From NCBI RefSeq assembly GCF_964019625.1, contig NZ_OZ026458.1:806001-870000 (forward strand): a stretch of 64,000 nt of DNA, given 5' to 3'. The notes below the pieces were generated by a model. The model made no database searches. It saw nothing but the letters and a program-made list of their open reading frames with translations, and was not told the DNA's origin. This document shows, piece after piece, positions 1 to 64,000 of this stretch (position 1 is its first letter; every line of letters starts with the position of its first letter). A program made the translations under genes and the position numbers. This DNA is from Spiroplasma endosymbiont of Diplazon laetatorius. GTDB lineage: Bacteria; Bacillota_I; Bacilli_A; Mycoplasmatales; Mycoplasmataceae.

Positions 1-1533
1 TCTTCTCCCGACGCTAACGGGGAAAGATCAGGTGTTGGTCTTAATATTATATGAATATTTGTATTAGAAGGTTTCATAGCATTTATGTGTGCTTGAGCTT
101 TTGCTAAATTAGTTAAATACCATCCACAAGCAAATGGTGGAGGAAGTCAATATTCAAGAACTGCTTTTGGTAAGTTCTGAGGTTTATTGATGGGATTCTT
201 TAACTATTCAGTTATTCCAGTTATTGGTATGGCTTTAATAGTTACAATGGTTAGAGCGAACTTTAATGACGCTTGAGGAAATTGAGGTCATTTATACCTT
301 GACCTTATTGCTTTTGCACTTTATATGTTTGCTGCAACTATTATATTTTTTGGAATTAAAAAATATAAATATGTTGGTTTAATAATAGGTTATATGACTT
401 GAGGAATAACAGTGTTATTAATGATCTTTGGATTAACAGCAGGATTTATGAATTTAAGTGTAAATAAAAATCCGTTTGAAGAATATGCAGAAGCAAAACT
501 TACATTGGACGGATTCACAAAGGCATTTACAACATGTTTCTTTGCTTTTGGTGGTATAGAAACATTTATAACAACAGGTAAAAATATAAAAAATAGAGGT
601 AGAAATATGCCAATTGCAATCGTAATAATTATGATTGCAACAACAGCTTTTTACATAGTATTCTCATTAATAACTATGTTTGCAGTTGGTGGGGTACCAT
701 TTAGTTCAAACCCAAATACTCAATTATTCCCGGATAATAACTTCTTAAAGAGTTTTGGTCCAATATTAATTATTATTTGTACTATACTAATGAGATTTAA
801 CTCTTCATTACAAATTACAATGTTTGGTGGTTCAACTTTAGAACCTTTATCAAGTCAAGGATATATTTCACCAGTATTTAAAAAAGAAAACAAAGAAAAT
901 ATTCCTGTGGCTGGAGTTGTTTCAACAATAATTTTATTTGTAATATGTGCAATAATATTTTTATTCATACCAGATATTATTAGAGGAGCTACAGGACAAT
1001 CTTCACCATTAAACTATGCAACAATTGCTAGTTGTGCTTCAATTTTATTGATAGCAATATATGGAACAATAATACCAACTGTAATCGTACAAGGTATTAG
1101 AAAAAATGTTAAAGTTAGAATTTGAGAATATATAGCATGAAGTATTACAGCACTGTTCTTATTATTTGTATTAGGTAGTTACTTTGCAACTTCATTATTA
1201 ACTCCATTTATAAGTCCAGAAGGTGGAAAAGTAGGATCTTCAGACAACTTACAAGCACTTATAAGTAGTATTTTCCAAATTGTTTACTTTATTGGTGTGG
1301 TTGTATGAGCGGTATTACAATACCACTTATACTACAAACCAAAAATGGCTGCTATGGATCCAAAATCAGAAAGAGTTAAAGAAATTGCTGAATATGAAAA
1401 ATTAATCAGACTTCTAACTCCTGAAGAAATGGAAAAAATAGCTTTAGAACAAAAAAAAGAAGATGAAGAAGATAGACAATATCGTATTCAACTAAAAGAA
1501 CAAAAAGCTAAAAATAAAGCAGTTTCAAAATAG
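1..1533 (+). CDS. APC-family amino acid permease, 3' part (5' end outside window)
   Basis: The frame is open from base 1, so the start lies outside the window; 510 residues are present. The protein is a chain of hydrophobic segments with the glycine-rich helices of the amino acid/polyamine/organocation superfamily, for example an IFVLEGFIAFMCAWAF helix followed by a HPQANGGGSQYSRTAFGK loop. It should import an amino acid across the cell membrane; the substrate cannot be told. The last 60 residues are a charged, Glu/Lys-rich cytoplasmic tail after the final helix. Several in-frame TGA codons are read as Trp. A terminator follows at once, so this is the last gene of its transcript. Confidence 0.85.
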
Positions 1534-1555
1534 TCCAATTAGGACTATTTTTTTA
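1527..1555 (+). terminator. Intrinsic terminator of the permease gene
   Basis: A 10-bp stem (AAAATAGTCC with GGACTATTTT) and a 5-base loop are followed by a T run. It overlaps the permease stop codon. Confidence 0.85.
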
Positions 1556-1588
1556 TATTATAATTAGATTAATTATGGAGGGATAAGA

Positions 1589-2557
1589 ATGAAAAAGCTA
1601 TTAGGTATTTTAAGTGTATCTGCTTTAACTGTAGGTTCTACAGCACCAATTATAAATTATGCATTATTTGCCCCTTCTCAAACTGTAATAAAGAACTTTA
1701 AATATAGTTATGATTTTAAAAATTTAAATTGAAATGATATAAAATGAGAAAATAAAAACGGTATTAAGGTAGCTGAACTTTCATCAGATGAATTTACAAA
1801 ATCTTTAACAGATTGTATTCAATTAATGTTTGATTCTATACCAGAGAGAGACTCAAACATTTATAAAATAAATATGATTTCAACAACTTTTACTGGATTT
1901 ACAGAATCTGCAAACAATAACGTTGAGGTCTTTAGCAAAGAATTTGTAGATGCAAAAAAAGACTTGAATAAAATGGATGTTCAAAACCACAGACTTGTTA
2001 TTGAACAATATACAGATCCAAACAACGGAACTTTTTATTATATAAATGTGTTTGCAACTATAAACAAAAAAGAAGTTAGGTTATATGGTGGGAATTCTAG
2101 TGAAAGATTTAGTGATTTAAGTGAAATAAAATCTCAATTTACAAATAATTTTGAATTAGAAATAACAATGGAAGTTTGAATTGATGGAGAAGATAGTCTT
2201 GATTGAGGAATATTTTTCCCAGAAAATATTGATTTCCAACTAAAATCTCAAATGATAAACTGATTTATGGATGATTTACAATCAGATATGAGAGCTAAAG
2301 TAATTGCTCATATAAACGAAGAGAAAAACACTAGTCTTACAAAAATAGATAGACCAAAAAAAATATATAGAGCAATTCCTCAACCAGGAGGAAAAACATT
2401 CATTTCTGGAGAAGAAATTCCAGATAATGAATTAATAAAAGATCCATATTTCTACATAGGAATAGAGAGTAAAGAACAGGCTTTTGGTGAATATAAAGTA
2501 CTTATAAAAAATAGACCTCCAAAAGAAGAAGTTATAGAATACATAAAAAATAACTAG
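1589..2557 (+). CDS. Secreted protein of unknown function
   Basis: Encodes 322 residues from an ATG preceded by a GGAGGGAT Shine-Dalgarno sequence. The N-terminus (MKKLLGILSVSALTVG...) is a signal peptide of about 26 residues. It has no lipobox cysteine, unlike the two lipoproteins near 48 and 54 kb, so the protein is probably released or held by an uncleaved anchor. The mature part is hydrophilic, rich in Asn, Lys and Glu, and has no motif I recognise. It sits alone between two terminators and so is probably its own transcription unit. Confidence 0.75.
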
Positions 2558-2578
2558 TTATTAACTAGTTATTTTTTT
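2549..2578 (+). terminator. Intrinsic terminator
   Basis: An 11-bp stem (AATAACTAGTT / AACTAGTTATT) with an ATT loop and a T run. It overlaps the stop codon of the secreted protein. Confidence 0.85.
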
Positions 2579-2619
2579 GTATATTATTGGTGGTACAATT
2601 CTCTTAAGGAGGTGTAATT

Positions 2620-3519
2620 ATGGAAGGAAACAGAGAAATGAGTTCAATTAGAAGAATGCTTAAATGAGCAAATTACTTTGGTTTATTTTCAGGAATACTT
2701 TTATTGTTAGTATTTACATACTATATGTTTGATAAAAGTTATACTTCTTGAGTTTATGCGCCAATGTTGTTTGCCGTTGTAGGTTTCTTCTCAATAACTA
2801 ACGTATTCTTTTGTTGTTACATCATCAACTTCTTAAAAAAAGCAGATGATGTTACATTATTAAATAACAGATACATTTTAGCATTGTTCTCAATTTCAAT
2901 TGGTGGTTTATTTACTCCATTTGTTTTGGCACAAATGAGAAACATACCAATTGAATCAACAATAAGTCCTAAATTCACAATATCTAAAGGATATGGTGGA
3001 AATTCATTGGTTTCAGGAGGATTAGCTTTAGTAATATACTTTGCTTTATCACAATTCTCTCGTAAAGGAGCTATATTTGAAGCAGGATTAGCAGATCAAA
3101 TCGTTGTTATTGTTTTTGGAGCAATCCTAGCATGAGGTGTTTTAAATTGTTTATTATTTGCAACACCTAATGCAAAAGCAACTTGAGACAAAAAAGGATT
3201 TGGTTACTTTATTATGAACTTTGTTGCAGTAATTAACTTAATCATTGCAACAATAGGATTGATATTACAATTAATCAACTCAGTATTGTCAATTATTTCT
3301 ATTTTTGCCGATATGTTCGACAGAAGAAGAGGTTTCTTGGGTGCATTATTCAATGCAACTTGAGCAGCTTACAGAATAGCAATGCAATTATTCATTATTT
3401 ATACAATAAATAGAATAATCAAAGGTATTTGATCAAGAGCTGACAAAGTTCAATATCAAGACTACTCAAGATTGGCTGAAAAACAAAGAAACTTTGAAGC
3501 ACAACAAACTCAAGGTTAA
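2620..3519 (+). CDS. Multi-pass membrane protein, unknown function
   Basis: Encodes 299 residues, with a near-perfect AAGGAGGTG ribosome binding site 6 bases before the ATG. About six or seven hydrophobic segments are visible, at roughly residues 15-37, 47-70, 83-108, 128-150, 163-185, 205-240 and 255-275. The cytoplasmic C-terminus ends in a Gln/Glu-rich stretch (EKQRNFEAQQTQG). No transporter signature or catalytic motif could be recognised. Flanking terminators make it monocistronic. It resembles the lineage-specific membrane proteins common in spiroplasmas, but no function can be assigned. Confidence 0.75.
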
Positions 3520-3527
3520 TATAGATA

Positions 3528-3557
3528 AAAAAAATAACTCATATGAGTTATTTTTTT
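3528..3557. terminator. Bidirectional terminator between convergent genes
   Basis: A 13-bp AT-rich stem around ATAACTC / GAGTTAT with an ATAT loop. It has an A run on the left and a T run on the right, so it can end transcripts from both sides. Confidence 0.85.
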
Positions 3558-3561
3558 TATC

Positions 3562-4356
3562 TTAAGATATTAATTTTTCTTTTTTAGCTTTTGGTGAAGA
3601 TTCTTTTCCCTCTTCATCAATTTCTCTAGGAATAATAATTGTTGTGTTTATTGTGAATGGGATTGAAGCTTGTAATTTGAATAAACTCATTACTTGCTTT
3701 TTCTCATCATCTGGTAAATTACCAACAGTTATTTCATCTAATTTTTTAATTAATTTACTAAAGATTTTAATTCATCATGCTCAAGCAGCTATTAACATAA
3801 CTGTTCCTGCTGCTGATAATGCTACAAACAATCAGTTTAAGTTCATAACTGATAATGCTCCTAGATTACAGAATCTAAAGCTTAGGTATGAAGATAAGTT
3901 TGCAGCTACACCAAATGCAGCTAATATATGACAGTAGATTGATCTACTTCAAAAGTTTGTAGATTGTTCACGTATATCTAAGATATTTGTGAAGTTATAT
4001 AACATTAACATTGTTCCCTTTAACGAGTTGTTTTCTTCATATCATTTTGGTAAATGTAATTCTTGATAAGCAGCTCTATAGTTAAAGTGGTTGTTAACTC
4101 TTTTTCTTTGTCCATACATTAATTTAATATCTGTATAGTTTGTTTTAATTGACAATGCTTTAAATAAATCTTTTTGTAGTACGTTACTTTTTTTAGTTTT
4201 AGTTTTTAGATAAACAGTTATGTTTATAATACTTGCTGCTATTATAACAAGTAAAGCAAACACGAATGCTCCGAAACTAAAATACAATTGTATGTCTTGA
4301 AAGAAATAACCGAATTCTGGGTGATTTCCATCATGAGGTCTTAAAATTGGATTCAT
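3562..4356 (-). CDS. Membrane protein, unknown function
   Basis: Encodes 264 residues. Hydrophobic segments lie at about residues 25-50 and 125-200, the last being a hairpin that contains AAWAWWIKIF. A basic region follows the first helix (KTKTKKSN). The C-terminus is charged (EEGKESSPKAKKEK) and probably cytoplasmic. Only this ATG is possible because an in-frame TAG lies just upstream; the Shine-Dalgarno sequence is weak. The gene follows the unknown gene at 4397-5191 on the same strand and ends at the shared bidirectional terminator. No family recognised. Confidence 0.7.
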
Positions 4357-4396
4357 TTTGAGGGTACCTAGCCTTTCAAACTAGTATAATTGTATA

Positions 4397-5191
4397 CTAA
4401 TATATTAATTTTAACAAATCTCTTGGGTCATTTTTTTCAAATTTTTTCACCATTAATATGTTTTCATCCAACATAATGGCTCTTTTTATAAAACTTTGAT
4501 CAAATTCCTCAGTTTTTTTTGTTAGAAAGTTGTAAATCAAAGTGTTTAAATCATCTCTATAACTTATTAGGATGTTTCTTTTGTTTATGTAGTAAATTTT
4601 CTTAAAATTACTATTCGGTTCAATTACATCTATTTCCTTAAAATTTTGATCCATTAAAACTATTGTTTCATCTGCTTTATGAACTATATAATTATTTTCA
4701 AACTCAATAATATCTATTAAATCATATTCAAAAGTTTTTATATCCTTAAAGTTTTTATCAACCAATAAAGTCTTGTTGTTTTTTATTATTACTAAATTAC
4801 TTCCAATTACTTTTAATATTTGAATTTCATATAAAACTTTTAAATCTAAAACATCTGCTGTATAAACTTTGCCATTGATTATAAAACTTATGTATTTTTT
4901 GTCTTCTATAGAAACAAAGTTTTGTATGTAATTATCATATATACCATATATTTCTAAATCTGTATTTGAAGATAATTGAATTGAAGATAACAAAGGGTTT
5001 GGGTGAGCAAGAAATGATCTATACATGTCTTGCTTAACTTTTAAATTTTCTTTAAATATATTTTTATCAATAAAACATAAAGTATTAGTTTTATTATTTG
5101 GTTTGCTATCTGAAAAGTATATATATTTTGAATCAAAAAACATATTAGTTATTCACTCTGTATTATCAATGCTCCTGCTTTTAGTTTTCAA
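4397..5191 (-). CDS. Unknown protein, possible beta-propeller-like fold
   Basis: Encodes 264 residues if translation starts at the TTG at 5191, which has an AAGGTGAT Shine-Dalgarno sequence at the right distance. The first in-frame ATG (5143) lacks one. The sequence has no signal peptide or membrane helix. It alternates short hydrophobic strands with polar turns (for example NLVIIKNNKTLLVDKNFK and IYGIYDNYIQNFVSI), which suggests repeated beta-strands as in a propeller; this is inference from the pattern only. No catalytic motif is visible. The gene lies between the pgk terminator and a membrane-protein gene. Confidence 0.65.
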
Positions 5192-5218
5192 ACTTATCAC
5201 CTTTTTTAATTATAAATT

Positions 5219-5243
5219 AAAAAAACACGGTTATATCCGTGTT
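5219..5243 (-). terminator. Terminator of pgk
   Basis: Read on the minus strand, AACACGG and CCGTGTT form the stem, with a 6-base loop and a long T run. Confidence 0.85.
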
Positions 5244-5251
5244 CTAATTAA

Positions 5252-6448
5252 TTATTTATTTTGAATTGCCTCTACACCAGGTAAAGTTTTACCTTCCATG
5301 TATTCTAATGAAGCTCCACCACCTGTTGAAATGTGTGTGAATTTTTCTTTAAATCCTAATTGGATTGCAGCTGCAGCTGAGTCTCCTCCACCAATTAATG
5401 TGAATGAGTCTTTTAAGTTAGCAATAGCTCCACAAACCGCTAAAGTACCTTTGTTGTAGTGTTCAAATTCGAATACTCCCATTGGTCCATTTCATGCAAC
5501 TGTTTTCGCATCTTTTAAAATATCTTCAAATAATTCAATTGATTTTGGTCCGATATCTAATCCCATTACATCTTCTGGTAAATCAACACCTGAAATTGTT
5601 GGTTCTGTATCTTTAAAATCAGTATTATTTGCTGAGTCAATTGGTAAAATAATTTTTCCATTAGCTTTATCTAAGTATTCTTTTGCTAATGATACTTTAT
5701 CTTCTTCACATAATGATTTACCAATACTGTGACCTTGTGCTTTGAAGAATGTATATGCCATTCCTCCACCAATAATAATTTTGTCAGCTTTTTCTAATAA
5801 ATTATCGATAACACCGATTTTATCAGAAACTTTAGCCCCACCAATAATTGCTACAAATGGATGCTCTGGTTTATCAATACCTTTTGCTAACATTTCTAAT
5901 TCTTTTTGAACTAAGAATCCTACACAGCTTTCAGCTATGTTTGATGCGATCCCTACGTTTGAAGCGTGAGCTCTATGTGCTGTACCAAATGCATCATTTA
6001 CAAACACATCTCCTAATCCAGCTCAGTATTTTCCTAATTCAGCATTGTTTTTTGATTCAAATTTAACAACTTCACCATTTTGAACATCTTCAAAACGTGT
6101 GTTTTCAAATAAAAGAATTTCTCCTTCATTTAATGATTTAATAGCTGTTTCTAATTCTTCACCTCTTGTTTGAGGAACAAATTTAACTGATTTTCCTGAT
6201 AACTCTTCTAATTTTTTAGCAACTGGTGCTAAAGTTTTTTTAGCTTTATCAGCTTCTTCTTTAATTCTACTTAAGTGTGAAAATAATACTATTTTTGCTC
6301 CATTTTCAATTAAGTGGTTAATTGTTGGTAGTGCTGCTCTAATACGGTTATCGTCTGTTATAACTCCATCTTTTAATGGAACGTTAAAGTCAACTCTAAC
6401 AAGAACAGTTTTTCCAGATACTTGAATATCATTTAATGTTTTTTTCAT
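5252..6448 (-). CDS. pgk: Phosphoglycerate kinase
   Basis: Encodes 398 residues, the usual bacterial length. The enzyme makes ATP from 1,3-bisphosphoglycerate and ADP in glycolysis, a main ATP source in a fermenting mollicute. Family landmarks are present: the N-terminal [12 protein letters not shown] segment, FSHLSR, the [12 protein letters not shown] stretch, and a C-terminal GGGDSAAA nucleotide-binding loop followed by STGGGASLE. The start has an AGGAGAA site. The gene lies 21 bp after a Panacea-domain gene and downstream of gap, so all three may share a transcript. Its own terminator follows. Confidence 0.97.
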
Positions 6449-6469
6449 TTTTCGTTCTCCTATACCTAA

Positions 6470-6982
6470 TTATTTTAAAACATTTTTGACCATAAAATCT
6501 ATATAATGAAAAAAATTATCTTCATTTTCATTGTGAAACCTTATTATATCTAGGTCCTTTATTAGGGTATTTTTACTTGGTTTATAAAGTTTTTTTCAAG
6601 GAGTTTGTTCATGACAAATAACAACAATATCTCAGGATTTTAAGTTTAAAAGGAACTTTACTATTTCATAAGCAATTTTGTTATCCATTTCAAAATTTTT
6701 GTTTATATCCTTATCTATTTTTTCTATATAAGTAATTGGTATATCAGATCTTGAATAAGAAGTGTGTTTTTTTCACAAGTCATATATAACAGGTCCCCAC
6801 CTTCAAGTTTCAAATTCAATATTAGCAACTTTTTCTTTAAATAATAAAAAGTAACTATAAACTATGTAAATAACTTTTTGAATTTGGATTTGAGTTACTT
6901 TTTTTAAGTTATTGTCTTTTTTAACCTTAGCTATTACATTTAAAATGTAATCAATAAATTCATCTTTAGAATAAAAAAACAT
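6470..6982 (-). CDS. Panacea-domain (DUF4065/SocA-like) protein
   Basis: Encodes 170 residues from an ATG with a GAGGTGA Shine-Dalgarno sequence; internal TGA codons hide it in standard-code translation. The central part (IQKVIYIVYSYFLLF, then EFETWRWGPVIYDLWKK) matches the Panacea/DUF4065 pattern: an amphipathic LQKLLYYAQ-type helix, then a Glu-x-Trp-Arg-x-Gly-Pro-Val motif. In other bacteria this domain serves as an antitoxin or chaperone-like partner (SocA, PanA). No toxin-like ORF overlaps it here. It lies between gap and pgk. The domain call is fairly firm; an antitoxin role is inference. Confidence 0.75.
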
Positions 6983-7041
6983 ATTTTCACCTCAATATTA
7001 CTATCGATTTAAAAATATGCTTATTGTATATATTTAGAAAA

Positions 7042-8058
<1,017 letters not shown>

Positions 8059-8178
8059 ATTAGTCAATTCCTTTCACGATTTAATTTTATACCTTATTGC
8101 CTTATTTATTAAACAAAACAATAAAATTTTATTTCCATTTTTTCCATATTAATTTTTTATATATGGAAAATAATTCCA

Positions 8179-9078
8179 CTAATATCTTTGGTTTTTACCT
8201 GTCATTTCAAATTCATTTGAAAGGCCTTTTATTCTCTCTGTAAATCTTAATGTCTTTTGCATTTCAAATTTCTTTTCCTCTACACCAGTAACTCTTTTGT
8301 TTAAATAGTACTTTTGTAGATCTGAAATTGAGAAATTTGAAGTAAAGTAGGTAATCATTTTATTTTCCAACCTATGATTTAATATCCCAAATAATAGTTC
8401 GTCTCTACTTCAGTCACTTACTATTTCAGCTCCTATATCATCAAGTATTAAAACATCAACTTTTAAACAATCATCATAAAACTTTGAAAGTTCTGTTTTT
8501 TCTTGCTGGTTAAAAGTGTCTTTAACTATCTTTACAAGCTTGTTAACAGTCACAAATATAACTTTCTTATCTTTCTTTGCATATGTGTTGGCAAGTCTCT
8601 TCATAATGAAAGTTTTACCTATTCCTGGAGCACCATATAAATAAAGCCCTTTATGAGAATTGTTAGTAATGTTTTCTCTTATTTTTGTAAAAAGAGTTTT
8701 TGATTCTTGACTCATTTTAGATAAATCAAGTGTTTCAATATAATCACCTATAGTTTGGGTATTTTCTTGTAAATCAAAATCTGCATGAATGATGTTTTTA
8801 AGTATTTTATGGTCTTTGTTTTCAAATATTCAATGTTTACAATTTTTGCTAGATATGTAAAATAGATTATTTTTATATACTAGTTTTTGTTGTAACCCAG
8901 GTATTGTTTGTTTACAAAATTCCATTCCCTCTTCTTTTGAACAGTATATATAGTCATTTAAAAATCTATTTATAACAAGTATATTGTTTTCAAGAATTTG
9001 GTCACTAATATTGTGTTTTGAAATTAATTCTTTTAAATCTTTATGATTCTTAATATCTTCTAAACTGAATTTTAACAT
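8179..9078 (-). CDS. dnaI: Primosomal helicase loader DnaI (AAA+ ATPase)
   Basis: Encodes 299 residues. The N-terminal 120 residues correspond to the DnaI helicase-binding region, with cysteines in YIYCSKEEGMEFC. The C-terminal AAA+ module has Walker A GAPGIGKT (about 149-156), Walker B VLILDDIGAE (about 209-218) and an arginine-rich end. The protein loads the replicative helicase with DnaB and DnaD-type factors. Its ATG overlaps the dnaB stop by one base (TAATG), so translation is coupled. The last residues run past the usual family end only slightly. Confidence 0.92.
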
Positions 9079-10352
9079 TAATAATCACCTCATCCGGTTT
9101 TTTCAAATGTTAAGTCATCTTCAACTTCAATTTTGTAAGTTTTTTTATTTAAAGCTTCATCTCATTTTGGATTTAAATTAGTTTTTATATCAATATTTGA
9201 TTTTACTTTAGATCTTGATTTTTGGTGAGCAACTTTTAAATATTCAAATGCTTCATTTGCTGTTTTAAATCCATTTTCAGACATAGTTGAAGCTATTTTA
9301 TAAATATAATTAGGTACTATTTGACCTTTATTTTTTAAGAAAACAAAATCAAATAAACAGTTTATAACACCATTTCTTAATTTGAATTTATTTTGAAGGT
9401 CTGCAATTATTTCATTGTGAATTTTTTCAAGTTTTGAAACTTTCTTTTCTTTAGAGTTTAATAATGCTAATAAATACTCTTCTGGTTCGATAGTTTCCAT
9501 TTCGCTTAACTTTTTGTTTTTTTGGTTTTGAATATTTAAAGTAGCATCAAATTCAGGAACTGTAGTTTCAAATTCATCTTTTTTAAACACTAATTTAGCA
9601 ACTTCTCCATAAAATACAGCAGTTTCAAAAGAACATGATTCTTTTGAATATATTTTTTTGATTATTTCTTTTATTTCAAATTGACTAATATTATATGACC
9701 CAAAAACATCTTCTATTGCTTTTTTAACAACTTGGTTGTTTTTGCTTATTATTACATCTTCATTTTCTAAAGATTCAATTAAATTAGCATAATCAAGCCC
9801 TTTTAATAGAGCATTGGTTCTTTTTGGTTTTGCTTTAATCATTGGTGATTCAACTGATTTAATATCTTCAATCTCTCCAAAAACTTCTGCAAATTTTGAA
9901 GAAGTGTCTTTATATCCACTTTCAATTGATATTTCACCTTCATCTCTAAAAGTAAATCTGACAAGTTCATAATCATCTTTTTTTAATTTACCTAATAAAG
10001 CACTATTAAAAACTTGATTATTAAAGAATTCAGCAGGTTCTAATGGTGAATAAACATTAAAAATGACAGTTTGTTTTTCAATATTTTCTAAAGTTCTTAA
10101 CAAACCTAAAGCCTCTAATTTTTTAAAGTATTTAGGTAGTGTATTTAAACTAATTCCAGTAATTTTAGATAACCTTGTATTAGAAAGAGTTATTTTCTTA
10201 AAATCACTCAAGATGTAAGATTCATTAATTAAAGTATTATATAAAGCAACGGCTTTTGATCCTATTATTGGTTGGTATAGGTAAGTTATTATTTTGTTAT
10301 TTGAGCTGTCTGCAATATTTTTAAGAACTACTCTATAGCTAAAATTATCCAT
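9078..10352 (-). CDS. dnaB: Replication initiation/membrane attachment protein DnaB (Firmicute type)
   Basis: Encodes 424 residues. This is the Firmicute primosomal DnaB, not the helicase. The N-terminal 110 residues form a winged-helix DDBH1-type domain (YQPIIGSKAVALYNTL, then RLSKITGISLNTLPKYFKKL). The C-terminal part has a DnaD-like helical domain (NSKEKKVSKLEKIHNEIIADLQNKF, and later NYIYKIASTMSENGF). It works with DnaI, encoded directly downstream with a one-base overlap, to load helicase at the origin. The start has a GGAGGT site. An exact DnaA box lies about 140 bp upstream. Confidence 0.88.
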
Positions 10353-10412
10353 AAGTTACCTCCAACCCTTTGCTTATTAATAATAAAAAAAAGAAAAAAA
10401 ATTGAAACATAT

Positions 10413-10441
10413 TTAATATTTTTTATAAAATTGCATATCAA
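10413..10441 (-). promoter_or_regulatory. Likely promoter of dnaB-dnaI
   Basis: On the minus strand, TTGATA (10436-10441) and TATTAA (10413-10418) are separated by exactly 17 bases, about 60 bp before the dnaB start. Confidence 0.45.
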
Positions 10442-10460
10442 ATGTTAATAAAAATAAGAT

Positions 10461-10487
10461 AAAAACACCTTTAATAAAGGTGTTTTT
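10461..10487 (-). terminator. Terminator of mutM
   Basis: A 12-bp stem (AAAAACACCTTT / AAAGGTGTTTTT) with a 3-base loop. On the minus strand it follows the mutM stop. Confidence 0.8.
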
Positions 10488-10491
10488 TGAG

Positions 10492-10500
10492 TTATCCACA
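10492..10500 (+). promoter_or_regulatory. Consensus DnaA box
   Basis: TTATCCACA is an exact match to the consensus 9-mer bound by DnaA. It lies between the mutM stop and its terminator, about 50 bp upstream of the putative dnaB promoter. No second exact copy is seen within this intergenic gap, so it is not an origin. Confidence 0.45.
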
Positions 10501-10502
10501 TT

Positions 10503-11336
10503 TTAATATAAAAACTGACATTCTTTACAGAAGTAAGTTCCTCTTCCATTTACTTTTATTTTTTCAATAATTCTTCCACAATCAAAACAAGGTTTTGATT
10601 TTCTTAAATGAACTTTAAGTTCATTTTGAAATTTACCATCTATCCCCTGTTCTGGTTGATAACTGTCAATTGTAGAACCACCAAGTTCTATAGATCTTTT
10701 CAAGATTTTTATAGAAGATTTTAGTATATCTTCATAGTTTTTAAGTTCTAAAGAACTAGCTCTTTTTTCAGGGTGTATTTTTGCATCAAACAAGATTTCA
10801 TCTGCATAAATATTACCTATTCCTGATATCTTTGTCTGGTCTAGCAGAACAGTTTTAATATGTTTGTTTGACTTAGACATTATATCCATAAGGTATTGCC
10901 CGTTTAAACTGCTATCAAAGGGCTCTGGACCAACTTTATTGATTGGTTTTTCTTCTTTATATGATGATTTGCTTTGCAAATGAATTGTTCCAAATTTTCT
11001 AGTATCAGTGTAAATAAGCATTTTATTATCACTTAAAGTAAATATAGCTTCTACATGTTTTGTATCATATAAAGTACCTTTATCATAAACAAATCACTTA
11101 CCTTCCATTCTTAAATGGCTAATCATAACCAAATCTTGTAATTCAAAGATTATGTGTTTAGCAATCCTTGAAACAGCATCTATTTTTCTACCTTTTAAAG
11201 TTTTTTCGAATTCAGGAATTGATATATCTGATTTTATTAAGTTTGGATATGTTATTTTTACATCTTCAATTGTAAGACCCTTAATTTTTTTATTTAAGAC
11301 CCTAATAACGGTCTCAACTTCTGGTAATTCTGGCAT
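10503..11336 (-). CDS. mutM: Formamidopyrimidine-DNA glycosylase
   Basis: Encodes 277 residues, typical for the family. The mature N-terminus PELPEVETV supplies the catalytic Pro and Glu. The conserved lysine region is RKIDAVSRIAKHIIFEL. A helix-two-turn-helix region contains SGIGNIYADEILF. The C-terminal zinc finger has four cysteines (CFDCGR ... FCKEC). The enzyme removes oxidised purines such as 8-oxoguanine from DNA. It lies 13 bp downstream of polA and starts with an AAGGAGG site, so polA and mutM form an operon, as in Bacillus. Confidence 0.96.
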
Positions 11337-11349
11337 TTTTGTAGCCTCC

Positions 11350-14046
11350 TTATTTTAAGTTAAATCAATCGCTTGCTTGTGAGTAGTTGATTTCTAACTC
11401 AACAAGAGCTTTTCTTTGTTTGTTTGATACTTCTAATAAATCGTCATATGCTTTTTTCATAGTTTCTAGAACTATTTCTTTAACTTGCTCTAGTTCTGTT
11501 TTTTTAACCAATAAGATTATTTCATCGTGTATTTGAGCAACCATTTTTGATTCAAGATCATTTTCATTTAAGTTTTTAAAAACATTTATCATTGCCACTT
11601 TCAAAATATCTGCAGCAGTTCCTTGGATCGGAGCATTAACTGCAGCTCTTTCTCCAAATTGCTTAACCATATAGTTTGAGTTACTTAATTCATAAATATA
11701 TCTTCTTCTATTTCCTAAAGTTTCAACATAACCATGTTCATATCCAAATTTAATAACTTCTTCTTTAAATTTTAATATTTGAGGGAAACCTTGATAATAA
11801 GCTTTTATATATTCTTTTGCTTGAGGAATAGATATTTTTAAATCTTTTGCTAAACCAAAATCACTTAATCCATAAAGGATACCAAAGTTGAAAATTTTAG
11901 CTACCCTTCTTTGATCTGAATTTACTTCTTCGCTTTCACTTAAATTAAAAATACTTCTAGCAGCTTCAGAGTGAATATCTCTTTTCATTGAAAAAATTTG
12001 AATTAGTTTTTCTTCTTTAAGAATATCAGCTAAAACTCTTAATTCAATTTGAGAATAGTCAAAACTTAAATAAATATTTTCATCATTAATTATAAATATT
12101 TTTCTAACATTTTTTTGTTCTTCGTCTCTTACAGAAATGTTTTGCATGTTTGGATAACTTGAACTAAGTCTTCCTGTATTTGTAAGAGTTTGATTAAATA
12201 TTGTATGAACTTTACTGTCTGGGTGAATAAATTTTTCAAAACCTTTTAAGTATGTTGAATGTAACTTACTATATTTTCTAAAAGCAATTATTTTTGAAAT
12301 AACTGGATGCTTATCTTCTAACATATCAAGTGTCTCTCTGTCAGTGCTTCCTTTATTGTAGTCTGGTAGTTTCATCTTTTCAAATAAAAGTTCTTTTAAT
12401 TGTTTAGGTGAACCTATGTTGAAATTATCATCAATATATTCACTTAAATCTTTTTTTATTTCAACTTCTAAATTATTTAATAACTCTAAAATATTTTTTT
12501 CTTGTATTGATAGTTCTTGTCTATCTACTTGTATACCTTCTATTTCCATATCTATTAAAACTTTTGCAAAAGGTAATTCTATTTTTTCATAAAGGCTCAT
12601 TTGATTGTTTTCGTTTAGTTGTTTTAAAATTTCTTCTTCATAGTTTTTTATTATTAGTGCTTTTGAAACTAAATAATCCATTTTAATTTTTTCATCAATT
12701 ATTTGAGTTCTCTTAACACCTTTACCAAAAATTTCTTCAAATGTTTTTATTTCATTAGAAGGATCTATCATCACTACGTGTTGTTCAAAATTTGATTTAA
12801 TATTTGAATTTATAACATAGCAAGCTATCATCATGTCGTAAATGAAAAGTTCTGGTTTAATTTTATATCCCATCTTTTTTAAAGCTACTATAGTTTTTTT
12901 AACATCATAAGTTTTAAATTTTCCATCTAACAAGAAAGACTGGAATTGATCATCTAAAACAGATTCACTTCAGTTGAAAATATTTATTTCTTCACTTGAT
13001 TTAAATGAGTAATAAAAATTTCCTTTTGAGTTTACAATCGAGATTCCAATGACGTCACTTGTATGATAATTGTCATTTAAAGTTTCTAAATAAATATAAT
13101 TTTCCTTATCATTATATTTATTATTTCATTTATCTAATTTTTCATAATTCATTTTTATTTCTTGAACAGGTTCTTCATTTCTTGAATTATATTTTTTTAA
13201 AAGAGAGTTCATTTCATATCTTATAAAGAAATCTCTTAGACCAGAGAAGTCTATGATTGTTTTTTCAAAACTTATGTTATTCAATTCCATATCTTTATAG
13301 ATAGTTGCTACTTCTTTTGATAGGAAAGCATCTTCTTTTCCTGCTAAGAGTTTTGTTTGTTTAGCACCTTTTATTTTATTTATATTTTCATAAATATTTT
13401 CTAGTGTTCCAAATTCTTGTAATAATTCTTTGGCACTTTTTTCTCCAATACCAGCTACACCTTTAATATTGTCAGAAGAGTCTCCTCTTAAACCTTTGTA
13501 GTCAATAACCTGTTCTGGAGTTACTCCTCATTTTTCAAATAATTTTTCTCTATTGTAAACCATTAGATCACTTGTTCCAATTTGTGGAGATAAAACAAAA
13601 GTTTTATCAGAAATTAATTGATACATATCTTGATCACTAGTAAGAATATGTGTTTCTACATCTTTATTACTTTCAAGAGTTTTTGAAATAGAACCAATTA
13701 TGTCATCGGCTTCATAATTGTCTACTTCAAATCATTCTATATTCGCTTGTGTAAGGAATTCTCTAACTATAGGGAATTGCATTACAAGTTCAGAAGGAGT
13801 TTTTGCTCTTCCTGCTTTATAGTCTTTTAATTTATCGTGTCTAAAAGTTTTTTTACCTTTATCAAAAGCTACCTTAACGCAAAAATAATCATTTTTTTCA
13901 ATGATATTCATAAGCATATTAATAAATGAGTATACTGCATTTGTTGGTATTCCACTTTTTGTTGTTAGAGTTGCTCTTCCATAAGAACTATAAAAGGCTC
14001 TAAAAATTAAAGCATTACCATCTACAAGTAAGAATTTGTTTTTCAT
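11350..14046 (-). CDS. polA: DNA polymerase I (5' nuclease and polymerase; proofreading domain degenerate)
   Basis: Encodes 898 residues. The N-terminal 5'-3' nuclease domain starts MKNKFLLVDGNALIFRAFY and continues with YEADDIIGS and a helix-hairpin-helix region (KGVAGIGEKSAKELL). Polymerase motif A is FDYSQIELR (about 662-670), motif B RRVAKIFNFGILYG (about 713-726), motif C QIHDE (about 838-842). The middle domain keeps the fold but the first exonuclease motif reads YLETLN where proofreading enzymes have Asp-x-Glu, so 3'-5' exonuclease activity is probably lost. It works in Okazaki fragment processing and repair. Confidence 0.96.
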
Positions 14047-14074
14047 AATTTTTCACCGTTAATTCTATAATAAC

Positions 14075-14099
14075 AAAAAAAGTGCCCTTGGCACTTTTT
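14075..14099 (-). terminator. Terminator of dnaE
   Basis: The stem is AAAAAGTGCC with GGCACTTTTT and a 3-base loop. The minus strand has a long T run. It separates dnaE from polA. Confidence 0.85.
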
Positions 14100-14100
14100 A

Positions 14101-17097
14101 TTATATCTCTTTGATAATTTCCAATAACACAGCATTAATTTTGTTATTGAATTTTTGTGTTTTTATTTTAATAATCAGGTTTTTACCGAGATTTAATTTG
14201 GGTTTTAAATTCTCAAAAACAGAAGAGAAAACAGTTACAACAAGAGTGTCTGTTTCATCCATTATATCTATGAATCCCATTTCATTTCCGTTTTTATCTT
14301 TTTTAGTAATTATGTTTTCTATGTTTATTAAAACATCACAAACTATACCTTCATCTTTTAAACTATTTAAAGTTCTTAATTTATCACTGTTTATAATTTT
14401 TTGTCTAATTATAGAAAGTGGATGAGCAGAGACAAAGAATCCTAAATATTCTTTTTCAAAACCAACTATTTCTTCTGGCTTATCTTTTTTCTTTTCTAAA
14501 TCTAAAGTCATATTAGGATCATTTAATAATGTAGCTGTTGATGCTAAGTTGAATATCTGTTCTCTTCTTGTTATTAAATCTTTTCTAGAAAACCCATAAC
14601 AATCAAATGCTCCCGAATAAACTAAGGCTATATATCTTTGTTCACTTAATCCTTTATCTTTCATATTTCCTATGAATAAAAGTATATTGTCAAAAGCTGA
14701 TTTATTAGTTTTAAATAATTCTTTAATATTTTTTAAGAATTCAGGTCCAATGAATTTTATTATGTTCATTGGAATATTGATCATATTATTATGATAAATA
14801 TAAATACTGTTAGGATTTTTTATTGTAGGAGGATTAATATTAAATCCTGCATTTTTTATTTCATTTAAATATTGAGAAGTTTTAACTTCATTTCTTATTG
14901 AACCATTTAATAAAGAACAATAGAAAGATGATTTATGATTTGCTTTTAAGTATGCCATTCAATAACTTATTAATGAGTATGCTATTGCATGAGATTTATT
15001 AAATCCATATAGTGCAAACTTTTCAATATAAACTCATATTTCATTTGCTTTATTTTGAGAATAACCATTCTTAATTGCAGCTTCAATAAATTCTTCTTTG
15101 AACTGTGTCATAAGATTTTTATCTTTTTTACCAATTGCTCTTCTAACAATATCGGCTCTGCTCAAACTCATGTTAGCAACCCTTTGAAGCATTTGCATTA
15201 TTTGTTCTTGATAAACAATAATTCCAAATGTTGATTCTAAAATGTCTTCCACATTTTTGTCAATAGAATATTTTGCTCCACTATTATTTTTTCTTTCAAT
15301 GAATAATGGAATATTGTCTTGTGGTCCAGGTCTATACAAGGCACTTGTTAAAGCTATATCATCAACTGAGCTTACATTCATTTTTATAAGAACATCTGTC
15401 ATACCAGATGACTCTAGTTGAAATATACCACTTGTGTCTCCTGACTTTAAAAGTTCAAAAGTTTTTTTATCATTTAAAGGTATTTCTTCTAATTTAATTT
15501 CTGTTTTGTCTACCATTTTAATATTTTTTAAAACTTCTTGAATTATTGAAAGATTTCTTAAGCCTAGTATATCAGTTTTGATTAAACCAATTTCCTCTAA
15601 ATGATTCATTGAAAATTGAGTTTGAGATATTCCATTAATTCCAATTTTTGTTGGTACAACTTTATAAAGTTCTACATCTGAAAAAACAACTCCAGCAGCA
15701 TGAGTTCCGGTTTGTCTAGGAAGACCAATTATCTTTTCACTTATTTCAAAAATTTGAGGATACTTCTCTTTGTATTTTCTTAAAGTTTCACTATCCTCTA
15801 AAGCAAGAGCGAGGTCTTTAACATTTTTATCATTAATTTGTTTAGTCATATGATTAATATCACTTGAAGGAACATCAAATATTCTTCCGCAATCTCTTAA
15901 AGCATTTTTTATTCCTATTGTTTGAAAAGTTGTTATTGTTGCAAAATGATCTTTTCCATATTTATTAAATAAGTATTCTAAAATTTCTTCTCTTCTATCA
16001 TCTTGAAAATCAAGGTCGATATCTGGAAGTGTAACCCTGTCAATATTTAGAAATCTTTCAAACAATAAATCTCATTCTATTGGATCTAACTTTGTAATTT
16101 TTAAAAGGAAAGCAACTAAACTTCCTGCAGCCGATCCCCTACCTGGACCATAAAGAATTCCTAATTTTATAGCTTCACTTATCATGTCGTGAACTATTAA
16201 AAAGTAATCTTCAAATCCCATTTTATTAATTACATTTAATTCATAAGATAATCTTTTTTTATAAATTTCTTTGTCTAAATTATTTTTGATATTTAAATAG
16301 CTTTCTAAAAAATCTTCACATATTATTTTTAAATAATCTTTAGAAGGCATTTTTTTACTGTTTGGGTATTTTAAGAAATGTTTTTCATAAACAAAAATAT
16401 TTTCAAAATCTATTAGTGAAGTTATTTTCAAAATATTATTTATGTGATTTTCACAACTTACGTATTTTGCAACCAATTCTTTAGGGTAATAAAAATTCTT
16501 TTCCACATTTAAAAGTTCATTTATTAACTTTCCTTCACCTATAGCTTTCAGAGTTTTATAAACAGAAAATTCATTTTCATTTAAAAAATTAATTTGATTG
16601 GCAAAAACAATATTTTTGAATTTAGAAAAATAAGTGTGGTTTTGTTTTGTTATACCTATATAAAAATTTTCTTCATCTAATAATTTTTTAAACTTCTCTA
16701 AGTAGCTGTCTACATTTTCAATAGAAAAGATTGAAACTACAATTAAATCATTTGAAATAGTTTTTCAAAATAAATCTTCAATTTTTGTAAGATCTGTTTT
16801 TTCGTTTTCATTTAAATACGAACTAATTTTACTTATTTGTTGAAATCCATTATTATTTTTTGCATACATTAAAACATTCCCAAAAGACAATTCAACATTT
16901 AAACCTATAATTGGTTTTAGGTCTTTAGCTTTAGCTTTATCATAAAATTCTGCAGCTCCATACATTGTATTTTTATCTGAATAAAATGCATAATCCAGAT
17001 TATTCAACTTTAAGAAATTTAAATAATCTTCAATCTTAATTGTTGAATTTAGAAAATTATAGCAACTTTGAACATTAAGTAAATTTAAATATTCCAT
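14101..17097 (-). CDS. dnaE: DNA polymerase III alpha subunit, DnaE type
   Basis: Encodes 998 residues from the ATG at 17097, which has a GAGG site; the GTG 12 bases upstream is an unlikely start. The palm motif LPDIDLDF (about 358-364) and [13 protein letters not shown] are intact, as is the [12 protein letters not shown] fingers region. The C-terminus carries an OB-fold (ending [13 protein letters not shown]). The N-terminal PHP domain is degenerate: the metal-binding HxH...D pattern reads [10 protein letters not shown] and TDHG reads SDKN. This protein copies DNA. A PolC-type polymerase, if present, lies outside the window. Confidence 0.96.
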
Positions 17098-17132
17098 ACG
17101 AAACCTCACTTCTTTTATTTTACATCATTAAC

Positions 17133-17160
17133 AAAAAAACACCATTTATAAATAGTGTTA
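17133..17160 (-). terminator. Terminator of the J-domain gene
   Basis: An imperfect stem (AACACTATTT / AAATGGTGTT on the minus strand) is followed by seven T. It overlaps the stop codon. Confidence 0.7.
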
Positions 17161-17574
17161 TTGTTTTCTCCTATTAAATTCATCGACAATTGTTTCATAA
17201 GCATTATTAATTTTTGTCATTTCTGCTTGTGCTTCCAAGTTATTTGGATTTTTGTCTGGGTGATATTTTTTTGCAAGTTCTATATATCTTTTTTTAACAT
17301 CTTTTAGAGAAGTTCCTTTTTCAAGACCTAAAGCTTTATAAGCTTGATCTATTTGAGATTCTCCACTATAAAAGTCTTGGTATGAGTTCGATTCGTCATA
17401 TCCATATCCAGCAGTATCTTCATCTGAATAACGACTTTGACTATTATCTCTATTTCTTTGTCTTCCGCCGTTTCTTCTTCTACGACCACCGAAAATTAAA
17501 TCCAATATTAAGTATATAAATATTGCATTAATTATTCTGGAAATGATTCTTAATAAATCATCCAATTTATTCAC
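17158..17574 (-). CDS. Membrane-anchored J-domain protein
   Basis: Encodes 138 residues. A single hydrophobic helix at about 10-26 (IINAIFIYLILDLIF) anchors it, followed by an Arg/Gly/Asn-rich linker (GGRRRRNGGRQRNRD). A C-terminal J domain spans about 75-138. The J domain keeps the HPD tripeptide (KKYHPDKNP) that stimulates DnaK ATPase. The Gly-rich and zinc-finger regions of true DnaJ are absent, so this is a type III J protein that may recruit DnaK to the membrane. It starts with an AGAGGTGA site 7 bp after the preceding gene. Confidence 0.85.
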   Translation of the reverse strand: MNKLDDLLRIISRIINAIFIYLILDLIFGGRRRRNGGRQRNRDNSQSRYSDEDTAGYGYDESNSYQDFYSGESQIDQAYKALGLEKGTSLKDVKKRYIELAKKYHPDKNPNNLEAQAEMTKINNAYETIVDEFNRRKQ

Positions 17575-17580
17575 CTCTTT

Positions 17581-17874
17581 TTAACTTATTGATAATCAAA
17601 CTATTAGTACAACTATTAACAATAGTATTATTATATATGCAGTAATCTTGTAAATAAAATAATTTGTTTTTCTCTTTTTATTCTTATTATTTGATTCACT
17701 TTTTTTATCTTTTAGAATAGGACTTTTAATTTCAGAAATAGTTAAAGAATCATCTTTATAGTTTTCTATTTCAAATTCCTGATCATATGCTAATGTTTCA
17801 CTGTTAACCACATTACCATTGAACACTCCGAATTTACTAGTCTCTGTTTTCTTTTTCGCTTTGTTGTTTTTCAA
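17581..17874 (-). CDS. Small tail-anchored membrane protein
   Basis: Encodes 97 residues from a TTG at 17874; no in-frame ATG is available. The first 75 residues are charged and basic (MKNNKAKKKTETSKFG, later KNKKRKTN). The last 22 form one hydrophobic helix ending WLSIS, so the protein is probably tail-anchored. Its start lies 38 bp inside the end of thiI, and the J-domain gene follows after 6 bp, which suggests one operon. No family recognised; the ribosome site (GGTGG) is weak, so the start is uncertain. Confidence 0.6.
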
Positions 17875-19048
17875 CTAAACCACCATCTTTTCATATATAA
17901 GTTTTAATTAAGTTGTTAATAGTATAGTCTATCATTTCATCTAATAATAAACTTTCTTCTTGTTTTTGAGCTACATAACTTTTTGGTTTTGTAACAGGAT
18001 TTTTAGGAACATACATAGAACATACATCATCAAATGGTAATATAGATATCTCGTATGTATCTATTTTTTTAGATATATCAATAATTTCTTCTTTATCAAA
18101 AGTTAATACCGGTCTTAATATTGGTAATTGAGAAACTTCATTGATAACATTTATAGATTCAATTGTTTGGCTAGCAACTTGTCCAAGAGATTCTCCTGTA
18201 ATAATTGCATGTGCACCAATAATTTTCGATCAATTATTAGCTATTCTTATAAAAATTCTTCTCATAATAGTTATTCTGTATGATTCTTCTTTTATATGCA
18301 TTAATTCTTTTAATATCATAGAAAAGTCACAAACATATAACGAGAAGTTTGCTTGATTATATTTTTCAATTTGACTTGCCAATTTGAAAACTTTATCTAA
18401 GGTTTCGGGTGTTGTGTGTGGTGGTGTCATAAAGTGTAGAAAATCTACTTGCATACCTCTTTTTAAAGTTAAGTAACTTGCAACCGGAGAATCTATTCCT
18501 CCACTTAATAATGAAAGACCTTTTCCACTTACTCCAACTGGTAATCCTTTTGAAGCATTAATTCTTGAAGTGAATATAAATGCACCATTGTGTTTAATAA
18601 TTACAGTTATTTTTAATTCTGGTTTATGAACATCAACTTTAATATTCTGATTATTTTTTAAAATATTAACAGCAACTTTTGTTTTTAATTCTTGAGAACT
18701 TAGTTCAAAACTTTTATCTTTTCTTTCAACTTCAACTTTAAAAGTACCTGAATGTTTCATTGCAACTTCTAAAGTTTTCGAAAGAATTACATCTTCTTTT
18801 TTATCAACAATTTCAACAATAGATAATGAGTAAATACCAAAGATGTTTTGTAGTATAGAAGATATTTCATCCAATTTAGATTCATCACTTATTTCTAAAA
18901 CCAAACTGTTGTGGTCTTTCTTATATACTATTATTTCTTTGTACTGTTTAAGTTTAAATTTGATATTTTGAATTAACTTACTTATAAAGGCATTTCTATT
19001 ATTTCCTTTTAAAGTTAATTCACCATATCTTATTAATATATTTTTCAT
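17837..19048 (-). CDS. thiI: tRNA 4-thiouridine synthase ThiI
   Basis: Encodes 403 residues. It has an N-terminal ferredoxin-like domain (MKNILIRYGELTLKGNNR), a THUMP domain to about residue 165, and a PP-loop ATPase with SGGIDSP (about 183-189). A conserved cysteine is in PFDDVCSMYVPKNP. There is no C-terminal rhodanese domain, as in Bacillus ThiI, so sulfur must come directly from a cysteine desulfurase not seen here. It modifies uridine 8 of tRNA. The gene starts 10 bp after ezrA with an AAGAGGT site. Confidence 0.95.
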
Positions 19049-19058
19049 TTAGTACCTC

Positions 19059-20810
19059 TTATCTAATTCTGCTCTCTTTTATTTTTAGTAATTGATTTAA
19101 TGAGAAACCAATTAATTGATCAAGTTGTCTTTGTTTAAATAATCTTTCACAATCATAAATAACTGTTTCGATTCCTTCAATTTTTCCAACATATCTTTCT
19201 AAATAAACTATTATTTCTTGAGAAATGTAATCTAAAAAAATTGTATCATTAAGATCTCTTGCAATAACAAGAGTTTCTTGATTACATTGTTCGATTCTAT
19301 TAGAAATAACTTCTCTTTGTTCTTGGGTAGTTATTTTCTTTAATGTGTCCATAGAAAACTTATCTAACTTGATATGCATTTCTTGAATTGGCTCAATAAA
19401 TCTTTCTAACTCTTTTATAGATCTGAATTGATTAATTTTTACATCAAGTTGATTTAAAATTGATTGAATAAATACAACTTGATTAGCTAATGAATCAATA
19501 TTTGTACTTTTACTTTCAACAACTTTTGCAGATCTTTCTAATGCAGCCATATCTTTAAGAGCTTGTTCCATTAACTCCAACATTTGCACTTTAATTTCTG
19601 AAAGATTAATTTCAGAACCATTATTGGTTCCTAAATCTATTTGTGAGAATAATAAATCAGCTTTTGATTTAGTTTTTCTAAATGAAACTTTTGCAGTCTC
19701 AAAATCATTTCTATCTTTAGAAAATTGTTTAGTTATATCCTCTACTCTAGTGAAATCTCTTTCAACAAGTCTTGATGAATGTTCAATCATATCAAATTTA
19801 TTTCTTATATCTGGAGTTCTAACCTCAAAGAAAGATTTTAAGTTGTCTTCATTTTCCACAACACTTCTAAAAGCATTAATTTGATTAAATACATCTTTTA
19901 AAGTTCTATTAGCTTTTTTAAATTGTAATTTCTGTAATTCGTTGTTTATTTTTATTCTTAAAGTATCAATTGCTATTTCAAGTTCTCTAAATTTTACTGC
20001 ATTTATAGGTAAGTTTCTTCTTACCGGACCAAATGTAACGTGTTTATTTTTTAGTTCAATCATCATTTGAGGTATTACAGTTGTAATTATTGAAATAACA
20101 TATGGTATTGAGTCTAAAAGTTCAATTAAAAATATTAAAGCTTGGTCTATTTTCAATAAATAGTCTCAACTTTCTTTATATCTACCTTCATCCAGTTTTA
20201 AATAGAAGTCTTCAAAAAGACCTTCTATTTGGTCAATTGTTGATTTTAATTTAATTTCATCAATTGCTATATCTTTAAAAGTTGTCATTATAACTTCATC
20301 TTTAAGTATTCTAAATAACTCTTTTTGGAATGTTAAAGAATCTCTTTGTATAAATTCTATTTCTAAATTATTCATTGTTTCTATAAAGATTTCATGAACA
20401 TTTTTGTTTATTGTCATAGCTCTTTCATAAACAGTTTCAAATTTCTTAAGATTTTTTAGGTTAGGTCTTGTGTTTTTTCTATCTTCAATCAATCCCACAA
20501 AATCCATAAATACTTTTTGTAATTCAACTTCGAAAAGGATTTCATATTTTGTTCTTCAAATCATTAATTCTTTTTCAAAACTTCTTGTTTCTTCAAATAT
20601 CATTGATATTCTCATTAAACGGTATTTTAAAGGTGATTTTTTTAAATCATCCATTAAATCAATTGTTTTTGCTGCAGTTTGAAGGATTCTTCTATAAATA
20701 TTCATTAAAATCAATATTATCATCGCTATTACAAGGCAAGCAAAAAAAGTACATAACGCCCCTATGTACACTGGATTTTTAAATATTTGATCAATATCCC
20801 ATGGTTTCAT
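19059..20810 (-). CDS. ezrA: EzrA-like septation ring regulator
   Basis: Encodes 583 residues, close to the 562 of Bacillus EzrA. One N-terminal membrane helix (about 16-40) is followed by a helical coiled-coil cytoplasmic region of more than 500 residues. That layout, and its position directly before thiI as in Bacillus, support the call. In Firmicutes EzrA binds FtsZ and tunes ring assembly. Sequence similarity in such spectrin-like repeats is weak, so the call rests partly on context. The start has an AAGGAAG site. Confidence 0.75.
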
Positions 20811-20903
20811 AATTTTACTTCCTTAAAATCAAATTCATTATATCATATAGAGAATTATTGAGTGTTTTTTTAAATTAACTTACTTTTATAGGGGAATTTA
20901 ATA

Positions 20904-20909
20904 TATAAT
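20904..20909 (+). promoter_or_regulatory. -10 element of rpsD
   Basis: A perfect TATAAT sits 13 bases before the structured rpsD leader. A poor -35 (TACTTT) lies 17 bases upstream. Confidence 0.5.
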
Positions 20910-20919
20910 TATTTTTGGT

Positions 20920-21078
20920 TAATCTGCAAATAAACACTGCAAAATAATTAGTCTATAACTTATTAAAAGTAACCCCTGCAGATGGAGGGCGAAATATAGA
21001 CTTCCTTTGCTGGAGTTTATCTTTAGTTATGATTTTCCAAATAATATAATAAAAAAATAGAAAAACAGGAGAAAAAGT
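20920..21078 (+). promoter_or_regulatory. Pseudoknot-forming rpsD leader (S4 autoregulation candidate)
   Basis: Three helices can be drawn. ATCTGCA (20922-20928) pairs with TGCAGAT (20977-20983). AGTCTATA (20950-20957) pairs with TATAGACT (20995-21002). ATAAAC and GCAAA (20930-20943) pair with TTTGC and GTTTAT (21006-21020). The first partner falls inside the loop of the second, so the fold is a pseudoknot. Ribosomal protein S4 is known to repress its own mRNA through pseudoknotted leaders in E. coli and Bacilli; binding here is inference. Confidence 0.7.
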
Positions 21079-21696
21079 ATGTCAAGATATACAGGATCTA
21101 CATTCAAAAAAGCTAGAAGATACGGATTTTCTATCTTAGAAACAGGTAAAGAGTTCTCAAAAGGTAAAAAAAGAACTACAGCACCTGGACAACACGGTGC
21201 AAGAAGAACTAAACTTTCAGGTTATGGTCAACAAATGCAAGAAAAACAAAAAGTTAAATTCATGTATGGTTTAACTGAAAGACAATTCAGAAACACTTAT
21301 GCAAGAGCTAAAAAAATCAAAGGAATTACAGGAACAATCTTCTTACAACAATTAGAATCAAGATTAGATAACGTAATTTACAGAATGGGATTATCATTAA
21401 CAAGACAAGGTGCAAGACAATTAGTTTCACACGGTCACATTTTAGTTAATGGTAAAAAATTAGATATTCCTTCATATTCAGTAAGAATTGGAGATATCAT
21501 CTCAGTTAAAGATAAAATGCAAAAAAACGATAAAATCGTTGAAGCATTAGCATCAAACGCATCAACTGTTGAATTTGTAAAATTCGATAAAGCAAAAATG
21601 ACTGGATCATTAGTAAGATTACCAGAAAGAAAAGAATTAAACCAAGAAATCAATGAAGCATTAATTGTTGAATGATACAACCGTTTAATTAAATAA
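21079..21696 (+). CDS. rpsD: 30S ribosomal protein S4
   Basis: Encodes 205 residues; one in-frame TGA close to the end is Trp, giving the true C-terminus WYNRLIK. Family landmarks include [14 protein letters not shown], the [14 protein letters not shown] segment and the S4 RNA-binding domain ([21 protein letters not shown]). S4 starts assembly of the small ribosomal subunit on 16S rRNA. It is monocistronic here, with a structured leader upstream and a bidirectional terminator downstream, as in Bacillus. Confidence 0.98.
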
Positions 21697-21697
21697 T

Positions 21698-21726
21698 AAA
21701 AAAATGAGCTTTGAGCTCATTTTTTT
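21698..21726. terminator. Bidirectional terminator between rpsD and tsaC
   Basis: The stem AAAAATGAGCT / AGCTCATTTTT with a TTG loop has A and T runs on both sides. Confidence 0.9.
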
Positions 21727-22231
21727 ATTCTCTAATTGTTTTTTTATTTATTAAGTCAATTATTTTGGAAGGCTTAGATTCTAGAATGCCATCTCAAAAC
21801 ACTTCACTTATTTGGATGTTGAATAGTTCCAACTCTTCTTTTTTACTTAAAAATGGATTACCAGAATAATTAACACTTGTTGAAAATATTAAACCTGTTT
21901 TGTTTATTATTTTTTTTAAGTCTCTTCTTTTGACTTTTCTTAAAGCTATACTGCCTTCTTTAGTTTCAACTATTTGAGTAATAGGTTCTTTTAATTTAAG
22001 ATTTTTAAAAAACTCTTTTTCTAACTTAATTAGTTTTTTTACTTGTTTAATCTTAGAAAATAGAACAATCAACTTCTTATTTTCTTTTGATTTTTTAATT
22101 AAATTAATTTTATTTTCATTTTCATTATTGTATAAAGCACTTAATCCATAAATGGTATCTGTTGGCAATATTACAACTTTGTTGTCTTTTAAGTACCTTA
22201 TTGCACTTTTTATGTCTTTTTTTGACAACAT
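21725..22231 (-). CDS. tsaC: Sua5/YciO/YrdC-type threonylcarbamoyl-AMP synthase
   Basis: Encodes 168 residues. The start at 22231 has an AAAGGAAG site; longer in-frame starts do not. The YrdC signature VVILPTDTIYGLSAL is at residues 15-30, then the conserved lysine region KKSKENKKLIVLFS and the STSVNYSG loop. The enzyme makes threonylcarbamoyl-AMP for t6A37 of ANN-reading tRNAs. It is the short form without the C-terminal Sua5 domain. Its ATG overlaps the stop of the upstream dehydrogenase gene by one base (TAATG). Confidence 0.9.
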
Positions 22232-23031
22232 TATTTTGTCTTCCTTTGATAATTGTAAACTGAATTTAAAATTCAAGATTCTGGCATTCAGTCTGTAAGT
22301 TTTTTAGCCATTCTATTAAATCCGCCAACAACTATATAGTTTTTTCTTTTTATTTTAATTGCCTTTTTCAAACTTTTCTTTGCATAAGTTGATGATTTCA
22401 TAGCTTTTGAACCATTTCTTAATTTTGCTCTTTTTTCATCACTGCTTCTATTTCAGAAATCTGTTTTAAGTGCTCCTGGACAAATTGTTATTACCCTAGC
22501 TTTTGTTTTTTGTTTTTTAAGCTCAGTATTTATAGCTATACCAAAACTTAAAACATATGCTTTTGAAGCATAGTAACTAGAGAATACAGGTCCTGGAGTA
22601 AAAGAACCCATTGAAGCTATATTTAAAACTCTACCTTTATTATTTTCTTTGAATTTTTGTACAAATAATTTTGTAATTATATGCAGAGATTTTATATTTA
22701 AATCCAACATGTTCATTTCTTTTTCTAAATCTGTTTGATCGAAATAACCTCAAACACCATAACCTGCATTATTTATAACAATTTCCACATTATATTTTTT
22801 TGAGTCTTCAAAAATTTTGTATGAGTTTTTTAAATCACTTAGATCCAAATCTCACCCCTCAACTTTTAAATCTTTATATTTATTTTGTAGTTCTTTTAAA
22901 CTATCTGTATTTCTAGCAATACCGATAACGTTATATCCTAATTTTAGTAATTCTTCACAATAAGAATAACCAAGACCCTTACTTGCCCCAGTAACTATTG
23001 CAAAAGTATCTTTATTTAGATTTTTTTTCAT
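22231..23031 (-). CDS. Short-chain dehydrogenase/reductase (SDR)
   Basis: Encodes 266 residues. It has the classical SDR Rossmann motif TGASKGLG (about 14-21), NNAGYG, a serine before the active site, and the catalytic YASKA (Tyr-x-x-x-Lys). A C-terminal extension of about 60 residues is basic (AKKSLKKAIKIKRKN). It is an NAD(P)-dependent oxidoreductase; the substrate is unknown. The gene overlaps the end of pgsA by 20 bp and the start of tsaC by one base, so the three are translated together. A start 45 bases upstream is also possible. Confidence 0.85.
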
Positions 23032-23677
23032 TATTTTTTTCTGTAGAACCATCAAATAAAACTTTTCTGTTTGCATGAATATAAATCCCTGCAGATAAAA
23101 TTGAAAGAACGGTTGTTAAATACATTGGTATCATAACAACTTGGTTTATTCACCCAAATTCATAAGCACCTTCTCAACATTGAATACCAAAGAAAAATAA
23201 TATTGTTAATCCAAGCATTTCAGCTGTAGCTCTTATTCTTCCCATTTGGTTTGCAGCCATAACAACTGCTGAAGTTGCCAATATTTGTCTAACAACATCA
23301 ATTATAAAATCACGACATATTAGAATTACACACATTCAGATTGGCAATATTTGGAAACAAGCAAATATTATAAGTACTGCATTTGTTAATAATTTATCTG
23401 CAATTGAGTCAAAGAACTTACCAAAGTTTGTTACCATATTATATTTTCTAGCTACATAACCATCCAACATATCAGTCAGACTTGCTATTATAAATAAGAC
23501 ACCTGCAATTAAGTATGTTCCAGGTAAAGAGTATTTACCTATTTCAAAAACATTTCATCCTTCTATAGCTTTTATTCCATCATATCCAACTTGATTTGCT
23601 GGAGTTATTAATAATAAAACAACTATTATTGGAATTAACATTATTCTTACAAGTGTAATTTTATTTGCCAAGTTCAT
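23012..23677 (-). CDS. pgsA: CDP-diacylglycerol-glycerol-3-phosphate 3-phosphatidyltransferase
   Basis: Encodes 221 residues with about five membrane helices. The CDP-alcohol phosphatidyltransferase signature is complete at about 69-94: Asp-x2-Asp-Gly-x2-Ala-Arg-x8-Gly-x3-Asp-x3-Asp (it starts [10 protein letters not shown]). The enzyme makes phosphatidylglycerophosphate, the precursor of phosphatidylglycerol and cardiolipin. The N-terminus [15 protein letters not shown] is typical of PgsA. The start has an AGAGG site. It is the first gene of the pgsA-SDR-tsaC operon. Confidence 0.93.
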
Positions 23678-23783
23678 AATTTTGCCTCTTTTCATTTACA
23701 ATTATTATAATACAACACTCTTAACTAACCAAATTAAAAACATTTAAATGTGATAAAATATTAACTAATGAGGGGGAATATTT

Positions 23784-24524
23784 ATGGGTAACTTCATATC
23801 AGAGAAATTATATATAGCTCTTGATGAAAGTGGTAAATTAAATCAAAACGATATAGCTAATTACTTTATTGTTGGTGGTTTTCTATACTCTGATAAAGAT
23901 ACAGTTAAATCAAAAATAAGACAAATTGAAAATGAAGTTAAAAATAAATACAATATCCCTAAAAGTTTCGAATTAAAAGGTAATAAATTAGAAGAAATGG
24001 CAACCGTTGATTTTGTTAACAGAATATTTGAAGAAATAGGAGATCTTATTTGTCCAATATTCTCAGTTGTTTCTAGAAAAGAATTAGGTGAGCACTTCAC
24101 AGTTAATGAGATGCTTGCATATGACTTTTTCGTTAATAACTTACTTGGTTTTAACTCAAAATTATTTAAATTTGATGAAAAATGTAACAGAATATTTTTA
24201 TTAATGGATGAAAGAAATCTTAAAAAAACAGAATATAACCAATTAGAAAATTTATTGAAAACAAATTATATTGAAAAACCATATACTATAAATACATATT
24301 ATTTATCAAGTAAAATAACAGATGTTATTAGACTTGCAGATATTTTGGATCATGTTGTATATACTTATTACAACAACCCAAATTCAGAAAAAAATAAATT
24401 ATTTCAAACTAAAATAAACAAAGATATTTTAGAAAGAATTAAGAACGGTACAATTTACTATCCATTTAAAAAATCTTATTTCAAAAAATTGAATGAAATG
24501 GATCAAAATAAAAATCACGATTAA
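23784..24524 (+). CDS. DUF3800 protein
   Basis: Encodes 246 residues. It has the features of DUF3800: an N-terminal ALDESG strand, FIVGGFLY, the FELKGNK motif, FLLMDERN, and the C-terminal RLADILDHVVYTYY helix. The conserved acidic residues suggest an RNase H-like, metal-dependent fold, but no activity is established for this group. Such genes are often found in mobile or defence islands; here it stands alone between housekeeping genes, with an extended -10 (TGATAAAAT, ending near 23760) and a GAGGGGGA ribosome site. Confidence 0.8.
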   Translation: MGNFISEKLYIALDESGKLNQNDIANYFIVGGFLYSDKDTVKSKIRQIENEVKNKYNIPKSFELKGNKLEEMATVDFVNRIFEEIGDLICPIFSVVSRKELGEHFTVNEMLAYDFFVNNLLGFNSKLFKFDEKCNRIFLLMDERNLKKTEYNQLENLLKTNYIEKPYTINTYYLSSKITDVIRLADILDHVVYTYYNNPNSEKNKLFQTKINKDILERIKNGTIYYPFKKSYFKKLNEMDQNKNHD

Positions 24525-24538
24525 TCGTGATTTTTTTA
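24511..24538. terminator. Bidirectional terminator
   Basis: An AAAATCACGAT / ATCGTGATTTT stem with T runs on both strands. It overlaps the ends of both convergent genes. Confidence 0.85.
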
Positions 24539-25267
24539 TGCTCTAACTTTTGTTTCTTTAAAAACTTTTTGGTTTATCACATTTGAAAATATTTCAATAT
24601 TAACAATTAAACCCATAAAGTCAGCGTTTGCAGATGATAGTTTAACTATGTCATGAACTCAACCATATTCATCAACTAAAGCACTGTAATCAATAAAGTG
24701 ATCTAGTCTTTTAATTTCATCTTGTCTTAAAATAACCTCTGTTGCTCATTTAACTATTTCTTCTACAGTTTCACTAGCTGTGATGTTTTTTAAGCAATTT
24801 ATAAATCTAGCTACCTTATCATTGTTAATAAATCTTGGAGATAGGTTTTCATATTTATTTAAAACCATTTGAGAATTTGATGTTAATTTTCTAACAACGA
24901 ATTTTTCATTTAAATCAATTAAGTTTTTTTCTGATTCAGTATGTTTTAGAAAGTTTAAATCTTTAAATGATTCTTTAACCTTTCTAAAACCCTCTGTTGC
25001 TGATGATAAAATAATTTCAGTACTTGCAAAAAACTTGTGATCAGAATTTTCTTTAGTTAAAAGATCCTGATTTTCTTGTCTTAGTGCATTTAATTGTTCA
25101 ATTACAGAATCTATTAAATCCAAATTTTCTGTTGATATTTTTTCAGAAAAATTATTTGAACCTATACTGATTGTTCTACCATTTAGTTTAATGTTTTTAA
25201 AACATTCATCATTAAAATAACTAAATAATTCTTCTACAGTTTTTTTTAAAATTAAGTTAAAATCCAT
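24536..25267 (-). CDS. Cytoplasmic protein of unknown function
   Basis: Encodes 243 residues, mostly helical by composition, with no signal peptide or membrane segment. A coiled-coil-like stretch is near residues 55-75 (VIEQLNALRQENQDLLTKEN). No catalytic motif recognised. The start has an AGGAG site. It lies 13 bp downstream of tyrS and probably belongs to the same transcript. Confidence 0.65.
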
Positions 25268-25280
25268 ATCTAGATTACTC

Positions 25281-26525
25281 CTATAACACTTCTACTATAA
25301 AGTATTTTTTCTTACCCTTTTTAACAATAATATAATTTTCTACAGTTAACATCTTTTCATCAACTACAGCATTTTCTTCAAACTTGTTATTAGCATTAAT
25401 TCAAATAGCACCTTCATTTATAAGTTCTCTTGATTCTCTCTTTGAACTTGCTATTTTTGCTTCAATGATGAAATCAATTAATTCAAGATTTTTTGAAACC
25501 TGAACTTTTTGCATTGAGTTAATCATTGATAATAAATCTTTTTTATCTAAATCTAATAAATTTCCACTGAATAAAGCTTCTGTTATTTTTTCAGCCTTTG
25601 CAAGACCTTCTTTTCCATGAACAAATGTTGTAACTTCTTGAGCTAATCTTTTTTGCATTATTCTTTTGAACGGTTCTTTTGAATGTTCTTCTTTTATTTT
25701 TTCAATTTCTTCAACAGGTAATGTTGTTAAGAATTTAAATAGTTTTTCACAATCTTCATCATCTTGATTTATGAAGAATTGATAGAATTCATATTCACTT
25801 GTTTTATTTTTATCTAATCAAATAGCTCCAGATTCTGTTTTACCAAATTTTACACCATCTTTTTTAGTTAAAAGATTCATTGTAACCCCACAAGCTTTTG
25901 AGTTTTCTCTTCCAACTCTACTTGCAATGTAATCTGTACCACTAGTTATGTTTCCTCATTGGTCAGATCCACCGATTTGAACTCAACAATTTTGTTCTAC
26001 ATATAGTTTATAAAAATCATATCCTTGAAGCATTGTATATGAGAATTCAGTTATACTTAAACCTTTTTCGATTCTTGAAGCTATATTTTCTTTCGCTAAA
26101 AGATAAGCTAGGTTAAAGTCTTTTCCTATTTCTCTTAAAAAATCAATTAAAGACATTTTTCCTAATCAATCATTATTATTAATTACATTGATGTCTGGTA
26201 TTAAAAAGTTTAATTGTTTTTTGATTGCCTCAACATTTTCTCCAACTTGTTCTAAAGTAAGTAAATTTCTTTCTTCACTTTTAAAACTAGGATCACCGAT
26301 CATTCCAGTTCCACCACCCAATATAGCTATTGGTGCAAAACCATAATCTTTAAATCTTTTTAAATTTATTATTTGAATTAAGTGACCAACATGAAGAGAA
26401 TCTGCTGTTGGATCAAATCCACAGTATATTCCTGCTCCATCTTTTTGAGCATTTGCTATTTTTTCTTCATTAGTTACTTGTTTAAGCAAGTCTCTTTGCT
26501 TTAGTTCTTCTAAAATGCTACGCAT
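25281..26525 (-). CDS. tyrS: Tyrosyl-tRNA synthetase
   Basis: Encodes 414 residues. It is a class I synthetase with HVGH (residues 45-48) as the HIGH motif and KFGKT as the KMSKS equivalent. The GSDQWGNI tyrosine/tRNA segment and a C-terminal S4-like RNA-binding domain (SSKRESRELINEGAI) are present. It charges tRNA-Tyr. It lies only 2 bp after the YtxH-like gene, with an AAGGAG site. No T-box leader is seen, which fits its place inside an operon. Confidence 0.97.
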
Positions 26526-26527
26526 TA

Positions 26528-27028
26528 TTATTTCTCCTTATTAATTACTGCTTTAGGTTTTTTTGAGTCTCCAACTTCATATACATCTTCACTCATACTT
26601 ATAGAAACATCTTTTACTTTTGAATAAACTTCATCTGCTTTATCTATTATATCTACTGTTATCATTGCTAAATCTTTTGCAATTATTTTTACGTTATTTG
26701 ATTTTGCAACTTCTTGTCCAATTTTTACTGTTGTTTGTCCAATTTTTTGTAAAGCTTTAAATGCTAATTCCTTTGTTTTAGCAGCATCTAATTCATCACT
26801 GGCATTTCTAATATTTGAAAGTTTCATTTCAATATTTGCAATTACTTCGTCACTTTCATTACCTTGAGATTTTTCTCAAGTCTCTTCTATTGTTGATATT
26901 AATTTTTTAATTTGTGGTCTATATTTTTTAAGATAATCTACAAAGTCAGCTCTAATTTCAACACCTTTTTTTGGTGCTAACATCATTCCAAGAAAGACTC
27001 ATGAGGCTAATTTTAATAATTTAAACAT
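26528..27028 (-). CDS. YtxH-like protein
   Basis: Encodes 166 residues. The short N-terminal hydrophobic helix followed by FLGMMLAPKKGVEIR matches the YtxH pattern (helix, then LLAPKSGxExR). The rest is charged and helical. In Bacillus ytxG and ytxH are adjacent, as here. Function in that family is not established beyond association with general stress. The start (ATG at 27028) has a GGGGGGT site and lies 15 bp downstream of the YtxG-like gene. Confidence 0.65.
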
Positions 27029-27043
27029 TTTATTACCCCCCGA

Positions 27044-27394
27044 TTAATCTTCTGAATTGGCAAATTCTCTTAATTTATCAACCAATTTATAAACAACGTC
27101 TTTGTTTTTTGTTGCAACTTTAACTCATGATTTAACGTTTCTTTTTGCAAAAGCATCAAATATATCAACATAGTTTGTTACTCTTGCTACTGTATCAACA
27201 GTAGCATTTAACATTTCTGATTTATATGTAAGATCTTCAAAGAAATAATCTACTTTTTTAGCTGCAATACCAACTTTTCTTAAAGTCATAATTGTATACA
27301 ATGTCAAAATGATAGCTAATGCTAGTAAAATAATTATCATAACTGTTTGTGTTGTTTCAACTGAAGTTGAAGCAAATATAAGTGCTAAATTCAT
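27044..27394 (-). CDS. YtxG-like (DUF948) membrane protein
   Basis: Encodes 116 residues from an ATG with an AGGAG site. One N-terminal membrane helix (about 15-38, with MIIILLALAIILTLYTIM) is followed by LRKVGIAAKKVDYFF and a predicted amphipathic helix, the layout of DUF948 proteins. It is probably anchored with its C-terminus in the cytoplasm. It heads a ytxG-ytxH-tyrS-unknown operon. Confidence 0.65.
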
Positions 27395-27462
27395 AAATAA
27401 TCTCCTAATAATCACTAAAATTATACAACACTAAGAGCTGATTTGAAAATTAAATTGGGAAT

Positions 27463-27497
27463 AAAAAAACTTGATAACTATTCATCGTCATCAAGTA
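27463..27497 (-). terminator. Terminator of the coiled-coil protein operon
   Basis: ACTTGAT pairs with ATCAAGT around a 15-base loop on the minus strand, followed by seven T. It contains the stop codon. Confidence 0.65.
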
Positions 27498-28167
27498 TTC
27501 CAAGTCTTTCCATTCAATTATCACTGCTTCTTTTAGATGCACTTTTCTTTTTTTCTTTAATTTGATTTGTTCAAGAAGCCTTATTGTTATTTCTTAATTG
27601 AACAAGTCTTCTTGCTCTTTCAGTTTCTGCATTATAAGCGTTATTGTAAATGTGTTTTCTTCTATCTTCAAGAGATATTTTATTCTCACTTAAAACAAGA
27701 GTATCAATATCATCGTGTATTTTATCAAAAGCATTTAAATATTGAGCTTGTAATTCAACTGTTTTTTCTAACTTTTCATCATCTTCTTTATCAATTAAAG
27801 AACTAATTTTTTTGTTTGTTTTAACTATTAATCTAGACAATTTTTGTTCTTCTTTAATAAGTTTTTTTTCAACAGTTTTTTTCTCTTTTTGAATTTCTTT
27901 ATATTCAGTTTGTATATCTGACATTGTTTTTTCTATTTCTTTTTGTTGCTCATTTGTAAAAGGAAGGTTTTTCTTCTTTCTAGGTTTAATTAAAGCTACA
28001 TCACCATTGTCAGAACTGTTATTTTTTCTTTTAGGAACATAAAAATTATTAGCTGTTACTTGAGAATTCATTAAACTATTGCTTTGTTTAATTTCTTCAA
28101 GTCTCTTTTTAGCTTGTTCACTTTCTAATTTTGCTTGTTCTGCTGAATTATTGTTTTTTTGGTCCAT
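27478..28167 (-). CDS. Charged coiled-coil protein, unknown function
   Basis: Encodes 229 residues with no signal peptide or membrane helix. Residues 85-190 are a long Glu/Lys-rich coiled coil (EKTMSDIQTEYKEIQKEKK, then KKLIKEEQKLSRLIV). The C-terminus is basic and ends SDNWMERLGILDDDE. The start has an AAGGTGATG site that overlaps the stop of the gene upstream, so both are probably co-translated. It may be a structural or scaffolding protein, but nothing in the sequence fixes a function. Confidence 0.65.
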
Positions 28168-28179
28168 TTGGACATCACC

Positions 28180-29109
28180 TTATTTCTTTTTGTTTTGAAG
28201 TCTTCTAGGTTTAATAAGTTCTGGTTTTCTGTTTTCTTTTGTACTGTCTTTTAAAAGTTTATCAAATTCCTTTAACTTTTCTTCAAAGAACTCTTCTTTT
28301 ACAACGTCACTCAAGAATACTTTTGATTCCATTTCTTGAATTGTTTTTTCGACTTCTTCTTCAATATTTCTGAATTTAATTTCTTTTAGTTCAAGAAGTT
28401 TGTTTTTAACTTCATCTTCAATACTTTTCTTTTTAAGTTCTCTTTTAGGAACAGCTAAGAAGATGTTTTCTTGTGGTTCTACCACTTCATCTTCTGTTTT
28501 TTGTTCTAATTCAAGTTGTCTTAGTTTATTTCTTTCATCCCTTTGATTTTGAACTTCTTGAGAAAGTCTTCTAACTCTATCCAGTTCACTTTCAACAGGT
28601 TTTGTAGCATTTTGTTCATGGAACTCTTTTGCTCTTTGTGCATAACTAACAGATTTTTGTTTTATTTTATCAACATCGGTGTAAAGATCTGCATCCACAC
28701 CACCTGTTTTACGCAATTCTTCAATTTTTTGTAATTTAGCAATTACAGGGTCGTTTTCAAGTATTTCATTTTGTATATCTTGAGTTTTCTTTCTAGCTCC
28801 ATCAATAATAGAACCAAGAACACCTCCGGATTTTTTAGGTTGAGTACTTGTTGTACCTAAGTTTTTTCTTATTTCTGCTAACTTATCAGTTACCGAATTA
28901 CTTTCAACACTTGAATCTTCTGTTGCAAATTGTTTAGAAATTTCTTCAATTGAAAATTTGTTAGCTTCTGGATCATCTGTGAAAACAGGTTCCATATTTA
29001 GCATAGGATCATCATTATAAGTCCAATGATTAGGACTTCTTTCTTCATATCTTTCATTAGAGTTTTCAAGATCATCATTTCTGTTCTTTTTTCTAGCGAA
29101 TAAATTCAT
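28180..29109 (-). CDS. Charged coiled-coil protein sharing a module with the E2-like protein
   Basis: Encodes 309 residues, hydrophilic, with long Glu/Lys/Arg-rich helices. Residues 129-163 (28621-28725) hold the pattern IEELRKTGG followed by Leu, Asp and Gln-Arg-x-Lys-Glu at the same spacing as residues 277-310 of the E2-like protein at 37071-39911. It uses one TGG codon (NHWTY), rare in this window. The start has a perfect AAGGAGG site. It forms an operon with the coiled-coil gene downstream (12 bp apart). A cytoskeletal or scaffolding role is possible but unproven. Confidence 0.65.
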   Translation of the reverse strand: MNLFARKKNRNDDLENSNERYEERSPNHWTYNDDPMLNMEPVFTDDPEANKFSIEEISKQFATEDSSVESNSVTDKLAEIRKNLGTTSTQPKKSGGVLGSIIDGARKKTQDIQNEILENDPVIAKLQKIEELRKTGGVDADLYTDVDKIKQKSVSYAQRAKEFHEQNATKPVESELDRVRRLSQEVQNQRDERNKLRQLELEQKTEDEVVEPQENIFLAVPKRELKKKSIEDEVKNKLLELKEIKFRNIEEEVEKTIQEMESKVFLSDVVKEEFFEEKLKEFDKLLKDSTKENRKPELIKPRRLQNKKK

Positions 29110-29136
29110 AAAGTGTCCTCCTTGCTAAATACATCA

Positions 29137-30180
29137 TTATCTATATTTTATACTTTTTATCTTATTTGAAAAAGTGTTTTCTCTACCAAATTTAGATTGT
29201 TTTTTTCCATCAATAAGTACTATATCTCCTGTGAAACCAATCTTATTTTTAGTAATAGCATCTCCTACACCATATACATCTACTGGTGTATTTTCTTTTT
29301 CAAAGTATTTTATTTTTTCTTCATTAAATCCTGAAGAAACTATTATTTTTACTTTATTGTGCCCGTTTTCATCTAATTTTTCTCTTAATAACTTAACAAG
29401 TGTTGGATTAACACCATGTAAGTTGTTATCTTTTTCTTCAAAGTTTTGAAGTGATTTATCAACTAAAGCAGGAGATGTATCTAATCTGACTGCATACACC
29501 TCTCCTTTAAAAGCTTCACAAACTTTTAATGAATCGTTCACACAGTCATTGTTATAATCAACAAGCACTACCAAGTTATTATTCGGAAAAGTCTCTCTAT
29601 ACGCTTTTGTAGCTTTTATTAAATCTCCATCAAAAGAAGCAATTAAAGCATGAGGCATAGTACCATTTAAGTTTGGTTCTTCATCAAGATATTCAAAAGA
29701 TGCTTCTGTAACAAGATTTTTTATACCCCCAACACTAGATGCGTAACCATCTATTTGTTGATTAGAATAATAGTCCATTCTGTCATTCATGTTAAGAACA
29801 GTTTTACCATTTGCAGCTTTTAATATTTTACTTGCATTAGTAGCAATTGTAGATGCTCTTGAAAGTATTCCATCAAAAAGACCTTCAAAGTGTGCAAAAT
29901 CACTATATTTTCCAGTAATTTTAAGAATAGGTTCTAATGGATTTACTATTTCTCCATCTTCAACTGCTTCCACTTGCAAATCTGTAACTTCTGATAATCT
30001 TAGAATTTCTTTTATTATTTCTATACCACAAACCATTGTTTCAGAACCCCTTTGAAATCATTGCATTGTTACAAGTTGGTTTGGTTTAAATTTGTTTAAT
30101 ATTTCTTTTGTTTTTTTAAAATAATCAGCTGAATAATAGTCTTGAAAGATTTTTAAATCAATATTAAATTTATTTTTCAT
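29137..30180 (-). CDS. pncB: Nicotinate phosphoribosyltransferase
   Basis: Encodes 347 residues, counting from the ATG at 30180. Family features: an N-terminal YYSADYFKKT, LVTMQWFQRGSETMVCG, the SVGGIKNLVTEASFEYL substrate loop, GTMPHALIASF, VLVDYNND, and the C-terminal phosphate-binding VSSGFNEEKI and GVGDAIT. The enzyme converts nicotinate and PRPP to nicotinate mononucleotide for NAD salvage. Its start overlaps the end of ytpR by 11 bp, so translation is coupled. Confidence 0.92.
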
Positions 30181-30754
30181 TTAGAACCTCTCATATAGAT
30201 CTACCAATGTATGAATCATTTAAATCTCATTCCATAATTCCTGGTTTATCAAATTTATTATCCTCTATTCCAAGTTCTTTAGATGAACAAAGCATACCAA
30301 AAGAATCAAAACCCTTTAATTTACCTTGATTTATTTGACTACCATCAGGCATTCAAGAACCAACAGTTGCTAGTGTTGTTAATAAACCCTCTCTAGCATT
30401 GCTGGCTCCACAAATTATTTGAATGTCTTCTTTTCCGGTAGATACCTTACATTTCGATAAGTGTGTATCTGGTATTTTTTCACACTCTATTATCTTAGCT
30501 ATTATAAATTGGTTCTCGAAATCAAAATTACCAATTTGTTTTTCAACAAAGGGTTTTATAATTTCATGAAGTTCTTTATCTTCTAAATAAAAGTTTTTAT
30601 CAAGATCAAATCCAAAAATATTTATTCCAACAATTTCATCATTGTGAAATAAAAGTTCACAATTGTCTTGTTTTTTTGTTTCTGTTATATTTTTACTCTT
30701 GAATAAAACCCCTATAGTATTGAAGTTTTTGATATATCTTGAAAATAATTTCAT
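30170..30754 (-). CDS. ytpR: YtpR-like tRNA-binding domain protein
   Basis: Encodes 194 residues, close to Bacillus YtpR (about 200). The N-terminal half matches the DUF4479 region. The C-terminal half is an EMAP-II/OB-fold tRNA-binding domain (VAKIIECEKIPDTHLSKCKV-like start, then IICGASNAREG, and GSWMPDGSQI). Such proteins resemble the N-terminus of phenylalanyl-tRNA synthetase beta; the role is not settled. The promoter region faces the DegV cluster. Confidence 0.82.
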
Positions 30755-30775
30755 ACTAATTCGCCTTCTTTTCTA

Positions 30776-30804
30776 TTGGAATAATGTCAAAACAATTATA
30801 TAAT
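30776..30804 (+). promoter_or_regulatory. Promoter of the DegV cluster
   Basis: TTGGAA (30776-30781) and TATAAT (30799-30804) with a 17-base spacer, 30 bases before the first DegV start. Confidence 0.7.
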
Positions 30805-30834
30805 ATAATAAGTCTTTTATATAGAGGAGGAATT

Positions 30835-31686
30835 ATGAAAATTGCAATTTTAATTGACTCTTCTTGTGGAGTTAAGGATGTAAGTAAATATAAAGATTTA
30901 CACCTTGTTCCATTGATGATTACCAAAGAAGATGGACAGCAAATAGCTGATGATGAAAATTTAAGTATGGATGAGTTTTATAAATTAAACGATTCACAAT
31001 TATTAAAAACATCACAGTCTATCCCTGGTAATGTTATGGGTAAATGAGATGAATTATTGAAAGAATATGATGAAGTTGTTTGTTTACTAATTTCAAAAGG
31101 TCTTTCAGGACAATATAATACATTTAAGATGTTTTCCCAAGAAGATGAATATAAAGATAAAATACATGTAATTGACACAAACGGTGTAAGTATCGTTATT
31201 AAACGTCAATTAGAATTAGTTGAAAAACTAATTGAAGAAGGTAAAAACGGTCAAGAGATCACACAGATAGTAGAAGAACACTATAACAAAACAACTGGTT
31301 ATATTATTCCAAAATCACTTGATCAATTAGTTCGTGGTGGAAGAATTAGTAAAGCTGCTGCAGGACTTGCAAAAATATTGAAAATAACTCCAATATTAAA
31401 ATATAACGGAGAAATCGATAAGCAAGATAAAACAAGAACATTTAAGAAGGCTGTAGAAACAGCACTTGGATTATTAAAAACTGAGTACTCAAAGAACGAT
31501 ATCGTAGACATCGCTTATTCAAGAACAGATAAAGAAACTCTTGAAATGGTTAAGGAAATAGTTGATCTTGCAGGATTGAAAATAGGTTTATTAGAAGAAA
31601 TGCCAAATACAATTACTTGTCATACAGGTAGAGAGACTTTTGCATTTATGCCTAACCAAATTTGAGGAGAAAAATTATGAAAATAG
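30835..31686 (+). CDS. DegV family fatty-acid-binding protein, copy 1
   Basis: Encodes 283 residues from an ATG with a GAGGAGG site. DegV/FakB features: the N-terminal IAILIDSSCG strand, the ligand-binding KTSQSIPG, LSGQYNT, the DQLVRGGRISKAAAG loop and the C-terminal CHTGRETFAF. FakB-type proteins carry fatty acids to the kinase FakA; no fakA lies in the window. The true stop is a TAG reached after two TGA (Trp) codons and lies 10 bp inside copy 2. The middle of the gene is nearly identical to copy 2. Confidence 0.9.
31273..31415 (+). repeat. 143-bp identical tract, DegV copy 1
   Basis: Identical base for base to 32115-32257 in copy 2, while the flanks have diverged. It starts GAAGAACACTAT and ends GGAGAAAT. 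Confidence 0.9.
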
Positions 31687-32528
31687 CTGTAATCACCGAT
31701 TCGTCAAGTGGTGTTAATAGTTTAGAAGGTTTTAAGGACCTTTACTTAGTACCATTGATGATTACTACTGATGATGGGCAGCAAATAGCTGACGATCAAA
31801 ACTTAGTTGCTGATGAATTTTATAAATTAAATGATTCACAATTATTAAAAACATCACAATCTATTCCAGGTGTGATGATGACAAAATGAGATGAGTTATT
31901 AAAAGAATACGATGAAGTTATTTGTCTATTACTTTCAAAAGGACTTTCAGGTCAGTACAATACATTTAGAATGTTTTCACAAGAAGATGAATATAAAGGT
32001 AAAGTACATGTTGTTGATACAAACAGTGTAAGTATCATTTTAAAGCGTCAACTAGAATTAACAGTAAAATTGATTAATGAAGGTAAAACTGGTCAAGAAA
32101 TAAAAGATATATTGGAAGAACACTATAACAAAACAACTGGTTATATTATTCCAAAATCACTTGATCAATTAGTTCGTGGTGGAAGAATTAGTAAAGCTGC
32201 TGCAGGACTTGCAAAAATATTGAAAATAACTCCAATATTAAAATATAACGGAGAAATAGACAAACAAGGTAAGACAAGAACTTTTAAAAAAGCTGTAGAA
32301 GAAGCACTTCTACTTTTAAAAGAAAATTATCCAAATAGTAATATCGTAGATATTGCTTATTCAAGAGCAGATAAAGATACTCTTGAACTTGTAAAAGAAG
32401 TAATTAAGGATTGTGGTTATGAAATCGGTTTATGAGATGAATTGCCAAATACAATTACTTGTCATACAGGTAGAGAAACATTTGCTTTAATGCCTTACCA
32501 AACTTGAGGGGAAAAATTATGAAAATAG
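31677..32528 (+). CDS. DegV family fatty-acid-binding protein, copy 2
   Basis: Encodes 283 residues, the same length as copy 1, with a TGAGGAGAAA ribosome site inside the end of copy 1. It keeps DSSSGV, KTSQSIPG, LSGQYNT, the RGGRISKAAAG loop and CHTGRETFAL. Its most divergent parts from copy 1 are the first 60 residues and the region after residue 195. Overlapping starts and stops show that copies 1-3 are translated in series. It ends at a TAG 10 bp inside copy 3. Confidence 0.9.
32115..32257 (+). repeat. 143-bp identical tract, DegV copy 2
   Basis: Second member of the pair with 31273-31415. A shorter part (around VRGGRISKAAAGLAK) is also shared with copy 3. Confidence 0.9.
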
Positions 32529-33346
32529 CAATAATAACTGATTCAGCAAGTGGTGTTCCAAACATTAATGAAGTAAAAGACTTATATTTAGTACCATTAA
32601 TGATAACTAAAGAAGACGGAACTCAAATAGCTGATGACGAATTGTTCAAACCAGATTCATTTTATGAATTAAATGACTCACAACTATTAAAAACATCACA
32701 ATCTATTCCAGGAACAATGATGACAAAATGAGATGAGTTATTAAAAGAATATGATCAAATAGTATGTATTTTAATTTCAAAAGGACTTTCAGGTCAATAC
32801 AATACTTGTAAAATGCTTGCCCAAGAAGATGAGTATAAAGGTAAAGTATTTGTTGCAGACACTAACGGTGTAAGTACAGTTTTAAGAACTCAAGTTGAGA
32901 TAGCTTTAAAATTAGCTAATGAAGGTAAAAACGGTCAAGAGATTGAAGATGAAATAAATAAATCAAATGATAAATTTAGTTTATTTATTATTCCTAAAGC
33001 TTTAGATCATTTGGTTCGTGGTGGAAGAATTAGTAAAGCTGCTGCAGGACTTGCAAAGTTCTTAAAAATAACTCCAATACTAAAATATGATGGAAAAATT
33101 GATAAACACGGAAAAGAAAGAACTTTTAAAAAAGCTATAGAAGAAGTAGTTAGAATTTTAAAAGAGTTCGGTGATGATCAATTTGTTGATGTATCTTACT
33201 CAAGAATCGACGAAGAATATTTAGATATAGTAAAAACAGCAATTGAAAAAGCTGGATTAAAAGTAAGACTTTATGATGAAATGCCAAATACTATAACTTG
33301 TCATACAGGTAGAGAAACATTAGCATTAGCTGCATGAAAAAAATAA
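32519..33346 (+). CDS. DegV family fatty-acid-binding protein, copy 3
   Basis: Encodes 275 residues and is more diverged than copies 1 and 2. Ligand-site residues are kept (KTSQSIPG, LSGQYNT, HLVRGGRISKAAAG, CHTGRETLAL). The loop before the RGGRIS segment is different (NKSNDKFSLFIIPKALD), which could change the preferred acyl chain. The start has a TGAGGGGA site within copy 2. The stop TAA is followed 12 bp later by copy 4. Confidence 0.9.
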
Positions 33347-33358
33347 GGAGAAATGTAT

Positions 33359-34219
33359 ATGAAAATAGGAATATTAGTAGATAGTTCAACTGGTTTTATT
33401 GAAAAAGAACATAATACTAAACTAGTAAGAGTAATACCACTTCATTTAATTGTTAATGATAAAGATGATTATTTAGACACACCTGAAGTTGTTAAGGAAA
33501 AAGAATTAATGAAAATACTTGCTGGAGGAAGTAAAACAACTACAAGTCAGGCCTCTCCAGGAGAATTAATGAATAAGTATGATGAAATGTTAAAAGAATT
33601 TGATCATATTATTCATATGACAATTCCAGCAAACCTTTCTGGAATGCACCAAACAGCTATAATGATTGCAAATGATGATGACTACAAAGGAAAAGTTACT
33701 ATAATAAAAAACTTTTTGGCAGCAAACTGTGCACAATTATTGGCACTTAAATTTGCCCAAATGGTTGAAGAAGGAATTGAAGATCCAAAAGCTTTCCAAG
33801 CAGAATCAGATGAATGATCAAAAAATTCATTTACCGCTATTGTACCAAGTGATTTACAAAAAATGTCTAAGGGTGGAAGAGCAAACTCACTATTAATAAC
33901 TATGTTAAAAATGATGAAAACTAAAGTTGCTATCCAATGATTAGAAAAACCTAAAAAAATTGGTATGGGAAGAACATATGGAGCTGTTTTAGATAAAATG
34001 ATAGCAGCACTAAAAAAAGATATAAAAGATGAATTTGAACTACTTTTTGTTCATTTACCAGAAGCTAACAAAATACACATGGATCAAATAAAAAACTACT
34101 TAAAAGATAATAATTTAGAATATAAAGAAGAATTAGTGCCAAATGTTTATCCTTGACATGCAGGGATTGATACAATGGCTCTTATAGCAATTAAAAAATC
34201 TTTAATAGCAAAAAAATAA
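33359..34219 (+). CDS. DegV family fatty-acid-binding protein, copy 4 (divergent)
   Basis: Encodes 286 residues. The ATG at 33359 is 8 bases after AAGGAG; an ATG at 33353 is too close. It is the most divergent copy: TTSQASPG replaces KTSQSIPG, LSGMHQT replaces LSGQYNT, and SKGGRANSLLITM replaces the RGGRISKAAAG loop. The conserved DSSTG start and WHAGIDTMA end show it is still a DegV protein. It probably binds a different lipid or has a separate partner. A strong terminator follows. Confidence 0.88.
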
Positions 34220-34239
34220 CGCTTATTGCGTTATTTTTT
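34211..34239. terminator. Bidirectional terminator, DegV cluster and tRNA-Trp(CCA)
   Basis: A 12-bp stem (AAAAAATAACGC / GCGTTATTTTTT) with a 5-base loop and T runs both ways. Confidence 0.85.
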
Positions 34240-34248
34240 GTTTCTTAA

Positions 34249-34324
34249 TGGCAAGGATAGCAGGACTTGAACCCACGACACTCGGATTTGGAGTCCGATG
34301 TTCTACCAACTGAACTATATCCCT
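34249..34324 (-). tRNA. tRNA-Trp (anticodon CCA)
   Basis: A 76-base cloverleaf with encoded CCA. The anticodon loop is CTCCAAA, reading UGG. The acceptor stem AGGGATA/TATCCTT has a G-U pair. It lies directly after the T run of a terminator that follows tRNA-Trp(UCA), so expression depends on readthrough or on an unseen promoter. Confidence 0.96.
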
Positions 34325-34327
34325 AAT

Positions 34328-34350
34328 AAAAAAATACCCTTTCGGGTATT
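34328..34350 (-). terminator. Terminator between the two tRNA-Trp genes
   Basis: On the minus strand AATACCC-GAAA-GGGTATT followed by seven T. It is located between tRNA-Trp(UCA) and tRNA-Trp(CCA). Confidence 0.85.
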
Positions 34351-34362
34351 GATATTTCTTAT

Positions 34363-34438
34363 TGGCAGGGGTAGCAGGACTTGAACCCACGACACTCGGA
34401 TTTGAAGTCCGATGTTCTACCAACTGAACTATACCCCT
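34363..34438 (-). tRNA. tRNA-Trp (anticodon UCA)
   Basis: A 76-base cloverleaf with encoded CCA. The anticodon loop CTTCAAA gives UCA, which reads UGA (and UGG by wobble) as tryptophan. It differs from the neighbouring CCA tRNA at only a few positions, so the two arose by duplication. It proves genetic code 4 for this genome. Confidence 0.97.
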
Positions 34439-34453
34439 ATTTAATACTTTTTA

Positions 34454-34459
34454 ATTATA
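34454..34459 (-). promoter_or_regulatory. -10 element of the tRNA-Trp unit
   Basis: TATAAT on the minus strand, 15 bases before the 5' end of tRNA-Trp(UCA). No good -35 is seen. Confidence 0.5.
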
Positions 34460-34494
34460 ACATTAAAAAGTTTTATGTATAGAATATGCTCTCT

Positions 34495-34923
34495 TTATTT
34501 GCATTTTTTACAAATTCCATGAAGCTCTAACTTGAAGTGTTCAAGATCCATATCTTTGTCCTCTAAAATATTTGAAAATCTTACAAATAGCTCATTTGCC
34601 AGTGATGGACTTTCTAAATCCTCTAAAGAACCACAAACATCACAACTAATGTGCATTAACTGTGGAGATATTGCTTCATATATAATTTGCTTACCATTTA
34701 TTGTGTTTGCAAATAATAAGTGCATTTCTAAGAATAAATCTATGTTGTTATATATAGACATAACATTTACACTACCAAGATCTTCTTCCACCATTGAAAT
34801 TAATTCGTTAATTGTGAAATGTTTTTTAGTAGCAATTATTTTTAACATAGACAGTCTTACGTCAGTAAGTTTAACTTTTTTGCTTTTGAATAATTCTAAA
34901 TAATCGTTAATTTTATTTTCCAT
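34495..34923 (-). CDS. Fur-family metal-responsive regulator
   Basis: Encodes 142 residues. The N-terminal winged helix runs from KVKLTDVRLSMLKII to SIYNNIDLFLE. The dimerisation part has HISCDVCG and a terminal GICKKCK, the two Cys-x2-Cys pairs of a structural zinc site. The family senses iron, zinc, manganese or peroxide; which one cannot be told here. It begins only 3 bp after the acpP stop and has no Shine-Dalgarno sequence, so it should be translated by coupling. Confidence 0.85.
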   Translation of the reverse strand: MENKINDYLELFKSKKVKLTDVRLSMLKIIATKKHFTINELISMVEEDLGSVNVMSIYNNIDLFLEMHLLFANTINGKQIIYEAISPQLMHISCDVCGSLEDLESPSLANELFVRFSNILEDKDMDLEHFKLELHGICKKCK

Positions 34924-34926
34924 AAA

Positions 34927-35151
34927 CTATTTAGTTAAATTTTCAATTACCGCTAAAAGGTCGCTTACTTTTTTAATAGATAATAGTTCATCATCTGATA
35001 TTGAGATATTTAATTTATCTTCTAAAGTAACTATCATGTCCATTAAATCTAGTGAATCTAATCCCATTGATTTAAATTCTGAATTGTTACTTATAGTACC
35101 TTTAGCACCTTTATTTAAAAGTGCTTTTTTTATTTCTTCAAAATAATTCAT
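34927..35151 (-). CDS. acpP: Acyl carrier protein
   Basis: Encodes 74 residues. The phosphopantetheine attachment motif GLDSLDLMDM is intact (Ser at about 33), surrounded by the usual acidic helices. It carries acyl groups as thioesters on a prosthetic group derived from coenzyme A, whose pathway enzymes CoaX and CoaD are encoded at 43.6-44.9 kb. It starts with a GGTGAT site and is followed at once by a Fur-family gene. Confidence 0.93.
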   Translation of the reverse strand: MNYFEEIKKALLNKGAKGTISNNSEFKSMGLDSLDLMDMIVTLEDKLNISISDDELLSIKKVSDLLAVIENLTK

Positions 35152-35177
35152 TTCTAATCACCATAAATAATTATATA

Positions 35178-35600
35178 TTAAATTAATTTAAAATTCCAAG
35201 TATATGTACGATTAGTCAACTTATAATCTACATTTATCATTGTTGGGTGTGTCAAATCATTTACACTGTAGCTTAAATTTATTGAATTATTTTTTGGTCC
35301 AAGTTTGTTAAATTCTAATAAAAAATAGTATTTGAATTCATTCATTTTGAAATATTTTTGTTTGGAAAAATTAATCATATAAATTTTTTGTTCTAAACTA
35401 AAGTTTATAGTTAAATCACTTTTAGCAAAATCTTTTTTCTCCGGTACTGTTGGTTTTTCAATTTCTTCCACATTATTTCCTTGATCTATATTCGTATTTG
35501 CAGCTTTTGTATAAAAAAATACAAAAAATCCCAGAACAGAAAATAAAGATATACAAATTATTGAAACACAAATTCATTTAGATATTTTTTTCTTTTTCAT
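35178..35600 (-). CDS. Single-pass membrane protein, unknown function
   Basis: Encodes 140 residues. A basic N-terminus (MKKKKISK) and one hydrophobic helix (about 9-35) act as an uncleaved signal anchor. The outer part is about 100 residues with alternating hydrophobic residues, which suggests a small beta-sandwich, and uses a TGG Trp codon (TYTWNFKLI). The first 23 bp overlap the end of the upstream gene, which is also unknown, so both are probably made together. Confidence 0.65.
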
Positions 35601-36840
35601 TGATGTAATTTATTATCCTTTCTTTGTTTTTTCAACCTATATTATTTAGTTCATCAGTTTTATAAGATATTAAATAAGAGAAAGTGTAATTTTCAGTTTC
35701 ACTTGAATAACTTATATTATAATTATTTTTATTCAATTTTTCCGAAACATAATCAATAGAAAATAATCTAGAGTTTAAGTTTAATTCTCTATTATAAATA
35801 ATTTCATTATTGTATAGAGGGTTTCATAAAACACCTTCGGTTCCTAATTCGCTTTCCTCTATTGTGTTTTTAGGAAAAGAGTAATTTGTTATGTTCTTAT
35901 TTTTTATTTCATACTTATCTTCAATAACTTTAACTTCATCACTTATTTTCTTAATTGCATAGTAATCACTATAATCAAAACTACTCTTTAATTTAGGTGT
36001 TGATGTTAAAGATGTTGTTCTATTTAAACCTTCAAGGTAATTTTTCATAAAGGTATTCATTTTATTACCTAAAACAGAATCACTAATAGAGTTTCAAGAA
36101 GTATAATTACTTCTAAGTTCCATAACAGGATCAATTGTGTTGGTAGATCTTCGTTTAACATCAATAACAATATCGTTTCTTAACAAATCAAAATAGTGTC
36201 TATTATATTTATTATTAAAATCATAATTAAAATAACCATAAGCAAGATTTGCAATAGTTGTTGTGCTTCTATTGTTGGAATATTTATGTTGAGTTAGATT
36301 TCTTCTATCTATTTCAATACTTCCATAATTTGTGTGAGGTTTGATGTATTCACCCTCTACGTTATAACTTGCACTGTAAGAAATAAACAAGTTTTGCTGA
36401 TCTTCTATATAAGAAGCTGGTATGTCAACTTCTATAAAATCAAAATCACTTAGAGTAAATACACCATTTCTTTTCCCAGTTATTTTATATGATGGTATGT
36501 CAAACTTTTCTTCTTTACCATTCTTAATTAATTCAACACCCTCTTTGGTTCTAATATAAAGTTGTATAGCACCAGATTTAAAATTTAGTGTCGTTTCATC
36601 CTTTTTAGACTCTTGAAAGAATCTTCTAAAATAATCATATCCATCAGCATTTGATATACTGGGTCTTATAAATAATCTATAATACTCTTTTTTATTAAAA
36701 ATATACTTTTCATTAATAAATATGGCGTCTAACCCCATTTTTTCACTATCGACTCGACTAACTTTAATAAACTCCTTGTCTTGAAGTTCTTCTGAAAATT
36801 TTATCTCGTCTTTTAAACTAATATCTAAAATATAAATCAC
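35578..36840 (-). CDS. Unknown protein with unclear start
   Basis: Encodes 420 residues if begun at the GTG at 36840; no in-frame ATG exists for the first 300 residues. A GAGGTGAT Shine-Dalgarno sequence overlaps that GTG, so the real start may be a codon shortly downstream (ATT or TTA, allowed in code 4). The sequence is rich in Tyr, Asn and Ser and beta-prone (GSIEIDRRNLTQHKY, FDLLRNDIVIDVKRR), with no signal peptide. It overlaps the downstream signal-anchor gene by 23 bp. No family recognised. Confidence 0.6.
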
Positions 36841-36866
36841 CTCAAATATGTAATCGACTTTTAGAT

Positions 36867-36896
36867 AAAAAAAATCTTCTTTTTTAAAAGAAGATT
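36867..36896 (-). terminator. Terminator of tRNA-His
   Basis: The minus strand has AATCTTCTTT and AAAGAAGATT as a stem with a short loop, then eight T. Confidence 0.8.
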
Positions 36897-36908
36897 AAGT
36901 TTCTTAAA

Positions 36909-36985
36909 TGGGGCGTGTAAGGGGAATTGAACCCCCGAGTGCCGGAACCACAATCCGGTGCGTTAACCACTTCGCCATACACGCC
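36909..36985 (-). tRNA. tRNA-His (anticodon GUG)
   Basis: A 77-base gene with encoded CCA. The anticodon loop is TTGTGGT. The extra 5' G that marks histidine tRNAs is encoded and pairs with C73 (GGCGTGTA / TACACGCC). Confidence 0.97.
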
Positions 36986-37005
36986 ATATAATGTTTCACC
37001 TACTT

Positions 37006-37035
37006 ATTATACTAAAAAAATATTTTAAGTGGCAA
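37006..37035 (-). promoter_or_regulatory. Promoter of tRNA-His
   Basis: TTGCCA (37030-37035) and TATAAT (37006-37011) on the minus strand, 18-base spacer, 20 bases before the tRNA. Confidence 0.75.
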
Positions 37036-37043
37036 AAAACAAC

Positions 37044-37071
37044 AAAAAAAATACAACTAAATGTTGTATTT
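37044..37071 (-). terminator. Terminator of the E2-like gene
   Basis: AAATACAAC / GTTGTATTT stem with a 5-base loop and eight T on the minus strand. Confidence 0.85.
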
Positions 37072-39911
37072 TAAGACACTGTAAGAATTTCAGGTTTTTC
37101 AAGAATAGATTTAACCCTTGCAAGGAATTGTCCTGCTTCTGCTGCATCTATTGTTCTTTGATCAACTGTTAAACTCATATTCATAATTGCTTTTATTGCA
37201 AGTTTTTCATTATCCACAACCACTGGCTTTTTAACAATCTTACCAACTCCAATTACAGCTGCGTTTGGATAGAAAATTGTTGGAGTTGCTTGAATTGCTC
37301 CTATATTACCATAGTTAGCAATTGTTATAGTGCTTCCCTCTGATTCATAATCATAAAGTTCTCCAGATCTAAGTCTTGTAGTTACTTCTTTTATATCTAT
37401 TGCAACCTCTTTAATTGATAACTTTTCTACAAATTTTAGTACAGGTATAATTAAACCTTCGCTTGTTTCAGTTGCTAAACCAATATTGTGGTATTTTTTA
37501 ATAACCACTTCATTTGTTTCTGCATCATAACTTGAATTTAATTTAGGATAATCCTCTAAAGCTATAGAAATAGATTTTGCTATAAATGATATAGTTGTAA
37601 ATTTAATATGACTTTGTGTTTGTTTTAACATGTGTTTTAATTTTAAAATTGAACTCATATCAATTTCAGTAGAAATAGTTAAAGGAGGTACAAAGTTTTG
37701 ACTTAAAATCATTGATTTAACAGCTGGATTTCTGTTTTCATTAATTTTTTCTCTTTCAATAACTTTATGTACATCATTAGATTCGAATTGTAAGTATCCA
37801 ACTGAATTATCTGGTTTATCTTGTTCAAAGTTAACATCTTTGATGTTTTCTTTTTCTCTTTCTAATCTTTCTAATTCAAGTTTTTCTCTTATATCTTTTT
37901 CAACTCTTTCAATAATTTCTTGCTCTAATCTAGCTCTTTCTTCTTCTTGACGTTGTTTTTCTTTTAATTCGTTTGCAAATGCATTAATTTCTTCTTTGAT
38001 AATTGATTTTAAATCGTTTGCATTAACTTCTTTGTTTGGTTCTTTCTTTTGATTCATACTTTGCATCATGTTTTGCATTAACATGTATTGCATCATTTGT
38101 CCAAATGTATCAGTTCCAGCGTTGAAGTTAGATTGTTGATTTAACTTAGAAGTTGCAGCGTTTAATTGGTTTTGCTCTTTTAAAGTTTTTTGTAATTCTT
38201 TTATTTGATCTTTTAAGAAATCCACAGTTTCATCAGCAGTTTTTTTATCTGATGCTTTTGCAAGTTCACTATCTTTTTTACTAATTTCAGTTTTAATTTC
38301 TTTTTGAACAACTTTTGGAGTTTTAACCAATAATGAATCGTGAGCAATTTCTTCTAATTCATCTGCGGGAGCGCTCATACCAAGTTCTGTTGTTCTTTCA
38401 ATATACTCTGCTTCATCTTTATAAGCAGTATATAAGTTTGTAGCTCTTAATCAGTTTTCAAATTCTTGTTTACCTTTTGGAGTTTCGTTGTAAGGCATAA
38501 ACACCATAGCCCCTGTTGAAGGATCTTGTTGAGGAACTTCTCTTAAAAATTCTTTTGGTATACCAATTTCTTTAACTTTTTTACTGTATTGAAGATTTTC
38601 TTGTTTCAATCCTCTTTCAACAGCTTCTCTTCTTTGGTTTATAACACTTCTTTCATCTCTACTTTTCATGATATCTCATCTTCTTGAAGTGTCATATAGA
38701 TTTGAAAGTTTTGATTCAGCATAAGTTTTACTTGATTTATGACCAATTTCTTCCATAAGTTCTTTTGGTTTCTTTTTAGGCATAACAACACCACCATATG
38801 GGTTTAAATCATTTGCATCAATTGTTGTTGCTTCTTCATCATCTACATAAGAACCATATGAAACACCAAATTGACCATCTTCACTGGCCCCTTGTCTCAT
38901 AAATGTATCATCTGATTTTACTTCAAGATTTTTTTGTTTCATTCTTTCAACCTCTTGTGCTTTTTGAATTGGATCAACAACTTCTTTAGGTCTCTGGCTA
39001 TCAAGAATTGCATTGTCTTTTGTAGCTACAATATCTCTTTCAAGAACACTTGGATCTCCACCGGCTTTATTTAACTTCTCAATTCTTGCTTGAATTATGT
39101 TTCTCATAATTAAAGGACGACCTTTTTCGTCAGTTTTTGACATTGCATTAATTTCTTCATCAGCTTCCTGTACTTCTTTAAAGTCATTTTCTTCTAAAAG
39201 TTTTTCTTTTCTTGCTTGAACAAGTTGTCTAAACTTACTTACACCAGCTGTGTTATTTGTAGAAAATAGATTACCTCCATCTTCTGCTTTAACATCTTCA
39301 TTTGTCATTTTAAGTAACTCTTCTTTTGTTAAGTCACCCATTATTTTATTTTGAGGGGCATTCTTAATTGAGTCTCTAATATTTGCTCTCATCTGAGCAA
39401 ATCTGTCTTTGGGTTGTTCATTTGCTTGACTCATATCATTATCCCTCTCTTCTAATTTTTTGACTTTCTCTGGAGAATCCATTATATCGTCTCTTCCAGT
39501 AGAAAAAGGAGTTATTGCTTGATTATATCTGTCATACATTACAGCACCAGAAAATAAATCAGCATCAGTTTCGACAGGTTTTAAATTAGGTTCATGTTCT
39601 CCATCACCTATAAATACTTCTTCTTCAGGTATATGTTGGACATCACCTTTTTTGTAATGTCTACTTTTAAATTTTTGAATCTCTTTATCTCCAACAGCTA
39701 TGTTTGCTAAAATACTTCCATTTTTAACAGCACTGTTTAAATGAATAGTTTTGGTAACAACACCATTGTAGTTAGATTTTATATTTACTTTGGTTCCATC
39801 ATCAAGTTCTATAAGAGCAAAATCCTGTCCGAAGGTAATTTCTTCTCCAGAGAATAATCACTCTTTTAAAATTCCTTTTGATGGTAAATTTCTAGCCCTT
39901 AAATGTACCAT
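37071..39911 (-). CDS. Large E2 acyltransferase-like protein, catalytic residues lost
   Basis: One frame encodes 946 residues. Residues 1-75 look like a lipoyl domain (KGILKEWLFSGEEI, then YNGVVTKTIHLNSAVKNG), but the lipoyl-lysine turn reads ELDDGTKV, without Lys at the usual Asp-Lys-Ala place. Residues 125-700 are charged, partly coiled coil, with a Met/Gln-rich patch (MMQYMLMQNMMQSMNQ, about 606-621). Residues 723-946 match the trimer-forming catalytic domain of 2-oxo acid dehydrogenase E2, but the DHRxxDG motif reads DQRTIDA, so catalytic His is Gln918. It is probably a scaffold rather than an enzyme. Genuine pdh genes are not nearby. Confidence 0.8.
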
Positions 39912-39954
39912 AATCCTATCGCCCCTTTTAGATATATACCACCTATTATTATAT

Positions 39955-39984
39955 AAAAAATAAAGGCAAATTCCTACCTTTATT
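39955..39984 (-). terminator. Second terminator upstream of the E2-like gene
   Basis: AATAAAGG / CCTTTATT stem with a 10-base loop, then T run on the minus strand. It backs up the terminator at 40046-40075. Confidence 0.6.
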
Positions 39985-40045
39985 GGTTATCAGATTAATA
40001 AAATAATACTTTTTAGCCCTTTGTTATATATATTTTAACACCTTA

Positions 40046-40075
40046 AATAAAAAAAATAAGTATTGCTACTTTATT
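40046..40075 (-). terminator. Terminator of the DUF1600/Pr6Pr-type gene
   Basis: AATAAGTA pairs with TACTTTATT with one bulge; eight T follow on the minus strand. Confidence 0.65.
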
Positions 40076-40076
40076 T

Positions 40077-41348
40077 TTAATTTGTATATTTAGGATTAAA
40101 GATAAGAACACCTTTTTTAACAAGTTTCTTATATCTTTCAGCTTCTCTAATGTTATCTCTAACAAACGGTCTGTCTTTATAGTTAAGAGATAATATAAAT
40201 CTTTTGATTTTTTCTTTATTAGACTTATAAATAACTTTTTCTTGTTTTACCGCTGCTTTTTTAAGTTTCTCTTCAAGAATTCTAGCCTTGATATATTTTT
40301 TTCTCTTAGAAATTCTTTCAGATCTTTCTAAAGATTTAATACTTTTTAAGAATATTTTAAATTCAACTTTTTTGTGTAAAACTTCCATCTTTTGTTCGTT
40401 TTTAAAAGTAATTTTTTTCAATTTAGCTTTTTGTTTACGATAGTCATGTTCTTCTTTTGTAATAAGTTTACCTTCGATATCATGTCATCTGTAAAATTTA
40501 CCATTATTTCAATTTAAATAAAAGTATTGTAAATTAACTACAAGGAATGTAATTGCTAAACAAGATAGTATGAAAATACTTATTAGTAATCATTCAGGCC
40601 CCATGCTGCGACTTACACTAGTATAGTTATTATCGCTTCCATATCCAAGATCGAATTGATGAATGTTTAAAAATCAATAAGGATATCACATTTGTTGAGT
40701 GTAATATTTTGTTTGATCTATAACACCATTATCTAAACTTCATATATTTTTTCAGAATCATTCAGATTCAGGACTATTACTATATATTTTATTAAAAAAC
40801 TCTGGTGAAAAGTATTTAAATCTTATTTCTCCCCTAATCATTGCAAATATTAAATATCCAGCTGGGTATCCACAAGTTAATGGCAATGAGAATTTTGAGT
40901 ATCTTCTTGGTGCGTGATAATGATCACCACAAGAAAGAAGGAAATAACCAATCATAATACTTGGTATACACATATGTAAAACAACAGTAGAGACTCAGTT
41001 AGATGGATAATATGCATTTATTTCATCTGGTGAAGCCAAAAGACCAAATCAGAAAACCATCATTGTAACAGTAATATAAACTGTCATGGCCAATTCAATA
41101 CCAAACACTGGTTTAGTGTTATAAATTCTTCTCATAAATAGAGCAACTATTAAGTAAATAACTACTGCATAGTTAGATTGGGTAGTAAAGAAAGCATAGT
41201 ATATATTTAATCTTTCCATTGCAGGTATACCTTCCAAGTTTTTCTTAGGAGCGTATATTTGCAAGGCAAAATCGAATGCTAAAAAGGCAATTAAAATAAT
41301 TAAAACCATTACTTTTAAAGAAAATTCAAAGTCTTTATTTAATTTCAT
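40077..41348 (-). CDS. DUF1600/Pr6Pr-type multi-pass membrane protein
   Basis: Encodes 423 residues. About seven hydrophobic segments lie in the first 290 residues, with RLNIYYAFFTTQSNYAVVIYL, the conserved aromatic/Gln-Ser-Asn pattern of Pr6Pr and mollicute DUF1600 proteins, and His-rich loops (CGDHYHAPRR, WFLNIHQFD). The last 125 residues are very basic and cytoplasmic (KRKKYIKARILEEKLKKAA). Function unknown. The start has a GGGTGAT site. It is transcribed alone. Confidence 0.7.
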
Positions 41349-41396
41349 TTCTTATCACCCTGCACTTCATTGTAAAAATTATATCTAATATAAAAG

Positions 41397-41422
41397 AAAA
41401 AACCAAACTATGAGTCTGGTTT
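41397..41422 (-). terminator. Terminator of pta-ackA
   Basis: A 9-bp stem (AAACCAGAC / GTTTGGTTT on the minus strand, one G-T pair) and a T run. Confidence 0.75.
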
Positions 41423-41434
41423 TACCTAAATTTT

Positions 41435-42625
41435 CTATAAAAACTTCAATGTTTGATTACAAATCATTAATTCTTCATTTGTTCTAACTTTTAAAACTGG
41501 AATTTTTGAATCTTTTGATGAAATGTTTAGATAATCTCCATATTTTTCATCATTTAAACTAGAATCGATTGAAAGCCCTAATAGACCACATTTTTGAATA
41601 ACTTTTTCTCTTACTATTGACGCATTTTCACCAATACCCGCAGTAAATATTACTCCATCAATGTTGTCATTTATTTGATTTGCAAATTTAACTATAAAAT
41701 CAGCAACTGTTTGTGTATATAATTCTAAGGCCAATGATGCTTGAGCATTGTTATTAGCAGCAGCTGCAATAACATCTCTCATATCACTGCTTATTTTACT
41801 TACACCTTGTAAACCTGATTGTTTATTTAAAATATCTGTTACTTCAAATACATCTTTACCTGTTTCTTTTGCAACATATTGAATAATTGAAGGATCGATA
41901 TCTCCACTTCTTGTACCCATCATTAATCCAGCAAGAGGAGTTAACCCCATTGTAGTATTATATGATTTACCATTTTTAATGGCACAAATACTTGCACCAT
42001 TTCCTAAGTGACAAACTATTAAGTTTAAATCTTCTTGTTTTTTATTAAAAATTTCTTGTGATTTAAAAGCTATATATTCATAACTGATTCCGTGAAATCC
42101 GTATTTTCTAACTTTTAAATCTGTATATCATTCATATGGAACTGTATACATATAACTAATTTCTGGCATTGTTTGGTGATATGATGTATCAAAACAACCA
42201 ACTAATTTAGCGTGTGGTAAACTTTCTTGGAAAGCATTTATTGAAGTTAATGCTCCTGGATTATGTAAAGGAGCAAGTCTTATATTGTCTTCAACAGTTT
42301 TTTTGATTTCATCCGTTAATTCAACAGTTTCAACTATTTTATCTCCACCATGAACTATTCTAAATCCAATACCTTTAATATCTTCTGGTTTTTCAATAAC
42401 TTTTAAGTCAGTGAATTTTGCCAATATTAATTTAACAGCATCTAAATGATCATCCATTTTATCTTCAAAGACATGTTTTTGATCATCTATTTCAATAGTT
42501 AATCTACCATCAACTGAAATTCTTTCAGCCAATCCATCAACTAATGATATTGGATTTTTTGAATCACTTATATCAAATAATTTAAATTTTATTGAACTAC
42601 TTCCTGCATTTACTACTAAAATCAT
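41435..42625 (-). CDS. ackA: Acetate kinase
   Basis: Encodes 396 residues. Signatures: VVNAGSSSIKFKLFD at the start, RIVHGGD, FDTSYHQTMPE with the catalytic Asp, GNGASICAI and GTRSGDIDPSI, then GIGENASIVRE. It makes ATP from acetyl phosphate. The ATG overlaps the pta stop by one base (TAATG) and its GGAGG site lies in the end of pta, so the two enzymes are made in step. A terminator follows. Confidence 0.97.
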
Positions 42626-43608
42626 TATTCATTTCCTCCATTGAACATTGAAGTATAAACAGTAACTATTGAAGTTTGTTTAATATCTTCTAAAGTTGCA
42701 CCTCTTGATAAATCATTTACCGGTTTGTTTAAGCCTAAAATAAATGGTCCTGCTGCTTGGAAGTTACCAAATCTTTGCGCGATTTTGTAACCAATATTTC
42801 CAGCATTTAAATCTGGGAAAACATAAACATCTGGATGTTCTTTTGTGATTTTTGTGTTTGAATATTTTTTATCTCTAACACTTTTATCAAAAGCTGAGTC
42901 AAATTGCATTTCTCCATCAAATAATATTCCATTTGTTGATTTATCTTTTAATAAATCCATTGCACCTTTTACTTTATCAACAGTTGGCCCCATTCCTGAA
43001 CCATTTGTTGAATAACTTAACATAGCAACTTGAACATCTTCTTCATTTAATCGTTTTGCAAAATCAGCTGCCATTGAAGCTATATCTGCCAATTGTTGAG
43101 AATTTGGATCTACGTTTAATGCACAATCAGTGAATAAATAACTTTCATTTTCTTTAGACATTAAAAACACTGATGAAGCTATTGAATAATTAGGACTTGT
43201 TTTAATAACTTGTAAAGCAGGTCTTAAAGTATCTGCTGTTGTATATTCTAAACCACAAATCATTGCATCTGCTAAGTTTAGTTTCATCATCATTACACCA
43301 AAATATGTTCTTTGGTTTAATAATTTAATTGCTGTTTCTTCATCAGCTTTACCCTTTCTTACTTCTAAGAAAGTTTTAATCATTTCATCTTTGTTATATT
43401 CATCAAGTACAACTGTTTTAATTTTTTCATTTAAGTTACTTGGTACTTCACTTTTTGTATTAAACAATAATACAGGTATTGCTAATTCATTTTCCACTAA
43501 AAATTCAGCATTTTGTTGAATTTTTTCTTGTGTACCTTCTGGAAAAACAACTGTTTGTTTTTTATCAATTGATTTAATTTTATTTTCTATTTCTTTTATT
43601 GCTCACAT
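42625..43608 (-). CDS. pta: Phosphate acetyltransferase
   Basis: Encodes 327 residues, the short form with only the catalytic domain. Start MWAIKEIENKIKS has a GAGGAAT site. Motifs: VVFPEGTQEKI, DAMICGLEYTTADTLRPALQVI, VAMLSYSTNGSG, FPDLNAGNIGYKIAQRF and GPFILGLNKPVNDLSRGA. It converts acetyl-CoA to acetyl phosphate for ackA. It follows coaD by 3 bp, so coaD, pta and ackA form an operon that links coenzyme A supply with its use. Confidence 0.96.
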
Positions 43609-43611
43609 ATT

Positions 43612-44040
43612 CTATTCCTCACTTTTATATTGTTCTATTTCTTTTAATAAACTAGATGATACTTTTCTTTTTTCATTATCTGATAAAAATAAAACTGTTT
43701 CTAATTCTTTATAAATACTTTTATTTCCATCATATAATTCAATTTCATATTCTAAAGTTTGAGCGTCCCTAATACCTCTAACTATGTAGCCAACATTTTT
43801 ACTTCTTGCGAACTCTGCAGTTAGTTGATTTTCATTAATCTCAACCACCACATTATCCAAGTGTTTTGTCATTGATTTTATTTTTTCAACTCTTTTTGAT
43901 AAGTCTGGATTACTATCTTTTGAAATATTTTTAGTAACAGTAACTATTACTTCATCAAATAGTTTTGATGCCTTTGTTAAAATATTCAAATGACCATCAT
44001 GAAAGGGATCAAAACTCCCTGGATAAATAGCTCTTTTCAT
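43612..44040 (-). CDS. coaD: Phosphopantetheine adenylyltransferase
   Basis: Encodes 142 residues, slightly shorter than usual. The nucleotidyltransferase motif GSFDPFHDGHL (8-18), the RGIRDAQTLEYEIELYD segment and the C-terminal VSSSLLKEI are present. It makes dephospho-CoA from phosphopantetheine and ATP. The start has an AAAGG site. It is the first gene of coaD-pta-ackA and lies back-to-back with coaX, another CoA gene on the other strand. Confidence 0.95.
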   Translation of the reverse strand: MKRAIYPGSFDPFHDGHLNILTKASKLFDEVIVTVTKNISKDSNPDLSKRVEKIKSMTKHLDNVVVEINENQLTAEFARSKNVGYIVRGIRDAQTLEYEIELYDGNKSIYKELETVLFLSDNEKRKVSSSLLKEIEQYKSEE

Positions 44041-44146
44041 ATTAAACCTTTCTTAATATCTTTATAATTTTATAACCAATTTAGTGAAATTTTTTTATTT
44101 TATAATATTTTATGTAATAAAATAAGTTTAAATGAGGTATAAAAAT

Positions 44147-44884
44147 ATGAAGATACTTTTAGTTGATATAGGAAATACTACAGCAGATTTTCGTATCTGA
44201 AGCAAAGAAGATAATACATTAACAAAAATAATAAGACCAGAAACAAAAGATAACCAATGAAGAAGAAGTACTGTGTTGAGTAAGCACTTTAAAGATAATA
44301 AAATTGATTTTGATAAAATAAGTTATGTGTCAGTTGTTCCTGAATGAAATGATATTATGAGAGCTTTTGCAAGTAATATGAATGTTGAAATCACTAATTT
44401 AAGAAGTGATTTCAACATAGAGAAAGATCTTTTCAAAGTTGATGACATAAATAAACTTGGAGCTGACTTTATATCTAATTATTATGGAGTTAGAGATAAC
44501 TATGACATAGAAAATGGAGCAATAGTTTCTATGGGAACTGCATCAACAATAGCTATAATTGAAAATAGAGAATTTAAAGGAGCAATTATTTGTCCTGGAT
44601 TAAAAAATGCACTTAATTGTTTAATATCAAGTGCTGTTCTTTTACAAAATAACAGCTATGAAAAATCAGATAAGAAATATGGAACAAATACAGTTGATGC
44701 AATAAACATAGGTTCTTTTAATGCACACTATACAATGCTAAGTTCAATGATTAGAAAATTAGGATTTGATTCAGCTGTATTTACTGGTGGTAACTCAATT
44801 GATTTTAAAGAAGATATAAAAAATGATGGTTTCATTTTTGATGAAGAGTTAATTTTCAAAGGACTTATAAAATTTAATAAATAA
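44147..44884 (+). CDS. coaX: Type III pantothenate kinase
   Basis: Encodes 245 residues; TGA codons break it in the standard code. Features: LLVDIGNTTADFRIW with the catalytic Asp, NKLGADFISNYYG (GxD motif), SMGTASTIAII and GAIICPGLKNAL, then FTGGNSIDF. It phosphorylates pantothenate, the first CoA step. The usual Asp before GTAxT reads Ser-Met, and GADR reads GADF, so the active site is somewhat diverged. A TATAAT box at 44101 is its likely -10. It has a GAGGT site. Confidence 0.85.
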
Positions 44885-44910
44885 AAAAAGTCTTTAATAA
44901 GACTTTTTTT
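44884..44910. terminator. Bidirectional terminator between coaX and ldh
   Basis: AAAAAAGTCTT / AAGACTTTTTT stem with a TAAT loop and T runs on both strands. Confidence 0.85.
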
Positions 44911-44914
44911 TAAA

Positions 44915-45868
44915 CTATTTAATTGCTTCTTTTGCAGTGTTAAATACTTCTTTTAATTGTTCACATGATTTGTTAAATAATTCTTGTTCTTCTGATGAAA
45001 TATCTCATTTAATGATTTCTTCAATCCCGTTTTTTCCAATAATACATGGAACACTTGTGTAGATATCTGAGTTTCCGTATTCACCATTTAAGTGAGCACC
45101 AACCATTAACATTACTTTTTCATCTGTTAAGATTGCTTTAACAATTCTTGCTAAACAAGCACCGATTCCGTAGAATGTTGCTCTTTTTTTCTCAATAATT
45201 TTGTAAGCCATGTGAGTAGCTTCGTCTTTAACTTCTTGTAAATCTTTTTCAGTAATTACACCTTCATTTAAGAAGTCTTGAACAGATTTTCCATTAACAG
45301 TTCCTAAGCTTCAAGCAGCAACTGATGAATCTCCGTGTTCTCCTAATAAGTAAGCTTCAACTTCGTGTGGCATTGCCCCTACTTTGTCAGCTAATAATCT
45401 TCTTAGTCTTGATGAGTCTAAAGTTGTTCCTGAAGAAATAACTTTTGAACTATCGTATCCTGTAACTGATTTGTAAACATAAGTTAAAACGTCAACTGGG
45501 TTTGATGCAATAACAGTTATTCCATTAAATCCTGAGTTTTTAATTTGTGTTGCAATATCTTTCATGATTTTTGCATTGTCTGCAACCATTTCTAATCTAG
45601 TTTCACCAGGTTTTTGTGGTCTTCCTGCAGTAATTACGATCAAGTCAGCATCTTTACAATCTGAGTAATCTCCTGCTTTAATTGATGTAAAAGGTTCTGG
45701 TAAGATAGCTTGTGCGTCAGCTATATCCATTTGGTTTCCTTCTGCTGCATCTTTGAATACGTCGATTAATACATATTCTTTTGCAATTCCTTGGTTAACA
45801 GCTGAGTAAACAAAACTTGTTCCTACAGCTCCACAACCAACTAATACTATTTTTTTATCATTTATCAT
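44915..45868 (-). CDS. ldh: L-lactate dehydrogenase
   Basis: Encodes 317 residues. The NAD fold starts VLVGCGAVGTSFVYSA. Substrate and catalytic residues are in place: KPGETRLEM (Arg91), the DSSRLR helix, and GEHGDSS with catalytic His178. The substrate loop Gln/Arg pattern fits lactate rather than malate dehydrogenase (GRPQKPGETR). It regenerates NAD by reducing pyruvate to L-lactate, closing the glycolysis seen in gap and pgk. AGGAG site before ATG; monocistronic. Confidence 0.96.
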
Positions 45869-45961
45869 ATTTTTATCGCTCCTACATATTTATATTAATA
45901 CTAATTCAGTAATTAATCTACTTTAAAATATAGTTTTTATTAAATTGCAAAAAATTTGCAT

Positions 45962-45986
45962 AAAAAAATACCCACAAGTGGGTATT
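45962..45986 (-). terminator. Terminator of rplM-rpsI
   Basis: AATACCCAC / GTGGGTATT stem with a 2-base loop and seven T on the minus strand. Confidence 0.9.
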
Positions 45987-46010
45987 CATATGTACATACG
46001 ATATTGTAAA

Positions 46011-46415
46011 TTAACGTTTTGAGAATTGTGGTGCTCTACGTGCTCCATAAAGTCCGTATTTTTTACGTTCTTTAACACGAGCATCACGTGTTAATAAACC
46101 GTGTCCTCTTAATTCTGGTTTGTAATCTTTTGAAGCTTCTAATAATGCTCTTGCGATTCCTAAACGAGCTGCTCCAGCTTGTCCAGTAAATCCTCCACCT
46201 TTAACAGTGATTTTAATTGAAAAATCTGATTTTGTTCCAGTAGCTTCTAAAGGTTGTTCCATATCTTGTACTAAAGTAGCATATGGGAAAAACTCTAAAG
46301 CTGGTTTTCCATTAACAATAATTCCACCTTGACCAGGAGTTAATATAACTTGAGCAACTGAAGATTTTCTTCTTCCTGTTCCTCTATACATAACAACGTC
46401 TTTTTTTGCTGCCAT
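46011..46415 (-). CDS. rpsI: 30S ribosomal protein S9
   Basis: Encodes 134 residues. Typical start and end: [33 protein letters not shown], and [18 protein letters not shown] whose C-terminal Lys-Arg touches tRNA in the P site. The ATG overlaps the rplM stop by one base, with an AAAGGAG site inside rplM. Confidence 0.98.
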
Positions 46416-46870
46416 TATTTGTTATCTCCTTTTTTTGTTTGAATTACTAATACTTCTGGATTTTGTGCTTGGTGTGGATGTTCATTACCTGCATATACGT
46501 GTAATGCACGGTATTGATTTCCCCCTTGAACGTTTTTTGGTAACATTAATCTTACTGCTCTTTCAATGATTCTTTCAGGGAATAATTTACGTTGTGTTGC
46601 AACGTTTCTTGATTTTAATCCCCCTGGGTGCATTGAGTGGTGGTAGTAGTTTTTATCATTTTCTTTTTTTCCTGATAAAATTACTTTTTCTGCATTAATT
46701 ACGATTACGTGATCTCCATTATTAATATGAGGTGTAAATGTTGGTTTATTTTTTCCTCTTAGTACCATAGCAATTTGAGTAGATAATCTACCTAAAGTTG
46801 CTCCAGTAGCGTCAACTACGTATCATTTTTTAGCAATATCTGCCGTTTTAATTAGTGTAGTTTGTTTCAT
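46415..46870 (-). CDS. rplM: 50S ribosomal protein L13
   Basis: Encodes 151 residues. Landmarks are [19 protein letters not shown] at the start, [23 protein letters not shown] and [21 protein letters not shown]13 is an early assembly protein of the large subunit and, in Bacilli, represses its own operon. The AAGGAG site is partly inside a leader hairpin. It heads the rplM-rpsI operon. Confidence 0.98.
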
Positions 46871-46882
46871 GTGCTTGTTCTC

Positions 46883-46910
46883 CTTACCTTCCGGGGCTCA
46901 TGAGTAAGCA
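46883..46910 (-). promoter_or_regulatory. L13-type leader hairpin
   Basis: On the minus strand CTTAC pairs with GTAAG around a G/C-rich core (GAGCCCCGGAAG). The 3' arm overlaps the AAGGAG ribosome site of rplM. Position, size and overlap fit the L13 leader of Bacilli. Confidence 0.55.
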
Positions 46911-46915
46911 AATAT

Positions 46916-46943
46916 ATTATACATTATTTCTTAAAACTGATAA
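46916..46943 (-). promoter_or_regulatory. Promoter of rplM-rpsI
   Basis: TTATCA (46938-46943) and TATAAT (46916-46921), 16-base spacer, just before the leader hairpin. Confidence 0.6.
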
Positions 46944-46963
46944 ATAAAATTAGTACAAAATAT

Positions 46964-47006
46964 AAAAAACCTAAATTTAATCACCGAAAAAGTTTTTAAA
47001 TTTAGG
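46964..47006 (-). terminator. Terminator of the lipoprotein-permease operon
   Basis: An 11-bp stem CCTAAATTTAA / TTAAATTTAGG with a 15-base loop and T run on the minus strand. Confidence 0.75.
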
Positions 47007-47033
47007 TTATTTTAATTTTTTTAAATAAATGGC

Positions 47034-48083
47034 TTATCCGAAATAACTAAAAGTTAATTCAATCCCATTTTCATCTTTTAAATAATGGGCTTTTTTATCG
47101 TATTCACCATTTTGGTCCGTTGGTAAGTCCGGTATTTCATTACTCTCACCATAAGGTTTTAAACTAAACATCATTTTATATTTATTTACTTGTCCATCAA
47201 TTGGTATTGCTTTAAAATTATCTAAATCAAGATCATTTACAAACAATGCTCAATATATAGAGTTTGTAAGATTTTCAATGATAAATTGCATTAAAACAGT
47301 ATATTGGTCTTTACCACTAAGAGTCCCTAACTCAGTTTTTGGCTTATCCAATCCGTTTGATGCTTTTACCATTTGTTGAATTGTCATTGGATACTCATCA
47401 TTATTAGAAGGAGTAAACTTTTCAATGTTATAACTAACATCCAAAGAACCATAATAACCTGTTGGTCTTTCATCTGGTATTTTGTCATTAATTTTTATAG
47501 TTACTCCATTTAAATCTTGGTTGTATATATAGTTTTCAGCTTTTGTAAGTTCGTTACCAACCCTTGATAACTGAGGAATCATGTCCATATTATAAAACAT
47601 TAGACCCATCATAATTGTTCTTGGTCTATGATCATAAACGTTTCCTATATTGGTTACTTTGAAAACATCTTGTAAATAAAGTGAGTTTGTTATTTTTATT
47701 GATGCTGTTATTTTATCTTTTTCATTATTTTTATTTGTTATTACAAATTTATAATTAGCATTTCTAAATATATCTGTAGTTTTTAAGTCATATTCAATTC
47801 CATTTTTAAAAAGTTGAATATTTAAATCATCTCTTTCATAACCAGAGTTTTTTAAACTTGATAATATTTGGTTTAGTAACTCATCAGTATAAAATATTTT
47901 TTCAGTATCTATGTTGTCCAAGTTTACATTCTCAAAACCCTCTTTAATGACCGGCATTATAGGTTCTGGTCTTCAAATATTATCTCAATAATTTCCACCA
48001 CAAGAAACAACAGATAAAGTTGCTGTTGGTATTATTGCGAACATAGAAAAACTAGCTAACATTTTTTTATATAATTTATTCAT
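47034..48083 (-). CDS. Lipoprotein, partner of giant permease 1
   Basis: Encodes 349 residues. The signal MNKLYKKMLASFSMFAIIP ends in a lipobox TLSVVSC, so the protein is anchored by a lipid on the outer face of the membrane. The mature part has no known domain; it includes polar and strand-rich segments (GVTIKINDKIPDERPTGYY). It starts 5 bp after the stop of giant permease 1, and its GGAGG site lies inside that gene's end. It is probably an accessory or substrate-binding protein of that permease. Confidence 0.75.
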
Positions 48084-48087
48084 TTTT

Positions 48088-51000
48088 CTATCCTCCTTGA
48101 ACAGCTAGTAGCATACTAACTTTTTTAAGTGATATTCAACTTAATGTATTACTTACTGTATATAACAGTCAAGTTCCTAAAATACCAGGAACTATATATC
48201 AAATTTTAAACACTAATGGTAATACCATTATTGGAGTTGCTAAGTGTATTCCAAGCATAATTATTGCTCAAGCTAATGCAACACCAATTATAGAACTTAT
48301 TATTGCTACAGGAACATATATACCTATAAATAATTTACTTATATATGATTCTTTGTAACCAAGTATCTTCATTACTGCAATTATTTTTGCATTTTCTGAT
48401 ATAACCAAGTTAATTGTTAATAATATAATTATTGCACTTAAGAAAATGGTTACAAAAACTACAAAGTATATTATCAAGTTGGCAGTTGTGTTGATTCTTG
48501 TCATAACTTTTAAAGCTTCTTCAATTTGCATTGCTTTGTTAATAGAGCTATTTGAATATCCAGGATATGAAGTTGTTGTGTCACTTCCTCCGTTTAAACC
48601 AATCATAGAATAATCTCCATATTTTTGGTTTGTTGAAACCCCTTTTGAAATATCTGTAAACGATTCATCAAACGAGCTTTTATAATTGAATAAAGGATAT
48701 TCAGACTCAAATAAGGTCATGTATATTTCATTTCCTTCTTCTTTTGTTCAATTTTCAAAATTAGCAAATAATTCTTTATTACTTAAACTTGATTTACTGT
48801 TTAAATTATTTAAGTAACTTTTTAGTTTTTGAATTTCTTTTTCTGATGAATTAGGATTTGATCATTCTTTCATAAATAATCTAAATAAAAGTTCTTTAGA
48901 TTCATTATATTTAGAAATCTCTTCTGCTAAATCATTATTTATTCAAGCTTTATTATCACCATATTGATTTACCACTCCTGCAACTGTATATTCAAAATCT
49001 ACAGTTGAATTAGTTGTAGCTACATCACCTTTTGCGATGGCTTTTGACATTTCTGTTGCACCAACCAAACTAGAACTAGTTATATCAATTTTTGATTTAT
49101 AAACTCTATTATCTTCGTTTGGATTTATTTTTGAGTTTTTTCAACCATTTCCATTATCTTTCATCATTGAAGATGAATAGAAGTTTGATGCACTAGTGTA
49201 GTCATCTTTTTCATTTTTAGCACTTAGCCCATTAGTATCTCAAGTTTTAATATTTAAAGGTTCATTTCCATAAGAAAGTTCGTTAATTATGTGTGTCATA
49301 TTAACTTTATCTCCAGGTTTTAGATTTAATCTTTTTGCAAGAGATTGATTTATTAAAATTAAATTTTCTGATTCAAATAAATTATTTTTAAGATCTTTCC
49401 CTTTAGAATCTTTAACAATTTGTGTTTTGTTATCTTCTTTTATTCCATAAATTTTTAGACTTTGATCATTTGTGTATGCATTTAAGAAAATTCCAATATC
49501 TTCTTTTTCTTTATTATATGGAATTAAGCCAAAAGTAGTATTAAAATTACCATCTTCTTTTTGATATTCTCTTTCTATAATTGTTTTTATCATAGAAGGA
49601 GATTGACTATAAATTCCTTGTAAAAAGGCTTGTTGAAGGTTATTGAACATAAATGCCATAATTCAGTTATAAATAGGAACCATGACAGTAACTCTTGATT
49701 GAGTTCAATCTTCGTTTTCATCTCTATATTCATATAAAGATTTTTCCATTGGTTCATCACCATTTATTTTCCCAGAGTTAGCAATTCTAACTGTAGGAGG
49801 ACTATAACCAGAACCCGGAACAAAAACTTTTCTAAAATCTTCATGAGATATCATTGGTTTTCCATCCTTAACAGAACCACCAGTAATACTCAAAGTGTTT
49901 TTATTGTTAGGTAAGTAGTAACCTTCTCTAGCTATGGCATCTTGGATACCGACACTATCTCTGTATTTTAAGTAAAATTGTCTTAATTTTTCTAACTCAT
50001 CTATATATTCGTTTGATTTAGAATTACTAGAAATTACACTAAGCATTTGTTGTTTATTTCAATATTTATCTAGACCATAGTTTTTTAAATCAGGTCATAA
50101 ATTAAAAATCACTGTTTTATAGTAATTATTTTTTGTTGGTATATCATTAATTTCACCTAAATCTAAATATAAATCTTTATTTTTAAGATAATTCATATCT
50201 ATTGATTTGTATGTCATATCATTTAAAGCACCAACATCAGTAGAAGGATTATATATTTTTTGAGAAACATTGTTTTGTAAATACATGTTTCAAATATTTG
50301 TAGCAGAATCATTTATATCCAATTTATCTACGTCACTATAAGGATTATAAGTTTTATAAAAACTTGTTGGTGAATTGTAAATTGGACTTTGATATTCTAT
50401 TTGATTGTTATAACCTTCTTTGATATATGTAGATTTTTTATTATCTGCAAGAACACTAGGCATTATAGCACCTATTGAAATAAGTGTTGAAGAAACAAGC
50501 ATTACAGAGAAAACAGAAACCAGTTTTAAGATAGAACCAGATAATATAGCCCCTCTGAAACGATTATTAAATTTTTTACTTCTAGCTAAAATGCTTTTAA
50601 CAGCTAATTTGAACTTGTTTGTAGAACTTCTACTTTCGAAGTTGATCATTTGTAACGGTGTGAATTTATTAAACATATAGAAGTATGTTATCAATGTAAT
50701 TATTTCTAAAAGAATAAACATACCAAATATTGTAATTAACATTGATTCTCAAGATATCTCAAAAGCTTTCAATTTAAAAGAGAAAAAGTTTGAGAAAATT
50801 GAAATTACCATTTCTTGCATAACCATTCCTAAAATGTAACCAGCAAAACCACCAATTACAGATATAAACAATGGATATAAACCATTTGATCATATTAACT
50901 GAGATTTTTTATATCCAAGAGATAATAAAACTCCTGATTGACCAAATGATTTTTTAATTTGGTTATTTAGCATTATAACTAACATTACAATACCAATAAT

Positions 51001-52215
51001 TATTGTAACCAACATAACTATATAACTAAATAATTTATAACCTTTTATTGTTGAACCAAGCATAGTTGTTCTTGCATAAAAAGGATATCTTGCATCCCCT
51101 CTTTGCAAGGCAATAGGAACACTTTTATTCAAAGTATTTTCATAACCTGCATATAGGGAAATCTCTCCAGCTTTTTCTAAATTAGTTAAATATTCATTTA
51201 TCATTTCTGTAGAGTTTTTGATATTTTGTCTAGATTTAAACTTGGCAACAAATGAAACTTCCTTATCAAGACTAGATGTTGAAGATATTACTTCATTATT
51301 TTTAAGTTCACTGTCTGTATATCAAATCTTTTGCGTCTCTGGATTATCTATTTTGAAAATATTTTCTGGATAAATACTTTCATAATAAACATTTTTAAGA
51401 CCAAGGTTAGAAGGATCAATGTAAATTAATCCTTCTTGTTTTGTATTTGGTAGTGGTTTTGTTTCATCAATTACTGGAGTTGAAAAATCAGCAGTTGAAC
51501 CAAAACCAACAACTTGAAATCATTGTTTTGAAGAATATTTTGTATTTCCAATTCATGAGTTTATATCTATATTTTTATATAATGATAGGTCGACTTTTTT
51601 AGTCTCACTATCTTCAACACGAATTGAACCACCATATTCATCATCTTTAATCCTAATGATATCATTTATTTTAATATTATTAGCTTTTGCAAATTCTTCA
51701 TTAACATAAACTCATTTTTTTGTATTTATGTTTGTGGCTTGTGTGTATTGTTTTCATAATTCGATACTCATACCTTTATTAACAACAAATTTATCTACTT
51801 TTTGATCTGGATTTAAAGCAAAAACTTTTAAAGTTTTTTCACTTGATAAATTTGATATACGAGATTCTACTCTATCAAAATCAAATGCTAAATCTGTATC
51901 AAATAATTTATTTTGTAAATATGTTATTACCATATTGTCTCTAACATCAGAATCAGATATATTTTTACTAAATAAATCTTTTTCAAAGTCTTTGACATAT
52001 GAGGATTTTGATAAATCAATTATGAAATCATGGATGTTACTATTTTTTTCAGAAATAAAATTTTCATACGACTTTTCTATTCTACTTGTTGAAGAATAGG
52101 AAAGTGTAAAAACAAAAGAAGTTAAAAACACTAGAACAATTATAGTGATTAATTGTATTTTATTTCTTAATAAGTTTTTAAATGCATTTTTAAAAAATGG
52201 CTTTTGGTTTTTCAT
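48088..52215 (-). CDS. Giant FtsX/MacB-type ABC permease, 1375 residues (copy 1)
   Basis: A single frame runs through many TGA(Trp) codons. An N-terminal helix (about 18-40) is followed by a large extracellular region. FtsX-type four-helix units follow: MLVTIIIGIVMLVIML with SFGQSGVLLSLGYKKSQL in the middle, and VTIFLSAIIILLTINL with IAVMKILGYKESYISKLF at the C-terminus. The repeated LGYKxS loop is the ATPase-coupling helix of FtsX permeases. No ATPase gene is next to it. It is paralogous to the gene at 55175-59650 (for example SFYKTYNP in both). Function may be lipoprotein or lipid export. Confidence 0.82.
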
Positions 52216-52221
52216 TTACTT

Positions 52222-54237
52222 TTAAGCTTGTTTTATTTCAAGTTTCATTGTAGTAAATCCATTCACTTTTATTGCAATTGTGTCTGTAGTTTTAGGTATA
52301 ATCCCACCTTTAAATGAAGGAGTCATTTTTAAAGTGTATGTACCATCACCATTTTCAACAACTTCTGTTTTAGTTACTTTGTTACCTATAGCTTCTGCAG
52401 TTACATTGTAATTTGAACCAGCAACTTTATCAGATAAAGTAAATTGTAAACTTGTTTCTTTATTGTTTTCAATAGCAAGATTGTTTTCTATACCATTTAC
52501 TTTTTGTTTTACTTGAATAATGTCGTGACCTTGGTAAAAGTTACCTGAAGTTGAACCACCTATTGTGAAATAACCCATTCCTGATGAGTATTTTTCTTCA
52601 AGTTTTTTGTTTTCTTCATATTTAGAAAGATCTCCTGATCCAGTTCCTATAGCAACCATTCCTTTTGCACATATATATCCTTGGAATGCAGCTCCATCAT
52701 GACCATATAATATATCTGATCCAGGTAAAACATCAAATTTAAAATCAATTGGTTTTTGATTAGCATCTTTTGTATTGAAAATAATATTTGTAAACTCTAT
52801 AAAATGAGATAGAGATACTTTATTTTTAAATTCTTGTGTTAATTGGTTATAAACTTCAGTTTTCGCTTTAATTTGACCAACCTTAGTTTTATCATCAAAG
52901 TTATGTACATCAATTTCAACTTTTCCATTTGATGGTAAAGCTTCAAATAATGTTATTCTATCTTCTTGAACTATTTTTTGTGTAAATTCAACTTTCACAT
53001 TTGGTTTGAATATTCCACCAAGTTCTGGCATACCATTTATTTTAAATGTAGTTGCTGAAACTGTTGATTTTGACATTATTTCTTTTCCACCAGCACCTAA
53101 ATTTTTAACTAAGTTATTTTTAATGTATTCTAGTTGTTTATTTTTAGCACCAATTTGCTCAAATATTATAGCAGCAAGAGACATTGAGTCATCTTTTTTA
53201 TTAAGTACATCTTGTAAACTATTAAATGCACCTTTAAATAATCTGATTTCTCCAAGATCTCTATTAACAAAATAATCGCTAGGATCTATACCTTGATTTA
53301 ATGTAACCAAGTTAGAACCTTTAACTGTTTTACTGTTTTCTGATGCAGATATTTGGTAAAGAGCTCCAATACCATTGTTACCAGAATCAATTTCTTCAAT
53401 TTTTAAATCTTCAGCATTTAATTTAACACCATTCATTTCACTAAAACCATTAATTACTGATTCTTCTGTTATTTGGAAACCATCGTCCCCTATAGCAATA
53501 TTTGGGTCAATATAACCATCAGTCATATTACCCGCCATTACATTAAGCACTAAGTTATCTTGAGCTAAATCAAAAACACTTAAAGTAATTTTGATATTTA
53601 CATCCACAGTTTGTCCGTTTTCAGACTTAACTGTTAAAACAAGATTTTCTATTTCTTTATTATTTGCAGTAATTTTAATTCTATGATTTGCTGAATCAAT
53701 TTCAGCTTCTGCATATCCTTGGTTGTTAAAAGTAAGACTTGAAGGTTTTTTATCTTCACTCAATGAGTCTCAATTTGTAACTGTTATGTAGTTGAATTTA
53801 GAAGTTTCCATTTCAATTGAAGTTTTATCTAATTTGAAAGAATCTTCTTGCTGAATTTCTTTTATAGTTACAGTTATAACTTCTTTGTATCCGATGCCAG
53901 ACTCAACAGTAACTTTTACAGTTGATGGCTTAGCATTTGCTAATGGACTTATTGTGATTTCTCCATTTAAACCGATTGTAGCTTGTACAATACCGTCTGT
54001 GTCGTAAGTAAATTTACTTGGTTTAGATTTTGTATTTAATATTTCTCAGTTTGATATTTTAATTGATCCAGGATTTTTTGTATCAATTTCAATGTTGTTT
54101 TTTTCAAGTTTGAAGTTAGCATTTGGCAGATTTTCTCCCCCGTTTTCGCTTCCTCCTTTATCCCCACAAGCTACAACAACAGCTGCAGGTGAAGCAACTA
54201 AAGTAGCAGTTGCTAAAAGTGTCAATAATTTTTTCAT
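52222..54237 (-). CDS. Lipoprotein with two beta-sandwich repeats
   Basis: Encodes 671 residues. The leader MKKLLTLLATATLVASPAAV ends in lipobox VVVAC. Two repeats of about 85 residues follow (starting NFKLEKNNIEIDTKN and SFKLDKTSIEMETSK), each with an SNW/TNW mark, like bacterial Ig-type domains. The remaining 400 residues have no known domain. The stop is 6 bp before giant permease 1, which lacks its own ribosome site, so they are co-translated. The start has an AGGAGAA site; a TTCACA-17-TTATAA promoter may precede it near 54270. Confidence 0.8.
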
Positions 54238-54371
54238 TTTCCTATTTCTCCTATTTAATTTATTTTTTGTGTTATAAAAATTACTCTAAGTTTGTGTGAA
54301 AACTTATTTGAGTACAATAAAAATTTTATATTTCGATATTTAAACTAAAAAACTAGTTTATAAAAAATAAA

Positions 54372-55070
54372 TTAAATTAGAGGTGGAGTTGTTGCCTTTT
54401 TAGTTTCTTTTAGGAAAGAAGATATTTTTTTATTGAAATTCATGTCATTTTCAATATTTTTTGATGTTAAAAATATTTCTATTTCATCATTAAGTTCATT
54501 CATGCAAACTGATTGATCAAAGTTAGAAACATTTAAAAATATAGTACTAAAGTAAATTTGCTCCATTAAGAAATTTACTTCTAATTCTGGATTTTCTACT
54601 CACTCTATTTTAATAATAAATTTATATACGAAAAATAATGTTATAAGAGCAATAGCTAAAAGAACACTAAAAGAAGCAAAAACTAAAACAACAATGTTAT
54701 ATTCTAACTCTCTTCCTTCTGCTGTGAAGAAATTATAAAGATAAAGAGCTACAAAAGGTAGAGTTAATAAAGCTAATTTACACACAAAAGATAAATGATC
54801 TTTTTTTATCATTCATTTTAGATTTTTAGTATTATTTAAATTTAATTTAATGTAATGAACAAATTTAGTAAATTCTATTATTGTAACCAATAACAAAATA
54901 AACATGAATAAAGTATTAAGTCAAACGTTTAAATGTTCAAAAATAGCATTTATTTTTGCACTTATAAAAACGCCATAATTAGAAACAGTAAGCAAGTAAA
55001 AATGAAGTATTATAGAAAATACTGTAACGCTTATTAAAATCTTTTTGCTAGCAGCTTTAATCTTTAACAT
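54372..55070 (-). CDS. Four-helix membrane protein, unknown function
   Basis: Encodes 232 residues. Helices at about 11-32, 46-68, 87-107 and 118-148, then a cytoplasmic or outer tail of 85 residues ending KKATTPPLI. The ATG at 55070 follows an AAGGATG site; another ATG five bases upstream is out of frame. It lies between the two permease units and does not resemble known transporters. Confidence 0.65.
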
Positions 55071-55137
55071 TTCATTACATCCTTTTGATTGATTATACAA
55101 ACTTTAAAATAAATTACAAGTTTTTGATTTTAAACAC

Positions 55138-55166
55138 AAAAAAACACTCCTTTAAGGAATGTTTTT
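55138..55166 (-). terminator. Terminator of giant permease 2
   Basis: AAAACATTCCTT / AAGGAGTGTTTT stem on the minus strand, ending in a T run. Confidence 0.8.
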
Positions 55167-55174
55167 AAAACCAA

Positions 55175-58100
55175 CTATTTATCTTTTAAAGCTTCAAGTG
55201 GGTTAATTTTTTGAATGTTTGATCATCCAATACCAAATGTTACTCCATAAATTGCTGCAATAACACCAAATACGGCAAATGGTAATCATATTGTAAATTG
55301 AACAGGTAATACTCAAGCTGTATTTATAGCCATGTAATTAGCAATAAATACAAATGTAGTTCAACCTATTATAAATCCAATAACATACATAATTAATATA
55401 GGCATTATGTACATTCCTAGAATTTGTTTTACAACATAAGGATTTGAATATCCTAAAGTTTTCATTGTTGCAATAAATTGTTTGTTTTCATAAATAATTA
55501 AGCTTGTTGTTAAAAGAATAATTGTTGCTGAAACAATAACTGCAATTACTATAAACATAATCATAATCATGTTTATTAAAGTTGTTATTTGTCCTAAAAT
55601 TTGTCTGGTTTGTTCTTTTGGGAGCATTGTAGAAAGAGCTCCAATACCATAACCTTCATTAAAGTTTTTTGGATCTATTGTCATACATTTTTGATCTTCG
55701 ACTTCTTCATAAGCAGAGTTTTCATTTTCCTCTTTAGGAGGACATTCAGTTTCTATCATATGGTAGTTTCCATTTAAACCAACAGAACTAAAATCGGCAA
55801 ATCTTTGCGCAATTGACATTCCACTCTCTAAATCTTGCATAACTTTATCTCCAGTGTATTTATAATTAAATATTGGATATAAATTATTGTACAATTCGTT
55901 CATTTTTCTTCAGCTCGAGTTTTCCTTACTTCTTTCAACATTTGATTTGAAGTCTTCAAAACTTCTTTTACCGTTGTAAACTTCTGTAAAGAACTGTTCA
56001 AGGTTTGTTCCTTGTATAATTTCATCATTCTCACCAGAAAACATTTCCATTTTGTATATTGGGTTTCCTTCAGGATATTCTCTTGCAAATCAATTTTCAA
56101 AATTGTATTTTTGAGTTTTATCATAACCCAAAATTTCATTTGCTGATTCGTTATTTATTCAACCTTGGGGTTGTCCATAACCATCTTGAACTCCTACTAT
56201 TTCAAATTCTTTAGAAAACACATCTTTATTAATTACTAAATTTCCATTTTTGTATTTGTTGTATACATCAACTGTATTTGTAGCATCTTCTGCATACTTT
56301 GCAGATATATTAGATCCAGCAATTTGAGAAGAACCAACACCACCTAAGTTTGATGTAAATATTGCAGCTGAGTTATTAGAATAAAGACCGTCATTTGTAT
56401 AGTAACCATATGTAGACTGTGTTCGCATTTCTTTAAAATCAATATAATTGTCTTCTTTTGTGGGGTTTCCAACATTGTGACCATATTTAATTGTAGAATT
56501 GTTATCACTATTTACATTGTAATATTCCACTTTTTTTGAATCACTATATAGTAATTCTTGTAGCACTTCAAAACTAACTGTAGCACCAATATCTTTTCCT
56601 AATTTTTTTTGCATACTCTCATTTATTATAAGAGGCACTTTCCCATTTTCAGCTTTGTTTAAAAATAGATTTTCCTTAATATTTTTACCTTTAGAATCTC
56701 TTAGATCAACAAGAGATGAATCTCTATTAATACCATATATTTTAGCACTTTCTTTTTTATTATTTAAAGTATTAAAATTAACATTAAGTGATGTACCAAG
56801 TTCGTCCAATTTATTATCATAAGGAACTAGGTTAAAGGCTATGTTATAATTTTTATTTTTTTCTAAAGCTTGTTTCATTTTTTCTTGAACAAAATAAGAG
56901 GCTCTTGTATAAGTTGTTTGTAATATTGCCATACCCATTCTTCCATCCAATACAGCACCAAATCATAAAGTAAGTGCTGTATTTAGTTTTTTAATGTCAG
57001 CAGCTTCAAGTTTGTTTAGATAAGAATCATTTAAGTCTTGTGGATTTAATAAATCTGATTCGTTTTTTCATCGGAAACTTGTGTCTTCAATATTTATCTC
57101 CATATATTCTGAAGATTTTATTTTATTATCATTTATTCAATAATTACTTACACCTTTCTTTTTATCTGTAGGTTTTTTTGTAAATACTTCATTAAGATTT
57201 CCTATTGCTTTTTTGGCATTTATCTCACCGTCTTGTAAAGAATTATTATTAAAACTTAGTTTTAAACCACCAATATATTTGTTGTAAATTCTTAACATGA
57301 TTTTTGTGTATTTTAGAAGTTGTTGTTGTTCTAAATTATCACCCACCATTACTAGATTTGGTAAATCAGAAGCTGTTAATTGTGAATAATCAGGTCATTG
57401 GCCTTGCAATTGTGTTAAAGCGGTTGAAGATCCAATTCCTGAAACCGATGCTTGATCAAGGTTTAGCAATAATTTTGTAGACATATTTTTTCAATCCAAG
57501 TATGAAAACTCTGTTCAAAAAAACTTATCATTGTCAGCTATATCATATGAATAATAATACGGACTAATATCTCCGCCAACAATTTCACTAACAACCTTAT
57601 TTCAATCTATAGCTTCCGAAGCCTTTTTACCAGCAGCTTCTTCGATTAACGGGTAAGCAGTACGACCGTCAGTTCAACCACTAGCATTTCCAATAGATGG
57701 ACCGGTGTCTTTCCCACCATTCCTTATTTTTATTTTTTCTTTATACTCTCCTCAACCTTTATTTTCAGCATTTGGGTTGTATGTTTTGTAGAAAGACCAA
57801 GGATTATTTGCTATTGGTTGTGTATACTCAACCATGTTTTCATAATTCATACCATTAAATGTTGCTGTCATGTTGTCTGACATAACTTTCGGAGCAACCA
57901 CAGTGGTTGTTAAAAGCGTTGCACTAAGTAACATTGTTGCACTAACTCCGGCTAATTTTCCAAGAGAAGTTGTTAATAAAGCCACTCTTAATCTTGGGTT
58001 AAAACGTCTTTTAGCAGACAACGATTTAATCTTCATTGCAAATTTATTAATTACCTTATCATCTCCACCTTTTAATAAAGTTAGAGCTGATAATCTTATT

Positions 58101-59650
58101 TTTCAATAACCAATTGAATAAGCAAGTACAGTTAAAGCTAATCATAATCCTAAAATACTTGCACTAAAAGTAACAATATTAAATTTAAATCCCAGGAAAG
58201 CTATGTTGAAGTAATTTGAGAACATTCCAACAATTACTGTTTCTAAGAAAATCGAAAGTATATAACCAGCTAACGCTCCCGCTATAGAAACAATTAAAGG
58301 TATCGCAATGAAGTTATTTACAACTTCACGTTTTTTATAACCAAGTGATTTCAAACAACCAATTTGCCTACTTTGTAATTCCACTTGTTTTTTAGTTGTT
58401 AAAACTGTTGTAAAGCCTGCAATAACAATAATAACAATAATAAGACCTGTCGCCATAGCATTATAACCACTCATTATTGAACTAAAAGTTGTTATTCTTG
58501 TTGAAAATTTATAAGTTGAATCATCTCTATCATAAAAATATCTAATATCTCTTTTTACATTTATGTATGCTTTGTATTCTGAATTCAATTTGTCAATTTC
58601 GGATTTAGATCTACCTTCATTGCTTTTGATTGAGAAGTATGATTCTCTGTCATTCTCAGAAGAAACAACAACTTTTGCGTTTTGAACAGCATAAGTTGAA
58701 AGATATCTTGTTTTTAAAACACTTTCATCTCTTTTGTTTTTGAAATTATAACTTGCAGTGTTATAACCCATTCAAGTTGGGTCCATATACATTAATACTT
58801 CATTTTTAACATTCGGCATTACAGTTGTTTGGTCTAATAAAGGTGTTGTAAAGTCGGCTGATGTTCCAATCCCAACAACTTCGAATCAAACCATATTTTG
58901 GTAAGCCCCCATTGCAAGTACATCTTGAGCACTTTTTGTAGATATTGCATTATTTAAGTCCTTAATTTCTTGTGAACTACCTGTTGTATTTTTAACAAGT
59001 ACATCTTTACCATACTTATCAGCATTAATTCTAACAATATCTCCAATTTTAATTTTATTTTCTTTAGCAAAACTTTCTCCAATAACAACCTCTTTATAAT
59101 TACCTTGCTTGAAAGTTCTTCCTTTAGAAACAATTAATTTGTCAACACCATTTTGTTGACTTTCTGAATTCATTTTAGAAATTGCCTTTACTTTTATTGA
59201 CCCATTTTTACCCTCTAAACCAGATATTAATCTAGCTTCAGTAAAAGATGAACTAAAGTTGTACTTAAGACCCATTTGAGCAATAATATATTGTTGCAAT
59301 AACAATTTCTCATCAGTAATTTCACCATTACTTAAAATATATTCAGATAAATCCTCTCAATCAACTCTACCAGATTCTGGGTCTGTTTCCCCGCCATTTT
59401 CCTCATCTCTATTTTGAGAAGGTTTTGGCTGTTTAACTTGATTATTCATATCAACATCAACTACATAATCCCTTAAATTTGATGTTGTCATTAAACTTTC
59501 ATATGCTCCTTGAACTCTTGTTGTTGTTGCAGATAAAACTGATATAACTAAAGATACAAACATAACCAATAAAGATAAACCTATTATTTGAGATTTATTT
59601 TTACCAGCTGATCTAAAAGCGTTCTTAAGTAAAAGTCTAATTCCTTTCAT
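55175..59650 (-). CDS. Giant FtsX/MacB-type ABC permease, 1491 residues (copy 2)
   Basis: One open frame in code 4. The N-terminus has the MacB layout (KNAFRSAGKNKSQIIG, then a helix at about 20-42). Three FtsX segments have coupling loops: QIGCLKSLGYKKREVV, FIATMKTLGYSNPYVV, and the C-terminal INPLEALKDK. Large extracellular parts lie between them. Same paralogous marks as copy 1 (SADFTTPLLDQ, WSFYKTYNP, YPIFNYK). No ATPase nearby. The start has an AGGAGG site and a clear promoter with an internal palindrome upstream at 59745-59773. Confidence 0.82.
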
Positions 59651-59744
59651 ATTGAATTTTTCCTCCTATTGGTTGATAATTTTTACACTTTGTTTTGCTT
59701 TAGCTTTTAACTAAAGGTTAATATTTATTTAAAATCGCCTAAAT

Positions 59745-59793
59745 ATAATAACACTTTAAAAGTGAAATAACAAATAATAACACTTATAAAAGT
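59745..59793 (-). promoter_or_regulatory. Promoter with operator-like palindromes, giant permease 2
   Basis: TTGTTA (59768-59773) and TATTAT (59745-59750) on the minus strand have a 17-base spacer. The perfect palindrome CACTTTTAAAGTG (59752-59764) lies inside that spacer. A second, weaker palindrome ACTTTTATAAGT is at 59782-59793, about 30 bases away. Both are followed by GTTATTAT. This is a typical repressor arrangement. Confidence 0.6.
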
Positions 59794-59821
59794 CTTTTAA
59801 ATAAAGGATGAAAATAAAAAT

Positions 59822-59990
59822 AAAAAAAATGTGCTTTAGCACATTTCTGTCGGTTATAGCGTAAATGAAATTTATTAAATACCTTTTCCTTCTTGATCTA
59901 ATTGATATTATTCAAAAAAGATAAACTAATAAAAAACTATCTACTTCTTATATTTGGTGTATTAAGTTCTATCTTACCGACATAACTATA
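59822..59990 (-). ncRNA. Candidate structured RNA ending in a terminator
   Basis: Between truA and the permease promoter, 358 bases hold no gene. On the minus strand TGTCGGT plus ATAG at the left (59969-59982) can pair with CTAT plus ACCGACA at the right (59848-59859), closing about 135 bases. A strong terminator AAATGTGCT / AGCACATTT with eight T follows directly (59822-59846). It may be a separate small RNA or the 3' end of the truA mRNA; no clear promoter is seen. Confidence 0.4.
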
Positions 59991-60008
59991 TAATACACTA
60001 ATTTTACT

Positions 60009-60746
60009 TTAATAGTTTATTTTTTTTAGCAACAAACCTTCTGGGTTTGCTATAAAAGGCATTTTTTCTTGTTTTAATTCTAAAAAATTTTTTATTTTTT
60101 TTAAATCTATTTTACCAGTTGCATAAGCCAAGCAAGCACCAACTATCATTCTTATTTGATACCTTATAAAACCCTTACCTTTAAAAGTAATTGTAAATAT
60201 ATCATCTTGTAAAAATGAATCAATTGATTTTATTTCTCGTATTGTTGCAATAGATTCTGTTTCCTCTTTTTTTAATCCAGAAAAATTGAAAAAATCATGT
60301 TCTCCAACAAATAAATTTAGAGCTTCTTTCATTTTTTCAAGATTTATTTCTTTTTTGGGTAAGAAATAAAATCTATTTTCAAAAACATTGTTTGAACCTA
60401 CATTTATTTTGTATTCATATGTTTTTTCTTTACAATTTCTTACTCTAAAATCTTTATTTATCTCTTCTACATTAGTCACTTGAATTCCTAAGGGTAAACT
60501 TCTATTCAATGCTTTTAAAAAACCTTCAACGTTAGGTTGAAAGTTTAGCTCTACTCATGCTTTTTGATCCAAAGCATGAACTCCAGAATCTGTTTTTGAT
60601 GCCCCAACAACTCTAAATATAGAGTTTCTGGCAACCCTAGAAATAGATGCCTCTATTTCTCCTTGTATAGTTGATTGACCATTTTGTTTGGCCCAACCAC
60701 AAAAATCAGTTCCGTCATATTGAATTGTAAATAAATAATAAAACAT
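60009..60746 (-). CDS. truA: tRNA pseudouridine synthase A
   Basis: Encodes 245 residues. TruA features: YDGTDFCGWAKQNGQSTIQGEIE, the catalytic-loop Asp in SKTDSGVHALDQ, and KGFIRYQIRMIVGA. It modifies positions 38-40 of tRNA. The residue before Thr-Asp is Lys where nearly all TruA proteins have Arg (GRTDxGVHA). The gene lies 2 bp after ecfT, as in many Firmicutes, and uses one TGG codon. C-terminus NPEGLLLKKINY is typical. Confidence 0.94.
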
Positions 60747-60748
60747 AT

Positions 60749-61657
60749 CTATTGTTTAGTTATTTTAGAAAATAGAATGTCATCAATTCTAGGAATTTGT
60801 ACTAATTGTGCAAAAGAAGGCATGTTCATATAACAAATTAAAGTTGCAAACACACCCATACCCAAAATAAAGATAATAACATCTAGTATTCTGAATTTAA
60901 CTTGTCTGTATCTTGTTCTTTTTGCATGAGGATCATATCCTCTTGAGTCCATAGCATAAGCTAAGTCTTCTGCTTTTTGGAAAGCAGAAACTAATAAAGG
61001 AATAATTAATGATGTCATTGATTTTGCTTTATCAACCAATTTACCATTTTTAAAGTCAATTCCTCTTGATGATTGAGCTTTCATAATTCTTCCTGCTTCA
61101 TCAATTAAAGTAGGAATCATTCTTAAAGCAATTGAAATAATAGTTGAGAAAATATAAACAGGTATTCCAATTAATTTTAAAGGTCATAATAAATCTTCAA
61201 TAGCTAAAGTTAACTCTAAAGGTTGAGTTGTTCCTGTAAGTATTGTAGTTAATGTAATCATTAAAAAGATTCTTATAGTCATATATAAAGCTGAGTAAAA
61301 AGCTTTTTCTGAAAAATATAAAGCTTTTCATTTATATACATAACCATAGCCTGCAACATTTGCATGAAGACCTTCAGAAAGACCTTGTAGGTTTTCTTTT
61401 AATATAAATATATTAATAAGTATCAAGACGACAAATATTATCATTATTGGTAAAAATAATTTAAATAACATTTTGAAACTTAATTTACTTACAGCATACA
61501 TCAACACTATGAAAGATCCAACCAACACAAACCCTGTATAACCAATAGGGAAAAATACAACAACAATTAATGCAATGATCATAAATAATTTTAACCTAGG
61601 GTCCATTTTATGAATCATTGAGTTATGGGGCATATATCTACCAAATACCATTCTCAT
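60749..61657 (-). CDS. ecfT: ECF transporter membrane subunit EcfT
   Basis: Encodes 302 residues with about six hydrophobic segments. Two Arg-Gly coupling motifs, AQSSRGI and AMDSRGY, are separated by a helix, as required for contact with EcfA1 and EcfA2. The protein joins the ATPases to substrate-specific S components for vitamins or metals; no S component is in the window. The first ATG (61657) has AAGGAG at 9 bases. It is the third gene of ecfA1-ecfA2-ecfT-truA. Confidence 0.93.
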
Positions 61658-61675
61658 TATTAGATTTCTCCTTTT

Positions 61676-62893
61676 CTATTTTCTTTTAGATTTGATTGCT
61701 TTTGCAAGTTCTTCTACAGTTCTGAATTCAACACCTGTAATATCAAGTCCTGCATCTTTTAATTTATGAGCAAGTTTGTATAATTTTGGTGGTTCAATTT
61801 CAATTTTTTGTAATAAATCATTGTTTGAGAATATTTCAAATGGTGAACCTTTTGAAATAACCTTTCCTTTATGCATAACAATAACTTCATCAGCTATTTG
61901 TAATACATGATCCATATTGTGAGTTACAATAATAATTCTTTTACCTTTTTCTTTATTCAATTTGTAGAATAAATTCATAAAGTCTTCTTCACCTTGAGGA
62001 TCTAATCCTCCTGTGGGTTCGTCAAGAACAAGTGTGTTTCCATCCATAGCAACAATTCCCGCTATAGCAACACGTCTTTTTTGACCACCACTTAGGTCAA
62101 ATGGACTTCTTTTTGCATAATCTTCTGGTAAGTCTACCATTCTTAACAATTCAGGAACTTTGTCAAAACTTTCTTGTTTGTTTGCTCCTAAGTTAATTGG
62201 TCCAAATGATATATCTTTTTCAATTGTATCTTGGAATAATTGATATTCAGGAAATTGGAATACTAACCCAACTTCTCTTCTCAATTCTTTAACTTGTCTA
62301 ATTTTTTTAGTTGAAGCAGGAATTTGGTAATTACCAATAATAGTTCTTCCTGTCTCTGTTGTTAATAGACCATTTGTTAATTGTATTAAAGTTGATTTAC
62401 CACTACCAGTCATTCCGATTACAGCTGTAATTTTTCCTTCTTGTATTGTTAAATCAGTTCCGTTTAATGCTCTAAATTCAAATGGTGAGTTTTTACTATA
62501 TGTATATGACACTGAGTCAAATTTAATTTCTCCATTGAAATCTCATTTTGGTTGAGATGCCATAGTCATTCTTCTTTTGAATTCTTTTTTAATAGTTTTA
62601 TCTTTTTTTGGTTGATTATTATATCAATCTTTAACTTCTTGAACTCTTTGAGGCATTAGTTTTTTATCGCTTTTAATATCATTTAAGATTTCTTTTTGAT
62701 ATTGTTTTTGATTTTTTTTATCAGATTTTACTAAAGCAGAAATTTCTTTATGTCTTTTTTTTCTTTTTTTAGCATCTGCTTTTTGCTTAATTGCTAATTC
62801 CTTAACATGAGCTTTATATTCGGCTTTTGCTTCTTTTTTATCAGCTATTAGCCTAGCTTTTTGTTCTGGTGATATTTGATTTATTTTTGACAT
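61676..62893 (-). CDS. ecfA2: ECF transporter ATPase EcfA2 with N-terminal extension
   Basis: Encodes 405 residues, about 120 more than usual. Residues 1-120 are Lys/Glu-rich, helical and unlike known domains ([20 protein letters not shown]). Then follows a complete ABC ATPase: Walker [10 protein letters not shown] (160-168), Q-loop QFPEYQ, signature LSGGQKRR, Walker [14 protein letters not shown]-loop THNMDH. It powers ECF uptake with EcfA1. The start has GGTGA; it overlaps the end of ecfA1 by 13 bp. Confidence 0.92.
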
Positions 62894-64000
62894 ATATTTT
62901 TCACCAACTCTTCCAGGTTTGCATTTCCAGAAACCTTAATTCCTTCATTTTGAAGCGCTTCTTCAACTTGAGCCACAAAAGGAATATCTAAGTGAATAGA
63001 TCTTAAAAAGTCTTTTTCAGATAGTATTTCTTTTGGTGTACCAAATTTAACTAATTGACCTTTATTCATAACCATAACTTTATCAGCATTTAAAATTTCA
63101 TCCATATCATGAGTAATTGAGAAGATTGTTTTTTCTCTGGTATTTTTTAAATCAACCATAATTTCTTTAACTTCACTTTTACCTTTTGGATCTAACATAC
63201 TTGTTGCTTCATCGAAAATTAAAATATTTGGAGATAAAGCTAAAGCAGATGCAATAGCAACCCTTTGTTTTTGTCCACCACTTAACATTAATGGTTCATG
63301 GTCTAAAAACTCTTCCATTCTAACTTTTTTTGCAGATTGCATTATTATATCTGGCATTTTTTCAGGTGATATTCTTCTATTTTCTAAACCAAAAGCTATA
63401 TCATCTCTTACAGTTGAACCAATAAATTGGTTATCTGGGTTTTGAAAAACAATACCCAAAAACTTACGAATCATGTTCAAGTTATTTCTTGTAACTTTGT
63501 TTCCGTAAACCTCTATAGAACCATTTGTAGGTTGTAAAACCCCAATTATAATTTTTGATAAAGTAGATTTTCCACTACCATTGTGACCAATAATAGTTAC
63601 ATAGTCTCCGTGTTTAATTTCCACACTTACACCATTAACAGCAAAAGGATGTCCTTCTCTATATCTAAATTTAATATTATCTAATTTTAATGCAACATCT
63701 GATAATTGAGAAAGTTGTCCACCATGTCCTCTATCTTTGATTGCTACTTTAGATTCTTTATATATAAATGCTGCTAATTTATAATCTTCATATAATTTTC
63801 AGTATTCTTTAGTATTTTTATTAACTGTTTTTAGTTTAGCTTTTGCTTCTTTAAGTTCATCTAAAAACACTTTATTATCTGATACAATTTTAAATTCTTT
63901 TCTAATTGCTTTATATTCGTTTTCTACTGATTTTACAAAATCTAGATCTACTTCACGTCTAGAAAACTTACTTCTAGCAATAATCATTTTTTGACTTGCA
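62881..64000 (-). CDS. ecfA1: ECF transporter ATPase EcfA1 with N-terminal extension (5' end may lie outside)
   Basis: At least 368 residues from the ATG at 63987; this ATG has no ribosome site and the frame stays open to the window edge, so the real start may be outside. About 95 extra residues precede the ATPase ([18 protein letters not shown] and more, then [15 protein letters not shown]). The ABC domain has Walker [10 protein letters not shown] (134-142 from that ATG), Q-loop [26 protein letters not shown] and THDMDE. It forms a heterodimer with EcfA2. Confidence 0.9.

Follow-up and report, generated by a model that had tools for sequence, protein, structure and literature searches.

A catalytically dead E2 paralogue of Spiroplasma as a probable scaffold with a possible link to the MreB/fibril cytoskeleton

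We investigated a minus-strand gene in the 64,000-nucleotide window (the whole stretch of DNA analysed here) that encodes an E2 by fold and ancestry which nevertheless lacks the marks of the enzyme, namely the catalytic His, the Ser/Thr, the lipoyl-Lys and the E3-binding domain. The protein is very probably a catalytically dead scaffold working outside PDH, and its distribution across genomes makes a tie to the cytoskeleton of cell shape, polarity or motility plausible, at a likelihood just short of even. The whole reading that we favour, and to which we give an even chance, is that of a Spiroplasma-specific E2 pseudoenzyme acting as a multivalent scaffold, with MreB/fibril or a polar attachment as the likely partner. 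Searching the open-access literature, we found no paper discussing this protein, no localisation, interaction or genetic data on it, and no earlier account of a pseudo-E2 scaffold in the Spiroplasma context.

An E2 fold without the E2 active site

An earlier note on this DNA had described a single 946-residue frame with a lipoyl-like start, an E2-like end and a charged stretch between them, a description that held in each part. Under code 4, one frame encodes a lipoyl-fold domain, a linker of ~640 residues and an E2 acyltransferase domain, in this order. It is open solely with TGA read as Trp (W18, W412 and W487), and translation with table 11 splits it in pieces. The host genome comprises 979 kb in a single contig, and the named relatives of the gene, given below, make it that of a Spiroplasma, a corkscrew-shaped bacterium without a cell wall. 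A full-length AlphaFold model was poor (mean pLDDT 43.7) except for the N-terminal barrel and some helices. The domains and the positions of the former catalytic and lipoylated residues are as follows:

37071..39911, minus strand: E2-like pseudoenzyme, 946 aa (code 4; start ATG at 39911, stop 37071-37073)
39672..39911, minus strand: lipoyl/biotinyl-fold barrel without lipoyl-Lys, residues 1-80 (predicted model, structure alignment, Pfam in orthologues)
39798..39800, minus strand: Asp38 codon, at the lipoyl-Lys column (Lys in 14 of 14 canonical E2s)
37083..37757, minus strand: E2 acyltransferase-fold domain, residues 719-943, without the catalytic residues
37317..37319, minus strand: Ala865 codon, at the catalytic Ser558 position (A. 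vinelandii numbering; E2-fold alignment)
37158..37160, minus strand: Gln918 codon, at the catalytic His610 position (A. vinelandii numbering; E2-fold alignment)

Residues 719-943 match the Pfam family 2-oxoacid_dh (PF00198, E=4e-63), and a model of this domain alone (pLDDT 71.5, pTM 0.74) superposed on E2 cores with Z of about 25-27 over 200-207 residues, a comparison that the earlier note had proposed. The DHRxxDG motif reads DQRTIDA, as that note had it, with His replaced by Gln918 and Gly by Ala923. The loss is shared by the whole family: at the catalytic His column, 36 of the 37 E2-like sequences carry Gln and one carries Arg, leaving none with the His that is present in 17 of 17 canonical E2s. 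At the Ser558 column, Ala is found in 31 of the 37 E2-like sequences, compared with Ser or Thr in all 17 canonical ones. Around the former active site, D917 and R919 are invariant among the E2-like orthologues and D922 is nearly so. This domain is thus a case of a fold preserved without its chemistry, not of decay.

The predicted N-terminal barrel (pLDDT about 80) aligned with solved lipoyl and BCCP domains at Z 10-11 over about 70-83 residues (VIA-align). Pfam gave no lipoyl-domain match in the 946-aa copy itself; among 27 orthologues scanned, Biotin_lipoyl was matched in 7 (best 1e-7). The loss of the lipoyl-Lys, also claimed in the earlier note, holds for this copy (Asp38) and for 32 of the 35 orthologues having the domain, but not for the remaining three (G030, G037 and G042, all of one genus), where Lys occupies the column. 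Versions of the protein from genus g11 have lost the lipoyl domain.

Linker motif, ancestry and selection

The linker, 36% of whose residues are charged and which is largely of low model confidence, contains three short helices sharing the pattern RxΦΦxxRxxxΦ (at residues 228, 270 and 421), followed by two further predicted helical segments:

39186..39239, minus strand: linker motif copy 1, residues 225-242, SKFRQLVQARKEKLLEEN
39060..39113, minus strand: linker motif copy 2, residues 267-284, LIMRNIIQARIEKLNKAG
38607..38660, minus strand: linker motif copy 3, residues 418-435, RDERSVINQRREAVERGL
38049..38108, minus strand: Met-rich predicted helix, residues 602-621, QMMQYMLMQNMMQ, kept in longer orthologues
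37845..38021, minus strand: predicted long helix or coiled coil, residues 631-689 (predicted model)

Most orthologue linkers have 2-4 matches to the pattern, compared with 0.01-0.08 in shuffled linkers, counts that are descriptive because the pattern was drawn up after the sequences had been viewed. Searching three genomes with a motif profile recovered, at E<0.1, just three copies in each, those of the E2-like gene, and none in any other protein. From the presence of three copies in one linker, we infer multivalent binding of one partner.

Each of the 20 genomes of the genus has an orthologue, as do several related genera; the named relatives are Spiroplasma phoeniceum, S. poulsonii and a Spiroplasma of Nebria riversi. 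A scan of genome contigs yielded only 5 real relatives; the Bacteroidales locus L112 was rejected as a normal DHR E2. When 37 E2-like domains were aligned with 18 other E2 domains, the E2-like sequences grouped as a single clade in the resulting tree (support 99/100), which makes the gene, by this sequence evidence, an ancient paralogue of the PDH E2 throughout Spiroplasma. The loss of the active site is common to the genus in that one clade, which rules out recent, lineage-specific damage. Likewise, a pseudogene or an artefact is ruled out by the single open frame in aligned orthologues and by dN/dS, which in the dead E2 domain of close species is 0.03-0.08, below that of the linker. Given these values, the dead domain must have been kept for something other than transacetylation. 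When distant genera of family f1 are compared with one another, the E2-like domain is in most cases better conserved than the active E2 (69% vs 44% between G000 and G030), but this is not so between f1 and f9.

In genus g8, we observed a second, separate long E2 paralogue (L093:1526-3391, minus strand, genome G045), a 621-aa protein with an acidic linker and without the catalytic His (YDESVIDI), whose lipoyl-like N-terminus has its Lys shifted by one residue. Similar long ORFs are present in other g8 genomes, and this paralogue may be an independent dead E2.

The earlier note would have given up its reading in a genome with no other E2, and here a normal pdhC is present elsewhere: the second E2 (439 aa, C1:901266-902585) has lipoyl, E3_binding and catalytic domains and lies in a run of ORFs that, judged by eye from their sequences, resemble E1, E3 and lipoate ligase and make up a PDH operon. 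The E2-like gene is therefore not the sole E2 of the genome. The E2-like protein, 34-35% identical to this canonical E2, shares with it and with the Geobacillus PDH E2 (1b5s/3duf) the order of lipoyl fold, linker and catalytic-fold domain. It differs from them in lacking the catalytic His, the Ser/Thr, the lipoyl-Lys and a detectable E3/E1-binding domain, in its long linker (about 640 residues), which bears a new repeated motif, and in the location of its gene outside the PDH operon. Together, the canonical E2, the family-wide loss of catalytic residues, the strong purifying selection, the retained fold and the lack of a detected E3/E1-binding domain support the central proposal of the earlier note, that an inactive enzyme has been retained in a structural role.

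Co-distribution with fibril and MreB

Screening 99 genomes, we found the E2-like gene in 44, comprising all 42 that bear fibril and two members of family f9 (G067 and G078) that carry MreB without fibril; in G014, the match is split over two frames. In the f1 genera g2, g3, g5 and g10, the canonical E2 is kept, and fibril, strong MreB and the E2-like gene were not found. Within f9, the gene is reduced to fragments in G083, broken by a stop in G088 and missing from G073, and these three genomes have no MreB beyond a 91-aa fragment in G088 and no intact canonical E2. In g11, where fibril is most diverged (34-44% identity), the E2-like protein is most diverged as well. There are exceptions, namely G068, which has one true MreB and no E2-like gene, and genomes of family f5, with divergent MreB-like genes and no E2-like gene. 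The distribution is phylogenetically confounded, given that the absence within f1 may reflect a single loss and that the f9 genomes without an intact copy also have no intact canonical E2; the two neighbouring genes do not show the fibril/MreB-like distribution of the E2-like gene.

These observations bear on the earlier suggestion of a cytoskeletal scaffold, which gains correlative support from the co-distribution with fibril and MreB but none from two published ribbon proteomes, where the protein is not listed. Fibril provides a precedent, being derived from a nucleosidase (PMC9710875): it is an enzyme-derived protein co-opted into the cytoskeleton, and its distribution is nearly identical to that of the E2-like gene. 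The E2-like protein differs from fibril in fold and origin, in not being reported from isolated ribbons and in its additional presence in fibril-less genomes that bear MreB.

Two further observations concern these cytoskeletal genes. The f5 genomes G063, G076, G081 and G090 (loci L114-L135) encode several MreB-like proteins of 386-397 aa (best E about 1e-60), with neither fibril nor the E2-like gene. In G015, the fibril gene (C1:424287-425812) is interrupted by a TAA, giving two overlapping matches, and, judged from sequence, is possibly a pseudogene, with MreB and the E2-like gene kept.

Possible roles and genomic surroundings

Characterised E2 cores are oligomeric; for E2 catalytic domains, the earlier note names trimers and 24- or 60-mers. 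By analogy of fold, the C-terminal core of the E2-like protein would oligomerise as a trimer, or perhaps a cubic particle, and display many flexible arms, on which the helical motifs and lipoyl-like heads could bind a repetitive partner. Going by the co-distribution, this partner would most likely be the MreB/fibril cytoskeleton or a polar (tip or "dumbbell") attachment, and the role would be one of anchoring or polarity rather than force.

Published work constrains this role. The protein is not listed among the gel-band identifications from the Triton-insoluble fraction of S. eriocheiris, where the largest protein is 85.8 kDa (Table 1 of PMC5289999), or among those from isolated ribbons (Table 2 of PMC9582952); limited as both lists are, this absence argues against a major ribbon subunit, and a low-copy polar role would be compatible with it. 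Kinking helices form in Mycoplasma with MreB5 alone (PMC9663586), so that neither helicity nor kinking requires the E2-like protein. In the same work, Mycoplasma reconstituted with MreB and fibril formed kinking helices without polarity, a dumbbell or efficient swimming, leading the authors to conclude that Spiroplasma components were still missing (PMC9663586). The E2-like gene is present and absent together with the swimming skeleton, and its product may therefore be a structural component so far missing from the account of that machine. It is a specific candidate, found in all fibril-bearing genomes searched and lost with motility genes, and its build combines multivalent arms with a core whose type is known to oligomerise. 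If this proved true, a second housekeeping enzyme, after fibril, would have been recruited into the Spiroplasma swimming machine. A placement specifically in a polar structure is unlikely, and we would put no greater trust in the more detailed picture in which the dead E2 oligomer is the core block of a polar (dumbbell/tip) anchor, its motif-bearing arms capturing MreB/fibril and giving polarity.

The strongest competing explanation, though a rather unlikely one, is a scaffold or hub serving another Spiroplasma-specific function, such as division, chromosome or membrane organisation or host interaction, that was lost alongside MreB and fibril while having no action on the cytoskeleton. The distribution alone fits such a hub as well as it fits a cytoskeletal part, and the ribbon proteomes without the protein (PMC5289999, PMC9582952) agree with it. 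On the other hand, the decay of the gene in f9 genomes without MreB and its retention in those with MreB, as well as the joint divergence with fibril in g11, favour the cytoskeletal reading.

Closest in logic is E3BP/protein X, exemplified by human PDHX, a subunit of E2 origin that has no catalytic activity and is maintained for its architectural role; PDHX has both a lipoyl and an E3-binding domain and works within PDH. A protein of this kind would co-assemble with the active E2 and adjust the architecture or partners of the PDH core. Such co-assembly of a dead E2 is known, human PDHX (6h60) is among both the sequence and the structure matches, and the C-terminal PExL end of the E2-like protein is similar to that of the active E2. 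Like PDHX, the E2-like protein has a dead E2 domain. It lacks the lipoyl-Lys, however, and the E3/E1-binding domain (PF02817) was not among the families found at E<=0.5 in the 27 E2-like orthologues scanned, though it was detected in the genome's own canonical E2. Moreover, about 57 kb separate the gene from the PDH operon, and it tracks fibril and MreB rather than PDH, since a canonical E2 is retained without it in g2, g3, g5 and g10. A role of the protein X type is accordingly improbable.

Slightly more improbable still is a sensor of CoA or acyl-CoA that would bind its ligand in the former active site, catalyse nothing and report metabolic state to cell behaviour such as taxis. The conserved D917, R919 and D922 would suit a binding site, and chemotaxis is seen in Spiroplasma despite its lack of two-component genes (PMC5289999), but conservation of the fold core by itself accounts for the retained residues. 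An acyltransferase persisting with altered chemistry is highly improbable, despite the retained E2/CAT fold and the Asp and Arg neighbours of the catalytic position, as hardly any orthologue retains either catalytic residue and 32 of 35 have no lipoyl-Lys.

The adjacent genes are unconvincing as partners of the proposed scaffold. Upstream lies an ORF for a predicted membrane protein of 423 aa (window 40077-41348, minus strand) with no Pfam match, which in much of g1, and also in g11, adjoins the E2-like gene; its family is widespread, with shorter relatives in many Mollicutes, including genomes without the E2-like gene. The downstream ORF of 420 aa is confined to g1, and synteny around the E2-like gene is lost in the Citri clade.

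Elsewhere in the window, a tRNA-Trp(CCA) gene lies beside one for a tRNA with anticodon UCA (34249-34438, minus strand), called SeC by ARAGORN and probably a UGA-decoding tRNA-Trp under code 4. Four tandem ORFs of 280-300 aa (30784-34219, plus strand) resemble, by eye, paralogues of the DegV family. Two very large minus-strand ORFs with many TGA codons encode proteins of 1375 aa (48088-52215) and 1491 aa (55175-59650), the former matching the FtsX permease domain twice.
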